The notes below the pieces were generated by a model. The model did no database searches. It was not told the DNA's origin and saw only the letters and a list, made by a program, of their open reading frames with translations. Positions 1 through 64,000 of a DNA stretch of 64,000 nucleotides are shown piece by piece. A program made the translations under genes and the position numbers. How positions within the stretch are numbered: the stretch's first letter is position 1; each line of letters opens with the position of its first letter. Source of the DNA: Pirellulales bacterium (GTDB taxonomy: Bacteria > Planctomycetota > Planctomycetia > Pirellulales > JALHPA01); assembly GCA_033762255.1 (NCBI GenBank), contig JANRLT010000028.1, positions 1-64,000 on the forward strand, written 5' to 3'.

Positions 1-232
1 TAATTGATGCAAATTCCGGTGTTACTTTTTATTTTCCATTTTTTTTTTTTTTTTTTTTTTTGTTTTTTTGTTTGTTTTTTTTTTTTTGTTTTTTTTTTTT
101 TTTTTGGTTGTGGTGGTTTTTTTGTCTTTTTGTTTGTTGTGGTGTTTGTTGGGGGGTGGGGTGTTGTGGGGGGGGGTGGGGGGGGGGGGGGGGGGGGGGG
201 GCGGGGGGGCCCGCCCCGGAAAAAGCCCAAGC
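1..232. other. T-to-G homopolymer ramp at the window edge
   Basis: About 230 bases of almost pure T, passing through mixed T/G into almost pure G and ending in a short C-rich stretch. It has no coding character; the reading frames across it translate to runs of Phe, Gly or Lys/Pro. A graded change from one homopolymer to another at the very end of a sequence looks more like low-quality consensus or a contig-edge artefact than natural DNA. The purM gene begins only about 20 bases further in and is intact. Confidence 0.7.
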
Positions 233-254
233 CCGGCGGAGCGGAATATTTCGG

Positions 255-1295
255 CTAGGCCAGCGTGATTTTGCCAATCACCGTGGCCTGTTCGCCCGCG
301 TCTCGCAGTTGATCGCATATACTCCCCGCATAATATTCACTCACGACCAACACCAGGCCGATCCCCATATTAAAGACCTGCTCCATTTCCGCCGCGGGAA
401 CTTCTCCCAACCTTTGCAACCAGGAAAAAACGGGGGGAACCACCCAAGAGCCTATTTCAATATCCGCGGCGCAGCCCCGAGGCAGGATACGTTCGAGATT
501 TTCCCGTAGCCCCCCTCCGGTAATATGGGCGATGCCATGCAGGACGTTCTTTTTTGAATAATGGTTGTGAATGGAGCGGAGAGGTTTGGCGTAGATTCTT
601 GTTGGCCTTAAAAGGGCGGCGCCGACTGTTTCCCCCAGTTCGGGAATCAACTCTCCCACATCATGCCCGCCGACTTCAAAGGCGATCTTTCGCGCCAAGC
701 TGTAGCCATTGGAATGCAAGCCGCTGGACGCCACGCCGATCAGCACATCCCCCGGGACAATCGCCCGTCCGTCTATCACTTTGTGGCGCTCAACCACTCC
801 CACGACAAAGCCCGCCAGATCATAATCTCCGCGGCGATATAGGTCGGGCATGATGGCTGTTTCTCCCCCCAAGAGCGCGCAGTCCGCGTCCAGACACCCC
901 GCCGTAATGCCGCTGACAATTTGTTCCAATAGCGCGGGATCATCATGGGACATCGCGACATAATCTAAAAAAAACAGGGGTTCGGCCCCGCAACACAGGG
1001 CGTCATTGACGCTCATGGCCACAAGGTCGATCCCCACGGTGTCGTGTTTTCCGGCTAATTGGGCGACTTTTAATTTTGTTCCCACGCCATCCGTGCAAGA
1101 GACCAACACCGGTTGCTGATACTTTCGCGCGAATAATTTATCAGCAAAATCCAATTGAAATAATCCTGCAAATCCCCCGTCCAACGGGAGCACCCGCGGG
1201 CAATAGGTCCGATGCAATAATCGGGGCAGACGCGCCATGCTTTGCCGGTAAATCTCTAGGTCGACACCGGCGTCTTTATAAGTTACTTTGGCCAT
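255..1295 (-). CDS. purM: Phosphoribosylformylglycinamidine cyclo-ligase (AIR synthetase)
   Basis: Cytoplasmic purine biosynthesis enzyme that closes the imidazole ring of FGAM with ATP to give AIR. The 346-residue product has the usual PurM length. It begins [12 protein letters not shown], the N-terminus shared by the family, and carries the family motifs [11 protein letters not shown] (about residue 69), the GGETAIMPD loop (about 143) and [10 protein letters not shown] (about 190), followed by the C-terminal half with HITGGGL. The ATG at 1295 fits the family start. It stands alone on the minus strand, with no other pur gene visible. Its 3' end lies about 20 bases from the homopolymer ramp, so anything downstream of it is lost. 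Confidence 0.96.
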
Positions 1296-1590
1296 GGCCG
1301 TCGTTGGGGCTATTGAACTGCTAATTTTACAAATCCACGCTGTGAAAACTGTTTTTTAACAAATTTCACGCAAAACCTCTAGGAGCGGTGTTGCCAAGAT
1401 TTGGGGCAGACCCGCCCGACAACTAGGCAAAAGTCTCGCGTAAATCCGTTGCCGTTCACTCTGAATGTAAATTTATGCCAGCTAGACCAATTATTTGCTT
1501 GTTTGGCGCGCTATCTGAGTAATAATGACAGCTAATCCGAAACATGCGGAAATATGCTTCTTTACTCTCAGCACGTGTTTTGTATCAGCG

Positions 1591-2391
1591 ATGCGATCCA
1601 ATATCCTTTTTCGGTCTCTTTCAAACTTTTCGCTTTGTTTGCTCTTACCATCCGTGGTATGGGTTTTGCATGAAGGGAGGGGAGATAAGCCGACATCGGC
1701 CCCCGCCGCTACAGTATCGCTAACGGACTTTGTGGAGGTTAACCACGTTCCCCTGGCACTAGACGATTATGTGGCACAGGCTTCGGAGCTTTTGGCAAAT
1801 CCATCCGACTTTGAAGAGGCGCAACAAGAGCGACTAAAAAAGCATGCGTTATCTATTGCCAGTTTGGCGATGACCTTGGCCCAACACCAGCGCGAGCATC
1901 CCCTCAAAGCTCGGGCGGCGGGAATTTTTACCGCGGCGGTCGAGTTATCCCGACATCATAAGGACCATGCCCAATCAGCGGCTGCCCTGAAAAAGTTACA
2001 GTCGGCACGAAACGCCGATCCCAGTTCCCCCGCGTTGCTTCCATGGCAAGCGGTCCCTGGATTGGGTGCCCAGATGAAGCGGGTAAATGAGTTACAAACA
2101 ACCCTCAAACGGTCCCTGACGGCGGAAAGATTTGCCAAAACCCGCGAGGCGTCCAATCGGCAAAGCCTGACTTTGGCGGCAATCGCCTTGGTAACGGCGG
2201 CGGACACCCATGAAGTGAAAAATCCGACGGATTTGCCTGCGTGGGGAGAATATTCGGCTGAATTTACCGCAGCCGCCGGTCAATTGCATCAAGCGATCGC
2301 GGCGGAAAACCTGTCCGAGGCTCAACAAGCCATGGACCGCGTGAACCGCGCGTGCCATGACTGTCATCAAAAGTTTGTGCCGCAAAAGTAG
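1591..2391 (+). CDS. Exported c-type cytochrome with a C-terminal CHDCH heme site
   Basis: Protein of about 266 residues taken from the ATG at 1591, which puts a basic-hydrophobic signal peptide (MRSNILFRSL then SLCLLLPSVVWVL) first. The frame is open upstream to an ATG at 1525, but that start would bury the signal. The body is rich in Ala, Leu and Gln and is probably helical. The only cysteines of note form CHDCHQKF about 10 residues from the end, a CxxCH heme c attachment motif in the position found in cytochrome c' and c556 four-helix proteins. I infer a periplasmic monoheme cytochrome of that fold. The redox partner is unknown and the neighbours are unrelated. A 14-bp palindrome, CCCGATTAATCGGG, lies just downstream (2397-2410) without a T run. 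Confidence 0.75.
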   Translation: MRSNILFRSLSNFSLCLLLPSVVWVLHEGRGDKPTSAPAATVSLTDFVEVNHVPLALDDYVAQASELLANPSDFEEAQQERLKKHALSIASLAMTLAQHQREHPLKARAAGIFTAAVELSRHHKDHAQSAAALKKLQSARNADPSSPALLPWQAVPGLGAQMKRVNELQTTLKRSLTAERFAKTREASNRQSLTLAAIALVTAADTHEVKNPTDLPAWGEYSAEFTAAAGQLHQAIAAENLSEAQQAMDRVNRACHDCHQKFVPQK

Positions 2392-2670
2392 CCGGCCCCG
2401 ATTAATCGGGCGATACCGCGCGGGTGTGCCGTTTGTGCTAATTACGGCGGTAAAATTTTTTAATTGTGCGGCTGGAACAATGGTGCGCTACCCCGCACTC
2501 CTATTATTCCCAGCTAGACTTTTTTTCCCACTTGTCATAGGCGGCGCTCTGATGAGTGATTTTTGGCCGATTTTCGCGGCAAAACTCCGCTTTACCCCTG
2601 TTCCAAGTGCTATTGTTCTAGGTACTCATCGCTGATGTCCATCATTTCGATGTCTCCCCGGAAGGAACCA

Positions 2671-4782
2671 ATGCTGCGTAAGATTGCCCACGCCCACCCC
2701 GCGCTGCAGTTTTCGACCGCTTTGCCGTATGGAGCGATTCTGCATGAAGGCGGGGTTCAGTTTGTTGTGTTTAGCCGTTCCGCCACGGCCATGCGGCTGT
2801 TGCTGTATGATCGCGTGGAAGATCGCGAACCAAGCGAAATCATCGCCTTTGACCGCGAGAATGACCGTTGGGGCGATGTCTGGAGCGTCTACGTCCCCGG
2901 GCTGGGTGCCGGGCAATTATATCATTTTCAGGCGGACGGCCCCTTTGATCCCGAGCATGGGCACCGTTTTGACGGCAAGGCCCGCCTGATCGATCCGTAC
3001 GCCCGTGCGTTGGCGGGGAAATTTTTGCCCAGCGACGACGGCTTGGTCCGGCCCCCCAAATGCGTGGTGGTGGATGATCGGTTTGACTGGGGGGGCGATC
3101 GTCATATTAAACGCAGCCTGAGCGACACCATCATTTATGAAATGCATGTTCGCGGCTTTACCCGCGACCCCAGCAGCGGCGTGGACGCCCCGGGCACGTA
3201 TTTAGGCGTTATTGAAAAAATCCCGTACCTCAAATCGTTGGGGGTTACGGCGGTCGAGTTAATGCCCGTGCACGAATTTCCCATGGAAAGTCCCTTTGGC
3301 CAAAAGCTAGAGCGACCCAACTACTGGGGCTACGACCCGCTGGCGTTTTTTGCTCCGCACCGGGGTTATGCGGCCGGGTCAGAGCCAGGCTCGCAGGTTC
3401 GCGAGTTCAAGCAAATGGTCCGCGCGCTTCATCAAGCCGGGATTGAGGTAATCTTGGACGTGGTTTTTAATCACACGGCCGAGGGTAACGAACTCGGACC
3501 CACGCTCAGTTTAAAAGGTTTGGAAAATCGCGTTTACTACATGCTGGGCAATGGCGGCAGTTACTATAAAAACTACACCGGCTGCGGCAACACCATCAAT
3601 GGCAACCACCCGATCGTCCGCGAGATGATCTTCTTGTGCCTGCGGCATTGGGTGCTGAATTATCATATTGACGGCTTTCGGTTTGATCTGGCGTCGATTT
3701 TATCGCGCGACCGGAACGGCGAAGTGCTGAGCAATCCTCCCGTGGTGGAACTCATCGCCGAGGATCCACTGCTGGGCGATACCAAAATCATCGCCGAGGC
3801 CTGGGACGCCGCCGGGGCGTATCAGGTGGGCTCCTTTAGCCACATCCGTTGGGCCGAATGGAATGGCCGTTATCGGGACGATATTCGCCGTTACTGGCGC
3901 GGAGACCAGGGCCTGACCGGCGCCATGGCGACGCGGTTGACCGGCTCGAGCGATTTGTATCAGCCCGGCGGGCGGTCGCCGTACCATTCAATCAACTTTA
4001 TGACCTCGCATGATGGCTTTACGCTGAATGACCTGGTCAGTTATGAGCAAAAACATAATGAGGACAACGGCGAGGGAAATCGCGACGGGGATAATCATAA
4101 TCTGAGTTGCAATTATGGCGTCGAAGGTCCCACGCGCCGCAAAAATATCGAATCCCTGCGACTGCGGCAGATCAAGAACTTTTTGGCCACTTTGTTGTTA
4201 AGCCAAGGGGTCCCCATGCTGCTATCAGGCGATGAAGCGCGCCGCACGCAGCGCGGCAACAACAACGCGTATTGCCAGGATAACAACATCAGTTGGTTTA
4301 ACTGGAAAACACTAGAGAAAAACGCCGATCTGCTTCGCTTTGTGCAGGGGCTGATCAGTGTGCGCAAGTCCAATCCCACGCTGCGGCGGACAGAATTTTT
4401 AAATGGTACGCCCCATGGCCCGGACATGCTGCCGGATGTCAGTTGGTATAATGCCGCTGGCAAACCCATGAATTGGGAAACCGCCGATTGCAGCTTGACT
4501 TGCGTCTTTGGCATGCCCGAAGCGACGGCAAATCGCAATTTTTATGGCGAGGAACCGCGGCATGTCATGATCATGATGCATTCCGGGATATTGCCCAGGG
4601 ATTTTGTGGTCCCGGAACAAGTGCGGGGGATTTCCTGGCGATTGATGCTCAACACGGCGGCCCCCACTCCCGCCGATATATACCCCGATTTGGACGGGCC
4701 ATACTTGCCCGCAAAGGGGATCGTGCCGTTGTCCGATCGTTCGCTCGTCTGTTACATCTCGGCGGAAAAACATCCCGGTTAG
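2671..4782 (+). CDS. glgX: Glycogen debranching enzyme GlgX (isoamylase-type GH13)
   Basis: Cleaves alpha-1,6 branches of glycogen-like glucans in the cytoplasm. The start chosen is the ATG at 2671, preceded by GGAAGGA at a spacing of about 4; an ATG at 2635 is also possible. This gives 703 residues, typical for GlgX. An N-terminal CBM48-like domain (TALPYGAILHEGGVQFVVFS) is followed by the GH13 barrel with four conserved regions: VILDVVFNHT, DGFRFDLAS (nucleophile Asp339), IIAEAWDA (acid/base Glu376) and FMTSHDGFTL (Asp448). The family marker NYWGYDPLAFFAPHRGYA is present. No other glycogen genes are adjacent. A perfect terminator hairpin follows at 4916. Confidence 0.96.
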   Translation: MLRKIAHAHPALQFSTALPYGAILHEGGVQFVVFSRSATAMRLLLYDRVEDREPSEIIAFDRENDRWGDVWSVYVPGLGAGQLYHFQADGPFDPEHGHRFDGKARLIDPYARALAGKFLPSDDGLVRPPKCVVVDDRFDWGGDRHIKRSLSDTIIYEMHVRGFTRDPSSGVDAPGTYLGVIEKIPYLKSLGVTAVELMPVHEFPMESPFGQKLERPNYWGYDPLAFFAPHRGYAAGSEPGSQVREFKQMVRALHQAGIEVILDVVFNHTAEGNELGPTLSLKGLENRVYYMLGNGGSYYKNYTGCGNTINGNHPIVREMIFLCLRHWVLNYHIDGFRFDLASILSRDRNGEVLSNPPVVELIAEDPLLGDTKIIAEAWDAAGAYQVGSFSHIRWAEWNGRYRDDIRRYWRGDQGLTGAMATRLTGSSDLYQPGGRSPYHSINFMTSHDGFTLNDLVSYEQKHNEDNGEGNRDGDNHNLSCNYGVEGPTRRKNIESLRLRQIKNFLATLLLSQGVPMLLSGDEARRTQRGNNNAYCQDNNISWFNWKTLEKNADLLRFVQGLISVRKSNPTLRRTEFLNGTPHGPDMLPDVSWYNAAGKPMNWETADCSLTCVFGMPEATANRNFYGEEPRHVMIMMHSGILPRDFVVPEQVRGISWRLMLNTAAPTPADIYPDLDGPYLPAKGIVPLSDRSLVCYISAEKHPG

Positions 4783-4915
4783 CGCATATTTCCTGGCAAA
4801 TGCCGGGGCATAACCTACGCTAGATGATAGCTGGCGGGACAAATTACCGCGGCATCTCTGTTCTGCCGCCAACGAAACCAACTGCACGGACTGACCCACA
4901 GCCAAGTGCGGCGAT

Positions 4916-4950
4916 AGCCGGCCTGAACAACTTCAGGCCGGCTTATTTTT
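4916..4950 (+). terminator. Rho-independent terminator after glgX
   Basis: AGCCGGCCTGAA (4916-4927) and TTCAGGCCGGCT (4932-4943) form a perfect 12-bp stem with a 4-nt loop, followed by TATTTTTTAT. It lies 134 bases past the glgX stop codon and before the next gene, also on the plus strand. The rest of 4783-5248 shows nothing further. Confidence 0.85.
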
Positions 4951-5248
4951 TATATCAATAACTGGCGGGGCCAAAGGATAGCGTCGGATCCGTGGTCGAC
5001 GGATTCCCTGCTACCGCCGATATCGCCACGGATATGCCCCGCGTCCGCCTTGCTCAGCATCCTACCGCGATTCCTGGTCGGATGTATCATCTCTAACGCT
5101 TATGCATGCGATTTCCTCCCCCCACGCTATCCGCCGGGGAGGTTTTTTTAACCTAAATTTGTGCAGCTATTGGCTGTCTGGCCATTTCGCCAGCGACTGG
5201 CGGATTGCCCGGCAACTTGTTTACAGAAAATTGGAATTTTACGCCATT

Positions 5249-6652
5249 ATGCCCGCCGCCCAATTACAAATTCACCAGCATTGGTCCTGGTTAACGTTGA
5301 TCTATCGCGCCTTGGACGCGATTTGTCTAACAGGGGGATTGTGGCTGGGCGTGCTGGGAATTTATCCCGCCGCCGAGCTGTGGCTCATTGCCGCGGCGAC
5401 CGTGATTGTGTTTTCGTTTATCGCGGAAATGACCGGTCTGTATCGCAATTGGCGCGGCGCGCCGACACAGGTCGAAATTGGCACCCTATTGGTCACCTGG
5501 TTGTGCGCGATGTGTCTGCTGGCGGGGATCGCACTGGTTGTAAACTACCAATTGCCGATCACCCGCGCGGAATTGTTCCGCTGGAGTACTGTTAGCGTCG
5601 GCGCGCTATGCGCCACGCGGATTGTTTTGCGCTGGGGGCAATACCTCTTGCGGGCCCAGGGCATCAACACCAAATCGTATGCGATTGTGGGCGTGAATGA
5701 ACTGGCCTTTCAACTGGCCAAGAATATTGATCAATCCTGGGACCTGGGCCTGAAACTGGTGGGCTTTTTTGACGATCGCGAGGAAGACCGCCTGCCGATC
5801 ATTCCCGCCGAGATTGGCCAACAATGCGGCGATTTGGATCAATTGGTCGAATTAGCGCGTCAAGGAAGCGTGCAGCAAATTTATCTGACTTTTCCCATGC
5901 GCGCCGAGGAACGCTTGAATAAAGTTTTGGCTCGACTTAGCGATACCACGGCCAATGTGTATGTCGTGCCGGACTTTTTTGTGTTTGAGCTGCTTCATTC
6001 CAGGTGGACGCAAATTGGCGGCTTGCCCGCGGTCAGTGTATTTGAAAATCCCTTTTATGGCGTCGACGGCGCGTGCAAACGGGCCATTGATGTCGTTTTG
6101 GGAACGCTCATTGCCATCATCCTGGCAATTCCCATGTCGCTGATCGCGCTGGCGATTAAGTTTACCTCGCCCGGACCGGTGTTCTTTCGCCAGAAGCGCT
6201 ATGGCCTGGATGGCAAGGAAATCCGCGTTTGGAAATTTCGCACCATGACTGTCTGCGAGGACGGCCCCGTCGTTACCCAAGCGACCAAGAACGACAGTCG
6301 CGTCACGCCGCTGGGGGCGTTCCTGCGAAAAACCTCGCTGGATGAGTTGCCGCAACTGATCAACGTCCTGGAGGGGAGCATGTCCCTGGTTGGACCGCGA
6401 CCCCACGCCACTGCCCATAATGAGCAATATCGCAAATTGATCCCCGGCTATATGCTGCGACACAAGGTCAAGCCGGGAATCACGGGTCTGGCCCAGGTGA
6501 ATGGTTGGCGGGGGGAAACCGACACGCCGTATAAAATGGAAAAACGGGTGGAATTTGACCACAAGTACATCCGCGAATGGTCCCCCTGGCTGGACCTGCA
6601 AATATTATTTCAGACGATATTCACGGTCTTTCGGCGTGAAAACGCTTATTAA
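5249..6652 (+). CDS. Undecaprenyl-phosphate sugar phosphotransferase (WcaJ/PssY-type initiating enzyme)
   Basis: Membrane enzyme predicted to load the first sugar-1-phosphate onto a polyprenyl phosphate carrier for exopolysaccharide assembly. From the ATG at 5249 it is 467 residues, the normal length; an upstream ATG at 5102 adds 49 residues without family character. It has four or five hydrophobic segments in the first 150 residues. A Rossmann-like CoA-binding_3 domain follows (AIVGVNELAFQLAKNI), then a further membrane segment, then the bacterial sugar transferase domain. That domain carries KRAIDVVLG, SPGPVFFRQKRYG, VWKFRTM, the Asp-Glu of TSLDELPQLINV, MSLVGPRP and VKPGITGLAQVNGWRGET. The exact sugar cannot be read from sequence. 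No other polysaccharide genes are adjacent, so it may act with a locus elsewhere. Palindromic repeats begin directly after its stop codon. Confidence 0.92.
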   Translation: MPAAQLQIHQHWSWLTLIYRALDAICLTGGLWLGVLGIYPAAELWLIAAATVIVFSFIAEMTGLYRNWRGAPTQVEIGTLLVTWLCAMCLLAGIALVVNYQLPITRAELFRWSTVSVGALCATRIVLRWGQYLLRAQGINTKSYAIVGVNELAFQLAKNIDQSWDLGLKLVGFFDDREEDRLPIIPAEIGQQCGDLDQLVELARQGSVQQIYLTFPMRAEERLNKVLARLSDTTANVYVVPDFFVFELLHSRWTQIGGLPAVSVFENPFYGVDGACKRAIDVVLGTLIAIILAIPMSLIALAIKFTSPGPVFFRQKRYGLDGKEIRVWKFRTMTVCEDGPVVTQATKNDSRVTPLGAFLRKTSLDELPQLINVLEGSMSLVGPRPHATAHNEQYRKLIPGYMLRHKVKPGITGLAQVNGWRGETDTPYKMEKRVEFDHKYIREWSPWLDLQILFQTIFTVFRRENAY

Positions 6653-6655
6653 AGC

Positions 6656-6792
6656 GTAGCGGAACTTGCCAAAGTTCCGGGAGACGGGGGGATTCAATAA
6701 GCTCAGAATTCTGGCGAATTCTGCTACGAGGCGCGTAGCGGAACTTGCCAAAAGTTCCATGCCTAGCGTAGCGGAACATGCAAAAGTTCCGC
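6656..6792. repeat. Three copies of the GTAGCGGAAC palindromic repeat
   Basis: Unit A reads GTAGCGGAAC, then TTGC with one or two C, three or four A, then GTTCC; the inner GGAACTTgcAAAAGTTCC is palindromic. Copies lie at 6656-6679, 6735-6758 and 6769-6792 (the last with an ATGC variant). Between them, at 6710-6728, is the related TTCTGGCGAATTCTGCTACG. The array fills the gap between the sugar transferase and the next gene. The same family recurs at 49178-49268, 52993-53090 and 53500-53523. Confidence 0.85.
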
Positions 6793-6868
6793 ATTGCGGG
6801 ATCGCCACACAAGTTTATAATGCTCTCAGCTAATTGCCTGTCTTTCCCATTTTACCAGAGCCTGACGA

Positions 6869-8059
6869 ATGTCGGAACAACGGACGCGCGTGCATGAAAT
6901 TGCCTGGCTGGAAGTTTTTCCCTGGCTGCGACTGGCCGACTGCCTGCGGATGTCGCTGCGGTTTGGCGCGCTCCTGCTGGGGACGTTTGGATTTTTGGCG
7001 ATGTTGGCCGGCTGGCAATTGATTGCTCGCTTCTTTGCCAGTTCAGAAAATCCCGCGACCGAGGCACTGATTCGACAATTGACGATTTGGCCCGGAGAAG
7101 CCAAGCTGGCGCCAGATGCTAGTTTATTGCCAATGTTGTCGGCGATTTTGGATTTTCCCGTCCGAATTTTAGCGCCGATCCAGACCTTGTTTAATCCCGC
7201 GGTCTCGCTTGGAACCTGGTTTTTTGCTTTGCTCTGCGGCTTGTGGGCGCTCTTGGTTTGGTCGTTATTTGGCGCGGCGCTGACGCGGATGGCGGCGCTC
7301 TCCTTAACCGTCGGGGTCAAGGTAGGCCCGCTTACGGCGTTAAGATATGGCATGCAACGCTGGACAGCGTACTTTGGCGGTCCGGTATTGCCGCTCTTAT
7401 CAGGAGTTTTTTTTGCGGCGATCTTATTTTTGCCTTCGTTGATCACCCGGCTGGATTTTGGCGCGGCGATTGTCGGTATCCTCTGGCCGCTACTGTTGGG
7501 CGTGGGATTGATTTTGTCCCTGGTGCTGTTGGGGTTGCTCTTTGGCTGGCCGCTCATGTGGCCGGTCATTAGCGTGGAAGGCACGGAGCCTTTTGACGCG
7601 ATCAGCAGGGCGTATTCTTACACCTATCACCGGTTTTTGCGGTATCTCTTTTTTGCCGGGGTGGCACTGCTGTTGGGTTCGGTGGGCCTTTTGATTGTCA
7701 ATTTGTTCGTGGAAAGCACTATTTCACTGGCCGAATGGTCGCTGAGTTGGGGCGCCGGACGGGAGCGTCTGGGTGAATTGGCCAACCCCGCCACCGCCAC
7801 CAATCGAACCATGCTGGGCTTTGCGGCGTGGAGCATCCAGGGGTGGAACTGGCTGGTGCGGCTGGTCATGGGCGGATTCATGGCAAGCTACTTTTGGACC
7901 TCGAGCACGCTAATTTACTTGCTCTTGCGGCAAGCCGAGGATGGGGCCGAGATCGAGGAAATCTACATCGAGGACCAGGGAAACGAGTTTGGCTTGCCCC
8001 CCCTGACAACCGACGCCGCTGGCGTGCCTGCCGTGGGGGATCAACCCCCAACTCCTTAA
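6869..8059 (+). CDS. Polytopic inner-membrane protein of unknown function
   Basis: A 396-residue protein that I do not recognise as a named family. It is strongly hydrophobic, with about six to eight membrane segments: for example LRFGALLLGTFGFLAMLAG near residue 35, LGTWFFALLCGLWALLVW near 115, a long pair around 170-230 and LRYLFFAGVALLLGSVGLL near 260. A soluble C-terminal tail is rich in Asp, Glu and Pro. The stretch EGTEPFDAISRAYSYTYHRF before one membrane segment resembles the conserved amphipathic region of multi-helix proteins with repeated membrane pairs; that is a resemblance only. Its TAA stop overlaps the TAA of the convergent gene in the sequence TTAA (8056-8059), so the two genes end on the same bases. 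Confidence 0.7.
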   Translation: MSEQRTRVHEIAWLEVFPWLRLADCLRMSLRFGALLLGTFGFLAMLAGWQLIARFFASSENPATEALIRQLTIWPGEAKLAPDASLLPMLSAILDFPVRILAPIQTLFNPAVSLGTWFFALLCGLWALLVWSLFGAALTRMAALSLTVGVKVGPLTALRYGMQRWTAYFGGPVLPLLSGVFFAAILFLPSLITRLDFGAAIVGILWPLLLGVGLILSLVLLGLLFGWPLMWPVISVEGTEPFDAISRAYSYTYHRFLRYLFFAGVALLLGSVGLLIVNLFVESTISLAEWSLSWGAGRERLGELANPATATNRTMLGFAAWSIQGWNWLVRLVMGGFMASYFWTSSTLIYLLLRQAEDGAEIEEIYIEDQGNEFGLPPLTTDAAGVPAVGDQPPTP

Positions 8060-8445
8060 CCCGTGGCGAACAAACGGGGCAAGCTGCGCGAGAATTCCCC
8101 CTGGGAGAGCACCTCGTCACAGCCCGCCGCCGCCGCCCGCGCCAACAATTCGGTATGCACATGCGGGGCATAGGCGATAATCCGTAGCTTGCTGGTATTG
8201 CTAACTGCGGCTGGATCGTCAACGGATTGATCAGTCACAATAGTTCGCGCGGCGGGGACCAATTCTTCAATCGTTACCCCCGGGGCGTGCAAATCAACGA
8301 TGAGCAACCGTGCCGGATGTTCCCGCAGTAGCGCGAGTGCCCGAGGAGCCGAAAGGGCCGTGTGCACGGTTTGGCCAGTCGCCTGTGCCGCCGCAGTGAC
8401 TCGTGAACCAAACATCAAATCGCCGGATAGAAAGATCGCGCTCAT
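8056..8445 (-). CDS. Stand-alone degenerate receiver (CheY-like) domain protein
   Basis: A 129-residue protein with the alternating hydrophobic strand pattern of a response-regulator receiver and no output domain. The phosphoacceptor strand is readable as LLIVDLHAPG, with an Asp near residue 51. The late strands are LRIIAYAPHV and AAGCDEVLSQGEF. The acidic pair normally found after the first strand is reduced to a single Asp in IFLSGDLMF, and the conserved Lys near the end is Gln (LSQGEF). I infer a pseudo-receiver that is unlikely to be phosphorylated normally. No kinase is adjacent. It converges on the membrane protein gene and overlaps it by 4 bases. Confidence 0.6.
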   Translation of the reverse strand: MSAIFLSGDLMFGSRVTAAAQATGQTVHTALSAPRALALLREHPARLLIVDLHAPGVTIEELVPAARTIVTDQSVDDPAAVSNTSKLRIIAYAPHVHTELLARAAAAGCDEVLSQGEFSRSLPRLFATG

Positions 8446-8479
8446 AACATACTTGATAAGGGGTAGATTCTGTGAGTTG

Positions 8480-8625
8480 AGCCACTGCCTCAGCCAGGGA
8501 ACAACACCTCAGCCCGCCGCGTTAGCCAGGGAACAGGGGTCAGGGACGAGGGCTCAGCTCGCCGCCTCAGCCAGGGATAACTCTGCTATACAGAACCCTT
8601 GCTTACGCTGCGGGCTGAATTCTTC
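8480..8625. repeat. Short repeats built on AGCCCGCCGCGTTAGCCAGGGA
   Basis: The gap between the receiver gene and the PII gene carries several copies of a motif reading CAGCC(C)GCCGC then (G)TTAGCCAGGGA. They are seen around 8489-8500, 8511-8534, 8556-8577 and, inverted, as CTTGCTTACGCTGCGGGCTG at 8599-8618. A similar pair occurs at 52798-52834 (AGCCCGCTGCGTTATC and CAGCCCGCAACGTCAGCAAG). It looks like a dispersed family rather than a gene. The two translated frames crossing it have no family character. Confidence 0.6.
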
Positions 8626-8649
8626 ACAGGGGACTGTGAAGAGTACAAC

Positions 8650-8967
8650 TCAAAACTCAATCGCCCGCTCACAAGGTAACAAAAACACCTTTCCATCGCC
8701 AAAGTTGCCCGTGGGTCCCGTGCGGGCGACTTGCACAATCTGGTCAACCAGCGCGGGCATCGACTCGCGGTTGAGCGCGGTCTCTATCGCTATTTTACGC
8801 AACAACCGCGTTTGATATTCGTGACCCCGGTACAGTTCCACCTGCCCCCGCTGGCGGCCATAACCTTGGGTCTCGGTAATGGTCAGCCGCTGCGGGCCCC
8901 AGCTTTCGAGTGTTGCCAATAGGGATTGCAGTTTGGGCGGTTGAATAAGTGCCAACAAAAATTGCAC
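8650..8967 (-). CDS. glnB: PII-family nitrogen regulatory protein (GlnB/GlnK-like)
   Basis: Small trimeric signal protein that reads 2-oxoglutarate and ATP/ADP and controls nitrogen enzymes or transporters. The start chosen is the GTG at 8967, giving 105 residues beginning with VQFLLALIQPPKLQSLLATL, which aligns with the PII N-terminus. The open frame continues upstream only because it crosses a non-coding repeat. The T-loop GYGRQRGQVELYRGHEYQ keeps the Tyr that is uridylylated in proteobacteria. The B-loop reads VARTGPTGNFGDGKVFLLP, with three residues more between TG and GDGK than in the usual TGKIGDGKIF. The C-terminal C-loop is short. No amtB, glnA or glnD is adjacent, so the target is unknown. 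Confidence 0.85.
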   Translation of the reverse strand: MQFLLALIQPPKLQSLLATLESWGPQRLTITETQGYGRQRGQVELYRGHEYQTRLLRKIAIETALNRESMPALVDQIVQVARTGPTGNFGDGKVFLLPCERAIEF

Positions 8968-8992
8968 GATGTGCCTGCTTGAAAAAAAATTC

Positions 8993-9197
8993 AAAGTAGT
9001 AGGCAGCGTCCCGCTGCCGTTATGTTCCGCGTTTTCCCATCTTCTTCGCTGTTGCATTTCCCACTGCCGCGGAATCAGGTACTCTTGCCGGATTTCCCGC
9101 TGCCAGAGGCACATTCGTCGCAGCCACGGGCGCAATTGCCTCTGCCGCTTTACCCTCGCCTATCATCCTCTTCCGCCGATACTATCGGCGGCTTTGT
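8993..9197. repeat. Repeat-bearing gap between the PII and dsbD genes
   Basis: GTAGTAGGCAGCGTCCCGCT followed by GCCGT (8997-9021) matches the repeat that opens the tandem array after valS at 58619. Downstream, 9173-9197 is a palindromic element, CCGCCGATA-C-TATCGGCGG followed by CTTTGT. Read on the minus strand it supplies the last codons and the TAG stop of the DsbD gene. Further copies lie at 17580-17604 and, in the opposite orientation, at 43711-43735. Confidence 0.7.
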
Positions 9198-11269
9198 TGA
9201 CCCACCGCCACCAGCGGTGTTTGCGAAGGCCCCGCTTTTCGCAACGCATCCAGCACTTGCTGCTGTGTGAGTAAACCATCAATCACGATCGGCCGCGTGG
9301 GATCATTGGCGGGAAAAATGGCCAAGAGGGGAATCCCCGTCCGATCAAGTTTACTAAGCAGCTCCTCGATTTCCGGTACTTCATCGGTCTTGTCTGCCTT
9401 CAGCGGCACTATCTGGTATTCTTTGACCAGTTGATTAACGGAATTGGTGTCAATCGCCGTCAGCAGGTTGACCTTGCATGTTTGACACCATTCCGCCGTA
9501 AAGTCCACCATCACGGTTTGCCGGTTCTGCGCCGCGGCCAACAACTCCGCGTGCGTGTATTTTCGCCATTCCAGGATCGTGTGGGTGTTTAAAAACCATG
9601 CGAACGCCCCCCAACCGATCACCGCCGCCACCGCTCCGCCGGTCAACCAAGCAAACAACCGCCGCGATAAATCCGCGTATATCGGAACTTGTCCCACCCA
9701 CCATAGCGCAAACCAAATCGCAAACTGCAGCGACAGTGTCGGCAAAAAATATTCGCTTTTAAGATTGCTAAAGAGCAGCACCACCGTCCCCAATAACACA
9801 AAGCCCATAATTTGTTTAAAGGTGTCCATCCAAGCCCCCGGCTTTGGTAATAGCTTGACCAAGCCGGGGAAGACGCCAATCATCAAATAGGGAAATGCCA
9901 GACCCAATCCAATGCTCATAAAGATGCCAATAGGCTGCCACGGCTGGGTATTGGCATTTTTGAGCGCATAGGCAAAGACCGATCCCAAAAACGGCCCGCT
10001 GCAGGGAGTGGCTAGCAGTGTCGTCAACACTCCCTTCATGACAGCCCCCAAGTAGCCTTCCTGGGTGCTGGCCTCGGCTAATGTGCCACTTGCGGCAAAG
10101 CCGGGAATAGGGATTTCCCACACCCCCAAAAAGCTCAGTGACATGGCAAACACGATGGAAATCATCGCCACGTTAAAGGCCTGGCTTTGAAATTGATCCC
10201 CCCAACCCAACCCTAAAAAAACCGCGGCTAGCGCTAGCGCCAAAAAGACCAACAAAATGCCCATTGTATAGGCCAAATTCAACAGAAAAATTCTTCCCCG
10301 ATGATGTCCCGCTTGATTGACAAACGACATCACCTTGAGCCCAATGACCGGCAGCACGCAGGGCATCAGGTTGAGTAAAATCCCGCCTAAAAACCCCCAA
10401 ATGAGCGCGTACCCTAGTGACTGCACGCCCCCTTCTAAGCCGGAATCAAAATAGAGTGGTTGAAAGTTGGGCAGGGTCAGCACGCCCGTAGGAGCCGGTG
10501 GTTCTGTATTCTGGGGACTGGGGAGAGGGGTCGTGGCGGTTGTATCCGGTGGAGGGATTTGCGGTGGCTGGTTTTTTGAAGTGCGTTGTGCTTTGAGTAA
10601 ATTCGCCGGCACATTGTAACGGGATGGCAAAAACCGCACTTCGCCCTGATCTGTGCCGCGCATTTCGGCGACCTGCAACTCCACACTGAATGTCGCCGCT
10701 TCTTGTAGGCATTGGCCGTCCACTTGGCAAATCTGCAGACCTATCGAGCCTGTGACCGTGATCTTGCCCGTTGCGGCATCCCCCTTGACTTTCACGGGGA
10801 TCGTCAATTGCAGTGGTTCTGGAAAGACATGATTATTGTGGTCGTCAACAATCGGTTCCACACTGGGTTTGACAGGCCCAGTTTCGATTTGCTGATGCGG
10901 ATCAACCCAGACTATCGTGGGAAAACCAATCCCCAGACGTGTCGTGCGTTCTCCCGTGGGTGAGAAATAATAAAAGTACCAATTGTTAAGGGCATCCGGA
11001 GTAATGAGCAGTTGCAATTCTGCCGTTTCACCCGGGGCAACGGTCGCGGGGACCAATTTACCGGTGATTGTCCCGGAATTTTGGCTCGTGACAAATTTGG
11101 CCTGCGGCTCTGCCGCAAATAAAGCAGGCGTGCCGACACAATACGCTAGAACCGTTGTGGCTAACATGAGCCAGCCCATCAACCGTGTTCCGGACTGCCA
11201 GACCGTTTGGGGGAGCCGCCAGTCTTGGACGCTACTGCCCGAGGTCATAGTCGCATGTGGAGCATTCAT
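9182..11269 (-). CDS. dsbD: DsbD-like thiol:disulfide interchange protein
   Basis: Carries reducing power across the inner membrane to periplasmic thiols. It is about 695 residues from the ATG at 11269; an upstream ATG at 11320 adds 17 residues. In order it has a signal peptide ending near ALFAAEPQA, a periplasmic DsbD-N-like beta domain, a Pro-rich linker, a CcdA-type membrane core of about eight helices and a C-terminal thioredoxin domain. The core contains the two redox cysteines in NLMPCVLPVIGLKVMSF (about residue 300) and TPCSGPFLGSVF (about 420). The thioredoxin domain reads VMVDFTAEWCQTCKVN (about 590). The three-module plan matches DsbD/ScsB. The stop codon lies inside a dispersed palindrome. 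Confidence 0.9.
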   Translation of the reverse strand: MNAPHATMTSGSSVQDWRLPQTVWQSGTRLMGWLMLATTVLAYCVGTPALFAAEPQAKFVTSQNSGTITGKLVPATVAPGETAELQLLITPDALNNWYFYYFSPTGERTTRLGIGFPTIVWVDPHQQIETGPVKPSVEPIVDDHNNHVFPEPLQLTIPVKVKGDAATGKITVTGSIGLQICQVDGQCLQEAATFSVELQVAEMRGTDQGEVRFLPSRYNVPANLLKAQRTSKNQPPQIPPPDTTATTPLPSPQNTEPPAPTGVLTLPNFQPLYFDSGLEGGVQSLGYALIWGFLGGILLNLMPCVLPVIGLKVMSFVNQAGHHRGRIFLLNLAYTMGILLVFLALALAAVFLGLGWGDQFQSQAFNVAMISIVFAMSLSFLGVWEIPIPGFAASGTLAEASTQEGYLGAVMKGVLTTLLATPCSGPFLGSVFAYALKNANTQPWQPIGIFMSIGLGLAFPYLMIGVFPGLVKLLPKPGAWMDTFKQIMGFVLLGTVVLLFSNLKSEYFLPTLSLQFAIWFALWWVGQVPIYADLSRRLFAWLTGGAVAAVIGWGAFAWFLNTHTILEWRKYTHAELLAAAQNRQTVMVDFTAEWCQTCKVNLLTAIDTNSVNQLVKEYQIVPLKADKTDEVPEIEELLSKLDRTGIPLLAIFPANDPTRPIVIDGLLTQQQVLDALRKAGPSQTPLVAVGQQSRR

Positions 11270-11442
11270 ACAAAAAATATCCCTCAAAGGTTCACTAAGA
11301 TTCTCAAAGACACGTGGCATTGCCCATTATCGGAGTTTGATGCCGGGGAGAAAAGGTGAGTTACGACGTGAAACGTTCCCCCCATCGACCGTTGTGGGCT
11401 TGTTTCCTGGCCCCCCGTCAAGAGCTTGCTCCTCATATCCAG

Positions 11443-12549
11443 CTAGCGAAACTCCAGCACGGAGTTAGTTTGGGTAGGCTGGCGATATGCTAATAGTTCT
11501 GGTAACTCCCTGCCTCTAGCGAGGGCCCGCTTGGCAAATGATTGTACTCGATCGACTGGCCCAAAATCACGCGCTTCGATGACAATCCACCGAAACCAGT
11601 TAAGCGGCGTTAGAAGTCGCGACGCAAAATCATACGCAATAAAGACTTGCCGCTCATTTGTGGTTAAAGCGCGGAGTTCTTCATAGGTTGTCCAGATTGC
11701 CGCGCGGGCTTCCGCTTGGTCGAGCGGAACCTCCATGAGCAACCTTGTCAAATCGGCCATGGGGCTATCGACCCGCAAAGCGGCAAAATCAACAATCCCC
11801 GCCAAACTTTGATTTTGAAATAAGTAATGTTCCCCACGAACATCGCGGATGCAGGGAAATTGCGGCACTTCCAGGTGGGCTGCCGCTGCCACTATTTCGC
11901 TTACCCGTAAATGACAAGTGGCCAGCAACCCTAGTAAATGGTGCCCATATTCACGCCAAAATTCCGGTAATTTTAGCGTAAGTGCCTGTTCGATTTCCTG
12001 CCGTTCCATTATCCAGGCGTGAGCTAGCATTTCCCTCCGTAATTTCAATCCATAAGGGGTGGATGCAGTAATTTTCACGTCATCTCGTGGATTTGGCTCT
12101 CCACTTGGTTCTGGAGGAAATTGACCCAATCCAGCCACTACGTGCCATTTAGCGATGGCCTGGACAATTTGACGTCGCAGTTCCGGTTGCCGGTGCCAAT
12201 CAGCAACGGCAGCCCCGCTGATCCAAGGGAACAACTCGTAACAATGGCCCTCGCTTGCCAGCCATGTTTTTTGTGATAACGTCTTTAATGGCAAGCAGAT
12301 AGGAATATTTGCTTGCTGTTGAATTTGAGCTAAAATGGCATGACGCCACTCTAACCATGGAACATCTGTAACATGCGTATTAACGGTCACTCTCAGGGCA
12401 TAAGTCTGGCTGCCGAATTCCACATGCCAGATTTGGGCCCCGCTTAGGCCCCCTAGAATTGGTGTCAGAGGAACGGCATCGCCTTCCCGTGCTGTCAGGC
12501 CGTATTCCGGCCAAATATGCAAAAACTGCGCTAATCCGGGGCTTTTCAT
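11443..12549 (-). CDS. APH-fold phosphotransferase of unknown substrate
   Basis: A 368-residue cytoplasmic protein of the aminoglycoside phosphotransferase/choline kinase superfamily. The N-lobe nucleotide loop reads LGGLSGAQIWHVEFGSQTYALRV, with a Lys-to-Arg change at the usual ATP-binding position. The catalytic loop is CIRDVRGEHYLFQNQ, in place of the classical HGDLHPGN, and the metal-binding strand is LAGIVDFAALRVDSPMADL, with the expected Asp. The altered catalytic loop (RD-x4-HYLF) suggests a subfamily of its own. The substrate could be a sugar, amino alcohol or homoserine-like molecule, and neighbours give no clue. The start ATG at 12549 is the first methionine and fits the N-lobe. Confidence 0.7.
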   Translation of the reverse strand: MKSPGLAQFLHIWPEYGLTAREGDAVPLTPILGGLSGAQIWHVEFGSQTYALRVTVNTHVTDVPWLEWRHAILAQIQQQANIPICLPLKTLSQKTWLASEGHCYELFPWISGAAVADWHRQPELRRQIVQAIAKWHVVAGLGQFPPEPSGEPNPRDDVKITASTPYGLKLRREMLAHAWIMERQEIEQALTLKLPEFWREYGHHLLGLLATCHLRVSEIVAAAAHLEVPQFPCIRDVRGEHYLFQNQSLAGIVDFAALRVDSPMADLTRLLMEVPLDQAEARAAIWTTYEELRALTTNERQVFIAYDFASRLLTPLNWFRWIVIEARDFGPVDRVQSFAKRALARGRELPELLAYRQPTQTNSVLEFR

Positions 12550-12847
12550 GAAAAAATTTGCCTCACTTTAGTCCGGGGTGATGAACACTACCCGGAGGTC
12601 CCCTATATTGATTATAGGGAATAAACCGCCTATGGTGAAAAAAGCCTGGAGAATTGAACATTTTCCCCCACCCAGGGGACAAACCTCCTTTCAGGTCCAC
12701 TTTTGTTAACTTGGACAAGGTAAACTAGATTTTAGGCTTGCGACGCGGCTTAGTGGATTTCCTGGATGTGAGCATACATTTTTGGTATTGGGTCCTGGTA
12801 ACACCTCTTTCGAACTTTCATCCCACTTTTTTGCACACGGATACGAT
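12550..12847. other. Divergent gap between the kinase and metalloprotease genes
   Basis: This is the 5' side of both flanking genes and must hold both promoters. It contains AT-rich stretches (TATATTGATTATAGGG at 12603-12618 and TTAACTTGGACAAGGTAAACTAG at 12705-12727), but no convincing -35/-10 pair with good spacing. No repeats or RNA gene were seen. Confidence 0.4.
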
Positions 12848-15757
12848 ATGGACTTTCGCTTGTGGCAATCTTGGCAGCAGGGCCAGAACGTTTTCAACAC
12901 CTGGGGCAATTTCGCCCCATCGCAAAATTTTCGCTGGCGGTCCACGCTGGCGGTAGGGGCATTGATCTTTGGTCTTGCAGGCATTTTGCCGGCCACTTAT
13001 GCCGTGGCGGACAATCCTTCGCCAGCTCCCGCCCCTGCGGTTTCACCCGCCACCCCGCCGACATCCCCTGCCACCACTGCCAAGCCCGATCTAAACACGA
13101 TCAAAGCGGGGGATGATGATTCCAGCGATGATGCCAAAGGAAGCGACGGAGACGGTGACAAGCCCAAATATCCCCCCTTTGGCAATGTTATCAAAGACGC
13201 CAAGAAAATCAGCGGGCTCCTCACGCTGTACAAACGGGAGAACCAACTCTTTGCCGAAATTCCCGGCGGTATGCTTAACAAAGACCTGATCATGGTCATC
13301 TCCATTGCCAAAGGGATCGGCCAGCAACCGCTTCTCGGCGGGATGAGTTGGAGCTTTGGTGATGATTCGGTTTTGCAATTTCGCAAGGTGGACGACACGA
13401 TCCGCATCATTCGGCGGAATGTCCGCTTTACCGCGGATGCCAACAGTCCCGAGAAAAACGCCGTCGGCCATGCCTATACTGATAGCGTGCTGTTTAGCCT
13501 GCCCATCGCCACGATGGCCCCTTCGGGAGCGCCCGTGGTCGACCTGACGCCCGTCTTTATGAGCGATTTCCCCCAGATCAGCATGGTTCTACCGGGATTT
13601 GCCTTTGCCGCGAATAAATCCAATTGGGCACTCGTCAAAAGTTACCCCGATAATGTGGAATTGCAGGTTGCAGCCACGTATGCCTCCGGCGGAAACCAAG
13701 AAATCGATACTGTCGCCGACAGCCGCGGCGTGACGATCCATGTGCATTATTCGATTAGCGTCCTTCCCAGTACAGGTTATCGCCCCCGCCTGGCCGATGA
13801 CCGCGTGGGCTACTTCCTTACCGTGCAAAAGGATTACTCGCACAAGAATGAGGAAGATCGATTTATCCGCTATGTGAATCGCTGGGACCTGCAAAAAGCC
13901 GACCCTGGGGCGGACATTTCTCCACCTAAAAAGCCGATCATCTTTTGGCTGGAAAAGACCATCCCTTATAAGTTTCGCAAGCCAATCCGCGACGGCATTT
14001 TGGAATGGAACAAAGCCTTTGAAAAAGCGGGCTTTTATAACGCGGTCGAGGTTCGCCAGCAACCCGACAATGCCGATTGGGAGCCAGAGGATATCAACTA
14101 CAACACCTTCCGCTGGATCACCTCGAGCAATGGCTTTGCCATGGGTCCCTCTCGGGTCAATCCGCTAACGGGACAAATCCTGGATGCGGACATCATCTTT
14201 GACGCGGACTTTTTGCAATCGTGGAAGCGCGAATACGAAACCTTTACGCCCGAATCCATCGCCGCCATGACCGGCGGCCCGAATGACCTGCGGGGCTATC
14301 AATTGTTCATGAAGCAGCGCAAGGGGCTAGATCATCTGAGCAACTGCCAGGATTGCCAACTGAGTTATGGCCGCGGAATGGATATGGCTTTTGGCGGGGC
14401 GATGCTCTTTGCCAAGGATCCTGCCCTGGCCGAAGCCGAAAAGGAAAAGCTGATGATGCAAGGGATTAAGGAAATCACCATGCACGAAGTCGGCCATACA
14501 CTCGGCTTGCGGCACAACTTTAAATCCAGCACCGTTTATTCGCTGGCCGATTTGCACGACACGTCCAAGACCAGCGAGACCGGCCTAACCGCCTCCGTCA
14601 TGGATTATGCCCCGGTCAACATCGCCCAAAAGGACGCCAAGCAAGGGGATTTTTACTCCACGACCATCGGGCCCTACGACATGTGGGCGATTGAATATGG
14701 CTACAAGCCGGTCAGTGGTAACTCGCCCGAGGGGGAACTGCCGGAGTTAAAAAAGATCGCCGCCCGCAGTGGCGAGCCAGCACTGGCCTATTCCACCGAT
14801 GAAGACACCCGCGGCGTCGATCCCGATCCGCTCAGCAACCGGTTTGACCTGGGGAAGGACCCGTTGGAATACGCCCAAAACCAGGCCAAATTAATCAGCG
14901 GCTTGTGGGAAGGGGTCGTCGAACGGATGGTCCCTGAAGGTGAGGGGTACCAAAAAGCGCGGCAAACATTCGGGATGTTGCTGTCAAAATATGGCATGGC
15001 GATGTTCATGGCCAGCCGCAATATCGGCGGGTTGTACGTGCACCGCGGCCACAAGGGTGACAAAGACGCCCCCGCGCCATTTGTGGTGGTGGATGCCAAC
15101 AAGCAGCGGGAAACGCTAAAAATGCTGGACGAGCAGGTCTTTAGCGACAAGCCGTTCTCGTTCCCCCCGGTGCTTTATAACTACTTGGCCTCTACCCGCT
15201 GGAGCCACTGGGGCACGTCCACGCCGCTACGGACCGAACTGGCCATCCATGACACGGTGGCGATGTGGCAAGAACGGATCCTTAGCCAGTTGCTATCGCC
15301 CTTAACGCTGGAACGGCTGTATGATTCGGAATTGCGAATTTCGCGGGACGAAGACGCCTTCACCGTGGCGGAACTGCTGAAAAAGCTGACAAGCTCGATC
15401 TTTAGTGAAGTCGACAAGCTTCCCGATGGCGAATTTACCGACCGCAAGCCCGCCATTAGCAGCCTGCGGCGGAACCTACAACGGCAGTACCTGGACCGGC
15501 TGACCAAGATCGCGCTCGGCCAGACCGACGCCCCCAACGATTGCCGCAGCCTGGCCCAGCTCGAGCTAAAGAACCTGAACGAGCGACTGACCAAAAATCT
15601 GGCGGCCAATCCCAAGCTGGACTCTTACACGCTGGCCCACCTGACCGAGGTGCAGTCGTACATTGGCAAGGTGCTGAACGCCAATGTGCAGCTTAACAGC
15701 GGCGGCGGTGGGGGCGGGGGGTTGTTTCATCTGCTGCTGGGCAAGGAAGGGGAGTAA
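12848..15757 (+). CDS. Large secreted zinc metalloprotease (DUF5117/DUF5118 type)
   Basis: Exported protease of about 969 residues from the ATG at 12848; a TTG further upstream would bury the signal. The N-terminus has a long n-region and a hydrophobic segment STLAVGALIFGLAGILPATYAVA, then a Pro/Ala linker and an acidic stretch (GDDDSSDDAKGSDGDGD). The catalytic motif HEVGHTLGLRHNF (His546, Glu547, His550, His556) is the extended HExxHxxGxxH of metzincins. Before it comes a CQDCQLSYG segment, and after it the S-V-M-D-Y turn (ASVMDYAPVN) serves as a Met-turn. The order and the FRWITSS strand fit the zinc-dependent DUF5117/DUF4953 family. It ends in a run of seven glycines. The next gene follows after 21 bases, so the pair is probably cotranscribed. 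Confidence 0.88.
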   Translation: MDFRLWQSWQQGQNVFNTWGNFAPSQNFRWRSTLAVGALIFGLAGILPATYAVADNPSPAPAPAVSPATPPTSPATTAKPDLNTIKAGDDDSSDDAKGSDGDGDKPKYPPFGNVIKDAKKISGLLTLYKRENQLFAEIPGGMLNKDLIMVISIAKGIGQQPLLGGMSWSFGDDSVLQFRKVDDTIRIIRRNVRFTADANSPEKNAVGHAYTDSVLFSLPIATMAPSGAPVVDLTPVFMSDFPQISMVLPGFAFAANKSNWALVKSYPDNVELQVAATYASGGNQEIDTVADSRGVTIHVHYSISVLPSTGYRPRLADDRVGYFLTVQKDYSHKNEEDRFIRYVNRWDLQKADPGADISPPKKPIIFWLEKTIPYKFRKPIRDGILEWNKAFEKAGFYNAVEVRQQPDNADWEPEDINYNTFRWITSSNGFAMGPSRVNPLTGQILDADIIFDADFLQSWKREYETFTPESIAAMTGGPNDLRGYQLFMKQRKGLDHLSNCQDCQLSYGRGMDMAFGGAMLFAKDPALAEAEKEKLMMQGIKEITMHEVGHTLGLRHNFKSSTVYSLADLHDTSKTSETGLTASVMDYAPVNIAQKDAKQGDFYSTTIGPYDMWAIEYGYKPVSGNSPEGELPELKKIAARSGEPALAYSTDEDTRGVDPDPLSNRFDLGKDPLEYAQNQAKLISGLWEGVVERMVPEGEGYQKARQTFGMLLSKYGMAMFMASRNIGGLYVHRGHKGDKDAPAPFVVVDANKQRETLKMLDEQVFSDKPFSFPPVLYNYLASTRWSHWGTSTPLRTELAIHDTVAMWQERILSQLLSPLTLERLYDSELRISRDEDAFTVAELLKKLTSSIFSEVDKLPDGEFTDRKPAISSLRRNLQRQYLDRLTKIALGQTDAPNDCRSLAQLELKNLNERLTKNLAANPKLDSYTLAHLTEVQSYIGKVLNANVQLNSGGGGGGGLFHLLLGKEGE

Positions 15758-15778
15758 GGGGTAAGGAGGGAAATTTAC

Positions 15779-16726
15779 ATGCGATTTCCATCCTTTTTCC
15801 AGCGATATTCACTACGCACGATGCTGCTACTCTTTATAGGAGTAGCAGCAATATTAAACTTCTACTATTTGCCGCCGATTAATAGGCATAACGCAATCCA
15901 CTGGTTGGAAAAGAGCAAATATGTAAAACGCTGCTATGCAAGTATGGATTCCGCTAGAAACCAAGCACTGCTTCTTGATTTCTTTTATGATAAGCTTTAC
16001 ACGGATATCGTAAGTATTAATATAGAAGTTCCGGAAAACATTAGTGATGCGGACCTGCTGCAAATTTACCATAAAATATCAGGTATAGGCGAGATCGGTA
16101 GTTTGAGTATTTTGTGTGACACTAGTAGCCAGCTAGCTTCAAACAAGACTAGCTCAAGAGACTTACTGCTAAAGGGAATAACGTTTAAAGTAAACGAATT
16201 GAGCATAAAGTCATTCAGAATTAACATGGATGATTACTCTCCTAACCTGCATGGCACGAGTAAACTCGACATAAGAGACTGTCAATTAGTATTTGGCAAG
16301 GGTAACAAGATTACGCTCCCTGTCGGTGCATACATTCAATCATCTATCGTTACGAATCAACCAAAACTAACAATTTATGGCCGCGAAAAACTTTATTTGC
16401 TTTTAGGCGGTTGTTCAAACAATTGCCTGATTAAAGTGACTGGGACATACAACCATTTGGCGGTTAATCTTGATGAAGCGTATCACAAAGCCAATATCCA
16501 AATTCAAGGCCGAGCGGGTGAAGTGGATGTCACAAGCTTTCGTGGCACGGTGTTGCCAAACGAGATGTGCGTGGATATTAGCCGCCTCCAGTGCCAAATT
16601 CTTTACATTCGGGACATCAACAAGGTCATTTGCAGCGGTAAACTCAAAAGTCGCCTTGAAAATGATGGAGTGGGCCTCTTTTTTGATAAAGTCCCTAGAA
16701 TAGAGTACGTGGCGCAGGAGGAGTGA
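15779..16726 (+). CDS. AT-rich membrane-anchored protein of unknown function
   Basis: A 315-residue protein with no recognised family. It begins MRFPSFFQRYSLRTMLLLFIG, one membrane segment preceded by an R-Y-S-L-R-T motif; a similar F-S-L-R-T-L-L start is common on planctomycete anchored proteins. The rest appears extracytoplasmic, with repeated beta-strand-like stretches. Base composition is clearly poorer in G+C than the neighbouring genes, with many AAA, ATT and AGA codons. A strong Shine-Dalgarno sequence, AAGGAGGG, lies 8-9 bases before the ATG, unusual in this window. The short gap to the metalloprotease gene suggests a shared transcript. The composition hints at transfer or relaxed selection. 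A terminator-like palindrome is at 16865-16883. Confidence 0.65.
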   Translation: MRFPSFFQRYSLRTMLLLFIGVAAILNFYYLPPINRHNAIHWLEKSKYVKRCYASMDSARNQALLLDFFYDKLYTDIVSINIEVPENISDADLLQIYHKISGIGEIGSLSILCDTSSQLASNKTSSRDLLLKGITFKVNELSIKSFRINMDDYSPNLHGTSKLDIRDCQLVFGKGNKITLPVGAYIQSSIVTNQPKLTIYGREKLYLLLGGCSNNCLIKVTGTYNHLAVNLDEAYHKANIQIQGRAGEVDVTSFRGTVLPNEMCVDISRLQCQILYIRDINKVICSGKLKSRLENDGVGLFFDKVPRIEYVAQEE

Positions 16727-17784
16727 CGCAATTAGCGGGGTGGGGCCTGCCGGTGACAGCGGCCTAGCGTTATCGTAGCTTTTATTTTCAAGTGGTTTAA
16801 CCCTACTTTTGCCGATTCCAGTTCCTTGCACCCAAATGCTTCAATTATCAACTAGCTTGGGTGCCACTGTCGTTCCGACAGTGTTTGCCAAAACGTTAAG
16901 TCAAACAGTGAAGGTGGGATTACAAATAGTGCCCATCGTCTAATTCCACAAGAACATCGCCGCTACTCGGCTAGGCATCAAATCCATTGTAAACCGGGGG
17001 TTTGCACCCCCGGCTAGAATCCTGCCGCCGCTGCGCGGCTAGATGGGAAAGGGGGTTATCCCCCGGGTAGTCGCTGCGATCCAATTCAGGGCTAAGTGTT
17101 GCAATCGTTGCGCGGTAGGAGGGCGAATTAACCAAATACCAAAAATCAGCAACCAAATGCCAAATCGGCAACGGAGTTGCCTCCTACAGATTGTCTTCTC
17201 AGTAAAGCACTGTACTAATAACCTCTTTTATGTTACGCAAAATGCGAAGATTTTTTGTTGCCCAGGCCTGTGTGGGCCAAGGCGGTTAAACCTTTGTGGG
17301 CCAAAGGCCCAACCTATCCCAGCCTAGGGCAAGCGCAGCGTCGCCCTAGGAAAATGGGAATTCTAAAATGGAAGGGCCAAAGGCCCGACTCATCCGCTTC
17401 GGCCGAAAACAAACCATCCGCCAGTCCCTTGGGTTGAGGGCTGAAGCCCGCACCAGGTCTTCTCCATCCCTCCGCGATAAATGTACTTCTTTAGGCACAG
17501 CGCTCCGCTGCGCGTCGCGACAAACTACAAATACAAGAAGCCACTTTAGGAGTAAACATCCACTCTCCACGCCTGCATACCGCCGATACCATCGGCGGCT
17601 TTGTGCATGCCTAGCGTCTACCAAATTCTATCAGCCAATTACCTGTTCGGCTCCGTGAACCTCCGCCTCTCCTCCGTGACTCCGTGCTAAATACATTCAT
17701 ACGTCTTTTGGCCACCCGCGCTTCGCGGCTTACAAAAAAACCAGCAACCAAATATCAAATCGGCAACGGAGTTGCCTCCTACAA
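16727..17784. repeat. Kilobase of intergenic repeats without a gene
   Basis: No frame here has coding character. Elements seen in order: CACTGTCG-TTC-CGACAGTG (16865-16883); CCGGGGGT-TTGC-ACCCCCGG (16994-17013) and GGGGGTTATCCCCC (17049-17062); ATCGGCAACGGAGTTGCCTC (17162-17181) and a second copy near 17758-17777; GGGCCAAAGGCCC (17300-17312); the 8-bp-stem element CCTAGGGC-N12-GCCCTAGG (17324-17351), repeated exactly at 52892-52919; GGGCCAAAGGCCCGACTCATCCG (17374-17396); the CCGCCGATACCATCGGCGG palindrome (17580-17598); and CTCCGTGACTCCGTGCT (17671-17687), related to the repeats at 29760 and 46845. Confidence 0.75.
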
Positions 17785-17973
17785 TCATTCAGCCTGTTCC
17801 TCGTACGATTCTTCATCAGTGTCCGCGGATTTTTTTGCCGGGACGGCGTGCCGCTCACCCAGCCATCGGCCCAGGTCCGCTTGTTTACACCTTAGCGAGC
17901 AAAACGGCAGCACCGCTTGGGCCGCTACCTCGGTGGGTGGAGCAAATTCGTGTTCGCAGGTGGGGCATATCAT
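17785..17973 (-). CDS. yacG: YacG-like zinc-ribbon DNA gyrase inhibitor
   Basis: A 62-residue protein with the YacG plan: MICPTCEHEF gives the first zinc Cys pair and LPFCSLRCKQADLGRWLGER gives the second pair and the conserved DLGRWL helix. The tail is acidic. In Escherichia coli YacG binds the GyrB C-terminal domain and blocks DNA binding by gyrase; whether it does so here is unknown. It is the last gene of the minus-strand chaperone block, 62 bases after the FmdB-like gene, and probably shares its transcript. Confidence 0.85.
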   Translation of the reverse strand: MICPTCEHEFAPPTEVAAQAVLPFCSLRCKQADLGRWLGERHAVPAKKSADTDEESYEEQAE

Positions 17974-18035
17974 GATTTCCGCCCGCCAAAGATACAGCTA
18001 GAAGAGTAATCCGGGGTAATACGCTTTCAACGGGA

Positions 18036-18476
18036 TCACTTTTTGGCTTTGCCCGATTTTCCGCCGGAAGAATCCCCGCGGGAGCCTCCGCCAGTGCTCT
18101 CACCGCCGCTAGCGCCGCGTTTTGTTGCGCCGCCGGAGGATTTTTCAGAACCGCTTTTTTCAGAGCTGCTTTTGTCAGTGCCCCCCTTTTCACTACCACC
18201 TTTATCAGTCGTCCCTTTTTCGCCAGAACTTTTCTCGCTGGATCCGCTCTCGCTTTGCTTTTTTTCGTTCGCGGCTCCAGCCTTGTAACTGTCGCTGCGA
18301 TAGTCGGTAATGTAAAAGCCAGAGCCTTTGAACATGAGCGCGGCCCCCGTGCCAAATAGCCGCCGCAGCTTTTTCTTGCCGCATTCGGGGCACTTGGTCA
18401 AGAGCGGGTCGTTAATCCCCTGGAAATGCTCAAAGGCGTGCTCGCACGCGTCGCAAACGTAATCGTAGGTGGGCAT
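18036..18476 (-). CDS. FmdB-family zinc-ribbon protein with a low-complexity tail
   Basis: A 146-residue protein. Its first 70 residues are a typical FmdB-like putative regulatory domain: MPTYDYVCDACEHAFEHFQ, then LTKCPECGKKKLRRLFGTG and FKGSGFYITDYRSDSY. The two CxxC pairs should bind one zinc. The second half is an almost pure Ser/Gly/Lys/Glu tract ending in a basic segment, likely disordered. The family is broadly conserved and poorly understood, with links to stress and ribosome-associated functions only suggested. It starts 3 bases after the grpE stop codon, which implies translational coupling with grpE. Confidence 0.85.
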   Translation of the reverse strand: MPTYDYVCDACEHAFEHFQGINDPLLTKCPECGKKKLRRLFGTGAALMFKGSGFYITDYRSDSYKAGAANEKKQSESGSSEKSSGEKGTTDKGGSEKGGTDKSSSEKSGSEKSSGGATKRGASGGESTGGGSRGDSSGGKSGKAKK

Positions 18477-18479
18477 AAG

Positions 18480-19001
18480 TTATTCGGGATTTTTAGAAAC
18501 AATCACCTGAACCGGACGAATCACGCGGTCATGCACCTTGTACCCCGCCTGAGCCACTTGCAGGACCGTGTTTTCGGGAACGTCGCCGCTAGGCTGCTGC
18601 ATGATCGCCTGATGAAAATTTGGGTCAAACGGCTCCCCCGCCGCGGCGATGCTTTCACACCCATGCTTTTGCAGGACGGAATGCAACTGCTGGCGCAGCA
18701 TTTGGTAGCCGGTGAGCAGGCTGGCCGCGTCGCTGGTCTTTGCGGCGGCGTCAATGGCCCGTTCGGCGTTGTCCAGCACCGGCAAGAGGTCCATTAGCAG
18801 GGGAACTTCGCGGTAGCGATACTCGTCGGCGCGTTCGCGTTCGACGCGTTTGCGATAATTGTCCAGTTCGGCCTGGGAGCGTAACCAGCGATCCCGCATT
18901 TGCCGCAGTTGATCGGCCAATTGCGCCGGATCATTCAGCAATTCGGCGGAGAGATCGTCAATATCAACGGGATGTTGCGTAGGGGAGGCAGGTTCAGACA
19001 T
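18480..19001 (-). CDS. grpE: Nucleotide exchange factor GrpE
   Basis: Releases ADP from DnaK in the heat-shock chaperone cycle. The protein is 173 residues: an N-terminal helical part with RDRWLRSQAELDNYRKRVERERADEYRYREVPLLMDLLPVLDNAERAI, the classical GrpE coiled coil and hinge, then the C-terminal beta domain with GCESIAAAGEPFDPNFHQAIMQ and VLQVAQAGYKVHDRVIRPVQVIVSK. Length and motifs are complete. It lies between dnaJ (77-base gap) and the FmdB-like gene (3-base gap). No dnaK is present in the window, so its partner must be encoded elsewhere. Confidence 0.95.
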   Translation of the reverse strand: MSEPASPTQHPVDIDDLSAELLNDPAQLADQLRQMRDRWLRSQAELDNYRKRVERERADEYRYREVPLLMDLLPVLDNAERAIDAAAKTSDAASLLTGYQMLRQQLHSVLQKHGCESIAAAGEPFDPNFHQAIMQQPSGDVPENTVLQVAQAGYKVHDRVIRPVQVIVSKNPE

Positions 19002-19078
19002 CGCGCGTCTCGCAGGTGAAAATAATTATATCGTGGGAGGGATTACTGCCGTCGATCATCCAGCGAAAAGCAAGCAAG

Positions 19079-20221
19079 CTATTCTCCGGCGGGAGGATTC
19101 TCGATCGGCACAAAAAACTCCGTCAATTGCTGAAAAAACGTTTTGCGCTTGGGACTGACATTCACATGATCCTCGGCGGCTAGTTGCTCTAGCAGTTGCC
19201 GCGTTTTGGCGTTCAGTTTTTTAGGGACTTCCAGGATGACCTGCACTAGTTGGTCTCCCGCCCCGCGGCCACGCGGGTCACGCAGACCCTTGCCCCGTAG
19301 TTTAAACACATCGCCCGGCTGGGTGCCGGCGGGTATTTCGAGCTCGTGGGGGCCATCCAGGGTGGGAACCTGGATCGTTGACCCCAGCGCGGCCTGTGAA
19401 TAGGTAATAGGCACCTGGCAAATCAGTGTTTGACCATCACGCTGAAAGAGCGGATGCTCCGTCACATGCACCAGACAATAGCAGTCGCCGGGCGGCCCTC
19501 CCTCGGGACTAGGTTCGCCTTCTCCACTGAGGCGCATCCGCATGCCATCGTCGATACCCGGGGGAATATCCAGGTCCAGTTCCACCGTGCGGGGGACGTA
19601 GCCATTTCCCCGGCACTTATTACAGGGGTCCTTGATCACGCTGCCGCTGCCGGTACAGACCGGACAAGTGGTCTGCACGCGAAAAATGCCCGTCGCCTGG
19701 ACCACCTGGCCCCGGCCGCCGCAGTATTGGCATTGCTGCTTTTTGCTGGCGTCCTTGGCCCCGCTGCCGGCACAGGTTTCGCACTTTTGGTGCCGTTCAA
19801 AACGTAATGTCTTTTTGCATCCTTTGGCCGCTTCCAAGAGGTCAATCGTGACTTCCGTCCCGATATCCCCCCCCTTGCGCACCCGCCGCCCCCCCCGACC
19901 GCCAAATAAATCCCCAAATCCCCCGCCGCCAAACAACTCCCCAAAGGCGGAAAAGATTTCGTTAATATCATGAAACTGATGCGATTGCCCCTCGACGCCC
20001 GCATGGCCGTGTCGGTCATACCGCGCCCGCTTTTGTTCATCGCTAAGAATCTCAAAGGCTTCGGCGGCTTCCTTAAAGCGCAACACGGCCTCTTCGTTGC
20101 CTGGATTTTTATCCGGGTGATATTTGATGGCCAGCTTACGGTAAGATGCCGTGATCTCGGCCACGCTAGCCGTGCGCGAGACTTGCAGCACTTCGTAGTA
20201 ACATCGTTTGGTCTGCATCAT
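19079..20221 (-). CDS. dnaJ: Co-chaperone DnaJ (type I)
   Basis: Stimulates the DnaK ATPase and delivers substrates. The start taken is the ATG at 20221 (MMQTKRCYYEVLQVSR), giving about 380 residues; an upstream ATG at 20263 adds 14 residues without family character. All type I parts are present: J domain with KYHPDKNPG, a Gly/Phe-rich linker (GELFGGGGFGDLFGGRGG), four zinc motifs (CETCAGSG, CQYCGGRG, CPVCTGSG, CNKCRGNG) and the C-terminal substrate-binding domain with GDQLVQVILEVPKKL. It leads the dnaJ-grpE-fmdB-yacG group on the minus strand, downstream of two groEL genes. Confidence 0.96.
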   Translation of the reverse strand: MMQTKRCYYEVLQVSRTASVAEITASYRKLAIKYHPDKNPGNEEAVLRFKEAAEAFEILSDEQKRARYDRHGHAGVEGQSHQFHDINEIFSAFGELFGGGGFGDLFGGRGGRRVRKGGDIGTEVTIDLLEAAKGCKKTLRFERHQKCETCAGSGAKDASKKQQCQYCGGRGQVVQATGIFRVQTTCPVCTGSGSVIKDPCNKCRGNGYVPRTVELDLDIPPGIDDGMRMRLSGEGEPSPEGGPPGDCYCLVHVTEHPLFQRDGQTLICQVPITYSQAALGSTIQVPTLDGPHELEIPAGTQPGDVFKLRGKGLRDPRGRGAGDQLVQVILEVPKKLNAKTRQLLEQLAAEDHVNVSPKRKTFFQQLTEFFVPIENPPAGE

Positions 20222-20545
20222 TTCGCGCTCACCACGCCTGTAAACCCGCGTGTCATGGCGCAAAGTGGTTTAACGGCAAACCCCTCGCCCAGCCCACGCT
20301 ACTCCATGTCCTCCCAGCCAACTGTCGCCCTGCCAATGTCAAACTTGCGGTAAAGCTAAACAAGTGCTCGATTAAAACTTAGTTTAAAAATAACAGTAGC
20401 GCTTTAACCTATTGTTAAAGCGGAAAAACCTGATCTTTGCAACTGTACTCTATAACTGTGACAACGGACTATGCTAATTATGCCAATCAAGCCCAGCAGT
20501 AGCAACGTACTCCTGGGCTTGTGGCAAGTTGTTAAGGATGGGAAC
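20222..20545. promoter_or_regulatory. Gap between groEL and dnaJ with two hairpins
   Basis: Two inverted repeats stand out. AAGCCCAG (20489-20496) and CTGGGCTT (20513-20520) can form an extended stem close behind the groEL stop on the minus strand; it may end that transcript, although no T run follows. CGCTTTAAC-CTATT-GTTAAAGCG (20400-20422) is a 9-bp perfect inverted repeat about 180 bases before dnaJ and could be an operator. The classical CIRCE operator TTAGCACTC-N9-GAGTGCTAA is not present here, nor before either groEL or groES. Confidence 0.45.
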
Positions 20546-22165
20546 TTAGCGGACCGAGCCTTCGACACCGGGCTTATGCTTGTCCTCATCCTCGATATTG
20601 GTGACCAGGGCCTCGGTTGTCAGCATGAGCGCGCTAATGCTGGCGGCATTGCTGAGGGCGCTACGGACGACCTTGACCGGATCGATAATGCCCGCCTTGT
20701 ACATATCGACATACTCGCCCGCGTAGGCGTCATAGCCGGTATTGGTGGGTTTGCGGCTGACCTCGTCGGCGATCACGCTGCCATCAATGCCGCAGTTATC
20801 AGCGATCTGGCAAATCGGGGCGTCCAACGCGTGCAGGATGATGTCCGCACCCACGCGTTCGTCCCCTTTGAGCTTATCGCGCAGCTTGGTCACGGCTTCG
20901 TTGCATCGGAGCAGGGCCACGCCCCCTCCGGGCAAAATGCCTTCTTCCACGGCGGCGCGGGTGGCATGGAGGGCGTCTTCCACGCGGGCTTTCTTTTGCT
21001 TCATGTCGGCTTCGCTGCTGGCGCCAACCTTGATAATGGCCACGCCACCGGTCAACTTGGCCAGGCGTTCCTGGTACTTTTCCTTGTCGTATTCGCTGTC
21101 GGTCTGTTCGATCTGATTGCGAATCTGCTGAATACGGGCCTGGATGTCGGCCGATTTGCCGGCACCCTGGACAATCGTGGTGTCATTCTTGTTAACCATG
21201 ATTTGCTTGGCCCGGCCCAGGTGCGAGACGGTCAGGCTTTCCAGTTGAATCCCCAGGTCCTCGCTAATAAGCGTGCCGCCGGTCAGCGTGGCGATATCCC
21301 CCAGCATGGCCTTGCGGCGATCGCCAAAGCCGGGCGCTTTGACCGCACAAATATTCAATACGCCGCGCAGCTTATTCACCACGAGCGCGGTGAGAGCTTC
21401 GCCCTCGACATCCTCGGCAATGATGAGCAGCGGCTTGCCGGTCTGGGCCACTTGCTCCAGGATGGGAATCAATTCTCGGAGGTTGGCGATTTTCTTTTCG
21501 AAGATCAAAATGTAGGCGTCTTCCAATTGGCATTCCATCTCGGCCGGCTTGTTGATGAAGTACGGCGAGATAAAGCCTTTGTCAAATTGCATCCCTTCGA
21601 CAAATTCCAGCGTGGTTTCGGTCGTTTTGCCTTCTTCGACGGTAATGACGCCATCCTTGCCAACTTTTTCCATGGCATCGGCCAAGAGGTCGCCGATAGC
21701 CTTGTCGCTATTGGCACTGATCGCGCCGACCTGGCTGATTTCCCCTTTACTGGAAACGGGCTTGGACATGCTTTGGAGCGCTTCGACGGCGGCATCCACG
21801 GCCTTTTCGATGCCGCGCCGCACCGCCATGGGATTTGAGCCAGCGGCAATCATCCGCGTCCCTTCCTTAAAAATCGCGCGGGCCAGCACGGTCGCGGTGG
21901 TTGTGCCATCGCCAGCGATATCGCTAGTCTTGCTGGCGACTTCGTTGACCAGCTTGGCCCCCATGTTTTCAAAGCGGTCTTCCAATTCAATTTCCTTGCT
22001 TACGGTTACGCCGTCCTTGGTTACGGTCGGCCCGCCGAAAGACTTGGAAATGATCACGTTGCGGCCAGTCGGGCCCATCGTCACCGCGACCGCCTGGGCC
22101 AGCTTTTCGACGCCCTTGAGCATTTTAGCGCGGGCGGAATCATCAAATAACAACTGCTTCGGCAC
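20546..22165 (-). CDS. groEL: Chaperonin GroEL, copy without a GGM tail
   Basis: 60-kDa chaperonin subunit that encloses and folds proteins with GroES. The product is 539 residues, with the standard motifs [31 protein letters not shown] (ATP site near residue 30), [20 protein letters not shown] (catalytic Asp-Gly-Thr-Thr-Thr), the apical [18 protein letters not shown] segment and [10 protein letters not shown]. It ends [15 protein letters not shown] and lacks the Gly-Gly-Met repeat tail of canonical GroEL, which in Escherichia coli lines the cavity floor. The gene follows groES by 65 bases and is presumably in the same operon. Two GroELs side by side suggest divergent duties. Confidence 0.96.
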
Positions 22166-22230
22166 GGGTATGTCCTTAATGGAAATGGAGTTATGAATTT
22201 TGTGGAAAAATGACCATTACAGCCAGTTAA

Positions 22231-22530
22231 TTAGGCCAAAACCTTGGCCAGGATGTCGGTCTCGCGCAGGATTTTAACTTCTTGGCCGTCGATCTCGACA
22301 TCACTGCCGGAATACTTGCCAAAGATCACCTCATCCCCCACGGCCACCGAAAGAGCGCCGCGGTCGCCGCTGTCGGTCAGTTTGCCGGGACCGATGGACA
22401 ACACTTTGCCACGCTGGGGCTTTTCCTTGGCGGTCTCGGGCAGAACGATGCCCCCCGCGGTCCGTTCTTCCGCTTCGATGGGTTGGACCACAACGCGATC
22501 ATCAAGGGGACGTAAACGCAAATTGGCCAT
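22231..22530 (-). CDS. groES: Co-chaperonin GroES
   Basis: 10-kDa heptameric lid of the GroEL cavity. The ATG at 22530 is preceded by AGGAGAG at a good distance, and gives 99 residues beginning MANLRLRPLDDRVVVQPIEAEE; the frame is open further upstream but without family character. The mobile loop ERTAGGIVLPETAKEKPQRG and the beta-barrel strands GDEVIFGKYSGSDVEIDGQEVKILRETDILA are complete. It lies between two groEL genes, all on the minus strand. Confidence 0.97.
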   Translation of the reverse strand: MANLRLRPLDDRVVVQPIEAEERTAGGIVLPETAKEKPQRGKVLSIGPGKLTDSGDRGALSVAVGDEVIFGKYSGSDVEIDGQEVKILRETDILAKVLA

Positions 22531-22740
22531 GTGAAACTCTCCTGTTAAGTTAAGTGAATTGTAAATGTTGGTAACAAACCGATACGCACTAGCGTCCGGT
22601 TCAGCAGCATCAACCGTGGCTAGCATCCCGGCGGCTGATTTTGTCGTATTATCCGTGCAGACTGGCGTTACCTTCCGAGTTGTATAAACCGTGGACTCGC
22701 GCCTTCTCTATTCCCTAACCCCTGCCCCCTAATCCCTTCT

Positions 22741-24438
22741 TTACATCATGCCGCCCATGCCACCCATCCCGCCCATGCCACCCATTCCTCCCATGCCGCC
22801 CCCCATTCCGCCCATGCCGTGGTCATGATGGTCATGGTCGCCACCCCCTTTGTCTTCGGAGGGGACTTCGGTAATCAGGGATTCGGTGGTGAGCAAAAGT
22901 CCCGCGACGCTAGCGGCGTTTTGCAGGGCCGTGCGAACTACCTTGGCGGGGTCGATGACGCCAGCCTTGATCAGGTCGGTGTAGGCGTCTTTGTCGGCGT
23001 CATAACCTTCATTCTTGTCCTTTAACTGACGCACTCGGTTCACGACCACAGCGCCATCCACGCCGGCATTGTCGGCGATGCATCGCAGAGGCATGTCCAG
23101 CACATTGCGGATGATCTTGGCTCCGTGGGCTTCATCCCCTTCCAGATTCAATTTGTCGAGAGACTTTTCGCAGCGAATGAGCGCCACGCCGCCACCAGGA
23201 ACAATCCCTTCCTCTAGCGCGGCCTGCGTGGCGGACTTGGCGTCTTCCAGCAGGTACTTGCGTTCCTTCATTTCGGTCTCGGTCGCCGCGCCGCAATTGA
23301 TTTGGGCGACACCACCGGCCAATTTGGCCAATCGTTCCTGCAGCTTTTCGCGATCATAGTCGCTGTCGGTCTTCTCGATTTCCTGGCGAATCTGTTGGGC
23401 ACGCCCATCGATGTCGTCCTTTTTGCCAGCACCGCTGATGACAGTGGTGTTTTCGCTGGTGATATGGAACTTTTTGGCCCGGCCCAGGTCGGTCAGCTTG
23501 ACTGATTCCAGTTGAATGCCCAGGTCCTTATAAATGGCGGTCGCGCCGGTTAGCACGGCCAGATCGCCCAGGATAGCCTTGCGGCGGTCGCCGTAGCCGG
23601 GAGCCTTAACGGCGCAGACCTGCAGAATCCCGCGCAGTTTATTAACGACCAGTGTCGCCAGAGCTTCCCCTTCGACATCTTCGGCAATGATCAGCAGCGG
23701 CTTGCCGGATTTGCTGATGGCCTCCAGCAAGGGCACCAGGGCCTTGGCATTGGAAATTTTTTCTTCGTAAATCAAAACGTAGGCGTTTTCCAGTTCAACA
23801 GTCTGTTCGTCCTGGTTGGTCACAAAGTGGGGAGAGAGGTAGCCGCGATCAAACTGCATCCCTTCCACGATTTCCACGGTCGTTTCGGCTTGCTTGCCTT
23901 CTTCGATCGTGATCACGCCATCCTTGCCCACCTTTAAGAAGGCGTCGGCCAGAACTTCGCCAATGGTGGGGTCGTTGTTGCCGGCAATTGTGGCAACCTG
24001 CATGATCTCTTTTTTGCTTTTATCATCGATTGGAGTCGCCATTTTCAGTACGGCTTCACTGACAGCGACCACGGCCTTGGTAATGCCGCGCTGTAGAGCC
24101 ATCGGGTCGGCCCCGGCGGCGATCATTTTTAGTCCTTCGCGAAAAATGGCCTCGGCCAAAACGGTAGCCGTGGTGGTGCCATCACCGGCGACATCATTGG
24201 TCTTACTGGCAGCTTCCTTGATCAGCTGTGCCCCCAGATTTTCATACGGGTCGGACAGTTCGATATCCTCTGCCACGGTGACACCATCCTTTGTCACCTT
24301 GGGTGAGCCCCAACCTTTGTCCAGAACGGCGTTGCGGCCCCGGGGACCAAGAGTGCTGCGGACAGCGCGGGCCAGTTTGGAAGCCCCGGCAAGCAGCGGC
24401 AGGCGGGCCTCATCATCAAAAACCATTTGTTTCGCCAC
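22741..24438 (-). CDS. groEL: Chaperonin GroEL, copy with a His-rich GGM tail
   Basis: Second chaperonin subunit, 565 residues from the GTG at 24438. That start has GGAGG 7 bases upstream, whereas the in-frame TTG at 24444 would lie almost on top of the Shine-Dalgarno sequence. The ATP-binding and intermediate motifs are intact ([59 protein letters not shown]). The C-terminus is [12 protein letters not shown] followed by repeated GGM units: a canonical tail plus a His/Asp cluster that could bind metal. It is the first gene of the chaperone block. 210 bases separate it from groES; they include a pyrimidine-rich CCCTAACCCC repeat near 22712. Confidence 0.96.
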
Positions 24439-24786
24439 GATCAATCCTCCAGGAAAGGCGTAAGAGACAGGTGTATCGAAAAAGTTGTTTGAAAGTCGGT
24501 GTAGACCGTCAAACTGGCAGCATTTCTGTGTTTGAGGGCTAAATGTGCAAACGATGTGCCGAAGAAACCATGAAATTATGTAAGGCTATTGACTGTAATG
24601 GTTTAATGCATTTTAAATAATGCATATCGCGTTGTGGAAAACTGGTTGATTCAGGCGGGGTGCCGTTTTGGCAGGGGGAGTCAATTGAGTCAAATTACAA
24701 CTCCTGACAAATGGTGATTTCCTTTAAAATGTTTGTGACAGCGGTATTTGAAGACTTCAGCACACCATTTGGCATTTGAGGCGAGC
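24439..24786. promoter_or_regulatory. Divergent control region between groEL and the Tat-exported protein
   Basis: The region is AT-rich. An inverted repeat, ATGCATT-N6-AATGCAT, lies at 24606-24625 near its middle. A possible plus-strand promoter is CTGACA (24704-24709) with TAAAAT (24725-24730), although the 15-base spacer is short. No CIRCE or HrcA-type operator was found. The groEL Shine-Dalgarno sequence is at 24446-24450 on the minus strand. Confidence 0.4.
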
Positions 24787-26616
24787 ATGTCGCAATCTCC
24801 GTCCCGGTCGGACAATCACCTACGGGACCGTCGCGAGTTTTTGGCCCAAGCTGGCTGCACAGCCGGGGCGGCAATCATCGGTGGTGCGAGCGGCTTACTG
24901 GCCTCAGAACCTGGGGAGGAACAGGCGGGCCTAAAGCCAACAACGGATACAACAGGGGAATCAATTTCCATAACGCATCCCGAGCTAAGCAAACTGGGGT
25001 TATGCCCACTCAAGATTGATTATGTGGCGGTCAAGCGTGAGTATGTTGAGCTACTAAAGCTGGTGCCAGAGGATTTGCGATATGTTTGGCCGCACACTGC
25101 CTCCAAAGTAAATGGTTGGTATGGCATCAAAGCGGCATTTGAGACGTCTACCCCAACTGAATCCAGTGAATATTTTGGATGGGAAGAAGATGAACGCCTT
25201 GGAACCCAGGAATTAGAACCGTTACCTTGGCCGGATGATCAGGATTTTTCACTTGTCAAAGAATGGATGTCTACCAACGAACGATTTTTAACTCGTCTAA
25301 ATGAGGCGATCAATACCGCTGACTACATTTCTGATGTGAATGTTAACCATTGCGATCTTGTTGATTTTGAGAACATAATGAACATGGATTTTTTTTCTAA
25401 GTTGCGAATGGCAATATTAAAAATAGGTAGCCGCCTGCGAATGGCTGTACGTTTAAATCGTTGGCGGGAAGCCCGGGAAATTTGGGAAATCGGCTTAAAT
25501 TTTTCGGTACTCATGTTGTCTGGTGGAGGAAAGAGAGAAGAATACTTGATAGCACTCAGTATGAGAACGATCGCTATATCTGGTATTCATGTATTGGTCC
25601 GTCAACCGGAAGTACCGTTGAGAGAATTAGAACGGGCACTCAAATCATTGCTAGAAATGCCAAAAATTCCCCTGCCCATAAACCATCTTAAGAAGACCTT
25701 GTGCGAGACAATTCTCAGTCTCATAGCATATCTACCGCATTCCAATAACGTGTCTGACACGCTCTTAGGGATGTATAGGATGGCAATTAAAGACTCCCCC
25801 TTTGCAAATAGCCACACTGGTTGCGTACCTGTCGCTCCGTCGGATAATGAAAGTCGATCCGATGACAGGGTATTATCAATGATCCAATTTATGCGGCCTT
25901 ATGCCGTACATTTGCTGGTGCTTGCGGAATTTTTTAAGAATCATGCGGCACCCATCAATAAACCCGCGACAGTGCGCGAGGCTTGCAAATTAACCAGGAT
26001 GCTTATCGACCAATGGCAACAGGAGCACTCCCCAGATTATACGGGTGCCTTGGACTGGCCTGAAGAATATGATTTGTTCCTCGATTTGCCTCCGCGCACC
26101 GAAATTACCGCACTCGATAAGATTCTTGAAGTGCTAGCGAAACACAATTACTTGCAATTAGAACCCGAATTGCAAGCGAATTTGACCGAGGAAAAAGCGA
26201 GGGAATTGATACAAAAAATTGGCAAGGTACCCAACGCGGTAGGTAAATTCATCTTATTTCATTCCGCGGAATTCAGTGTTCCTATTTGGGGTGGTATCCG
26301 CAATTCCGAGTTAGAATTGAATGTTGCGATTCTACGCGCGGCGATCAAAATCCATGACATGCGGTTCAAGCGATGTCCTATTCGCTTAGATGAATTGGTT
26401 AAAATGGGAATACTCAAGGAACTTCCCCTCGATCCGTTTAGCAATCGGCCTTTTGGGTATTCAGTTGACGAAGGAATCATCTGGAGTGTGGGACGCAATG
26501 GTCAAGGGAATGGCGAAATGCCTTCAAAGCCCGAGGATTGGCCCGGTACGAGTGAAGCCTGGAATCAAGAAGTAGAGTCTACTCACAGTATCTATCAAGT
26601 GTGGGCAAATGAGTAG
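24787..26616 (+). CDS. Tat-exported protein of unknown function
   Basis: About 609 residues from the ATG at 24787, which has GAGG 5 bases upstream; a TTG at 24748 is the only alternative. The N-terminus is a twin-arginine signal (LRDRREFLAQAGCTAGAAIIGG), so it should leave the cytoplasm folded; the Cys in it is a possible but weak lipobox. The body is helix-rich with no recognised catalytic motif. The last 70 residues (RCPIRLDELVKMGILKELPLDPFSNRPFGYSVDEGIIWSVGRNGQGNG) resemble the C-terminal region of pseudopilin-like planctomycete proteins: a D-P-F-S-x-x-P-F-x-Y turn followed by WSVGRNG. Composition is slightly poorer in G+C than the average here. No operon partner. Confidence 0.65.
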   Translation: MSQSPSRSDNHLRDRREFLAQAGCTAGAAIIGGASGLLASEPGEEQAGLKPTTDTTGESISITHPELSKLGLCPLKIDYVAVKREYVELLKLVPEDLRYVWPHTASKVNGWYGIKAAFETSTPTESSEYFGWEEDERLGTQELEPLPWPDDQDFSLVKEWMSTNERFLTRLNEAINTADYISDVNVNHCDLVDFENIMNMDFFSKLRMAILKIGSRLRMAVRLNRWREAREIWEIGLNFSVLMLSGGGKREEYLIALSMRTIAISGIHVLVRQPEVPLRELERALKSLLEMPKIPLPINHLKKTLCETILSLIAYLPHSNNVSDTLLGMYRMAIKDSPFANSHTGCVPVAPSDNESRSDDRVLSMIQFMRPYAVHLLVLAEFFKNHAAPINKPATVREACKLTRMLIDQWQQEHSPDYTGALDWPEEYDLFLDLPPRTEITALDKILEVLAKHNYLQLEPELQANLTEEKARELIQKIGKVPNAVGKFILFHSAEFSVPIWGGIRNSELELNVAILRAAIKIHDMRFKRCPIRLDELVKMGILKELPLDPFSNRPFGYSVDEGIIWSVGRNGQGNGEMPSKPEDWPGTSEAWNQEVESTHSIYQVWANE

Positions 26617-26639
26617 ATTGCGATTTTGCCATTATCTAA

Positions 26640-27045
26640 AGCCTTGGAATCTCATCCAGCAAGGATTCAAACACATAGCCGGTGGTATCGCTGCGCTCAA
26701 CCATCGGCTATGGGCTATGATCCCTGCGGGATCGGAGGGGAAAGCACGCTTAAAAAAATATCAATCGCCTCTCCCCTATCCGGAGGTATCACCGTGCTCA
26801 ACCACCTGCTAAGGGCTAGCATCCCGCTGGGATGCAGAGGATGGAGAGTATTTAGTTTGACGTTAGTTTTCCTCCCTTTCCGGTGGTATCGCTGCGCTCA
26901 ACCACCGGCTAAGGGCTGTGATCCCTGCGGGATCGGAGGGGATGCAAACATGTCCTGCACGGCAGGCAGGACCTACATTGAATTCCTGCCAGGCTGGCAG
27001 GACCTACTTGCTGCTCTCTATCAATTCGTAATTTGTAATTAACTA
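26640..27045. repeat. Intergenic array of CCGGTGGTATCGCTGCGCTC elements
   Basis: Three related copies of about 65 bases begin near 26680, 26780 and 26879. Each reads roughly CCGGTGGTATCGCTGCGCTC, AACCACCGGCTAAGGGCT, then a second hairpin GATCCCTGCGGGATCGGAGG. The middle copy is diverged but keeps compensating changes in the hairpin (GCATCCCGCTGGGATGC). They are followed by two short units, CAGGCAGGACCTACA and GCTGGCAGGACCTAC (26962-27008). The plus-strand frame that crosses the array simply translates the repeats. Confidence 0.8.
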
Positions 27046-27047
27046 CG

Positions 27048-28106
27048 TCACGGTGTAAAATCCTCGTCCCCGTTCAGACCCAGTACAAATTCCGCCAGCA
27101 AATCTGCCGCGCGGTCCAGATCATCCAGCGATACAAGTTCAACCGCGCTATGCATGTAACGGTTGGGAATGCTGACCAACCCCGCCGCCACGCCCGCTTT
27201 GTTCACTTGCAGCGCGTTGGCGTCGGTCGGGCTAGCACGCCCCATTCCCGCTCGCTGGATAGGAATTTCACGCCTTAATGCGCCATCCAGCAGCCGCTGG
27301 ACCACCTGATGATTCATGTTGGGGCCGCGAAACACGACCGGTCCCTTGCCAATCGCCACATCCCCTTCTTGCTTTTTCTCGACCGTGGGGCAGTCTGTCG
27401 CGTGGGTCACATCCACGGCAATCCCCACCTGCGGGTCGATGCTGTAAGCGGCGGTTTGCGCACCCCTTAGGCCGATTTCCTCCTGCACGGTGCTCACGCT
27501 AAAAAGCGCGACTTTCAGCGGATGCGCGGCCGCCCGGCGGAGGGCTTCCACCACCACCCACAGGCCAGTTTTATCATCCATTGCGGGAGAATTCGCGATG
27601 TTTCCCCGCATTTTTTGCAGGCCCAGTTGCAGGGTGATGGGGTCGCCGACCTTAACCAGGGATTCGGTTTCGGCCTTGTCCTTAGCCCCGATATCGATCC
27701 ACAAGTCCTTAAGCTTGGCGACTTGCTTGCGTTCTTCCTCGGTGAGCAAATGGATCGCTTTGCGGGCGATAATGCCCGGGACAGGGCCGCTTTCGGTCCA
27801 AATGGTCAAGCGGTGCCCGATCAGGTTTTGCGGGTCCCAGCCCCCAATGGTCTGAAAGTAAATGTAACCCTCGTTATCAATATACTGCACCAAAAAGCCG
27901 ATCTGGTCGCAATGCCCCGCCAGCATCACCCGCAGCGGCGCGGCGGGGTTTTTGGCCAAAATGACATTTCCATGCAAATCCGTGCGAATTTCATCCGCAA
28001 ACGGAAGGGCATACTCCCGTACCACCGCTTGTATTTGCTGCTCATACCCCGAAGGGCTGGGCGTGTTCAGCAGGCGTTCTAAAAACTCGAAAGGGGCGGC
28101 ATCCAT
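27048..28106 (-). CDS. M42-family glutamyl/lysyl aminopeptidase
   Basis: Cytoplasmic dinuclear-metal aminopeptidase that trims peptides. The ATG at 28106 gives MDAAPFEFLERLLNTPSPSGYE, the usual family start, and 352 residues; the frame is open to 28547 but the extension crosses the promoter and start of the divergent hom gene. Metal and catalytic residues are readable in order: LAGHCDQIGFLV (His), PAMDDKTGLWVV (bridging Asp), TVQEEIGLRGA (catalytic Glu and Glu ligand), AVDVTHATDCP (Asp) and NRYMHSAVELV (His). The families around TET aminopeptidase and FrvX share this set. It is divergent from hom and has no obvious operon partner. Confidence 0.92.
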   Translation of the reverse strand: MDAAPFEFLERLLNTPSPSGYEQQIQAVVREYALPFADEIRTDLHGNVILAKNPAAPLRVMLAGHCDQIGFLVQYIDNEGYIYFQTIGGWDPQNLIGHRLTIWTESGPVPGIIARKAIHLLTEEERKQVAKLKDLWIDIGAKDKAETESLVKVGDPITLQLGLQKMRGNIANSPAMDDKTGLWVVVEALRRAAAHPLKVALFSVSTVQEEIGLRGAQTAAYSIDPQVGIAVDVTHATDCPTVEKKQEGDVAIGKGPVVFRGPNMNHQVVQRLLDGALRREIPIQRAGMGRASPTDANALQVNKAGVAAGLVSIPNRYMHSAVELVSLDDLDRAADLLAEFVLGLNGDEDFTP

Positions 28107-28225
28107 AAGGCTTGGCAATAATAATAAAAGTACGTGAAAAGTGACAACCAGGTTTAGCATAACAGTCGGGAACGGTTTTGAAAATTGCGTCCCATTTCCC
28201 AAAAAACGCCCAATATGCCGCCACC

Positions 28226-28255
28226 TTGACGTATTTTGCCGCTGCAAACTAGGAT
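28226..28255 (+). promoter_or_regulatory. Possible sigma-70-type promoter of hom
   Basis: TTGACG (28226-28231), an 18-base spacer and TAGGAT (28250-28255), about 55 bases before the hom ATG. The -35 matches the consensus at five of six positions and the -10 at four of six. It is the best pair in the divergent gap between the aminopeptidase and hom genes. No leader peptide or terminator was seen between it and hom. Confidence 0.45.
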
Positions 28256-28310
28256 AGGGACAATTGAATCCATATTTTTGCCGCAACTCTTTTTCAGTAA
28301 GCAACTTGCC

Positions 28311-29606
28311 ATGACCAAGTCGACCGCTGTGGCCCTGGTGGGCATGGGAACCGTAGGCAGCGGCGTGGCTCGATTGCTGCTCGAGGAAGCCCCGCGCATC
28401 GGCCAGCGCGCCGGCCAGCGACTGACGCTCAAGCACGTGGTCGTCAGCGATGGAGAAAAACCCCGCAGCGTCACTTTGCCCGCGGGGGTGCTTTCTACAA
28501 AACTGGAAAAAATCACCGCCGATCCAGAGGTCTCCGTCGTCGCGCATTTAGTCGGTGGCCTAGAACCCGCGCGTTCCATCATGTTGGCGCTGCTTGAAAG
28601 TGGTAAAGACGTGGTTACCGCTAATAAAGCCCTTTTAGCCGAACATGGGCCGGAAATTTTTGACCGCGCCCGGGCGTTGGGCCGGTCGATCGCCTTTGAC
28701 GCGGCGGTCGGGGGGGGAATCCCCATTATCACCAACGTCAGCCAGTGCCTAAGCGCGAATCAGATTCTGTCCCTCACGGGAATTCTCAACGGCACCAGCA
28801 ATTTTATCCTGACTCAAATGGAGGAAGCTGGCGCGAACTATGCCGATGCCGTGGCCGAGGCCCAAAAGCTGGGCTTTGCCGAGGCGGACCCCACGATGGA
28901 TGTGGATGGGAGCGACGCCACACAAAAAATCGCTATCCTGGCGCATTTGGCGTTCGGAGCACGGATCGATTGGCGAAAAATCGCCCGGACTGGCATTAAT
29001 ACGCTGGAAGTGGCGGACCTGGCCTACGCGCGCGAATTGGGATATCGGATCAAACTGGTGGCGGGGGCGTATTTGCGCAGCAATCGGCTGGAAATTCACG
29101 TTTCGCCGACCTTAGTAAAAATTGGCAGTCCGCTGGCTGAAGTGCGCGGGGCTAATAACGCCATCGCCGTTGAAGGGGACGCGGTGGGAAGGCTGTTATT
29201 TCATGGTTTGGGGGCGGGACAAATGCCGACCGCGAGCGCGGTCCTGGCCGATATGATCGACATGGTCAATGGCCGGGCCAAGATCACGTTTAACACGTTG
29301 GAGTTGTGGAAGCAGCAAGAGGCGACAATTTCGGCCGTGGACTTTGCCCAAGCGACCGGACGGTTTTATATTCGGCTGAGCGTGGCCGACCAACCGGGAG
29401 TTTTGGCGGAAATTACGTCCATCTTGGGCAAAAACCTAGTTTCCATCGCCAGTGTCATCCAGCATGACGCGGGCTCGGCGGGGGTGGTGCCGTTGGTCAT
29501 CATGACCCATACGGCGACCGAAGGGGCAATTTCCACGGCGATCGCGGAGATCGGTAAATTAAACAGCCTCAAGGCCAAGCCTGTGCGGATGCGCGTGCTG
29601 GTGTGA
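28311..29606 (+). CDS. hom: Homoserine dehydrogenase with ACT domain
   Basis: Reduces aspartate-semialdehyde to homoserine on the way to threonine and methionine. The ATG at 28311 gives 431 residues; upstream codons in the frame have no family character. The NAD(P) fold begins AVALVGMGTVGSGVARLL. The core motifs follow: VTANKALLAEHG, FDAAVGGGIPII, GILNGTSNFILTQM and EADPTMDVDGSDATQKIAILAHLAFG. A C-terminal ACT domain, FYIRLSVADQPGVLAEITSILGKNLVSIASV (about residue 350), is typical of threonine feedback. It heads a plus-strand series with the proposed homoserine kinase and lysC, all aspartate-pathway enzymes. Confidence 0.96.
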   Translation: MTKSTAVALVGMGTVGSGVARLLLEEAPRIGQRAGQRLTLKHVVVSDGEKPRSVTLPAGVLSTKLEKITADPEVSVVAHLVGGLEPARSIMLALLESGKDVVTANKALLAEHGPEIFDRARALGRSIAFDAAVGGGIPIITNVSQCLSANQILSLTGILNGTSNFILTQMEEAGANYADAVAEAQKLGFAEADPTMDVDGSDATQKIAILAHLAFGARIDWRKIARTGINTLEVADLAYARELGYRIKLVAGAYLRSNRLEIHVSPTLVKIGSPLAEVRGANNAIAVEGDAVGRLLFHGLGAGQMPTASAVLADMIDMVNGRAKITFNTLELWKQQEATISAVDFAQATGRFYIRLSVADQPGVLAEITSILGKNLVSIASVIQHDAGSAGVVPLVIMTHTATEGAISTAIAEIGKLNSLKAKPVRMRVLV

Positions 29607-29842
29607 ATTCCAAGCCCAGAAGTGGAACCTAAGCCACTGAGGCGCAGAGCACGTGGAGAGTTTCACAGAGAAAGCCAAAGAAGCAGAACAATAGCGGAGA
29701 CGCTCAAATAAATATTCCTGGGTTACAACTCTGAGCATTCTTCTCAGTGAATTCCTCCGTGCTCTTAGTGGCTCAGTCCATACCTCATAGGTTTATCACA
29801 GGTCATAGCGACAAAATCTTATCCCTTTAAAATCACTCCCCT
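29607..29842. repeat. Inverted repeat pair of the CCACTGAGGC family
   Basis: AAGCCACTGAGGCGCAGAGC (29632-29651) and the region ending CTCCGTGCTCTTAGTGGCT (29755-29773) are near-inverted copies, bracketing about 100 bases of AT-rich sequence with CAGAGAAAGCCAAAGAAG. A second, similar pair occupies 46630-46876. Elements of this design are widespread in planctomycete intergenic DNA, a statement from general familiarity and not from a search. Confidence 0.7.
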
Positions 29843-31108
29843 ATGAAATACGTCATTATCATTCCCGATGGCACCGCCGATGAGCCGCGCCCCGAACTCC
29901 ATGGCCAAACCCCACTTCAGGCCGCCCGCATCCCGGCCATGGATGCCATCGCCGCCAGCGGTGTCGTCGGCAGTGCCAACAACGTCCCCGCATCGCTCCC
30001 GGCCGGTTCCGACGTCGCTTGCATGAGCCTCCTTGGTTATGATCCGCTGGTTTATTTTTCGGGACGGGCGCCGCTGGAGGCCGCCGCCCAGGGAATCAAG
30101 CTCGGACCAAACGATTGGGCGGTGCGGTGCAATCTGGTTACGGTGCAAGATCAAACAATGCAAAGCTTTACAGCGGGACATATCAGTAGCGAGGAGGCCC
30201 GCGAACTTTTAGCAGCGGCACAAAAGGCTTTAATCGCCGGGCCGGGGGAACCCGCGGGGGCTAGCGATACCGCGCAAGCCAATAAATTTGGGCCGGACTG
30301 GGAATTTGTGCCGGGGGTGAGTTATCGTAATTTACTGCTGTATCGCGGCGACCGGCAACCAGCCCCCTTTAGCATGGAGACCCGCACGACACCGCCGCAC
30401 GATCTGACTGACAAAAGCGTCTTAAATGACTTTCCCCGTGGTCCCGGCAGCCGGGTATTGACCGACCTGATGAGCGCCAGTGTCGAGGTCTTTGCCAATC
30501 ATCCGGTCAACGCCGCGCGGCTCGCCACGGGCAAGCCCCCCGCGACCAATGTCTGGCTATGGGGGTTGGGCCGGACCCCCGCGCTGCCACCTTTTGCCCA
30601 GGCATACGGGGGGCAAAGTGGGGCGATGATCACGGCGGTGGATTTATTGCGAGGGTTGGCGGCGCTGATTGGGTGGGACCGGATCGAAGTGCCGGGAGCG
30701 ACGGGGTATTTGGATACGGACTATGCGGCCAAGGGGCGATATGCGATTGATGCACTCAAGAAGTACGACGTCGTCTGCGTGCATATTGAGGCGACCGACG
30801 AGGCGAGCCACGAAGGACGAACCGATGCCAAGATCGAGGCCCTGGAACGGATAGACGCGGATATTGTCGCCCCCGTGCATGCAGCGCTCAAGGCCAGCGG
30901 GCAGCCATACCGCCTGCTCATCACTCCGGATCATCCAACGCCGATCCGGTTAAAAACACACAGCCACGGGGCGGTCCCCTTTGCGGCGTGCGGGACGGGA
31001 ATTTCGCCGGATGATTATCAGCACTATAGCGAGCCTAACGCCGACCAATCGCCCCTTGCATTTCCCGCCGGGTGGGAGTTGATGGGGTGGTTCTTAGCTA
31101 GGGGTTAG
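29843..31108 (+). CDS. ApgM-like phosphoglycerate mutase family protein, proposed homoserine kinase
   Basis: A 421-residue protein of the archaeal-type cofactor-independent phosphoglycerate mutase family (alkaline phosphatase superfamily). The metal-binding start is MKYVIIIPDGTADEP, and the catalytic segment is NVPASLPAGSDVACMSLLGYDP with the phosphorylated Ser. The later metal ligands are VHIEATDEASHEG and LLITPDHPTPIRLKTHSHG. One subfamily is annotated as a proposed homoserine kinase because it replaces ThrB beside threonine genes. The position here, between hom and lysC with no thrB in sight, fits that reading better than glycolysis. The stop codon lies within a G-rich repeat. Which activity it has is inference. 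Confidence 0.8.
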   Translation: MKYVIIIPDGTADEPRPELHGQTPLQAARIPAMDAIAASGVVGSANNVPASLPAGSDVACMSLLGYDPLVYFSGRAPLEAAAQGIKLGPNDWAVRCNLVTVQDQTMQSFTAGHISSEEARELLAAAQKALIAGPGEPAGASDTAQANKFGPDWEFVPGVSYRNLLLYRGDRQPAPFSMETRTTPPHDLTDKSVLNDFPRGPGSRVLTDLMSASVEVFANHPVNAARLATGKPPATNVWLWGLGRTPALPPFAQAYGGQSGAMITAVDLLRGLAALIGWDRIEVPGATGYLDTDYAAKGRYAIDALKKYDVVCVHIEATDEASHEGRTDAKIEALERIDADIVAPVHAALKASGQPYRLLITPDHPTPIRLKTHSHGAVPFAACGTGISPDDYQHYSEPNADQSPLAFPAGWELMGWFLARG

Positions 31109-31129
31109 GGGACAGGGAAGAGGGGTTAG
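31099..31129. repeat. Left arm of a 31-bp inverted repeat around the four-helix-bundle gene
   Basis: TAGGGGTTAGGGGACAGGG then AAGAGGGGTTAG. It overlaps the stop codon of the preceding gene. Its reverse complement matches 31591-31621 at 27 of 31 positions by direct comparison. With four or more G4 runs it could also form a G-quadruplex. Confidence 0.75.
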
Positions 31130-31190
31130 TGAAGACTGATAAACCGCTTTTACAAGAGCACATTTCACTTTTTGGACTTAGGAGCAAGAC

Positions 31191-31562
31191 ATGGCTTCGG
31201 ACATTCGCAGTTATCGACAATTGATAGTCTGGCAAAAAAGCATGGACGCCGTTGTGAAGGTTTATGAACTTACAAGGGAATTTCCGAATCATGAACTCTA
31301 TTGCTTAACATCGCAGATCCGGCGGGCAGCTATTTCAATACCTTCCAATATTGCGGAAGGGAACGCCCGCGCTTCTAGCAAAGACTACCTCAATTTCTTG
31401 GCGATTGCACAAGGTTCGTTGGCGGAGCTGGAAACACAGCTTGAGCTAGCAAAAAGGTTGCAATATTCCCAGCCGTGGCTCATCGATGATCTGTGTGAAC
31501 TTTTGACAGAAGTTGACAAAATGCTGGCAGCATTAAGGAATAGCCTACAGCGAAAAAACTAG
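31191..31562 (+). CDS. Four-helix-bundle protein (S23/IVP-like)
   Basis: A 123-residue protein of the small four-helix-bundle family first seen in 23S rRNA intervening sequences and related to Avd of diversity-generating retroelements. The diagnostic parts are YRQLIVWQKSMDAVVKVYEL, the L-T-S-Q-I-R-R-A-A-I-S-I-P-S-N-I-A-E-G core (about residues 44-62) and YLNFLAIAQGSLAELETQLELA. The helices give a basic, amphipathic bundle, and nucleic acid binding is suspected for the family. It stands between the proposed homoserine kinase and lysC, flanked by inverted G/C-rich repeats, and so looks like an inserted cassette. No reverse transcriptase or variable repeat is nearby. Confidence 0.85.
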   Translation: MASDIRSYRQLIVWQKSMDAVVKVYELTREFPNHELYCLTSQIRRAAISIPSNIAEGNARASSKDYLNFLAIAQGSLAELETQLELAKRLQYSQPWLIDDLCELLTEVDKMLAALRNSLQRKN

Positions 31563-31587
31563 TTTTCGCCTCTGTCTTTCTGACTGT

Positions 31588-31627
31588 ATCCCCTAACCCC
31601 TCGCCCCTGCCCCCTAACCCCTCGCCC
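31588..31627. repeat. Right arm of the inverted repeat, abutting the lysC start codon
   Basis: TATCCCCTAACCCCTCGCCC then CTGCCCCCTAACCCCTCGCCC, reverse-complementary to 31099-31129. It forms the whole 5' side of lysC up to the ATG, so lysC has no Shine-Dalgarno sequence. Related tracts are at 22712-22737 and 43641-43681. Confidence 0.75.
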
Positions 31628-33400
31628 ATGTCCCTCATCGTGCAAAAATTCGGCGGCACCAGTGTCGCCACGACGGAAAAGATTCTCGCCGCCGCCCGCA
31701 AGGCCATTCGCGCCCAGCAGCAGGGCCACCAGGTCGTCATGGTGGTCAGCGCCATGGGGCACGAGACCGACCACCTGTTGGAGCTAGCCCATCAAATCAC
31801 CGATCAACCCAGCGCGCGGGAACTGGACATGCTGCTATCCACCGGCGAGCAAGTCAGCGTGGCGCTGATGGCCATGGCCATTCAGTCGCTCGGTTCGCGG
31901 GCGATCAGCCTGACCGGGGCCCAGATCGGTATCAAGACCGACAGCACCCACACCAAGGCCCGCATTCAAAGCATTTCCACCGAACGGATGCAGCGGCTGC
32001 TAAACGAGGGGAATATCGTCATTGCCGCGGGTTTTCAAGGGATCGATGAGGATTTTAACATCACCACTCTGGGCCGCGGCGGCAGCGACACCACGGCGGT
32101 CGCGTTGGCGGCGGTGCTCAAGGCCGACTCATGTGAAATTTACACCGATGTGGATGGCGTTTATACCACGGATCCCCGACTGCTCCCCGAGGCCCGTCGG
32201 GTCCGGCAAATCAGCTATGACGAAATGCTGGAACTAGCCAGTCTGGGGGCGGGGGTGATGCATAGCCGTTCCATCGAATTTGGCAAAAAATTTGGCGTGC
32301 CGATCCATGTACGCACCAGCTTTTCGGACATTACCGGCACGATGATCGTCGCCGATCCAGAATCCCCCAATCAAGCGGTCTGCGGCGCGGCCTTGGTCAA
32401 GGACGAGGCGCGGATCACGGTGGAAGGCGTACCCGACCGACCCGGGGCCAGCCTGGCCATTTTTAAGCGAATCGCCGCGGAACGGATTGCCGTCGATATG
32501 ATCGTGCAAAACATCGGCGCCGAGGGACGCGCGACGATCAGCTTTACCGTCCCCAAGGATGAACTCAAATCCGCCCTGGCACTCACCCAGGCGGCGGCGG
32601 ACGAACTGGGGGCCAAACAAGTCACCAGCGATGACAACGTGGCCAAAGTCTCGGTCGTTGGCCTGGGGATGGCCAACCAAACCGGCGTGGCAACCAAACT
32701 TTTTGCGGCCTTGGCCGCGGCCGGGGTCAATATCCAGGCTATTACGACGAGTGAGATCAAAATTTCGGCCCTCATCGCCCGCGAGCAGGCCCAAACGGCG
32801 TTGCGAGTGGCCCATGCGGCGTTTGAGTTGGAAAAAGACCCGCCGGCGCTCAATCCCGAATCGGTGGGAAGACAAAAACGGAACGGCACCACCGCCGAGG
32901 ATGTCGTGCGGCGGTTGCAGGCGATGGAGGGGCTGGCGATTGACGAAGTGGAGTTAGACGACACGCAAGCCCGCGTGACGGTGAACGCCGTCCCCAACAA
33001 GCCCGGCATCGCGGCCAGGTTGTTTGAGGAAATCGCGGCGGCGGGAATTTTTGTGGATATGATCGTGCAGAGTTTTGGCGGGGCGGCGACCGCCACGATC
33101 AGCTTTACCGTGCCCCAGTCCGATCTGGAAAAAAGTCTGCAAGTGGCGGAGCGTCTGGCCCGCGAATTTGGGTGCGGCGGCGTGACGAATAGCCCCAAAC
33201 TGGCAAAATTGTCCGTGTTGGGGATTGGCGTGCGGACCAACACCAGCGTGGCCATGCGGGTCTTTGAATCGCTGGCTAAGGCGGGGATCAACCTGGATAT
33301 GCTCAGCACCAGCGAAGTGCGGCTAAACGTGGTTGTGGATGGCGCAAACGGCCGCCGCGCGCTCGAGACCCTGCAAAAAGCGTTCGCTGACGCGGTGTAA
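31628..33400 (+). CDS. lysC: Aspartate kinase with four ACT domains
   Basis: Phosphorylates aspartate, the first step toward lysine, threonine and methionine. The kinase domain begins MSLIVQKFGGTSVATTEKI and includes GRGGSDTTAVALAAVL and the IYTDVDGVYTTDPR substrate loop. Two full copies of the regulatory ACT pair follow, so the protein is 590 residues instead of the usual 400-460. The pairs begin at about residues 262 and 338, and again at about 448 and 525. ARITVEGVPDRPG pairs with ARVTVNAVPNKPG, and VAKVSVVGLGMANQTGVA with LAKLSVLGIGVRTNTSVA. Four-ACT kinases are known in cyanobacteria and planctomycetes. It lies in the hom cluster, downstream of an inserted cassette. Confidence 0.95.
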   Translation: MSLIVQKFGGTSVATTEKILAAARKAIRAQQQGHQVVMVVSAMGHETDHLLELAHQITDQPSARELDMLLSTGEQVSVALMAMAIQSLGSRAISLTGAQIGIKTDSTHTKARIQSISTERMQRLLNEGNIVIAAGFQGIDEDFNITTLGRGGSDTTAVALAAVLKADSCEIYTDVDGVYTTDPRLLPEARRVRQISYDEMLELASLGAGVMHSRSIEFGKKFGVPIHVRTSFSDITGTMIVADPESPNQAVCGAALVKDEARITVEGVPDRPGASLAIFKRIAAERIAVDMIVQNIGAEGRATISFTVPKDELKSALALTQAAADELGAKQVTSDDNVAKVSVVGLGMANQTGVATKLFAALAAAGVNIQAITTSEIKISALIAREQAQTALRVAHAAFELEKDPPALNPESVGRQKRNGTTAEDVVRRLQAMEGLAIDEVELDDTQARVTVNAVPNKPGIAARLFEEIAAAGIFVDMIVQSFGGAATATISFTVPQSDLEKSLQVAERLAREFGCGGVTNSPKLAKLSVLGIGVRTNTSVAMRVFESLAKAGINLDMLSTSEVRLNVVVDGANGRRALETLQKAFADAV

Positions 33401-33922
33401 TATTAATCCTCGCAGCTATTAAAATATCTCCTCTGACAACATGCCGGCATGGGTAGAGCGGAAAGGCCAGGAACCGCTGTCCGACTGGCATCGTAGCCCG
33501 CATGGTCTATTGTAGCCCGCATGGTCCCCATGCGGAAATGCATTGCCGTAAGCACAGACTCTGCCAAAAAGACTTAACAAATCGATTAGAGCTGCGTTGC
33601 GGCATCGGGACGATGCCGACGACGTAGCAGCATGGTTTATCGTAGCCCGCATGGTCCCCATGCGGAAACGCCTTGCAGTCAGCACTGCCCCTGTGCCTAA
33701 ATGACTTAGGAGATCGGTTAGAGCTGCGTTCCGGCATCGGGACGATGCCGACGACATTACTCGCATGGTTTATCGTAGCCCGCATGGTCCCCATGCGGAA
33801 ATGCATTGCCGTAAGCACAGACTCTGCCAAAAAGACTTAAAAAATCAATTAGAATTGCGTTGCGGCATCGGGACGATGCCGACGACGTAGCAGCGTTCAC
33901 AATAACACCGATAAGTTGAATT
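33401..33922. repeat. Three tandem copies of a ~130-bp repeat
   Basis: Copies begin at 33512, 33642 and 33775 with GTAGCCCGCATGGTCCCCAT, and the last ends near 33895. Each holds a short palindrome (CCGCATGGTCCCCATGCGG) and, about 85 bases later, GGCATCGGGACGATGCCGAC, another hairpin. Between them the sequence is roughly 85-95% identical. The two minus-strand frames across the array only translate the repeats. Upstream, 33401-33511 has a diverged part copy (GTAGCCCGCATGGTCTAT). Confidence 0.85.
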
Positions 33923-34768
33923 TTACCCTCCCGATTCGAATCCGGGATAAAGCGCCATCCCTCCGTCCAGATAGATCGTTTGACCGATCAAATAATCCGA
34001 TTGATCACTGGCCAGCCACGCGGCGCAGCGCCCCACTTCTTCCGGTTCGCCGATGCGCTTGTAAAGTATCAGCTTTTTCAGTTCATCATAGGCCGCGGGC
34101 GTACTCCACGCGGGCGTGTTGATTGGCGTGCGAATGGCCCCCGGCGAAATTCCGTTCACCCGTATGCGGTGGATCGCCACCTCTTGGGCCAAGCTCTTTA
34201 AAAATAGCAGCGCTCCCCCTTTGGAGGCGGCATAATTCACATGGCCCGCCCAGGGGATCAGGTCGTGAATGCTGCTAATACACACAATTTTTCCGGCGGC
34301 CACGGAAATAGCGGGATTAATCCCTTGGCGTTTAAAGATTTTGACCGCCTCCCGCGAGCACAAAAACATGCTGGTCAAATTGACGGCCAGGACGTCATTC
34401 CACTGGGCAAGAGTCATTTCGTCCAGCATGGCGTCGTTTTGCTTGCCGGCGTTATTGACCAAAATATCCAGCCGGCCAAACTCGGCCAGGGCCTTGGCAA
34501 ATAATTTTTCCACGTCTGGCTCTTGCGTGACATTGGCCTGGCAAATGACGGCTCGGCGCCCCAGTTTGGTAATGGCCTCCGCCGTGGCAATGGCCCCTTT
34601 TTCGCTGCTATTAAAGTTAACCACCACATCCGCACCGGCCTGGGCGAGGGTGATGGCGATTCCCTGGCCCACACCCGAAGAGGCGCCAGTCACGATAGCC
34701 GTTTGACCGGTCAAAATCGGGGGCGCGGGTTGCTGGGGTACTAAAACGGGAAACTGCGCGGTGCTCAT
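33923..34768 (-). CDS. SDR-family oxidoreductase (glucose 1-dehydrogenase-like)
   Basis: NAD(P)-dependent short-chain dehydrogenase of about 281 residues from the ATG at 34768; another ATG four codons upstream is equally open. Motifs in order: the nucleotide site TAIVTGASSGVGQGIAITLAQAG, DVVVNFNSSEKG after the second strand (hinting at NADP preference), LDILVNNAG, the catalytic Ser in IVCISSIHDL and the YAASKGG active-site Tyr/Lys. The C-terminal IRVNGISPGAIRTPI and GQTIYLDGGMALYPGF are typical of sugar and glucose 1-dehydrogenases. The substrate cannot be told. It is divergent from the lut operon. Confidence 0.9.
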   Translation of the reverse strand: MSTAQFPVLVPQQPAPPILTGQTAIVTGASSGVGQGIAITLAQAGADVVVNFNSSEKGAIATAEAITKLGRRAVICQANVTQEPDVEKLFAKALAEFGRLDILVNNAGKQNDAMLDEMTLAQWNDVLAVNLTSMFLCSREAVKIFKRQGINPAISVAAGKIVCISSIHDLIPWAGHVNYAASKGGALLFLKSLAQEVAIHRIRVNGISPGAIRTPINTPAWSTPAAYDELKKLILYKRIGEPEEVGRCAAWLASDQSDYLIGQTIYLDGGMALYPGFESGG

Positions 34769-34963
34769 GTCTGTCAACAAAAATGATTCTTTGAGGATAA
34801 ATTAGCTATTTCGCTGGGACGCATTTTAATCCCGCCAGAATCCCTTGGCTATGCCCTGTACCATCTGTTTCCCCCTGGACTATACTAAATTCGCAGGAAA
34901 CGTGGCAAATGTCAGTAGGTCGACATTGCCGCTGGTGCCCATCCCACTTGTTTCGCCAAGTAT

Positions 34964-35713
34964 ATGCCGCGCGTCGGGTTGTTTATACCGTGTTACATCG
35001 ACCAGTTTTACCCGCGGGTGGGGCTGGCAACCCTGGAATTGTTAGAACGACAGGGCCTGAGCGTGGATTTTCCCCCGGCACAAACCTGTTGCGGCCAGCC
35101 GATGGCCAACACTGGTTGTACTGAATCGGCCGCCCCCCTGGCCAAAAAATTTGTCGAAATATTTTCACCGTACGATTACGTGGTCGGCCCATCGGGCAGT
35201 TGCGTGGCCATGGTTCGGCATCACTACAAAGACTATTTTCAGGGGGACCCGGCGTATGAAGCCATCAAGAAAAAAACGTTTGAACTATGCGAATTTTTTG
35301 TTGATGTGCTGGGAATAACGTCCTTGCCGGGCAATTTTCCCTATCAAGTGGGATTGCATTCCAGTTGTCACGGCCAGCGCGAGTTGCGGTTGTCATCTTC
35401 CAGTGAAGTCATGAGCCTCCCCTATAACAAGGCCCGGCAACTGCTGGCGGGCATGACGGGGATCAGCTTTACCCAGTTAGAGCGTCCGGATGAATGTTGC
35501 GGCTTTGGGGGGACCTTTGCCGTCAGCGAGGAAGCCGTGAGCTGCATGATGGGGAACGACCGACTTCATGATCATCTCAGCCATGGGACGGAGGTGCTGA
35601 CCGCCGGGGACATGTCGTGCCTCATGCATTTGCAGGGATTATTGCGTCGGCAAAAAAAGCCCATGCATGTCATGCACGTGGCGGAAATTCTGGCCGGATA
35701 TCAACCAGTGTAA
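34964..35713 (+). CDS. lutA: Lactate utilization protein LutA (CCG-domain Fe-S protein)
   Basis: One subunit of the LutABC system that oxidises L-lactate to pyruvate. The 249-residue product has two cysteine-rich CCG domains: QTCCGQPMANTGC near residue 45 and PDECCGFGGTFAV near 180. GPSGSCVAMVRHHY and LHSSCHGQRELRL supply the other cysteines. The ATG at 34964 fits the family start (MPRVGLFIPCYIDQFYP). The first gene of a three-gene operon: lutB starts 52 bases later, and lutC almost overlaps lutB. Confidence 0.94.
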   Translation: MPRVGLFIPCYIDQFYPRVGLATLELLERQGLSVDFPPAQTCCGQPMANTGCTESAAPLAKKFVEIFSPYDYVVGPSGSCVAMVRHHYKDYFQGDPAYEAIKKKTFELCEFFVDVLGITSLPGNFPYQVGLHSSCHGQRELRLSSSSEVMSLPYNKARQLLAGMTGISFTQLERPDECCGFGGTFAVSEEAVSCMMGNDRLHDHLSHGTEVLTAGDMSCLMHLQGLLRRQKKPMHVMHVAEILAGYQPV

Positions 35714-35765
35714 TTACGAATTGTCATTACTCCACTCCTCCAAACTCCACTCCTACCCCTCCAGC

Positions 35766-37229
35766 ATGACATCGCTCGCCATCGTCGATCATCCAAAGAA
35801 AGCCGCCGCGTTTGTGGCGGATATCGATCGCGCGCATTGGCATGACCAATCACTTTGGTACGTGCGGATCAAGCGCGACAAGCAAGCCGCTTCGCTGCCG
35901 GAATGGGAACTGCTGCGCGAAACGGCATCGCAAATCAAAGCCAATGTCGTGGCGAATCTGGCCGATTATTTAGAGCAATTCGCCAACGAAGCGACCAAGC
36001 TGGGGGCCGTGGTCCATTGGGCCCGCGACGCGGCCGAGCATAACGCCATCGTGCTAAATATCTTGCAAAGCCGCGGCGCTCAAAAAATCGTTAAATCCAA
36101 ATCGATGTTGACCGAGGAATGCCACCTCAATCCCTACCTCGAACGACACGGCATCGAGGTAATCGACACCGACCTGGGAGAGCGGATTGTCCAACTAGCC
36201 AAGGAGCCTCCCAGCCATATCGTGCTCCCCTGTATTCATTATAAAAAGGAAGAAATCGGCGAACTCTTTCACGAGCATCTGGGAACAGACAAAGGGGCCA
36301 AAGACCCCAAATACCTGGCGGAAGCGGCCCGCCAGCATCTGCGGGAAAAATTTTGCGGCGCGGACGCGGGCATCACCGGCGTAAACTTTGCCATAGCCGA
36401 GACCGGCGGCTTTGTCGTCTGCACCAACGAGGGAAACGCCGATCTGGGCGTCTCCCTGCCAAAACTGCATATCGCCTGCCTGGGGATCGAAAAACTGCTC
36501 CCCCGCGCGGCGGATTTAGGCGTGTTTTTGCGATTGTTGGCCCGGTCCGCGACCGGCCAGCCGATCACCACCTACAGCTCGCATTTTCATGGCCCCCTGC
36601 CGGGGGGGGAACTGCACATTGTCCTGGTGGACAACGGGAGGACGGATATCGCGGCCAATCCCGATTTTCGCCGCTCACTCAACTGTATCCGCTGTGGAGC
36701 GTGCATGAACACCTGCCCCATTTATCGACGCAGCGGGGGCCATAGTTACGAAGCCACCGTTCCGGGACCGATCGGCTCGATCCTGGCCCCGGCGCGCGAT
36801 TCGGCCAAGTACGCCACCTTGCCCCATGCTTGCAGTCTGTGCGGATCGTGTAGCGACGTCTGTCCGGTCAAGATCGACATTCACCAGCAGTTGCTTACCT
36901 GGCGAAAGGAAATTGCCGCGCGAAAGCAACTAAAATGGTCTAAACGGCTGGGGATGCAACTCACCGGCTGGGTGTTTCAGCATCCTTGGTTGTATTCCAC
37001 CCTGGGAAAAATGGCGCGGTGGACTTTGCCGTGGATGCCCCGGTTTATGCTCTATCATGGTCTTAACCCCTGGGGCAAGCAGCGTGAACTTCCCTCCGCG
37101 CCCCCCCAGAGCTTTCGCGAACTGTATGCCCAGCGGCAAAAACAGCAAGCAAACGGGGGTTCCGTAACACCCCAACCGTCTCCTCATTCCCCTCCCAGCG
37201 TTTATAGCGCGTCGTCTAAAGTAAATTGA
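35766..37229 (+). CDS. lutB: Lactate utilization iron-sulfur protein LutB
   Basis: Fe-S electron carrier and LUD-domain subunit of the lactate oxidation complex. It is 487 residues from the ATG at 35766; the frame is open earlier but that part overlaps lutA. An N-terminal LUD domain (KSKSMLTEECHLNPYLERHGIEVIDTDLGERIVQL) is followed by two ferredoxin motifs, CIRCGACMNTCPIY (about residue 308) and CSLCGSCSDVCPVKI (about 357), and the LutB-type C-terminal helices. The leader is a pyrimidine-rich tract (CTCCAAACTCCACTCCT, 35738-35754) rather than a Shine-Dalgarno sequence. The same 17 bases precede the ABC-F gene. Confidence 0.95.
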   Translation: MTSLAIVDHPKKAAAFVADIDRAHWHDQSLWYVRIKRDKQAASLPEWELLRETASQIKANVVANLADYLEQFANEATKLGAVVHWARDAAEHNAIVLNILQSRGAQKIVKSKSMLTEECHLNPYLERHGIEVIDTDLGERIVQLAKEPPSHIVLPCIHYKKEEIGELFHEHLGTDKGAKDPKYLAEAARQHLREKFCGADAGITGVNFAIAETGGFVVCTNEGNADLGVSLPKLHIACLGIEKLLPRAADLGVFLRLLARSATGQPITTYSSHFHGPLPGGELHIVLVDNGRTDIAANPDFRRSLNCIRCGACMNTCPIYRRSGGHSYEATVPGPIGSILAPARDSAKYATLPHACSLCGSCSDVCPVKIDIHQQLLTWRKEIAARKQLKWSKRLGMQLTGWVFQHPWLYSTLGKMARWTLPWMPRFMLYHGLNPWGKQRELPSAPPQSFRELYAQRQKQQANGGSVTPQPSPHSPPSVYSASSKVN

Positions 37230-37230
37230 C

Positions 37231-37848
37231 ATGGGCCTGCCGGATACGAATTCTGCTAAAAACGCCATCTTGGGGGCGATCCGGGCGATTAATATTCCTC
37301 CCGCGCCGTTGCCTCCGTTGCAGCGGTCGGAATGGATTACTTATCCCGATCCCGCGGCACAATTCGCCATCGTACTGGCCAGCATTGGCGGTACGTGCGA
37401 AACAGTGGCCGATACGGCGGAACTGAACGAGAAATTACGGCATTTACCCGCGTTCACAACCGCCCGGCAGATCGTCAATCTTGTGCCACATGTGAACTTG
37501 CCCGCCGAACACCTCTTAAAAGAACAGGAAATTGCCGATCCCCATCATCTGGTCGATGTGGATTTGGCGATCATGCCGGGGGAATTTGCCGTTGCCGAGA
37601 ACGGCGCCGTCTGGTGCGTCACCCGTCACTTGCGGCATCGAGTGTTGTACTTTATCACCCAGCATTTGGCGCTGGTTGTTCCGCGGGAACAAATCGTGCA
37701 TAACATGCATCAAGCGTACGAGCGGTTAGCATGGGGCCAGGCCGAATTTGGGCTATTTTTGGCCGGTCCGTCTAAGACCGCCGATATCGAGCAATCCCTT
37801 GTCATCGGGGCCCATGGCGCGCGATCATTGACGGTTTTTTTGGTTTGA
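37231..37848 (+). CDS. lutC: Lactate utilization protein LutC
   Basis: Third subunit of the LutABC lactate oxidation system, a 205-residue LUD (DUF162) protein. The gene starts 1 base after the lutB TGA, so translation is coupled. Family features are VDVDLAIMPGEFAVAENGAVWC, where the A-E-N-G-A/T turn is conserved, and LFLAGPSKTADIEQSLVIGAHGARSLTVFLV at the end. The length and order lutA-lutB-lutC match Bacillus subtilis and other bacteria. No LutR or L-lactate permease lies next to it, though the next gene is a SulP-family transporter. Confidence 0.94.
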   Translation: MGLPDTNSAKNAILGAIRAINIPPAPLPPLQRSEWITYPDPAAQFAIVLASIGGTCETVADTAELNEKLRHLPAFTTARQIVNLVPHVNLPAEHLLKEQEIADPHHLVDVDLAIMPGEFAVAENGAVWCVTRHLRHRVLYFITQHLALVVPREQIVHNMHQAYERLAWGQAEFGLFLAGPSKTADIEQSLVIGAHGARSLTVFLV

Positions 37849-37960
37849 GTCGGCGTTGCCTTTCAGCGAAAAGATTTTCGTGGCCATAGCGTTGAAGGCT
37901 GGCGAGTCCGCGACTTGGTTATTCTTAGGTTGTGAAAGATGCCAAATTCTGTTAATTATC

Positions 37961-37979
37961 ATCTACGGTAGATTTTTTT
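37961..37979 (+). terminator. Weak terminator-like hairpin after lutC
   Basis: ATCTA-CGG-TAGAT followed by seven T (37973-37979), 112 bases after the lutC stop codon and shortly before the SulP gene. The stem is only 5 bp, so it may be inefficient. Confidence 0.35.
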
Positions 37980-38011
37980 GACACTTTGCGGATATCGACG
38001 GACGTATTTCT

Positions 38012-39976
38012 ATGGCGGAATTGAACGTATCGGCTCAAAACTTGTGGCGGCAATTACGGGGTGATTTGCTGCCGTCGCTGGTCGTCTTTTTAGTTGCGCT
38101 CCCGCTCTGCATGGGGATTGCGATCGCCTCGGGCGCGCCGATTCAAGCGGGACTGATCACCGGCATCGTGGGGGGAATTGTGGTTGGTTCGCTGGCCGGA
38201 TCGCCGTTGCAAGTGAGCGGCCCCGCCGCGGGGCTGTCGGTGATCGTGCTCGAAATCATTCAAAAAAGCGGGCTAGAGCTGTTGGCCTTTGCAGTGTTGG
38301 CCGCGGGTCTGGTGCAGATTGTGGCGGGAGTCTTAGGCACCGGGCGATGGTTCCGCGCGGTTGCTCCGGCGGTGATCCAGGGAATGCTCTCCGGTATTGG
38401 TATTCTTATATTTGCCAGTCAATTCCATGTGATGATTGATGATACGCCCCCTGGCACGGGTCTGCAAAATTTGCTGGCCATTCCCCAGGCGGTGCTTAAG
38501 GGGTGGTCCCTTCCCTCTACCACGGGGGATCCGGCCCAATCCCGCTTGCAGGCGTCGATCTTGTCACAAGTCGCCAAACTGCGTGATGAGCAACAAACAC
38601 TGTTACGCCTGGTCGAAAAGCAAGTGCAGGACCGACTGGCGGCTCTGACATCTCCCTCTCATACCGCTGAAGATCCGGCCCGTCAAGCTGAGCAACTAGC
38701 CGAGTTGCGCGCACGACAAGAATCTCTGATCAAGCCGCTCGAGCAAATCCAAAATCTGGCCGCCGAACAAAAATTCATCCCCCAAACCGATAAAACCGAC
38801 TTTAATACACAACTTGCCGCCGCGCTGGCCGCCACCCATGAGTCCCAGGCGGCTCTGGCAGCGGCACAGCCCGTGCCGGAGGACCTCTTACGCACCCAAT
38901 ACGCCGCGCTGACCGCGCTGCGCGGCACCGCCGCATCCCTCAAGAACCACCCCTGGGCGGGAAAGATTGGCGTGCTCACCATTTTAATCATGTTGGGTTG
39001 GGGCCTATTAAAAAAGACACCGCTAGGGATCATCCCGGGGCAGTTGATTTCGGTGGTGGCGGCGGTGGCGGTGGCGTACATCTGGCAACTTCCCGTCCAG
39101 TATGTCACGATTCCTGAAAATATGTTGGCGGGAATTCGCTTGCCCGACTGGACGGGCTTTACGGAACTGGATGGCTATGAATTGATTCAGGCGACGATCA
39201 CCATTGCGATCGTGGCCAGCGCCGAGACGTTGCTTTGTGCCACCGCCGTCGACCAAATGCATACCGGCCCCCGGACAAACTATGACCGCGAACTGATGGC
39301 CCAGGGGGTGGGGAACACCATCTGCGGTCTGTTATCGGCCTTGCCCATGACGGGCGTGATTGTCCGCAGCGCGGCGAATGTGCAGGCGGGGGGTAAAACG
39401 CGCTTTTCGGCGATTTTGCATGGGGTTTGGATCTTGGTCTTTGTCGCTTTCCTGAGCAACGTGCTGCAATTGATTCCCACATCCGCGCTGGCCGCGATCT
39501 TGGTTTACACCGGTTATAAGCTGATGAACTTTAAGGTCGTTAAGGAACTGGCCAAATTTGGCTGGGGAGAAGTCGCGATTTATATTATCACGGTTCTCTT
39601 GGTCGTGTTTGTGGATTTGCTCACGGGAGTCTTGGTGGGGATGGGATTGTCCGCAACCAAACAACTTCTAAAATTCAATTCGTTTACACCCCAATATCGA
39701 CAGCTAGACGACCACACGGCGGAACTGGAATTGCACGGGGCGGCGACGTTTCTCAAGTTGCCCCAACTGGCGGCGATTTTGGAGAAAGTGCCGGGGAACA
39801 CAACCTTGCATGTCGATATTGATGGACTCTCAGAGATTGATCATGCTTGCTTTGAACTATTGATCAATTGGCATAAGCAGCATGTGGGGCAGGGGGGGCA
39901 CCTGGTGTTGGATTGGGACCGGCTGGCGGCGGACTTTGCCCCCCGCGCGCCAATCCCCAACGGCAACGCTAGCTAA
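38012..39976 (+). CDS. SulP-family anion transporter with a coiled-coil insert and STAS domain
   Basis: Membrane transporter of the SLC26/SulP family, probably for bicarbonate or sulfate, with a cytoplasmic STAS domain. The 654 residues start with about five membrane helices (LLPSLVVFLVALPLCMGIAIASGAP, the SulP signature QVSGPAAGLSVIV, and more). The core then breaks for about 150 residues (roughly 165-315) of Gln/Ala/Leu/Glu-rich sequence with heptad character (LRDEQQTLLRLVEKQVQDRL, AEQLAELRARQESL). The membrane part then resumes (IGVLTILIMLGWGLLKK) and includes ASAETLLCATAVDQM. A C-terminal STAS domain holds IDGLSEIDHACFELL. The insert is the notable feature. The lut operon upstream may be unrelated. 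Confidence 0.88.
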   Translation: MAELNVSAQNLWRQLRGDLLPSLVVFLVALPLCMGIAIASGAPIQAGLITGIVGGIVVGSLAGSPLQVSGPAAGLSVIVLEIIQKSGLELLAFAVLAAGLVQIVAGVLGTGRWFRAVAPAVIQGMLSGIGILIFASQFHVMIDDTPPGTGLQNLLAIPQAVLKGWSLPSTTGDPAQSRLQASILSQVAKLRDEQQTLLRLVEKQVQDRLAALTSPSHTAEDPARQAEQLAELRARQESLIKPLEQIQNLAAEQKFIPQTDKTDFNTQLAAALAATHESQAALAAAQPVPEDLLRTQYAALTALRGTAASLKNHPWAGKIGVLTILIMLGWGLLKKTPLGIIPGQLISVVAAVAVAYIWQLPVQYVTIPENMLAGIRLPDWTGFTELDGYELIQATITIAIVASAETLLCATAVDQMHTGPRTNYDRELMAQGVGNTICGLLSALPMTGVIVRSAANVQAGGKTRFSAILHGVWILVFVAFLSNVLQLIPTSALAAILVYTGYKLMNFKVVKELAKFGWGEVAIYIITVLLVVFVDLLTGVLVGMGLSATKQLLKFNSFTPQYRQLDDHTAELELHGAATFLKLPQLAAILEKVPGNTTLHVDIDGLSEIDHACFELLINWHKQHVGQGGHLVLDWDRLAADFAPRAPIPNGNAS

Positions 39977-40111
39977 GGAAGCACAAGAAGCTGCAAAGAC
40001 AGTTTTACTTTAAGAAGCAACAGCAGAGGCAAAAATAGATTTGCCGTAAGAACTTTAAGAATTGCATAAAGCCAAAAAGAAAAATTAATCCGCGTCTGCT
40101 ATAACAAGTGC

Positions 40112-42727
40112 ATGTCCGCAACGCCGACCACGCTTTTCCCTTTGCCGATTGACGACATCCTGCCGGATGTCCTGGCGGATTTACGGCGTGTCCCTAATCT
40201 GGCCCTGGCCGCTCCCCCCGGAGCCGGCAAGTCCACGCGCGTCCCGCCAGCTATTCTCCACCATGTGCTCAATGCAACTGATAAGCTGCTACTTCTGCAA
40301 CCACGGCGGTTGGCCGCGCGGGGTTTGGCCGATCGCATCGCCACAGAACAGCAATGGCGGCTGGGGGAGGAAGTTGGCTACCACGTGCGCTTTGAACGCC
40401 GCGCGCAACGCTCCACGCGGCTCATCGTGCAGACGGACGGAATGTTCCTGCGGTATCTGGCCGACAATCCCTGGCTAGAAGGGGTCGGCGCGGTGCTCTT
40501 GGACGAATTTCACGAGCGCAGCCTGAATATCGACCTGGCCTTAGCCCTGTGCCGCCGCGTCCAAGCCGAGTATCGCCCCGACCTGCGGATTGTGGTCATG
40601 TCGGCCACGTTGGATGTCGCGCCCGTGGCGGCGTTTTTGCCAAATTGCGCCATCCGCCAATCCGCGGGACGGACATTCCCCGTGGAAATTCATCACCAAC
40701 GTTTAGTCGATTCCCGCCAGTGGCAAACAGCGATTTGTGCCACGGTCCGAGATACCGCCGTCCGGACCCCTGGCCATGTGCTGGTGTTTTTGCCTGGGGT
40801 GGGGGAAATTCTAGCTTGCCAGCGCGAACTGCGAAGCTGGGCGGAAGCGGAGAATCGCCTGCTTTTGCCATTGTATGGCGACTTGCCGCTGGAACGACAA
40901 GCGACGGTTTTGGCTCCCGCCGACCGGCAAAAAATCATTCTTTCCACCAATGTGGCCGAAACCTCGCTCACGATCGATGGCGTCACCGCCGTTATTGACC
41001 GCGGCCTGGCGCGCGTGCTGCGGCAAAACCCCGCCAGCGGCATCAATCAACTTCAGCTCGAACGAATCAGCGCCGCCTCCGCCACCCAACGCGCTGGACG
41101 TGCCGGTCGAACCGGACCAGGGGTATGTATCCGCCTGTGGAGCGAATCCGAACAACGGGGGCTGGCCGAATTTGACACGCCGGAAATCGAGCGTGTGGAA
41201 CTGAGCGGGGCCGTACTGCAGGTCTTGGCCTGGGGAGAAAACGACGCCCAGGCTTTTCCGTGGTTTAGCCCCCCACCCGCGGCCAAAATAGAGCAAGCGT
41301 TGCAACTCTTACGGGCTTTGGGCGCTCTCGAGATGGGGCAACGGCTGACGCCGCTGGGCTGGCAAATGTCACGTTTGCCGCTGCAACCCCGTCTGGCGCG
41401 ATTGCTCCTGGCCGGGAAAGAATGGGGAATGAATCAACCCGCGGCATTATTGGCGGCATTGTTGGCCGAGCGAGATCCCTTTGCCATGAACAGTGGCCGT
41501 CCGGGAGAAACAACTGGGCAGTCCAACATCCGACCACTCCGCCAGCCCGCGCGTAGTGGCCATGTTTCCCGCTCGGATGTGTTGGACCGGTATGAGGAAC
41601 TGCGGGCTTGGGCACAACGTCAATCCGGCGGCGATTTTTGGCAAGGACAAATCAACCCCCAAGCGGCAAAAGCAATCATTCGCGCCAGCGAGCAATTACA
41701 ACGGCAACTAGACGATCTAGCGGAAATCGACACGCCCACGGGCGCACCCGTCACGGATGAGGAAGAAGCGCTGTTGCGGCTAATTTTGACGGCGTTTCCC
41801 GACCGTGTCGCCCGGCGGCGCGGACCCCGCGACAGCCGCGCGCTTTTAGTTGGCGGGCGGGGAGTCAAATTACTTTCCAGCAGCGCGGTGCAAGATGCGG
41901 AGCTCTTTGTCTGCGTGGATATGCAAGAGACCGGCGGCAGCGAAGCGCTCGTGCGGCAAGCTTCGGCCATCGAAGAATCGTGGTTGGATAATTCTCTTTT
42001 GAGCGAGTCAACAATTCTCTCCTTTGATGCCACCCGCGAACGAGTGATCGCGCTGCGGGAACGCCGCTACCTGGACCTGCCGCTTGCCGCCGCCCCGACT
42101 AGCATTCCAGAGGAATTGCGCCCTGCCGCGTCCGAGTTATTAGCAGCACAGGCCCGACTAGATCCCCGCCAAGTCCTGGCCGCCACGGAAAATCTGACGA
42201 CGTTTGAACTGCGATTGGCAACCTTGCGCCGGGCCATGCCGGAACTGAATTTACCCGCGATCGACGACTCTTTTTGGCAAATTCTGCTGCCGGAACTATG
42301 CATGGGCCTGAGCAGCTTTGCGGAATTGCGCCAATTGCCCCTCTTGGACCGTTTACGCCAGCACTTGGGTTATGATAAATGCGTGCTGCTTGACCGCGAA
42401 GCCCCGGAAAAACTGACGGTCCCCTCCGGCAGCCGAATAACACTGGAATATTCCGCCGAACAACCCCCGATTTTAGCAGTGCGCATTCAGGAACTGTTTG
42501 GCCTGCGGGAAACTCCCCGCATCGCCGGTGGGCGGTTGCCGGTGCTGTTGCATCTGTTAGGGCCAAACTTTCGCCCCCAGCAGGTGACGGGCGATCTGGC
42601 CAGCTTTTGGAAAAACACGTATCCCGAAGTCAAAAAAGAGCTTAAGCGGCGTTATCCCAAACATTCCTGGCCCGATGATCCGCTGACGGCGACGCCAGAA
42701 CGCAAGGGTGGTGGTCGGGGGTGGTAG
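40112..42727 (+). CDS. hrpB: ATP-dependent helicase HrpB
   Basis: DEAH-box helicase of the HrpB type, 871 residues, usual for the family. Motifs in order: Walker A AAPPGAGKSTRVP (about residue 35), the QPRRLAARGLADRI motif Ia, motif II LLDEFHERSLNIDLAL, motif III VVMSATLD, and the second RecA domain with ILSTNVAETSLTIDGVTAVID and QRAGRAGRTGPGVCIRLW. A helicase-associated (HA2) region and the HrpB C-terminal domain ending near RRYPKHSWPDDPLTA follow. The cellular role is unclear in most bacteria. The ATG at 40112 is the first in frame. It ends at a repeat cluster. Confidence 0.95.
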   Translation: MSATPTTLFPLPIDDILPDVLADLRRVPNLALAAPPGAGKSTRVPPAILHHVLNATDKLLLLQPRRLAARGLADRIATEQQWRLGEEVGYHVRFERRAQRSTRLIVQTDGMFLRYLADNPWLEGVGAVLLDEFHERSLNIDLALALCRRVQAEYRPDLRIVVMSATLDVAPVAAFLPNCAIRQSAGRTFPVEIHHQRLVDSRQWQTAICATVRDTAVRTPGHVLVFLPGVGEILACQRELRSWAEAENRLLLPLYGDLPLERQATVLAPADRQKIILSTNVAETSLTIDGVTAVIDRGLARVLRQNPASGINQLQLERISAASATQRAGRAGRTGPGVCIRLWSESEQRGLAEFDTPEIERVELSGAVLQVLAWGENDAQAFPWFSPPPAAKIEQALQLLRALGALEMGQRLTPLGWQMSRLPLQPRLARLLLAGKEWGMNQPAALLAALLAERDPFAMNSGRPGETTGQSNIRPLRQPARSGHVSRSDVLDRYEELRAWAQRQSGGDFWQGQINPQAAKAIIRASEQLQRQLDDLAEIDTPTGAPVTDEEEALLRLILTAFPDRVARRRGPRDSRALLVGGRGVKLLSSSAVQDAELFVCVDMQETGGSEALVRQASAIEESWLDNSLLSESTILSFDATRERVIALRERRYLDLPLAAAPTSIPEELRPAASELLAAQARLDPRQVLAATENLTTFELRLATLRRAMPELNLPAIDDSFWQILLPELCMGLSSFAELRQLPLLDRLRQHLGYDKCVLLDREAPEKLTVPSGSRITLEYSAEQPPILAVRIQELFGLRETPRIAGGRLPVLLHLLGPNFRPQQVTGDLASFWKNTYPEVKKELKRRYPKHSWPDDPLTATPERKGGGRGW

Positions 42728-42743
42728 ACACCCCAGCCATCCT

Positions 42744-42799
42744 CGTCCGGCGGACGGGGACCTACACTACTTGTCCCGTCCGGCGGACGGGGACCTACT
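42744..42799. repeat. Two direct copies of CGTCCGGCGGACGGGGACCTAC
   Basis: A 22-base unit containing the palindrome CGTCCG-GCGGACG is repeated at 42744-42765 and 42778-42799, 16 bases after the hrpB stop codon. The GGGGACCTAC end recalls the GGCAGGACCTAC units at 26962-27008. Confidence 0.7.
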
Positions 42800-42911
42800 A
42801 CTCCAGCAACATTATCTAAACCATTTTACATAAACACTTTAAGCCTGCCTTTTCGCAACTCTTGCCGAACGGTAGGATGATAAAAACATCCCCCACAACT
42901 TGGATTTGCCT

Positions 42912-43655
42912 ATGACACCCGTGGATGCACCGCTCGATTGCCTGGCCGTGGGGGCGCACCCCGACGATGTGGAGATTGCCTGCGGCGGCACGCTGGCCAA
43001 ACTAGCCCTACAAGGGTACCGCGTGGGCATCGTCGATTTGACCGATGGCGAGCCGACACCGCACTCGCCGGGGCCGGATGCCCGTCTGGCGGAGGCCAAA
43101 ATTGCCGCCGAGACCCTAGGCGTGCAGGTGCGGATCCAACTCAACCTGCCTAATCGTCGGTTATTCGACTGCTTTGAGGCGCGGGTGGCATTGGCCAAGA
43201 TTTTTCGCCGTTATCAACCCCGGCTGGTCCTAGGGATGTTTGACAAGACGCCGCTCGCCTCCCCCGACCATTATCAGGCGGTGCAAATCACCGACGCGGC
43301 GATTTTTTATTCGCGGCTGTCCAAATGGGATGAGGCATTTGACGGCCTGCCGGTCTTTCACGTCCCGGCGTACATGTATTATTCCCTGACCTTTGGCACG
43401 GTCCCGTTAGTCGGCGCGGGGGGGCAAATTGTCGTGGATATTGCCGACACCCTGGATACCAAACTGCGGGCCATCCAGTGCTATCAGACGCAGTTTTCGC
43501 ACAAGCCGGGAATTATCGAACGGGTCCGGGCCCATGCCGTGCAGCAAGGACACACCGCGGGCGTACCCGCCGGAGAATTACTGCTCTGCCCGCGAATGCT
43601 GGCGACCAATGACCTGATGGGACTGCTGTTTGGCGGGAGCAAGGGGGAGGGGTAA
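42912..43655 (+). CDS. PIG-L/LmbE deacetylase (BshB1-like)
   Basis: Zinc-dependent N-deacetylase of about 247 residues from the ATG at 42912; the frame is open a few codons upstream. The zinc motif is VGAHPDDVEIACGGTLAKL (about residue 14) and the second histidine lies in SPDHYQAVQITDAA, where most homologues have H-P-D-H. The closest named group I can suggest is BshB1, which deacetylates GlcNAc-malate in bacillithiol synthesis, because of the overall layout and GDGEPT-like strand (VDLTDGEPT). Neither bshA nor bshC is adjacent, so the substrate is open. The last codons and TAA lie in a G-rich repeat. Confidence 0.82.
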   Translation: MTPVDAPLDCLAVGAHPDDVEIACGGTLAKLALQGYRVGIVDLTDGEPTPHSPGPDARLAEAKIAAETLGVQVRIQLNLPNRRLFDCFEARVALAKIFRRYQPRLVLGMFDKTPLASPDHYQAVQITDAAIFYSRLSKWDEAFDGLPVFHVPAYMYYSLTFGTVPLVGAGGQIVVDIADTLDTKLRAIQCYQTQFSHKPGIIERVRAHAVQQGHTAGVPAGELLLCPRMLATNDLMGLLFGGSKGEG

Positions 43656-43735
43656 GGGGTTAGGGGAGAGGGGTTAGGGGGAAGGAGAGTGGGGAACGAG
43701 TGTAGGAATAACAAAGCCGCCGATGGTATCGGCGG
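43641..43735. repeat. G4-run tract and GCCGAT palindrome after the deacetylase
   Basis: 43641-43681 reads AAGGGGGAGGGGTAAGGGG then TTAGGGGAGAGGGGTTAGGGGG: at least six runs of four or more G separated by 2-3 bases, overlapping the gene's stop codon. At 43711-43735 follows ACAAAGCCGCCGATGGTAT then CGGCGG, a copy of the palindrome seen at 9173 and 17580, in the opposite orientation. Confidence 0.8.
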
Positions 43736-43832
43736 TCTAGGATGCGGGATGCGGTAATTTTGGTTAGCCGCAACGTTCAGCGGAACGTGGTCACAATTCG
43801 TAATTGTATTTCGTAATTTTGCCATTCACCCT

Positions 43833-44834
43833 ATGAAAAATCCCTGGCGGCGTTTGCGAAACGGAGCGATTGCCCTGGCAGTCTTGCTATTTTTCGCCAC
43901 CGTCGGATACAAATTGCTCCGCCCCGACGACAGCTGGCTCGACTGCCTGTACATGGTCGCGATCACCGCCGGGACAGTCGGTTATGGAGAACATAGCGAT
44001 GCCCCGGACGCCGAAAAATTATTTACTATCGTGGTCATACTTACCAGCGTGACCGCTGTCGCGTACATCTTTGGCAGCTTTGTCCAAATTGTGACCGCGG
44101 GGGAACTTCAACGGGCCTTGGGCCACATGCGCATGACGAGGGAACTCCAAAAACTCAACGGACATGTGATCATTTGCGGCGGTGGTCGCGTGGGGGAACT
44201 GCTTGCGGAAGAGCTAGCCCGGCATGATGACGATTTTGTCGTTATTGACCGGGATCCCCAGCGGTTGCAAGAACTGCGCAGCCACAAATGTCTGACCGTC
44301 GCCGGGGACGCCACGTTGGAGGAAATCCTGCTACAGGCTGGCGTGCAACGGGCCAAAAGCCTGGTTTCCGCCCTGCCGCATGACGCGGAAAACGTGTTTA
44401 TCACGTTGACCGCACGCAATCTGAACCGCGACCTGCAAATTATCGCCCGCGCCGAACAGCCAACCACCTACAAAAAACTCTTGCAAGCCGGGGCCAATCG
44501 TGTGGTGATGCCAGCTACCATCGGCGCTCAGCGCATGGCGGCGATGATCTCGCGCCCTTCGACCGTCGAGTTTTTAGAGTTAGTCGCCGATCGCAGCGTC
44601 CTGGACGTGGAACTGGATGAATTTGTCATCTCACCCAATAGCCCGCTCGTGGGAAAAACGCTGGGAGAGTCCGGCACCCGCCGACAGTATGGCCTGCTCA
44701 TGGTTGCCGTCAAACGCAAAGTCGGCGCGCTCATCTTTAACCCGGACTCTGATTATGTATTTCAGCCGGAAGATGTCGCGATTGTCATGGGCCGGACGGA
44801 GGATATCCAAAAATTTCGCCAGGAATTGATTTAG
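43833..44834 (+). CDS. RCK-gated potassium channel
   Basis: Two-TM potassium channel with cytoplasmic regulatory domains, 333 residues. TM1 is GAIALAVLLFFATVGYKLL. The pore loop has the selectivity filter ITAGTVGYGEHSD, and TM2 is LFTIVVILTSVTAVAYIFGSFVQIV. The RCK/TrkA-N Rossmann domain begins GHVIICGGGRVGELLAEELARHDDDFVVID, a NAD-type loop ending in an acidic residue. A TrkA-C domain occupies the last 80 residues (DEFVISPNSPLVGKTLGE through EDVAIVMGRTEDIQKF). The layout matches MthK-like channels, whose gating ligand (Ca2+, nucleotide) cannot be told from the sequence. The gene stands alone, with the next gene after 155 bases. Confidence 0.92.
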   Translation: MKNPWRRLRNGAIALAVLLFFATVGYKLLRPDDSWLDCLYMVAITAGTVGYGEHSDAPDAEKLFTIVVILTSVTAVAYIFGSFVQIVTAGELQRALGHMRMTRELQKLNGHVIICGGGRVGELLAEELARHDDDFVVIDRDPQRLQELRSHKCLTVAGDATLEEILLQAGVQRAKSLVSALPHDAENVFITLTARNLNRDLQIIARAEQPTTYKKLLQAGANRVVMPATIGAQRMAAMISRPSTVEFLELVADRSVLDVELDEFVISPNSPLVGKTLGESGTRRQYGLLMVAVKRKVGALIFNPDSDYVFQPEDVAIVMGRTEDIQKFRQELI

Positions 44835-44989
44835 TCCCTCCAAAAATCGTTTCTTTGCCAATTGCGGGATTTTGCCGTCGTGGATTCTGCTACGCGCTGA
44901 TTTTCACGGCGATTTGAAATCCGGGCGGTTTTGATTCGTGGCCCCTATACGCTTGCAGGTTTCCAAGAAAGATAGAATTGAGTCAATCG

Positions 44990-46615
44990 ATGTCACAAAC
45001 GCGTTTCTTGCCGCGTAACACCAACCAGGTACGCGGCCTCGCCCAATACGCCATAGACTTTCTGCATCTCCCTCTCCCCCCGGGAGTGGGCCGGGGTGAG
45101 GGTTCCACAGCTCTCCCTCTCCCTCCAAGAGAGGGCCGGGGTGAGGGGCCTCCCGCTTCTTTTTCAATAACTGATTCTCCTGACAACGGTCCTTCGCGCC
45201 GTGTCTTGGACTTGGTCGAAAAATTCTTCCTCGACAGTCTGCTGTGCGGTGTGTCGGCCTTGGCGGCGGGGACCAATGCTCCCACGATTTTGCGGGCCGA
45301 AGCTCTTGATTATCCCGCCCTCAATCCCGCGCGGGGGGCAACCCTGTTTGGTTCTAGCACCCTCGTGCATCCAGAAAAGGCTGTCCTGGCAAACTGTGCC
45401 GCCGTGCGAGAATGGGACAGCAATGGCACTAACTTTGGCTATGACCCCGCGCGGGGAAATACCGCGGGAGAATTTGGTCATAATGACTTTTATCCCGTTG
45501 TGGTCGCTGCCGCCCAACAATGTGGCTGGAACGGCCCTCAATTATTACGGGGAATGCTGGCTCTGGATGAAATCCGTGGCCGCCTCGCGGAGGTTTTTTC
45601 CCTGAAATCCCATAAAATCGACCATGTGGTCCACGGGGCAATCGCCTCCGCCGTGGTCTATGGCGCGGCCTTGGGTTGCACCGTGGACCAGATAGAGTCG
45701 GCGGTGGGCCTGTTTATCGCCCATGCGATCCCGTTTCGGGCAATCCGCCACGGCCAGCAGCTATCCGACAGCAAGGGGGCCTCCGCGGCGATTAGCACGG
45801 AATTGGCCATCCAGGCGGTGCACCGCGCGCAGCGGGGATTTGTGGGTCCGGCGGATATCTTTCGTAATCCCGAGGCGATCTTTTGCCTGTTTGAACGGCC
45901 AGCGCGGCAGGGAGAAAGCCCGTTTGACTTGGAATTAGCCTTGAGCGGCGACGATTTTGCCATCGCTGGCATGCACTTTAAGCTGGGCCTGTACGAGCAC
46001 CAATCGGCGGGAGCGATTCAAGGAGTCTTAGATCTGTTGGCGGCGGAACCAGGGTTGCTGGACAGCGCGGACGCGATCAGCGAAATTTGCGTGACGATTT
46101 ACGAACCCGCTTATCACATTATTTGCGATCCCTACAAATGGCGTCCCGCCACGCGGCAAAGCGCGGATCATTCCTTGCCGTATATCATTGCCACATTACT
46201 GCGAAAAGCGCTGGAACAGCGAACGGCGGATTGGCAAACCCTGATGCTCTTGCCAGAGGATTACTCGACCGTGGCTCTAGGGCACCCCGTGACCCGCGCG
46301 TTGATGGAGCGCGTCAAGCTGGAGCATGGCGGGGCAGAATTTGACCGCCGCTATCCCGAAGGGATTCCCACGCGAGTGGCGATCGCGCATCGGTTATTAG
46401 GAACACTGCAAAGCGAGTTGGTCATGTTTCCGACCGGCCATGCGCGGAACACCGCAGCGCCGCTGGCGGATTTGTTGGCTTACAAGTTCCACGCGTTGGC
46501 CAGCATGGCATCCGGCCAGCCCGGAGAGTTGATCGCGCGGCTGGGAAACATCGCCGGAAAATCCTCGACAGATGTGCGGGCGCTGTATGACTTTCGCATT
46601 CATGGCATGGAGTAA
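44990..46615 (+). CDS. MmgE/PrpD-family dehydratase carrying an in-frame repeat insert
   Basis: Member of the 2-methylcitrate dehydratase/iminodisuccinate epimerase fold family, 541 residues from the ATG at 44990. Family features include the helix VEKFFLDSLLCGVSALAAG, NCAAVREWDSNGTNFGYDP (substrate loop with the catalytic Asp region), HNDFYPVVVAAAQ, HKIDHVVHGAIASAVVYGAALG and YRRYPEG-like EFDRRYPEGIPTRVAI. Residues about 26-54 (LPLPPGVGRGEGSTALPLPPREGRGEG) are not protein-like and are encoded by two copies of a G/C-rich repeat at 45068-45148. No prpB or prpC is adjacent, so 2-methylcitrate is not certain as the substrate. Confidence 0.85.
   Translation: MSQTRFLPRNTNQVRGLAQYAIDFLHLPLPPGVGRGEGSTALPLPPREGRGEGPPASFSITDSPDNGPSRRVLDLVEKFFLDSLLCGVSALAAGTNAPTILRAEALDYPALNPARGATLFGSSTLVHPEKAVLANCAAVREWDSNGTNFGYDPARGNTAGEFGHNDFYPVVVAAAQQCGWNGPQLLRGMLALDEIRGRLAEVFSLKSHKIDHVVHGAIASAVVYGAALGCTVDQIESAVGLFIAHAIPFRAIRHGQQLSDSKGASAAISTELAIQAVHRAQRGFVGPADIFRNPEAIFCLFERPARQGESPFDLELALSGDDFAIAGMHFKLGLYEHQSAGAIQGVLDLLAAEPGLLDSADAISEICVTIYEPAYHIICDPYKWRPATRQSADHSLPYIIATLLRKALEQRTADWQTLMLLPEDYSTVALGHPVTRALMERVKLEHGGAEFDRRYPEGIPTRVAIAHRLLGTLQSELVMFPTGHARNTAAPLADLLAYKFHALASMASGQPGELIARLGNIAGKSSTDVRALYDFRIHGME
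45068..45148. repeat. Two CTCTCCCTCTCC...GGGCCGGGGTGAGG repeats inside a gene
   Basis: Two adjacent copies (45068-45103 and 45112-45148) of a pyrimidine-to-purine element that could fold as a hairpin: CTCCCTCTCCCCCCGGGAGT with GGGCCGGGGTGAGGG, and CTCCCTCTCCCTCCAAGAGA with GGGCCGGGGTGAGGG. They keep the reading frame of the MmgE/PrpD gene. Such repeats are common between genes in other bacteria. Confidence 0.85.
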
Positions 46616-46916
46616 GCTGCCTGTTCAAAGCCACCGAGGCACAAAGACCACAGAGGGTTTCACCGAGAATACAAGAGATACACGCGGGGAGCTAAAATCA
46701 ACCAGGAACTTTCATTGTCATTTGAAATCTAAAATCCCAGATTTGAGTTATGGGAATTGAGATTTATTTTAGGTGTGAATGACTATTCGAATTTAATAGG
46801 ACAAACTATGTAGAGTTGTTCAACCTTATTCTTGTCTGTGAATTCCTCCGCATCCTCAGTGCCTTTGTGGCTTAACCAGATTGTGACTGGAAATCCATTA
46901 CCTGATAGTCACCAGC
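46616..46916. repeat. Second CCACTGAGGC-type inverted repeat pair
   Basis: GCCACCGAGGCACAAAGACC (46630-46649) with CAGAGGGTTTCACCGAG pairs with the inverted copy GAATTCCTCCGCATCCTCAG then TGCCTTTGTGGCTT (46840-46873), separated by about 190 AT-rich bases. It matches the element at 29632-29773. Nothing else is seen in this gap before truB. Confidence 0.7.
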
Positions 46917-47840
46917 ATGTCTCCCCCTTTTGGCATTCTGAATTTACACAAGCCCGCGGGGCAGACCTCGCGGCAGGCGCTGGATCGTGTGACGCGGCTG
47001 TTTCAGCCAGCCAAGGTCGGCCACGCGGGGACGCTCGATCCCCTGGCCACCGGCGTGCTGGTGGCTTGTGTCGGCCAGGCCACGCGCCTGATCGAAGCGG
47101 TGCAGAATATGCCCAAGACCTACCTGGCCGACTTTTTGCTGGGCTGTCACAGCGAGTCTGATGATATCGAGACCCAGGTGACCAAGCTCGAAAACGCCGC
47201 GCGGCCAACGCCAGCGGAATTAGCGGAATTGCTGCCCCGGTTTGTGGGGGAAATTTTGCAAACACCGCCGCAATATTCCGCCATCAAAGTGAACGGCCGC
47301 CGCGCTTATAAAATCGCCCGCAAAGGTCGTGTTGTCAAATTGACGGCGCGGCCCATCATGATTCATCAACTACGAATCACGCATTATGAATTTCCGCGGT
47401 TGCAATTGGAAATACAGTGCGGGTCCGGCACGTATGTGCGGGCCTTGGGCCGGGACTTGGCGGCGGCGGCGGGAACCTCGGCCGTCATGTCCGCGCTGAT
47501 ACGGTCGGCCATCGGCCCCTACCACCTGAGCGGCAGCATATTACCTGACAATTTAACCTGCCAAAACATTCACCAAGTCCTGTTACCAGCGCAAACGGCC
47601 CTGCCAAAGTCGCCACGCGTAACACTGACAGCCGCGGAAATGCGACAAATCTTGGATGGGCAATCGCTGTGCCAATTACAAAATTCGCTGACACCTCCAA
47701 CCCCCGCCGCGACCATCATGGCGGAGGATGACCAGGGGCGGTTGTTTGCAATTTTACGACAAGAGGGTGGAATTTTCACCGTAAAAATGGTTTTTCCCCC
47801 CGCCGAGATGCTGCCTCTGTCGGCCAGGGGAGAAAAATAA
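46917..47840 (+). CDS. truB: tRNA pseudouridine-55 synthase TruB
   Basis: Converts U55 to pseudouridine in the T-loop of tRNAs. The 307-residue product has the family start FGILNLHKPAGQTSRQALDRV, the catalytic GHAGTLDPLATGVL (Asp near residue 43), the RAYKIARKG loop and CGSGTYVRALGRDLAAAAGT. Length and motifs are complete. The ATG at 46917 is preceded by no clear Shine-Dalgarno sequence. No rbfA, infB or rpsO is adjacent, unlike in many other bacteria. Confidence 0.94.
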   Translation: MSPPFGILNLHKPAGQTSRQALDRVTRLFQPAKVGHAGTLDPLATGVLVACVGQATRLIEAVQNMPKTYLADFLLGCHSESDDIETQVTKLENAARPTPAELAELLPRFVGEILQTPPQYSAIKVNGRRAYKIARKGRVVKLTARPIMIHQLRITHYEFPRLQLEIQCGSGTYVRALGRDLAAAAGTSAVMSALIRSAIGPYHLSGSILPDNLTCQNIHQVLLPAQTALPKSPRVTLTAAEMRQILDGQSLCQLQNSLTPPTPAATIMAEDDQGRLFAILRQEGGIFTVKMVFPPAEMLPLSARGEK

Positions 47841-47982
47841 AATTTCACGGCAGAGCCCTTTTCCCTAGGCAAAGCGGGCGGGATGCGTTATCAAAAGGGA
47901 AATTAGCGGTAACATAACGCCATCAATTTCGCTACCACATGGAAGCGTGGCTTACACTTTGATTCCTCATTAGGAGTGTGTG

Positions 47983-49119
47983 ATGAAACAGAACAACGGT
48001 ATTCAATGGTTGCGTCAGTCGTGGTTGGTAAGTCTGGCGCTCGGATGCGTGATGACGCTGGCCGTGGGTTGTGGCGGCGGTGGTGGTAAAGCGGGGGGCG
48101 GGGGAACACCGGTAAAGGCTAGCTTTCCCGATTCACCTGAAGGGACCGTCAAATTGCTGATGGACTCCACGGCTGATGGAGATCTAGAGGTCTTTTGGCA
48201 GGCTCTCCCCGCCAAACACCAGGGGGAAGTCAAGGAAGTGATCAAATTGTTTGCCGACAAGGCCGATCCCGAATTGTACGACAAGGGGATGGCGCTGGTG
48301 GGTAAATTGGTTGCCACGGCCAAGGACAAAAAGGACTTTATCCTGAATAGCTCGATGCTGAAGCAAGGGAAAATCGATCCCAAAGACGCTAGTGCCGCTT
48401 TTGATGCGATCACCGGAATGCTGGAATCGATCACCACCAGCGATTTGAAGACTGTTGCCGGGTTAAAGACCCTCGACCCCGAGGCGTTCCTGAATGACTT
48501 TGGCAAGGGGATGACCACCTCGTTTGCCAATATCCAAAAGTTGCAAACGCAAGCTGGCAAAGCGGATCCCCTGGCCGCCATGAAAAACGCCAAAATCTCA
48601 GTAAAGGATAAAACCGCCGACAAAGCGACTGTGGTCGTGGAACAAGAAGGCCAGGAACCCTCCACATCCACCTGGATCAAGGTGGAAAGCAAGTGGCTTC
48701 CCGAATCGATGATGAAGGACTGGGACAAAAGCATGGCCGATGCCAAGCAACAAATTAGTTCTATCAAAATTGAGCCGGATCAAAAGAAAATGGCCTTAAC
48801 CCAAATCGAATCCGCCAATCAATTGGTCGATTCCTTTGCCAAGGCAAAAACCCAAGAAGAATTTGATGGTGCGCTGCAGGGTGCCATGTTCCAAGCCATG
48901 ATGATGGCCGGTCCCCTGATGGGTGGCGGGGCTGGTCCGGATAACGGCCCTCCAGGGGACTTTGGACCCCCACCGGGCAACTTTGGGCCGCCTGGTGATT
49001 TTGGACCTCCGGGCGATTTCAAATCAAATGAAATTCCCCCGCCAGATTCAAGTTCCGCTCCTCCCGCCGACTCCGGTGACGCTACTCAGCCCGAGAGCTC
49101 CACCAGCGGCGATAAGTAG
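47983..49119 (+). CDS. Lipoprotein with a Gly/Pro/Asp repeat tail, function unknown
   Basis: A 378-residue predicted lipoprotein. The ATG at 47983 has AGGAG 6 bases upstream, which decides it against the GTG one codon earlier. The signal LVSLALGCVMTLAVGCGGGGG ends in a lipobox-like LAVGC. The central 280 residues are charged and probably helical (KHQGEVKEVIKLFADKADPELYD and others), resembling the exported DUF3313-like or stress-type bodies only loosely, so I assign no family. The C-terminus is a low-complexity tract with four G-P-P-G-D/N-F units (about 320-350), then a Pro/Ser/Ala tail. It stands alone. Confidence 0.75.
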   Translation: MKQNNGIQWLRQSWLVSLALGCVMTLAVGCGGGGGKAGGGGTPVKASFPDSPEGTVKLLMDSTADGDLEVFWQALPAKHQGEVKEVIKLFADKADPELYDKGMALVGKLVATAKDKKDFILNSSMLKQGKIDPKDASAAFDAITGMLESITTSDLKTVAGLKTLDPEAFLNDFGKGMTTSFANIQKLQTQAGKADPLAAMKNAKISVKDKTADKATVVVEQEGQEPSTSTWIKVESKWLPESMMKDWDKSMADAKQQISSIKIEPDQKKMALTQIESANQLVDSFAKAKTQEEFDGALQGAMFQAMMMAGPLMGGGAGPDNGPPGDFGPPPGNFGPPGDFGPPGDFKSNEIPPPDSSSAPPADSGDATQPESSTSGDK

Positions 49120-49383
49120 TGGATGAATCGGGCCTTTGGCCCGCAGCGGCATTCTGGCGAATGCCATGATGGCTCCGTAGCGGAACTTGCAAAAGTTCCA
49201 CGATTTAAAACCGTAGCGGAACTTGCAAAAGTTCCGCTACAACTTTGCGCAAGTTGCAAAAAGTTCCGTGCGATTCGACCAATAGCGGAATTTGCAATAA
49301 TTCCCTGGGCTTTGAAATCGCAATACTCGGCATACTGGCGAATGTGGCTACGATTAAAATTACTGGCGAATACCGCGACGCCG
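49120..49383. repeat. Palindromic repeat array between the lipoprotein and ftsK genes
   Basis: From the left: ATCGGGCCTTTGGCCCGC (49127-49144), GGCATTCTGGCGAATGCC (49148-49165), unit A GTAGCGGAAC with TTGCAAAAGTTCC at 49178-49200 and 49213-49236, and a diverged third copy ending near 49268. It also holds AGCGGAATTTGCAATAATTCC at 49284-49304. The same units, in similar order, fill 52839-53110. Confidence 0.8.
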
Positions 49384-52300
49384 CTATACCTCCTCATCTT
49401 CTTCCAGATCTTCCTCATCACAATCTTCCTCCTCTTCCCATTCTTCGGCCTCATCCTGTTCAGCCACGTCGTCATCCTCTTCGCTGTCAGTCTCGTCGTA
49501 GTAATCGGTGCTGTTTTCTTCCGCAATTTCCGCTGTGGCTGGGTCGTCAGCTAACATTTCATCTTCCTCAGTGAAGGATGAATCTCCGGCGGGATCCAGT
49601 TCTTCCCAGGGGGTTGGCTGATAGCTAGTCCGACTACAATTTAGGTCACGCGTGCTGATACTGCCCAGTGGCTGTGCCGCCAGTTCGGCCACTTTGGGCG
49701 TGCCCAATGGTTCGCTCGCGGCCGATTGATGGGAGGAATGAATTTGGAATTTCCGTCCTCCCGGTCCGGCAAGAGCGCTGTTGGATACCGTTTCACGGGG
49801 GGGTGGAGAAATTGGCCGCGCGTGGGGGAGCGCGTTTTCTCGCGGCGCGGAACCTGGCAAGGGCATGACAGTCGCCTGGCGGATGGGGCCCCGCGGACCT
49901 CCCCCCTCGCCACCATTCTGGCCCCGTCCGTCTGCTGGATGATCCCCTCCACCCGCTCCGCCATTAGAAAAGCGTTCCGGGAGGATTCGATTCGCTTTGG
50001 GAGGGTTAGCGGTGGTTTTGGCAACTGGCGAAGGGGCAACCGTGGCAGGGGTTTCAGTTTCATTCCCCATCAGTTCATTCCACTGTTCGATCGTTAGCAG
50101 CACCTCGCGGGCGTTGGAGCCGTTGTACTCGCCCACGACCCCGTCTTCGGCCATAAAGTCGACCATGCGGGCCGCGCGGCCATAGCCGATTCCCAGCGCC
50201 CGTTGCAACAGCGACACGCTGCCGCGCCCTTCGCGAATGACAATTTCAACCGCTGACTCGTACAAGTCGTCGCGGCTTTTGATTCGCTCGCGGACGTCGC
50301 CGGTTTGCTGATCCTTGCTTTTGAGTTGGACCAGTTCCTTCACAAACTCTGGCTCGCTGGTGCCGACAAAGTCCACCACGCGATTAATTTCGTCATCGCT
50401 CAGGTACGTCCCCTGTCCGCGCAACAAATTGCTGGTGCCGGGCCACAAAAACAGCAAGTCACCATTGCCCAGAAGTTTATCCGCCCCCATTTCGTCCAGC
50501 ACCACGCGGCTATCCGTCCGGCTAGCGACCTGAAAGGCGATCCGCGCGGGCAAGTTCGATTTAATAAGCCCCGTGATGACATCCACGGTCGGCTTTTGCG
50601 TGGCCAAGATCAAATGGATGCCGACCGCCCGGCTTTTTTGGGCCAGCCGGATGATATGCTGTTCGACTTCCTTGCCGGCGGTCATCATCAGGTCCGCCAT
50701 TTCGTCCGCCACAATGACAATAAACGGCAGCGTCCGGGGAATGCTGGCCCATTCCTCTTCATTTTCGGGACGCAAGCGGTCGCGAAGTTCTTCATCCCCC
50801 AGTTGATTATAGACCGAAATATGCCGCACCCCCGCGCGGGCCAAGAGCGCGTAGCGTTCCTCCATTTTCTCGACCGCCCAAGCCAAGATCGCCTCGGCTT
50901 TGCGCATGTCGGTGACGACGGGATGCATCAGATGCGGCAGTTTTTTGTACGGGCTGAGCTCGACCATTTTAGGGTCGATCATCAGCATTTTGACCTCGTC
51001 GGGGCGGCGGGTCATCAGCATCGAAACGATAATCGAATTCAGGCAGACGCTTTTTCCCGTGCCTGTCCGTCCCGCGATCAGCAAATGCGGCAACGTCGTC
51101 AAATCAACCGTCAGCGGATTGCCCGCAACGTCCTTTCCTAAAAAGATCGGGATTTTCATCTTTTTGGATTTGCCGTTGGTCTCCTCGATGACCTCGCGCA
51201 GACGGACCAACTGCCGCTCGTTATTGGGGACCTCGATCCCCACGGTGTTTTTGCCGGGGATCGGCGCGACAATCCGCACGCTGGGAACGCGCAGGGCAAT
51301 CGCCAGGTCATCCGCCAGGTTGGTAATCTTGGCTAGACGCAACCCGGCTTCCAACTCGACCTCGTACTGGGCGATGACCGGCCCAGTCTCGATTTCGACC
51401 ACTTTGACGTTAAAACCAAAGTCGGCAAACGTCTTTTCGATTTGCTTGGCCTTGACGCGGACTTCTTTTTCGTGCTCTTCCTTATAAACGGCTTCGTTGG
51501 GCAAGAGCAGTTCGATCGATGGCAGTTCATACTCGGTCGCGTTGGTCTGGCGGCTGGCGGCCTCCAACTCTTGGATCACCCGGTCACGGTCGGCGTTTTT
51601 GAGGTTTTTTATCGGGACCGGCGCGGCGGAGGGTTTGGGCGTGTTGCCAGCCGTCGCGGGAGCAATAGCGGTGGTCGCCACCGTAGAATCGACTTCGTCG
51701 GTTGACTCCTCGGCGGTTTCTTCCAATTCCTCGCTTTCCACTTCTTCCGTCAATTCTGCTACAGCGGGCGGGGACTGTTTGACCGCTTTGCCGCGGATTT
51801 TGATTGCCGGATCGGATATTTCGGTCTCTTCCCGAGTTACGGCGGGATCAAGTTCCCGCGCGGGTTTCGATTTGAGATTGACCTTTGGCGGGGGGGCCTC
51901 GCCAGACGCCGCGGCTAGTTCTTCCGCGGCCAGCTCCACATCGGTCGCGGGGCGCTTCGGCCTGTTAGCCAGCATCCGACTGGTCAAATTTCCCGAAACT
52001 TGCAACGATTTTCGCCCCACCACGGCTAGCCCCTTGGCCGGTGGCCCCATGATCAATGCCGCCAGGCGGACCAGCACATAATCGGTGCACAGTAGCAGTC
52101 CGGCTATAATCATGCTGAGGGTAAACAGATACGAACCGACACTGGCAAAGTGGCTTTCCAGCCAACCCCGTCCGGCAGCCCCCAAAATTCCCCCCGGCCC
52201 AATCAACGGTCCGTTCCACGCGGGAGAAACCAGCGCGCTGAGCGTGCAAATGCCCGCCAGGGCCAGCGTCCAGCCAATCGCCCGCAGCCACGGTTCGGTG

Positions 52301-52569
52301 ATTTCGTAACGGGCCAAGAGGAACAAATCCAGCACCACTAGCGACAACAGCAAAAAATAGACGCCCAGGCCAAAGTTGGTAAACAACCGGTCCGCCGCGT
52401 AGGCCCCCACCCAGCCACAGGCGTTGTGAATTTGTGCGGATTGGGGGAAGGTGGCGGTCTGGGGGGGGTCAGTGGGGGAGTAGCTAAAGATGGCCAAGCC
52501 CAAGAAGATGCAAACGACCAGGAGCGCCAGGGCAAAGAGGTCCCGCTTGGGATTGCGTGGGGAAATCAT
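49384..52569 (-). CDS. ftsK: DNA translocase FtsK/SpoIIIE with a long acidic tail
   Basis: Membrane-anchored motor that segregates chromosome termini at the division septum. The start taken is the ATG at 52569 (MISPRNPKRDLFALALLVVC), giving 1061 residues; a distant ATG at 52644 is less likely. Four membrane segments are within the first 170 residues, then an acidic Pro-rich linker, the alpha/beta motor with Walker A GRTGTGKSVCLNS and Walker B FIVIVADEMADLM, and the DNA-reading gamma domain (VSLLQRALGIGYGRAARMVDFM). Beyond gamma, where the family usually ends, there are about 227 more residues, first Gly/Pro/Ala-rich, finally a run of Glu and Asp. The tail is unusual. Confidence 0.93.
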   Translation of the reverse strand: MISPRNPKRDLFALALLVVCIFLGLAIFSYSPTDPPQTATFPQSAQIHNACGWVGAYAADRLFTNFGLGVYFLLLSLVVLDLFLLARYEITEPWLRAIGWTLALAGICTLSALVSPAWNGPLIGPGGILGAAGRGWLESHFASVGSYLFTLSMIIAGLLLCTDYVLVRLAALIMGPPAKGLAVVGRKSLQVSGNLTSRMLANRPKRPATDVELAAEELAAASGEAPPPKVNLKSKPARELDPAVTREETEISDPAIKIRGKAVKQSPPAVAELTEEVESEELEETAEESTDEVDSTVATTAIAPATAGNTPKPSAAPVPIKNLKNADRDRVIQELEAASRQTNATEYELPSIELLLPNEAVYKEEHEKEVRVKAKQIEKTFADFGFNVKVVEIETGPVIAQYEVELEAGLRLAKITNLADDLAIALRVPSVRIVAPIPGKNTVGIEVPNNERQLVRLREVIEETNGKSKKMKIPIFLGKDVAGNPLTVDLTTLPHLLIAGRTGTGKSVCLNSIIVSMLMTRRPDEVKMLMIDPKMVELSPYKKLPHLMHPVVTDMRKAEAILAWAVEKMEERYALLARAGVRHISVYNQLGDEELRDRLRPENEEEWASIPRTLPFIVIVADEMADLMMTAGKEVEQHIIRLAQKSRAVGIHLILATQKPTVDVITGLIKSNLPARIAFQVASRTDSRVVLDEMGADKLLGNGDLLFLWPGTSNLLRGQGTYLSDDEINRVVDFVGTSEPEFVKELVQLKSKDQQTGDVRERIKSRDDLYESAVEIVIREGRGSVSLLQRALGIGYGRAARMVDFMAEDGVVGEYNGSNAREVLLTIEQWNELMGNETETPATVAPSPVAKTTANPPKANRILPERFSNGGAGGGDHPADGRGQNGGEGGGPRGPIRQATVMPLPGSAPRENALPHARPISPPPRETVSNSALAGPGGRKFQIHSSHQSAASEPLGTPKVAELAAQPLGSISTRDLNCSRTSYQPTPWEELDPAGDSSFTEEDEMLADDPATAEIAEENSTDYYDETDSEEDDDVAEQDEAEEWEEEEDCDEEDLEEDEEV

Positions 52570-53243
52570 GGGTCGCGCTGTATAAATTACCAGATTTGGT
52601 GGGGGCGCGTCCCTGCCCAGGGCAAATTCCGTGGTGTCAACCAAAGTTATCGTCGTACGCCAGTTGTGGGCGGAACTATTTTGGCTAAAGCTGGCTAACC
52701 GGTTTTTTTAGCAAGGTTTGGTTAATCCGGCATGAATGATGATTGGCACTATAAAAAAGATGCGGGCCGGAATGTTCCGGTCCGCCGTCTGTGTTTTAGC
52801 CCGCTGCGTTATCAGCCCGCAACGTCAGCAAGGGAGACGTAGCGGCATTCGCCAGAATGCCACTGCGGGCCATAGGCCCGACCGATCCCAGCCTAGGGCA
52901 AGCGCAGCGTCGCCCTAGGTCTAATGCAAAGTAAAATTGTCAGGGCCACAGGCCCGATTCATCCGTTGCGACCAACAATCTTTTAGCACCTGAGGAACTT
53001 TTGCAAGTTCCACTACGATGCCGTCCCTTGGGAAGCGGGCTAAAGCCAGTACCACGTAATGCGGAACTTTTGCAAGTTCCGCTACGGAACAGCATTTCTG
53101 GACGTAGCGGCATTTGCCAGAATGCCGAACAAGTTCGTTACAAAGTCCATCCGCTATTCGTGCGAACCTGGACCATATCAACGTTGTCCATAGCTACGGA
53201 AATCCCGAGTACACCACCAAAAACCCCGTAAATTGCAGGCTCG
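52570..53243. repeat. Repeat-filled gap upstream of the cimA leader
   Basis: After the ftsK start region come CAGCCCGC-type elements (52798-52834), unit B GTAGCGGCATTCGCCAGAATG (52839-52859), the CCTAGGGC-N12-GCCCTAGG element (52892-52919, identical to 17324-17351) and CAGGGCCACAGGCCCGATTC (52942-52961). These are followed by inverted unit A copies GGAACTTTTGCAAGTTCC (52995-53012 and 53062-53079) and unit B again near 53103-53124. No frame looks coding. The array ends about 120 bases before the leader promoter. Confidence 0.75.
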
Positions 53244-53272
53244 TTGACAGTTTTGCGAAAGCAAGGTATGCT
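53244..53272 (+). promoter_or_regulatory. Sigma-70-type promoter of the cimA leader
   Basis: A perfect -35 TTGACA (53244-53249), a 17-base spacer and -10 TATGCT (53267-53272). This is the best promoter match I found in the window. Transcription would begin near 53279, a few bases before the leader peptide ATG at 53291, and run into the attenuator hairpin and then cimA. Confidence 0.8.
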
Positions 53273-53290
53273 TTTTTAAGATTCAACATT

Positions 53291-53404
53291 ATGGAATTTT
53301 TCATGCAACTCATTGGCAAATTCACCGATCTGAGTAATCCTCCACACCCAAATTCCACGCAACAGGTGGTAGTGGATATTCGAATTATTATCATTCCAGC
53401 TTAA
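53291..53404 (+). CDS. Leader peptide of the cimA attenuator (Val/Ile-rich)
   Basis: A 37-codon frame whose last 12 codons are Val-Val-Val-Asp-Ile-Arg-Ile-Ile-Ile-Ile-Pro-Ala (GTG GTA GTG GAT ATT CGA, ATT ATT ATC ATT CCA GCT) and then TAA. Three valine and five isoleucine codons just before the stop recall the enterobacterial ilv leader, which has V-V-x-x-V-V-V-I-I-I-P-P. Translation may begin at 53291 or at the ATG at 53303, which has GGAA 6-7 bases upstream. The peptide itself probably has no function; its translation rate would sense charged Ile-tRNA and Val-tRNA. The frame is open further upstream, but the promoter position rules out those codons. Confidence 0.8.
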   Translation: MEFFMQLIGKFTDLSNPPHPNSTQQVVVDIRIIIIPA

Positions 53405-53405
53405 T

Positions 53406-53477
53406 CGCGGGGAGTTTGCCGACGCTACTTGACTGACATACCTTCACCCCGCGGTCCCAGTGGACGCGGGGTTTTTT
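53406..53477 (+). terminator. Attenuator: terminator with competing antiterminator
   Basis: Terminator: CCCCGCGGTCC (53447-53457), loop CAGT, GGACGCGGGG (53462-53471), a 10-bp stem with one bulged G, followed by TTTTTT (53472-53477). Antiterminator: CGCGGGG at 53406-53412, 1 base after the leader stop codon, is identical to the terminator's 3' arm and complementary to its 5' arm (53447-53453). A ribosome that reaches the stop codon would cover 53406-53412 and let the terminator form; one stalled on the Val/Ile codons would leave it free to pair with 53447-53453 and allow read-through into cimA. Confidence 0.8.
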
Positions 53478-53499
53478 ATTTGATGTTTTGCCTCATACC

Positions 53500-53523
53500 G
53501 TAGCGGAACTTGCCAACGTTCCG
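53500..53523. repeat. Single unit A repeat between attenuator and cimA
   Basis: GTAGCGGAACTTGCCAACG then TTCCG, a copy of the repeat at 6656 and 49178, 23 bases past the terminator T run. GCGAATTCCGCTAC (53560-53573) is a related partial copy. Both lie in the untranslated region before the cimA ATG. Confidence 0.75.
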
Positions 53524-53614
53524 ATTAAATGACCTCTTCAATCAAACCCTGAATTTTAGCGAATTCCGCTACACTTTCATTTCCAGACTCCCCCCAACCC
53601 ACCTAGGCAGCAGC

Positions 53615-55180
53615 ATGCGACGCATTCAAATTTATGACACGTCCCTCCGCGACGGCAGCCAGGGGGAAGGGGTCATCTTTTCCCTCCAGGATAAACTGGC
53701 TATCACCCGTCGCCTGGATGAATTGGGCTTTGACTATGTGGAGGGGGGGTATCCCCTATCTAATGAAAAAGACGCTCAATACTTTCAGAAGGTCCGCGAA
53801 TTGCCATTGCGACACGCGACGGTCTGCGCCTTTGGGATGACCCGCCGAAAAGGGATCAAACCGGCGGAGGACCCCGGCATGCGGGCACTTTTGGATTCAC
53901 ACGCCAGCACGATCACCATCGTCGGCAAAACCTCGGCCTTTCATGTGACAGAGGTCCTACGCGTCACGCTGGAGGAAAATCTGGCCATGATTGACGAGAC
54001 TTTGCGGTATTTGATCGACCAGGGACGGCAGGTCATCTATGACGCGGAGCACTTTTTTGACGGGTGGAAACTGAATCCCGAATACGCTCAACAGACGATC
54101 GTCACCGCCGCCCGCGCGGGGGCAAAATTGATCGCGCTATGCGATACCAACGGCGGCAGCATGCCGGGGGAAATTGCCGAATTCACACGCGCGGCCCTGG
54201 CTGCCCTTAGTCCCACAAATGTGCCGGTTGGCATTCACACGCACAATGACTGCGACCTGGCGGTGGCAAATTCACTCTCCGCGGTCGCGGCGGGGGCGGT
54301 GCAGGTTCAGGGAACGATTAATGGCATTGGCGAGCGTTGTGGCAACGCGGATTTGATCTCGGTCGTGGCCAATCTGGCGATCAAACAACCCGGCTACGAG
54401 GTTTTATCAAATAGCGGCGTCCAACATCTGACGGAACTTTCGCGCTTTGTATATGAAACGGCCAATATGAATTTTCGCCCGAATCAGGCTTTCGTCGGCC
54501 AAAGCGCCTTCGCCCACAAGGGGGGGATGCACGTCCACGCCATCGCCCGCGCCACCGAAAGCTACGAACATATTCGGCCCGAATTGGTTGGTAATGAGCG
54601 GCGCATCTTAGTCAGCGAGCTTTCCGGCCGCAGCAATATCCAGGCCCTGACGCAGCGATACAATATCCACGACGACAAGGCGCTCATGGATAATATTCTT
54701 GAGCAAGTGGTCAAACTGGAAAATCGCGGCTATCAGTTTGAAGCGGCGGAGGCGACGTTTGATCTGCTCGTGCGTAAGGCCGCGGGCCTGTTCCAGCCCC
54801 ATTTTGAGCGATTGAGTTATCATGTCGATGTGGAATCCGACCAGGCCGGAAATGTCCAGACCGAGGCGACCGTCAAGCTGCGCATCGGCGATGAGATTCG
54901 CCATGAAGTGGCCGAAGGGGACGGCCCGGTAAACGCCCTCGACGCCGCCCTCCGCAAGGCTCTGCTGCGCGATTACCCCCAACTGGCCCAGATGCAACTG
55001 GTCGATTACAAAGTGCGGGTGATCAACTCCGAGGCGGGGACCGCGGCCGGCGTGCGGGTCGTTATCGAAAGCCGCGACCATAGCGACGTCTGGGGTACCG
55101 TGGGCGTGAGCGAAAACGTCATCGAGGCGAGCTGGCTGGCTTTAACGGACTCCTTTGAGTACATGCTGTGCAAGGGATAG
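53615..55180 (+). CDS. cimA: (R)-citramalate synthase CimA
   Basis: Condenses pyruvate and acetyl-CoA to (R)-citramalate, the threonine-independent route to 2-oxobutyrate and isoleucine. The ATG at 53615 gives 521 residues; the frame is open to 53510 but the extension crosses repeat DNA. The DRE-TIM metallolyase domain begins RIQIYDTSLRDGSQGEGVIFS and includes YDAEHFFDGWKLNPEYA, LCDTNGG and IHTHNDCDLAVANS, the metal-binding His residues. The GERCGNADL and FAHKGGMHVHAI segments and a C-terminal LeuA-dimer regulatory domain follow. The length and DAEHFFDG motif favour the CimA subfamily over 2-isopropylmalate synthase. An Ile/Val leader and attenuator lie upstream; valS follows. Confidence 0.93.
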   Translation: MRRIQIYDTSLRDGSQGEGVIFSLQDKLAITRRLDELGFDYVEGGYPLSNEKDAQYFQKVRELPLRHATVCAFGMTRRKGIKPAEDPGMRALLDSHASTITIVGKTSAFHVTEVLRVTLEENLAMIDETLRYLIDQGRQVIYDAEHFFDGWKLNPEYAQQTIVTAARAGAKLIALCDTNGGSMPGEIAEFTRAALAALSPTNVPVGIHTHNDCDLAVANSLSAVAAGAVQVQGTINGIGERCGNADLISVVANLAIKQPGYEVLSNSGVQHLTELSRFVYETANMNFRPNQAFVGQSAFAHKGGMHVHAIARATESYEHIRPELVGNERRILVSELSGRSNIQALTQRYNIHDDKALMDNILEQVVKLENRGYQFEAAEATFDLLVRKAAGLFQPHFERLSYHVDVESDQAGNVQTEATVKLRIGDEIRHEVAEGDGPVNALDAALRKALLRDYPQLAQMQLVDYKVRVINSEAGTAAGVRVVIESRDHSDVWGTVGVSENVIEASWLALTDSFEYMLCKG

Positions 55181-55445
55181 TAGAGTATTTTCAGAATAGC
55201 ACGCGGATTAACGTCCAGACTAGAACGCCGCACTTCGCAGAATGATTAATGACAATGCCAGAAAAACAGCGAATCCAACCAATTAACAAATGCGCATCGG
55301 TTATGCTTATTCTGATCTGTGTAAATCCGCATGATCTGTTTTATCTGCGTTCTAATATTCCGCGTCTTTCGCTTCATCCGCGTCCTATTTACCTGCGTCC
55401 TGAATCACCTCCGTTATCCGCGTCCTATTTCCCTTCCATAAACTG
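55181..55445. repeat. Repeats of the TTATCCGCGTCCTATTT type before valS
   Basis: A region of short degenerate direct repeats: GATCTGTGTAAATCCGCATG, ATCTGTTTTATCTGCGTTCT, ATCCGCGTCCTATTTACCTG, ATCCGCGTCCTATTTCC (55314-55438). Elements of this wording are frequent between bacterial genes, often as hairpin-forming pairs. No terminator or promoter is clear. valS begins at 55446 without a good Shine-Dalgarno sequence. Confidence 0.65.
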
Positions 55446-58400
55446 ATGACCGACTCAACCCCCCACGAACTGCCCAAGCAATACGAACATACCTCCGCGC
55501 AAGAGCGTTGGACCCGGGTGTGGGAGGAGCGGGGCTTTGCCCATGCCATACCCGACCCCGGAGGAAAAAAATATCCCACCGGGCCGTTCACGATTGTCAT
55601 TCCCCCCCCCAATGTCACGGGCGCGCTGCACCTGGGACACGCGCTCAATAACACGCTGCAGGATATTCTCATCCGGCAAAAACGGATGCAGGGGTACAAC
55701 GCGCTCTACATGCCCGGCACCGACCACGCGGGAATCGCCACCCAGGCGGTTGTCGAAAAGCGGATTTTTGAAGAAGAAAAAAAATCCCGCCACGATCTAG
55801 GCCGGGTGGAATTGGTGCGGCGGATTTGGTCCTGGAAGGAAGAATACGAAGAGCGCATCCTGGGCCAATTGCGGCAACTGGGTTGTAGCTGCGACTGGCA
55901 ACGGACCCGCTTTACACTGGACGAGCAATGCGCGCGGGCGGTCCGGGAAACATTTTTTCGCATGTTTCGCGATGGCTATATTTATCGCGGCAAACGGTTG
56001 GTTAATTGGGATACGCACCTGCAAACATCCGTTGCGGATGACGAAACCTACACGGAAGACACCAAAGGAGGCTTTTGGACTTTTAAATATCCCGTGCTGG
56101 ACGATGCCGGCCAGCTCAGCGACACGTTTATTCGTTTTAGCACCACCCGACCCGAAACGATGCTGGGCGACACCGCCGTTTGCGTTCATCCGCAGGACGA
56201 GCGGTATCAGCGGCTCATCGGCCGCAAGATTCGCCTCCCCCTGGTCCCGCGCGAAATCCCCATCATTGCCGACGCGCTCTTGGCCGATCCCACGCTGGGG
56301 ACAGGTTGCGTCAAAGTGACCCCCGCGCATGATCCCAACGACTACGCCTGCTGGCAGCGGCAATTGGGCCAGCCAACAGAGTTTGGCATCATCAATATTC
56401 TCCATCCCGATGGCAAGATTAACGAAAATGGGGGGGAATTTGCCGGGCTGGAACGATATCGCGCCCGCAAGGCCGTCATTGCCAAAATGGAAGAACTGGG
56501 CCTGTACGAGGGGACCGAGGATCGCGTTATTCCGCTGAAATACAGCGACCGGAGCAAAACACCGATCGAGCCGTACCTGAGCGACCAGTGGTTTGTCAAA
56601 ATGGGTGACTTTGACGACGAGCAACCAGGGCTGGCACAACTGGCCATGGACGCGGTCAAGCAAAGCGCGGTGCAAATTTTTCCCGAGCGGTTTGCCAAAA
56701 GCTATCTTGACTGGCTGGGAGAAAAGCGCGACTGGTGCATCAGCCGCCAGTTATGGTGGGGACACCGAATCCCGGTGTGGCAAATCACCTTGCAAGCGGA
56801 TAAATACAGCAGTGAATTGTCACTCAAAGATAGCCTGAAAAAGGTCAAACAGGAATTTTCTACTGCTTTGAAAAAATACTTTAGCATATTGGGGTTGGAA
56901 AATGACTATGCGATCCAGCAAAGCGAAACAAGCCCTACAATAATTAGCTTGTGTGCGCGCACGGAATTGGCTGAACAACACATCTCAGAAATGGAATGCC
57001 GAAAAAACGGGAAGTCCTCTATTGGCGGTTTGTATTCAAAAGATTTACCACCCGTCAAAGAGCTTGCCGACTCTGATACAGTAAAGAAAATGGAACAGGA
57101 ATTAATGAGTACTGTTGCCATATTTTATTCCCAGGACCCCGACGTCCTCGACACTTGGTTCAGCTCCGCCTTGTGGCCCCACAGCACGCTCGGTTGGCCC
57201 GAACCGACGCCGGAGCTCGCGTATTTTTATCCCACCAGCCTGCTCATCACCAGCCGCGACATTATCACCCTTTGGGTCGCGCGGATGGTTCTGACCGGCC
57301 TGTACAACGTGGGCCAGGTTCCGTTCCGCCATGTTTATATTCACCCCAAGATTCTGGATGGCTATGGCGAGACCATGTCCAAGTCCAAGGGGAACGGCGT
57401 CGACCCGCTGGATGTCATCGCCCTGTATGGGGCCGATGCGCTGCGCTTTGGCTTGGCATATTTGGCCACGGAAACGCAGGATGTGCGGATGCCGGTCGAA
57501 TTAGTCTGTCCGCATTGTGGCAAAACGACCGAGCAAACCAGCAAAAACCGGACTTTGCCGCAGCTCGCCTGCCCCCACTGCCAGCGGGAATTTAGCACCC
57601 AATGGGCGAAGGGGGACGCCGCGCTTTTGCCGCGGGGGTCCGTCACCAGCGAGCGTTTTTCCGTTGCACGCAACTTTTGTAATAAGCTGTGGAACGCCGC
57701 GCGGTTTGTATTATTAAACCTGGAAGGTTATACACCAGGTCCATTGGACGAGTCAAAATTGCTGCTGGAGGATCGCTGGCTGCTCAGCCGGTTGAACAGT
57801 GTCACCAAACAAGTCACCGCTGACCTGGGGGCGTATCGCTTTGCCGATGCGGCGCGGGCTTTGTACGACTTTGCCTGGGATGAGTTTTGCAGTTTTTATG
57901 TCGAGATTGTCAAAACCAGGCTTAGCGACCCCGCCCAGCGACCGATTGCCCAGCGACTGCTAGCAGGGACGTTGGACGTACTCTTGCGATTGCTGCACCC
58001 GATCACACCTTATTTGACGGAGGAAATCTGGTCGCTTTTGGCACAATACGCGCCGGTACGCGGTATTTCCCAGCCAGCGGCCGCGCCAGAATTTGTCATG
58101 ACCGCCCCTTGGCCGGTTGCGCAAATTGCGTGGATCGAGCCTGCCAGCGAAGCGCGATTTCGCACATTTCAGGCGGTCCTGGGGGCGGTGCGGGAAATTC
58201 GCAGTAGACAGAACATTGCTCCCCGGACGCCGATTAACTTTGCGATTCGTTGCGACGCCGCGACAGCGCAATTGCTGGAACCGCTCCGCCCCTACTTTGA
58301 CAGCATGGCGGGAGCAAGCCTTACCAGCAGCGGTCCCGCGACAACGCCCCCCGCGCTGGCGGCGAATACGCTTTTGCCGGGTCTGGAAATCTTTGTCGAT

Positions 58401-58622
58401 CTGGCGGGGCATATTGATGTGCAAGCTGAGATTTCGCGCAACGAGAAAGAGTTGGAAAAGCTGCAAAGCGGAATTAGCGCTAAGGAGACCAAGTTGGCCA
58501 ATGAGGGATTTGTCGCCCGCGCGCCCGCGGAGGTGGTCGCCCGCGAACGGGAACAACTGGCCGAAATGCAAGCCCGCGCGGCGAATCTGGCACAGATCTT
58601 GGCGGAATTACGCAAGTCGTAG
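55446..58622 (+). CDS. valS: Valyl-tRNA synthetase with two insertions
   Basis: Charges tRNA-Val in the cytoplasm. The 1058-residue protein is longer than the usual 880-950. The class I signatures are NVTGALHLGHALNN (HIGH-type, residues 62-65) and GETMSKSKGNGVDP (KMSKS-type, from residue 644). An editing domain occupies roughly 170-390, and a C-terminal coiled coil (RNEKELEKLQSGISAKETKLANEGFVARAP) is present. Residues about 446-562, between WGHRIPVWQI and DPDVLDTWFSSALWP, are an unusually long, AT-rich insert. A zinc ribbon (VCPHCGKTT ... ACPHCQREF, about 688-712) follows the KMSKS domain. The position behind cimA with a Val/Ile leader suggests shared control, though the attenuator should act on cimA first. 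Confidence 0.95.
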   Translation: MTDSTPHELPKQYEHTSAQERWTRVWEERGFAHAIPDPGGKKYPTGPFTIVIPPPNVTGALHLGHALNNTLQDILIRQKRMQGYNALYMPGTDHAGIATQAVVEKRIFEEEKKSRHDLGRVELVRRIWSWKEEYEERILGQLRQLGCSCDWQRTRFTLDEQCARAVRETFFRMFRDGYIYRGKRLVNWDTHLQTSVADDETYTEDTKGGFWTFKYPVLDDAGQLSDTFIRFSTTRPETMLGDTAVCVHPQDERYQRLIGRKIRLPLVPREIPIIADALLADPTLGTGCVKVTPAHDPNDYACWQRQLGQPTEFGIINILHPDGKINENGGEFAGLERYRARKAVIAKMEELGLYEGTEDRVIPLKYSDRSKTPIEPYLSDQWFVKMGDFDDEQPGLAQLAMDAVKQSAVQIFPERFAKSYLDWLGEKRDWCISRQLWWGHRIPVWQITLQADKYSSELSLKDSLKKVKQEFSTALKKYFSILGLENDYAIQQSETSPTIISLCARTELAEQHISEMECRKNGKSSIGGLYSKDLPPVKELADSDTVKKMEQELMSTVAIFYSQDPDVLDTWFSSALWPHSTLGWPEPTPELAYFYPTSLLITSRDIITLWVARMVLTGLYNVGQVPFRHVYIHPKILDGYGETMSKSKGNGVDPLDVIALYGADALRFGLAYLATETQDVRMPVELVCPHCGKTTEQTSKNRTLPQLACPHCQREFSTQWAKGDAALLPRGSVTSERFSVARNFCNKLWNAARFVLLNLEGYTPGPLDESKLLLEDRWLLSRLNSVTKQVTADLGAYRFADAARALYDFAWDEFCSFYVEIVKTRLSDPAQRPIAQRLLAGTLDVLLRLLHPITPYLTEEIWSLLAQYAPVRGISQPAAAPEFVMTAPWPVAQIAWIEPASEARFRTFQAVLGAVREIRSRQNIAPRTPINFAIRCDAATAQLLEPLRPYFDSMAGASLTSSGPATTPPALAANTLLPGLEIFVDLAGHIDVQAEISRNEKELEKLQSGISAKETKLANEGFVARAPAEVVAREREQLAEMQARAANLAQILAELRKS

Positions 58623-59052
58623 TAGGCAGCGTCCCGCTGCCGTAAACAAACCCCGTTTCCAATGCTTTTCGGCAGCGGGACGGTGCTGGCTACATGACAC
58701 AGCGCTGCCGTGAACAAATCCCGTTTTCAATGCTATTCAGCACCGGGACGGTGCTGGCTACGTTATTTAGCGTCCCGCTGCCGTGAACAAATCCCGTTTC
58801 CCATGCTATTCGGCACCGAGACGGTGCTGGCTACGTTATTTAGCGTCCCGCTGCCGTGAACAAATCCCGTTTCCAATGCTAATTCAGCACCGGGACGGTG
58901 CTGGCTACATGACACAGCGCTGCCGTGAACAAATCCCGTTTCCCATGCTATTCAGCACCGGGACGGTGCTGGCTACATGACACAGCGCTGCCGTAAACAA
59001 ATCCCGTTTCCAATGCTTTTCAGCACCGGGACGGTGCTGGCTACATTCAGCC
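58618..59052. repeat. Six tandem repeats of a ~70-bp hairpin element
   Basis: The unit reads GCGCTGCCGTGAACAAATCC, CGTTTCCAATGCTATTCAGC, ACCGGGACGGTGCTGGCTAC, then either ATGACACA or GTTATTTAGCGTCC. The GGACGGTGCTGGCTAC part occurs six times (near 58679, 58746, 58816, 58893, 58961 and 59030). AGCACCGGGACGGTGCT folds as a hairpin. The first unit includes GTAGTAGGCAGCGTCCCGCT, also found at 8997. Spacers are not unique and units are too divergent for CRISPR. Confidence 0.85.
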
Positions 59053-59380
59053 GTACCCCCCCGCAGCCGTAAACGTCATGCATCGCTAAATCTGGGTAGT
59101 ACGGATGATGTTATTAAATAAGACATCTCCGGGGACCGAGAAAAGTCCGTTCGCTATACCCACGGGGGGCTCGCTCAGGCTCGACACCCGCCACCCTCCT
59201 GTTTCCCGCCTCTCGTTTCCTGTCTCCCGCCTCCCCGTCGGCGACAGAGTCGCCTCCTACAACTTCTTCCATTAAAAGCTGTGCGACAATCTCCAAAAAA
59301 CTCCCTTACACATGTCCGCCGCGGCATCGTATAATAGGCAAAACGCCCAATTACGCTCATCCTGCCTTGGCGGTGTTGCT
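59053..59380. other. Remainder of the valS-BFN gap
   Basis: About 330 bases with no gene. It has a C/T-rich stretch (CCACCCTCCTGTTTCCCGCC, 59190-59209) and GTCGGCGACAGAGTCGCCTC (59238-59257), a variant of the CGGCAACGGAGTTGCCTC hairpin seen at 17164 and 17760. No promoter is evident. Confidence 0.5.
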
Positions 59381-59797
59381 ATGCCTGTGCAAATGGAACT
59401 CTCGCGAATTATCATCAGCGAGATCAACGACCAACAGATCATTTACTTGCGGGAAGTTGATGGCCCGCGCACATTTCCCATCTTGATTGGCATTTTTGAG
59501 GCGACCAGCATTGACCGCCATGTCAAGCAAGTCCCCAGCCAACGGCCCCTGACGCATGACTTGCTGGTCGGGACAGTGCAAGCAATGGGGGGAGAATTGC
59601 AGGATGTGGTGATTACCGAATTGCGGGACCACACCTATTATGCGGTGATCCGCGTCCGGCACGAGGGGGAATTGATCGAGATCGATGCCCGCCCGTCGGA
59701 TGCCATCGCCGTGGCGGTCACCTGCGATCCCGTGCTCCCCATTTATGTGAGCGAGGATGTCCTAAGCGAGTTGGATGACGAAGATTTCTCCAGCTAG
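59381..59797 (+). CDS. Bifunctional nuclease family protein (DUF151)
   Basis: A 138-residue protein of the BFN/DUF151 family, sometimes shown in plants and Mycobacterium to have DNase and RNase activity; the function in most bacteria is untested. Key stretches: LPISIGIFEATSI-like FPILIGIFEATSIDRHV, RPLTHDLLVGTVQAMGG, ELRDHTYYAVIRV and IDARPSDAIAVAV. The ATG at 59381 matches the family start; the frame is open to 59312 through sequence without family character. The last residues are acidic (ELDDEDFSS). The ABC-F gene follows after about 150 bases. Confidence 0.9.
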   Translation: MPVQMELSRIIISEINDQQIIYLREVDGPRTFPILIGIFEATSIDRHVKQVPSQRPLTHDLLVGTVQAMGGELQDVVITELRDHTYYAVIRVRHEGELIEIDARPSDAIAVAVTCDPVLPIYVSEDVLSELDDEDFSS

Positions 59798-59948
59798 CCG
59801 CAAGAAGTGCAACAAATTCTTAGCCGCAAGAAAAGCAAGAGTCGCAAAAATTATGCCTTAGCTGTAAGAATTACAAAAAACACCAAAATCTCTTTCCTCC
59901 CGTCTCCCACCTCTCGCCTCCAAACTCCACTCCTCTACTCCCCACGCA

Positions 59949-61895
59949 ATGCTCCTCCTCAAAGTTGCCGACATTGTCAAACACTTTGGGCCGGACCCTG
60001 TGCTCGATGGTGTCTCCTTTGAGGTCCGCGCGGGGGAACGGATTGGCCTGGTGGGACCAAACGGCGCTGGAAAAAGCACGCTCATGAAAATCCTGGCCGG
60101 AACTGAGTCGGCCGACAAGGGGACGCTGGAACTGCAAAGCAACACCCGTCTGGGCTACCTGGAACAACACCCCACATTTACGCCGGGCCGCACGCTCTGG
60201 CAAGAAGCCGAAACAGGGCTGGAATATTGGCTGCGCCTGGGTGCGGACGCGGAACGCGTCGCCCATGAACTGGCGGCTGCCACCGATCCGGCCGAGCATG
60301 ACCGTCTGGCCCGCCAGTATGACCGCCTGCAAGAAGAGCTACGACTGCACAACGCCTACCAACTGGATCATCAGATTGAACGCGTGCTGACCGGTTTGGG
60401 ATTTTTGTCTGTCCAATATGATCAAACGGTTGAAACACTGAGCGGTGGCCAACAAAATCGCCTGTTGTTGGCCAAATTACTGCTGTCCGACCCGGACATC
60501 ATGCTCTTGGATGAACCATCGAATCATTTGGATATCGAGGCTACCGAATGGCTGGAGGACTTTTTGCGAGGGACTTCGCGGGCGATACTGGTCGTCAGTC
60601 ATGACCGCTATTTTCTCGACCGGGTTACGCAGCGGACGCTAGAGCTTTGCAACGGGACGGTGGACAGCTTTCCGGGCAACTTTAGCAAATACTGGCAGCT
60701 CAAGGCTGAGCGACTCGAGGTCCAACGCCGCACTTATGAAAAGCAAACCGAGGAAATCGCGCGGCACGAGGAATTTATCCGCCGTAATTTTTACAGCAAT
60801 CCCAACCAGGCCAAGGACCGCGAAAAAAAGCTGGAACGGATGGAGCGAATCGAACGCCCCCGCGAGATCGCCGCGCCGGTCATGGGCTTTCCCCCGGTCA
60901 AACGGACCGGCGATATCGTCTTACGGGCGGAGGAACTTTCCAAGGCGTTTGACCGGCCGCTCTTTCGCGATTTAACGTTTCAAGTCGAGCGCGGCGAGCG
61001 GTGGGGCATTCTGGGACCAAACGGCACCGGTAAAAGCACGTTATTAAAGTGCCTGGTGGGACGGCTGGCAGCCGACACGGGACAAGTGCGAATCGGAACG
61101 CATGTGCAAATCGGTTATTTTGACCAGCAACTGGCCGAACTGGCCGATGACGCGCTGGTGGTGGACGCCATCCGCCCCCCGGGCAAGGAATTTACCGAGC
61201 CGCAACGCCGGGATATGCTGGCCCGCTTTGGCCTGACGGGGGAAATTGTGTTTCAACCCGTCAACAGCCTCTCCGGCGGGGAACGAAACCGCGCCGCGCT
61301 CGCCCGTCTGGCCGCTTCCGACGCCAATGTCCTCGTCCTAGACGAACCTACCAACCATCTCGACCTTTGGGCGTGTGATTCGCTGGAAAAATCGCTCAAT
61401 GCGTTTGAGGGGACCGTGATTTTTGTCAGTCACGACCGCTACTTTCTCAATAAAGTGGCCGATCATCTGCTCATTGTGGAACCGCGGCGGTTTCGCGTGC
61501 TAGAGGGAAACTATGAAACATATTTGCAACTGGCCAAATCCGGCCTGGCAACCGAGGCCAAAAGCGCGGTTGAACAGTTTGCCGCCGCGGCGCAGCCCGT
61601 AAAATCAACGGCTAAATCCTCGGGACAAGGCTCTACCACGGAAGCCGCCAGTGGCGGCGTGGCCGTCAAGGCAAAGCGCAAACGAAAATTTCCCTATCGC
61701 AAAGTGGCCGAGATCGAGGCGGAGATCCAACAGCTTGAAGCTAGTGTCGAAGAATTGCAAGCCGCCCAGATCGATCCCCAGGTGCTGCGGAACGCGGATA
61801 AAATTAAATCCGTGTTAGCGGAACTAGAAACGGGACGGAACCGATTGGCCGAATTGTACGCGCACTGGGAAGAAGCGGTGGAACTTAACGGGTGA
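59949..61895 (+). CDS. uup: ABC-F family ATPase (Uup-like)
   Basis: Soluble ATPase with two ABC domains and no membrane part, 648 residues; ABC-F proteins act on ribosomes. Domain 1 has GPNGAGKSTLM, ETLSGGQQNR and IMLLDEPSNHLDIEAT. A charged linker (FIRRNFYSNPNQAKDREKKLERM) comes next, then domain 2 with GPNGTGKSTLL, NSLSGGERNR and VLVLDEPTNHLDLWA. The C-terminal basic segment and coiled coil (KVAEIEAEIQQLEASVEELQAAQ) are the mark of the Uup group. Its 5' leader holds the same 17-base pyrimidine tract as lutB. No operon partner is clear. Confidence 0.93.
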   Translation: MLLLKVADIVKHFGPDPVLDGVSFEVRAGERIGLVGPNGAGKSTLMKILAGTESADKGTLELQSNTRLGYLEQHPTFTPGRTLWQEAETGLEYWLRLGADAERVAHELAAATDPAEHDRLARQYDRLQEELRLHNAYQLDHQIERVLTGLGFLSVQYDQTVETLSGGQQNRLLLAKLLLSDPDIMLLDEPSNHLDIEATEWLEDFLRGTSRAILVVSHDRYFLDRVTQRTLELCNGTVDSFPGNFSKYWQLKAERLEVQRRTYEKQTEEIARHEEFIRRNFYSNPNQAKDREKKLERMERIERPREIAAPVMGFPPVKRTGDIVLRAEELSKAFDRPLFRDLTFQVERGERWGILGPNGTGKSTLLKCLVGRLAADTGQVRIGTHVQIGYFDQQLAELADDALVVDAIRPPGKEFTEPQRRDMLARFGLTGEIVFQPVNSLSGGERNRAALARLAASDANVLVLDEPTNHLDLWACDSLEKSLNAFEGTVIFVSHDRYFLNKVADHLLIVEPRRFRVLEGNYETYLQLAKSGLATEAKSAVEQFAAAAQPVKSTAKSSGQGSTTEAASGGVAVKAKRKRKFPYRKVAEIEAEIQQLEASVEELQAAQIDPQVLRNADKIKSVLAELETGRNRLAELYAHWEEAVELNG

Positions 61896-62029
61896 GGTGA
61901 CATACGATGTAGAATGCAACAAATGATTTTTAGCAAATAGTGTAGGCAAGGCACCTACCTGGCCTCCTCGATTGCGATTCAGCGGCACTGTGGTATATCC
62001 TTCGCCAACTATTACCTCATACAAACCGC

Positions 62030-62749
62030 ATGCGTGTGCTATCTTATAACATCCACAAGGGGATCGGCGGTCGGGATCGACGTTACCGGCTGGAACGTAT
62101 TATCGAGGTTATTGGCGAGCAAGAGCCTGACATTGTCTGCCTGCAAGAAGTCGACCGCCATGTGCCGCGATCCCACTTTGACGACCAGCCGCATATCTTG
62201 TCGCGGGAATTGAAACTACCCCACGCCATGTATCAGTTTAATGTTCCCCTCAAGCATGGCGGCTATGGAAATCTGCTGTTATCCCGTTGGCCATTCGCGG
62301 AGCAGCATCAAATTTCGCTGCGGCTCAAATCCAAAAAGCCCCGCGGCGCGCAAATCGCCAACATCGACGCGCCGGATGGACGATGTACCGTGGTGAATTT
62401 TCACCTCGGCTTGGCGGGAAGTGAGCGTCTGTGGCAAATTCGACATTTGCTGGCCCATCATCTTTATCGCCAGGTGGCGGATACACCGGCATTGCTAATC
62501 GGCGATAGCAACGACTGGCAAAACGTCTTATTAAAACAATGCCTGCTGGGGGCGGATTTTGTCCAATTAAGCAGTCCGATTAGCCGTTTTCGCACATTTC
62601 CGGCATGGTTTCCCTTGGGTTCTCTCGATAAAGCCTTTATTCGGGGCCCCTGGAACGTGAAAAATTGCCATGTCATTCATTCACGGCTGGCTCGGCAGGC
62701 ATCCGACCACTTACCTTTGTTCGTGGAACTTAGTATGAAAAATTCCTAA
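62030..62749 (+). CDS. Endonuclease/exonuclease/phosphatase (EEP) family protein
   Basis: Metal-dependent phosphoesterase of 239 residues. It starts MRVLSYNIHKGIGG, the usual first strand of EEP enzymes. The metal-binding Glu is in DIVCLQEVDRHV, followed by YGNLLLSRWPF, VNFHLGLAGSERLWQ, ALLIGDSNDWQN (Asp/Asn pair) and a C-terminal SDH motif (ARQASDHLPLFVEL). These residues are those of the DNase I, sphingomyelinase and AP endonuclease fold; the short form resembles the YbhP/ElsH-like branch. No signal peptide is seen. The substrate is not identifiable. Confidence 0.9.
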   Translation: MRVLSYNIHKGIGGRDRRYRLERIIEVIGEQEPDIVCLQEVDRHVPRSHFDDQPHILSRELKLPHAMYQFNVPLKHGGYGNLLLSRWPFAEQHQISLRLKSKKPRGAQIANIDAPDGRCTVVNFHLGLAGSERLWQIRHLLAHHLYRQVADTPALLIGDSNDWQNVLLKQCLLGADFVQLSSPISRFRTFPAWFPLGSLDKAFIRGPWNVKNCHVIHSRLARQASDHLPLFVELSMKNS

Positions 62750-62904
62750 ACATGCAAATGCTATGTTTTCACTAGACAATACGCAATCGTAGGCAAGATG
62801 GGTATTTTGCGCGATTGGAGGGTTTTGCGGGTATCTTCCGTGCTTATTTCTGACGATATCTATTTTCAGGTCATGGATGATCAAATCTCATTGAGGCAGG
62901 GCTT

Positions 62905-64000
62905 ATGTCCTTTCGTGGTGTCCAGCAAGGATTCTTATGCTGTCTCCTACTTTTGTGGGGGGTAAGAGGTCTATCCGCCAGCCCTGCTGCGACATCATGC
63001 ACGACAGCTCCGGAATGTGTCGATCCCTGCCAAATTGACTGCCCCTCGCCTAGTTGGTGCGAACAACCGTACCTCACGGGGGACTGGTGCGGGTATCGGA
63101 GTTCCCTGGCGGAATCGGGGATCGTTTTTGACCTCAATGTGGGGCAATTTTATTACGGTGTTACCAGTGGCGGTCTGGAACGGACTTTTGAATACGCGGG
63201 GCACGGCGACTACGTGGCCAATGCCGATCTGGGCAAACTGCTAGGTTGCCAGGGGTTATTCCTAAAGCTGCGGGCGGAACATCGCTTTGGCCAATCGATC
63301 GGCGACGCGGCGGGAGTTTTAATCGCACCCACGATCGCAACGGATTTGCCCAGGCCAGAAGACGATAATCTGTATCTAACAAATGTCTTATTCACGCAGG
63401 CATTATCCGAGAATTTTGCGGTGTTTGCCGGCAAAACCGACACGCTGGATGGGGACCTTAACGCTTTTGCCCATGGCCGAGGCATGCGGCAATTTTCAAA
63501 TTTTGGATTGGTGGCCAATCCCGTCACCTTGCGAACGATCCCTTATTCCACCTTGGGGGCGGGATTTGTCATTTTGAGGGAGTTAGAGCCAATATTTACC
63601 TTTACCGTGCTCAACGCCAAGAACACAATCGATTCGGACGGGTTTAGCGAATTATTTGCCGAAGGGGTGGCTATTGCCACGGAAGCGCGGCTGCCGACAA
63701 CTTTTTTTGGGCTTCCTGGACACCAACTGTTTGGCGGCACATGGAATAGCCGCGATGTCGTTTCACTAGAGCAGTCGCCAGGCTTTTTATTACCTAATGT
63801 TCCCATCGCCCGCGCCAGCGACTCTTGGTCCTTGTATTACAATTTTGATCAATACTTGGTGGTAGATCCGCAAGATCCCAAACGGGGTTGGGGCGTCTTT
63901 GGCCGGGCGGGCATCGCCGATCAAAATACAAATCCCCTATCAGCTTTTCTAAGCGCGGGAGTGGGGGGGAGCAGTTGGCTGGCAAATCGCGCGCGCGACA
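62905..64000 (+). CDS. OprB-like carbohydrate porin, truncated at the window end
   Basis: Outer-membrane beta-barrel porin, open at the right edge after 365 codons. The frame closes with stops at 62851 and 62878, so the ATG at 62905 is the only start in the region; AGGCAGGG lies 6 bases upstream. A signal peptide (FLCCLLLLWGVRGLSASPA) is followed by a Cys-rich segment of about 25 residues (CTTAPECVDPCQIDCPSPSWC), uncommon for porins. Barrel-type sequence follows: TGDWCGYRSSLAESGIVFDLN, LGKLLGCQGLFLKLRAEHRFG, YYNFDQYLVVDPQDPKRGWGVFGRAGIAD. The last part matches the OprB carbohydrate-selective family. Substrate unknown. Confidence 0.85.
   Translation, partial: MSFRGVQQGFLCCLLLLWGVRGLSASPAATSCTTAPECVDPCQIDCPSPSWCEQPYLTGDWCGYRSSLAESGIVFDLNVGQFYYGVTSGGLERTFEYAGHGDYVANADLGKLLGCQGLFLKLRAEHRFGQSIGDAAGVLIAPTIATDLPRPEDDNLYLTNVLFTQALSENFAVFAGKTDTLDGDLNAFAHGRGMRQFSNFGLVANPVTLRTIPYSTLGAGFVILRELEPIFTFTVLNAKNTIDSDGFSELFAEGVAIATEARLPTTFFGLPGHQLFGGTWNSRDVVSLEQSPGFLLPNVPIARASDSWSLYYNFDQYLVVDPQDPKRGWGVFGRAGIADQNTNPLSAFLSAGVGGSSWLANRARD

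Follow-up and report, generated by a model that had tools for sequence, protein, structure and literature searches.

A tandem pair of TM_ECO-type repeats read in frame within an MmgE/PrpD gene of a Pirellulales bacterium

In the 64,000-nt stretch of Pirellulales bacterium DNA analysed here (GCA_033762255.1, contig JANRLT010000028.1, forward strand; hereafter the window), a tandem pair of repeats of the TM_ECO type very probably entered an MmgE/PrpD gene between the codons for the first two helices of the N-domain, adding a flexible loop of ~36 residues to an enzyme whose function was probably kept. A preliminary description of the sequence had already pointed to two adjacent G/C-rich repeats translated in frame, and we find them as 45-bp-spaced copies that are read through without a stop codon in an ORF of 545 codons (44978-46615). 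The features discussed are collected in Table 1.

Table 1. Features of the repeat pair and its host gene, and other repeat-carrying genes of the same and related genomes
Feature	Position or locus	Strand	Remarks
MmgE/PrpD (2-methylcitrate dehydratase-like) gene	44990..46615	+	ORF, Pfam, relatives' register, predicted fold
Conserved N-terminal helix codons (NQVRGLAQYAIDFLH)	45023..45067	+	Upstream of repeats; invariant residues, predicted helix
Extra stretch, ~36 codons, residues 27-62 from ATG 44990	45068..45175	+	Absent from relatives; pLDDT
Repeat copy 1	45068..45102	+	Reads LPLPPGVGRGEG; 1 mismatch to TM_ECO pattern
Copy 1 C-arm	45070-45078		
Copy 1 loop	45079-45081		
Copy 1 G-arm	45082-45090		One change; followed by CCG
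Copy 1 third arm	45094-45102		
Spacer TTCCACAGCT	45103..45112	+	Between copies 1 and 2
Repeat copy 2	45113..45147	+	Reads LPLPPREGRGEG; 2 mismatches to TM_ECO pattern
Copy 2 C-arm	45115-45123		
Copy 2 loop	45124-45126		
Copy 2 G-arm	45127-45135		Two changes (AAGAGAGGG); followed by CCG
Copy 2 third arm	45139-45147		
PSD1/PSCyt protein, same genome	C20		In-frame repeat; Pfam
Second PSD1/PSCyt protein, same genome	C37		Repeat on opposite strand
1036-residue ORF without Pfam match, same genome	C44		In-frame repeat
Histidine kinase, same genome	C54		Repeat in ATPase-domain loop
Pyruvate dehydrogenase E1, same genome	C29, L093 ~2959-2991		Partial motif reading GGEGRGEG, weak C-arm; doubtful member of the six ORFs
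Phosphoglucomutase/phosphomannomutase, related genome	L302		Carries peptide
Protein kinase, related genome	L304		Peptide between domains
AIR-synthase-related protein, related genome	L289		Carries peptide
Methyltransferase, related genome	L308		Carries peptide
DNA polymerase I, related genome	L294 (G078)		Other-strand form between 5'-3' and 3'-5' exonuclease domains
DUF7133 protein, related genome	L312 (G023, contig C81)		Peptide-carrying
Cytochrome c protein, related genome	L298 (G023, contig C81)		Peptide-carrying

The preliminary description called the repeats palindromic, which holds for part of their anatomy only: each of the two direct 35-bp copies, set in frame with 45 bp from start to start, consists of a C-arm, a 3-nt loop, a G-arm, the triplet CCG and a second G-rich arm, and is better described as a three-arm triplex motif of the TM_ECO type than as a plain palindrome. 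TM_ECO, an intrastrand-triplex motif earlier called 'PIT', was counted in 262 proteobacterial genomes by Holder et al. 2015 (PMC4666352), with the pattern CCCTCNCCC-N3-6-GGGNGAGGG-N3-GGGNGAGGG and one stem mismatch allowed. The window repeats show the same three-arm pattern with near-identical sequence, in keeping with the earlier suggestion that they are of a normally intergenic type, copy 1 having 1 mismatch and copy 2 having 2, which is beyond the published limit. Fits with no mismatch are seen in both copies of the 1036-residue ORF (C44) and in one copy of the PSD1/PSCyt gene C20. The spacer between the window copies resembles those of other coding-borne pairs (TTCCTCAGCT, TTCCTTAGCT and TTCCATCAAC).

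When folded as bare hairpins, the two copies do no better than same-composition shuffles (z -0.55 and 0.09) in a tool that models base pairs and no triplexes, so the evidence rests on recurrence and pattern match rather than on folding energy. An informal look at the insert edges revealed no target-site duplication. Rfam returned a single microRNA match (E 0.66), which is far under the gathering score and which we take as chance.

The product of the host gene matches the Pfam families MmgE_PrpD_N (E 1.3e-30) and MmgE_PrpD_C (E 6.5e-16), its AlphaFold model has a mean pLDDT of 86.1, and Foldseek matches this model to solved PrpD/MmgE structures with E-values down to 3.3e-19; its N and C domains and its fold place it among the MmgE/PrpD enzymes. 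It is ~61-67% identical along its length to ten relatives and keeps many invariant residues. The protein is probably made and active, and probably functional.

The start codon is most likely the ATG at 44990, with an in-frame TTG at 44978 as a possible alternative. If translation instead began downstream of the repeats, for which the preliminary description had named a start near 45180, they would not be coding but a plain leader or an element of the 5' UTR. A published caution holds that many N-terminal intragenic REPs reflect misannotated starts (PMC3733652), and the Pfam match sets in only at residue 73, counted from the TTG. However, the codons before the repeats encode an NQ...YA[IL]DF helix that is present in 28 of the 28 relatives having the region and also in the 80 named relatives, while N12 and Q13 are invariant across 24 aligned sequences. 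The starts of the relatives share their register with the ATG at 44990, upstream of NQxRG, and AlphaFold predicts with confidence both a helix at residues 13-25, before the repeats, and one at residues 70-92, after them. Because this conserved helix is encoded upstream of the repeats, the true start should lie upstream as well, and we rejected a downstream start as extremely unlikely on the basis of the relatives' conserved upstream sequence and the predicted helix.

With helix 1 (NQxRG..YAIDF) encoded upstream and helix 2 downstream, the insert falls within the domain. These helices are separated by 52 residues here, versus 14-22 in all 80 named relatives (14 residues in 22 of them, 16 in 35, 17 in 2, 18 in 1, 19 in 16, 20 in 1 and 22 in 3). 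Among 29 foreign loci compared, the insert is absent from all 28 relatives having the region, a set that overlaps in some genomes with the 80; the edges of the extra stretch are uncertain by a few codons. The comparison reached no closer than one same-family genome (73% complete), which gave no match to the MmgE/PrpD protein, so that an empty site was not observed at the DNA level. Conserved sequence flanks the insert in the alignments with relatives. The frame is kept on both sides, as claimed earlier, and the gene is intact. Within an otherwise confident PrpD fold, pLDDT falls below 50 at residues 34-48, 50-59 and 62-64, i.e., over most of the insert, which is thus predicted to be disordered; its description as a low-complexity linker near the N-terminus holds as well.

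From these sequence comparisons, we infer that the stretch probably arrived by insertion rather than having been lost in all sampled relatives. The repeat pair would have arrived in the loop between N-terminal helices 1 and 2, and since the added length is divisible by three and the repeat has no stops in the frame used here, the enzyme would have gained LPLPPxxGRGEG twice, together with flanking residues, as a flexible loop.

A local low-complexity expansion that resembles the repeat, rather than the arrival of a dispersed element, is another way of reading the stretch, as the pair is tandem, its peptide is of low complexity, and G/C-rich proline-glycine codons arise easily. Nevertheless, the arms match a dispersed family almost base for base, the 80-bp pair recurs with 91% identity at two other places in the genome, in unrelated genes, and the insert of the C20 protein, located inside its PSD1 domain, is 30 residues long, which is exactly 90 nt or two units; local expansion is thus very improbable. 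As for the dispersed family itself, its recurrence is far from chance. The only two exact occurrences of GGGCCGGGGTGAGGG in the window fall at 45068-45147, and with up to 3 mismatches allowed there are 14, compared to a mean of 4.1 in shuffles. The core GAGGGNNGGGGTGAGGG has 52 genome-wide matches at up to 1 mismatch versus 4 for a reversed control. The many dispersed, near-identical copies that characterize TM_ECO are therefore found in this genome too, where the preliminary description had advised looking for the repeat. In 34 regions fetched around core matches, we counted 32 short-loop copies at up to 3 mismatches, 10 of them in six ORFs and the other 22 at 16 further loci; the reversed pattern had no match at up to 2 mismatches, and its 4 matches at 3 mismatches all overlap real copies.

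The in-frame repeat is thus not a single accident: it also occurs in four to five other ORFs here and in several ORFs of related genomes. For C20, the stretch containing the insert is 65 residues long, compared to 35 in seven of the eight homologues recovered (11 loci given) and 44 in the remaining one. The ATPase-domain loop of the histidine kinase C54 has 110 residues versus a variable 37-81 in 10 recovered homologues (11 given), with some of the extra length being other low-complexity sequence. The sense-strand coding cases all use one frame, a regularity that, with five or six genes, is drawn from too few to carry weight.

Whether the MmgE/PrpD insert is of use to its host is a separate matter. 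A co-opted insert, regulating the enzyme either as a protein loop or as a DNA or mRNA hairpin or triplex, would fit with its place close to the 5' end of the mRNA and with the triplex that single-stranded TM_ECO forms in vitro (PMC4666352). However, the G-arms of both window copies have changed whereas the C44 copies are perfect, the insertion sites are unrelated genes, and earlier work described in PMC4666352 reported no promoter or terminator activity for the motif, which together leave co-option highly doubtful. No sign of use for the insert was found at this locus. Given the missense changes present in both copies and the position in a loop, the insert appears to be tolerated rather than useful, and a dispersed repeat of this kind may be tolerated wherever the frame is kept and a loop is hit.

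The copies inside and outside genes differ in form. Outside the six ORFs, 20 of 22 copies have TACCGC (up to 1 mismatch) just downstream, versus 1 of 10 inside, and 14 of 22 have GCGGTA just upstream, versus none of 10 inside. Such intergenic short-loop copies sit within a GCGGTA/TACCGC palindrome and are often paired 100 bp apart (e.g., at L089, L094, and L105). A second intergenic form combines the same arms and a third arm with a loop of ~35 nt, of which there are at least four types, and has the exact C-arm CCCTCTCCC upstream in all 19 copies examined; one of these was also counted as short-loop, so that the two tallies overlap by one. Examples of the long-loop form are found at L079 (8480-8546), L080, L082, L084, L102, and L106. 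The coding-borne form has neither the palindrome flanks nor the long loop and occurs mostly as 42-45 bp tandems, and no intergenic copy of it was found at the one-mismatch level in this genome, where numbers are small. We tentatively raise the possibility, which we hold to be doubtful, that the triplex motif is a spreading planctomycete element with a coding-compatible form: a 45-bp unit, without stops in the frame used, that travels as a pair, is kept mainly in genes and is distinct from the two intergenic forms. If so, we would be dealing with an independent counterpart of the Rickettsia case discussed below, a selfish repeat that builds protein loops, here from a motif whose described location has until now been intergenic.

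As for how the motif moves, REP-associated Y1 (RAYT) transposases, as proposed for GTAG REPs, would be compatible with the insertion of a TM_ECO-type pair, and this genome has 10 Y1_Tnp matches; the hairpin of the repeat, with its conserved foot on the 3' side, also recalls REP anatomy. We nonetheless consider RAYT mobilization unlikely. Neither of two tests revealed a link to a Y1 transposase: in the second, a search of 34 of the 62 Y1 places in eight genomes found a copy within ~1.5 kb of none of them, so no Y1 gene was seen flanked by the repeat, while the same search recovered the motif in 33 of 34 repeat regions. TM_ECO in E. coli is likewise reported to be unlinked to mobile elements (PMC4666352). 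The GTAG/CGTC-tagged REPs themselves are also small palindromic repeats inside ORFs, described from several phyla and often as dimers encoding 20-30 residues, with DNA polymerase I among the published carrier genes (PMC3733652), but neither a GTAG nor a CGTC tag adjoins the coding-borne copies here. Copies of the intergenic form often have CTAC a few bases downstream, and that form may yet belong with the tagged REPs. The motif strings for which we searched are absent from the main text of that paper.

The window repeat behaves like the Rickettsia palindromic elements (RPE), which are in-frame repeats within genes (Ogata et al. 2000, as cited in PMC3767692). In both cases, palindromic repeats lie in frame in unrelated protein genes at solvent-exposed places with the gene spared, and the window repeat is in frame, missing from orthologues elsewhere, and in a flexible position. 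However, the published Rickettsia unit measures 100-150 bp, compared to 45 bp in pairs here, and belongs to another phylum. The window repeat thus works like an RPE but is probably of another repeat family, and membership is not claimed. The RU elements of enterobacteria are also small dispersed repeats in genes, but they are MITE-like units of 103-168 bp (PMC2759123). Relative to TM_ECO, the difference is one of location, which is not part of the sequence definition: in E. coli K-12 the motif is reported as always intergenic, and the published counts are proteobacterial (PMC4666352), whereas the present copies come from a planctomycete and are partly coding: besides the pair in the window, four to five further loci are inside ORFs. 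No report of TM_ECO inside genes was found in the limited literature collection searched, and the peptide strings are absent from the papers of that collection.

Related genomes carry the motif as well. The core GGGAGAGGGNCGGGGTGAGGG was found in 41 of the 97 genomes searched, this one included, with control matches at 0 in all 97. A pattern with a 4-nt loop matched 30 of 396 genomes and had 0 matches in this one, because its own copies have 3-nt loops. Searching for the peptide returned 38 rows from 17 of 396 genomes, this one among them, with in-frame peptides of this type in other genomes of the order; many rows are short or stop-containing frames. We viewed 14 of these loci, chosen mostly by frame length, and scanned 10 with Pfam, which gave a match in eight and none in two. 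The seven relatives' proteins listed in Table 1 are candidate cases. Two of them, L312 and L298, are large ORFs of one contig with opposite-orientation pairs in a single frame (LPLPPGEGRGEG ... PHPNPLPE).

A motif described as always intergenic in E. coli is thus seen, in a phylum far from that species, to enter genes and add enzyme loops on more than one occasion, and this repeated entry makes its spread testable. The peptide LPLPPGEGRGEG (other strand: PHPGPLPEGEG) flags candidate sites in any proteome. Annotators should note that an insert of this kind close to the N-terminus may consist of real codons and need not be the result of a wrong start. As a separate observation, the window also has a G-rich purine tract at 43641-43690, spanning a gene end and the following gap, which is possibly quadruplex-forming.
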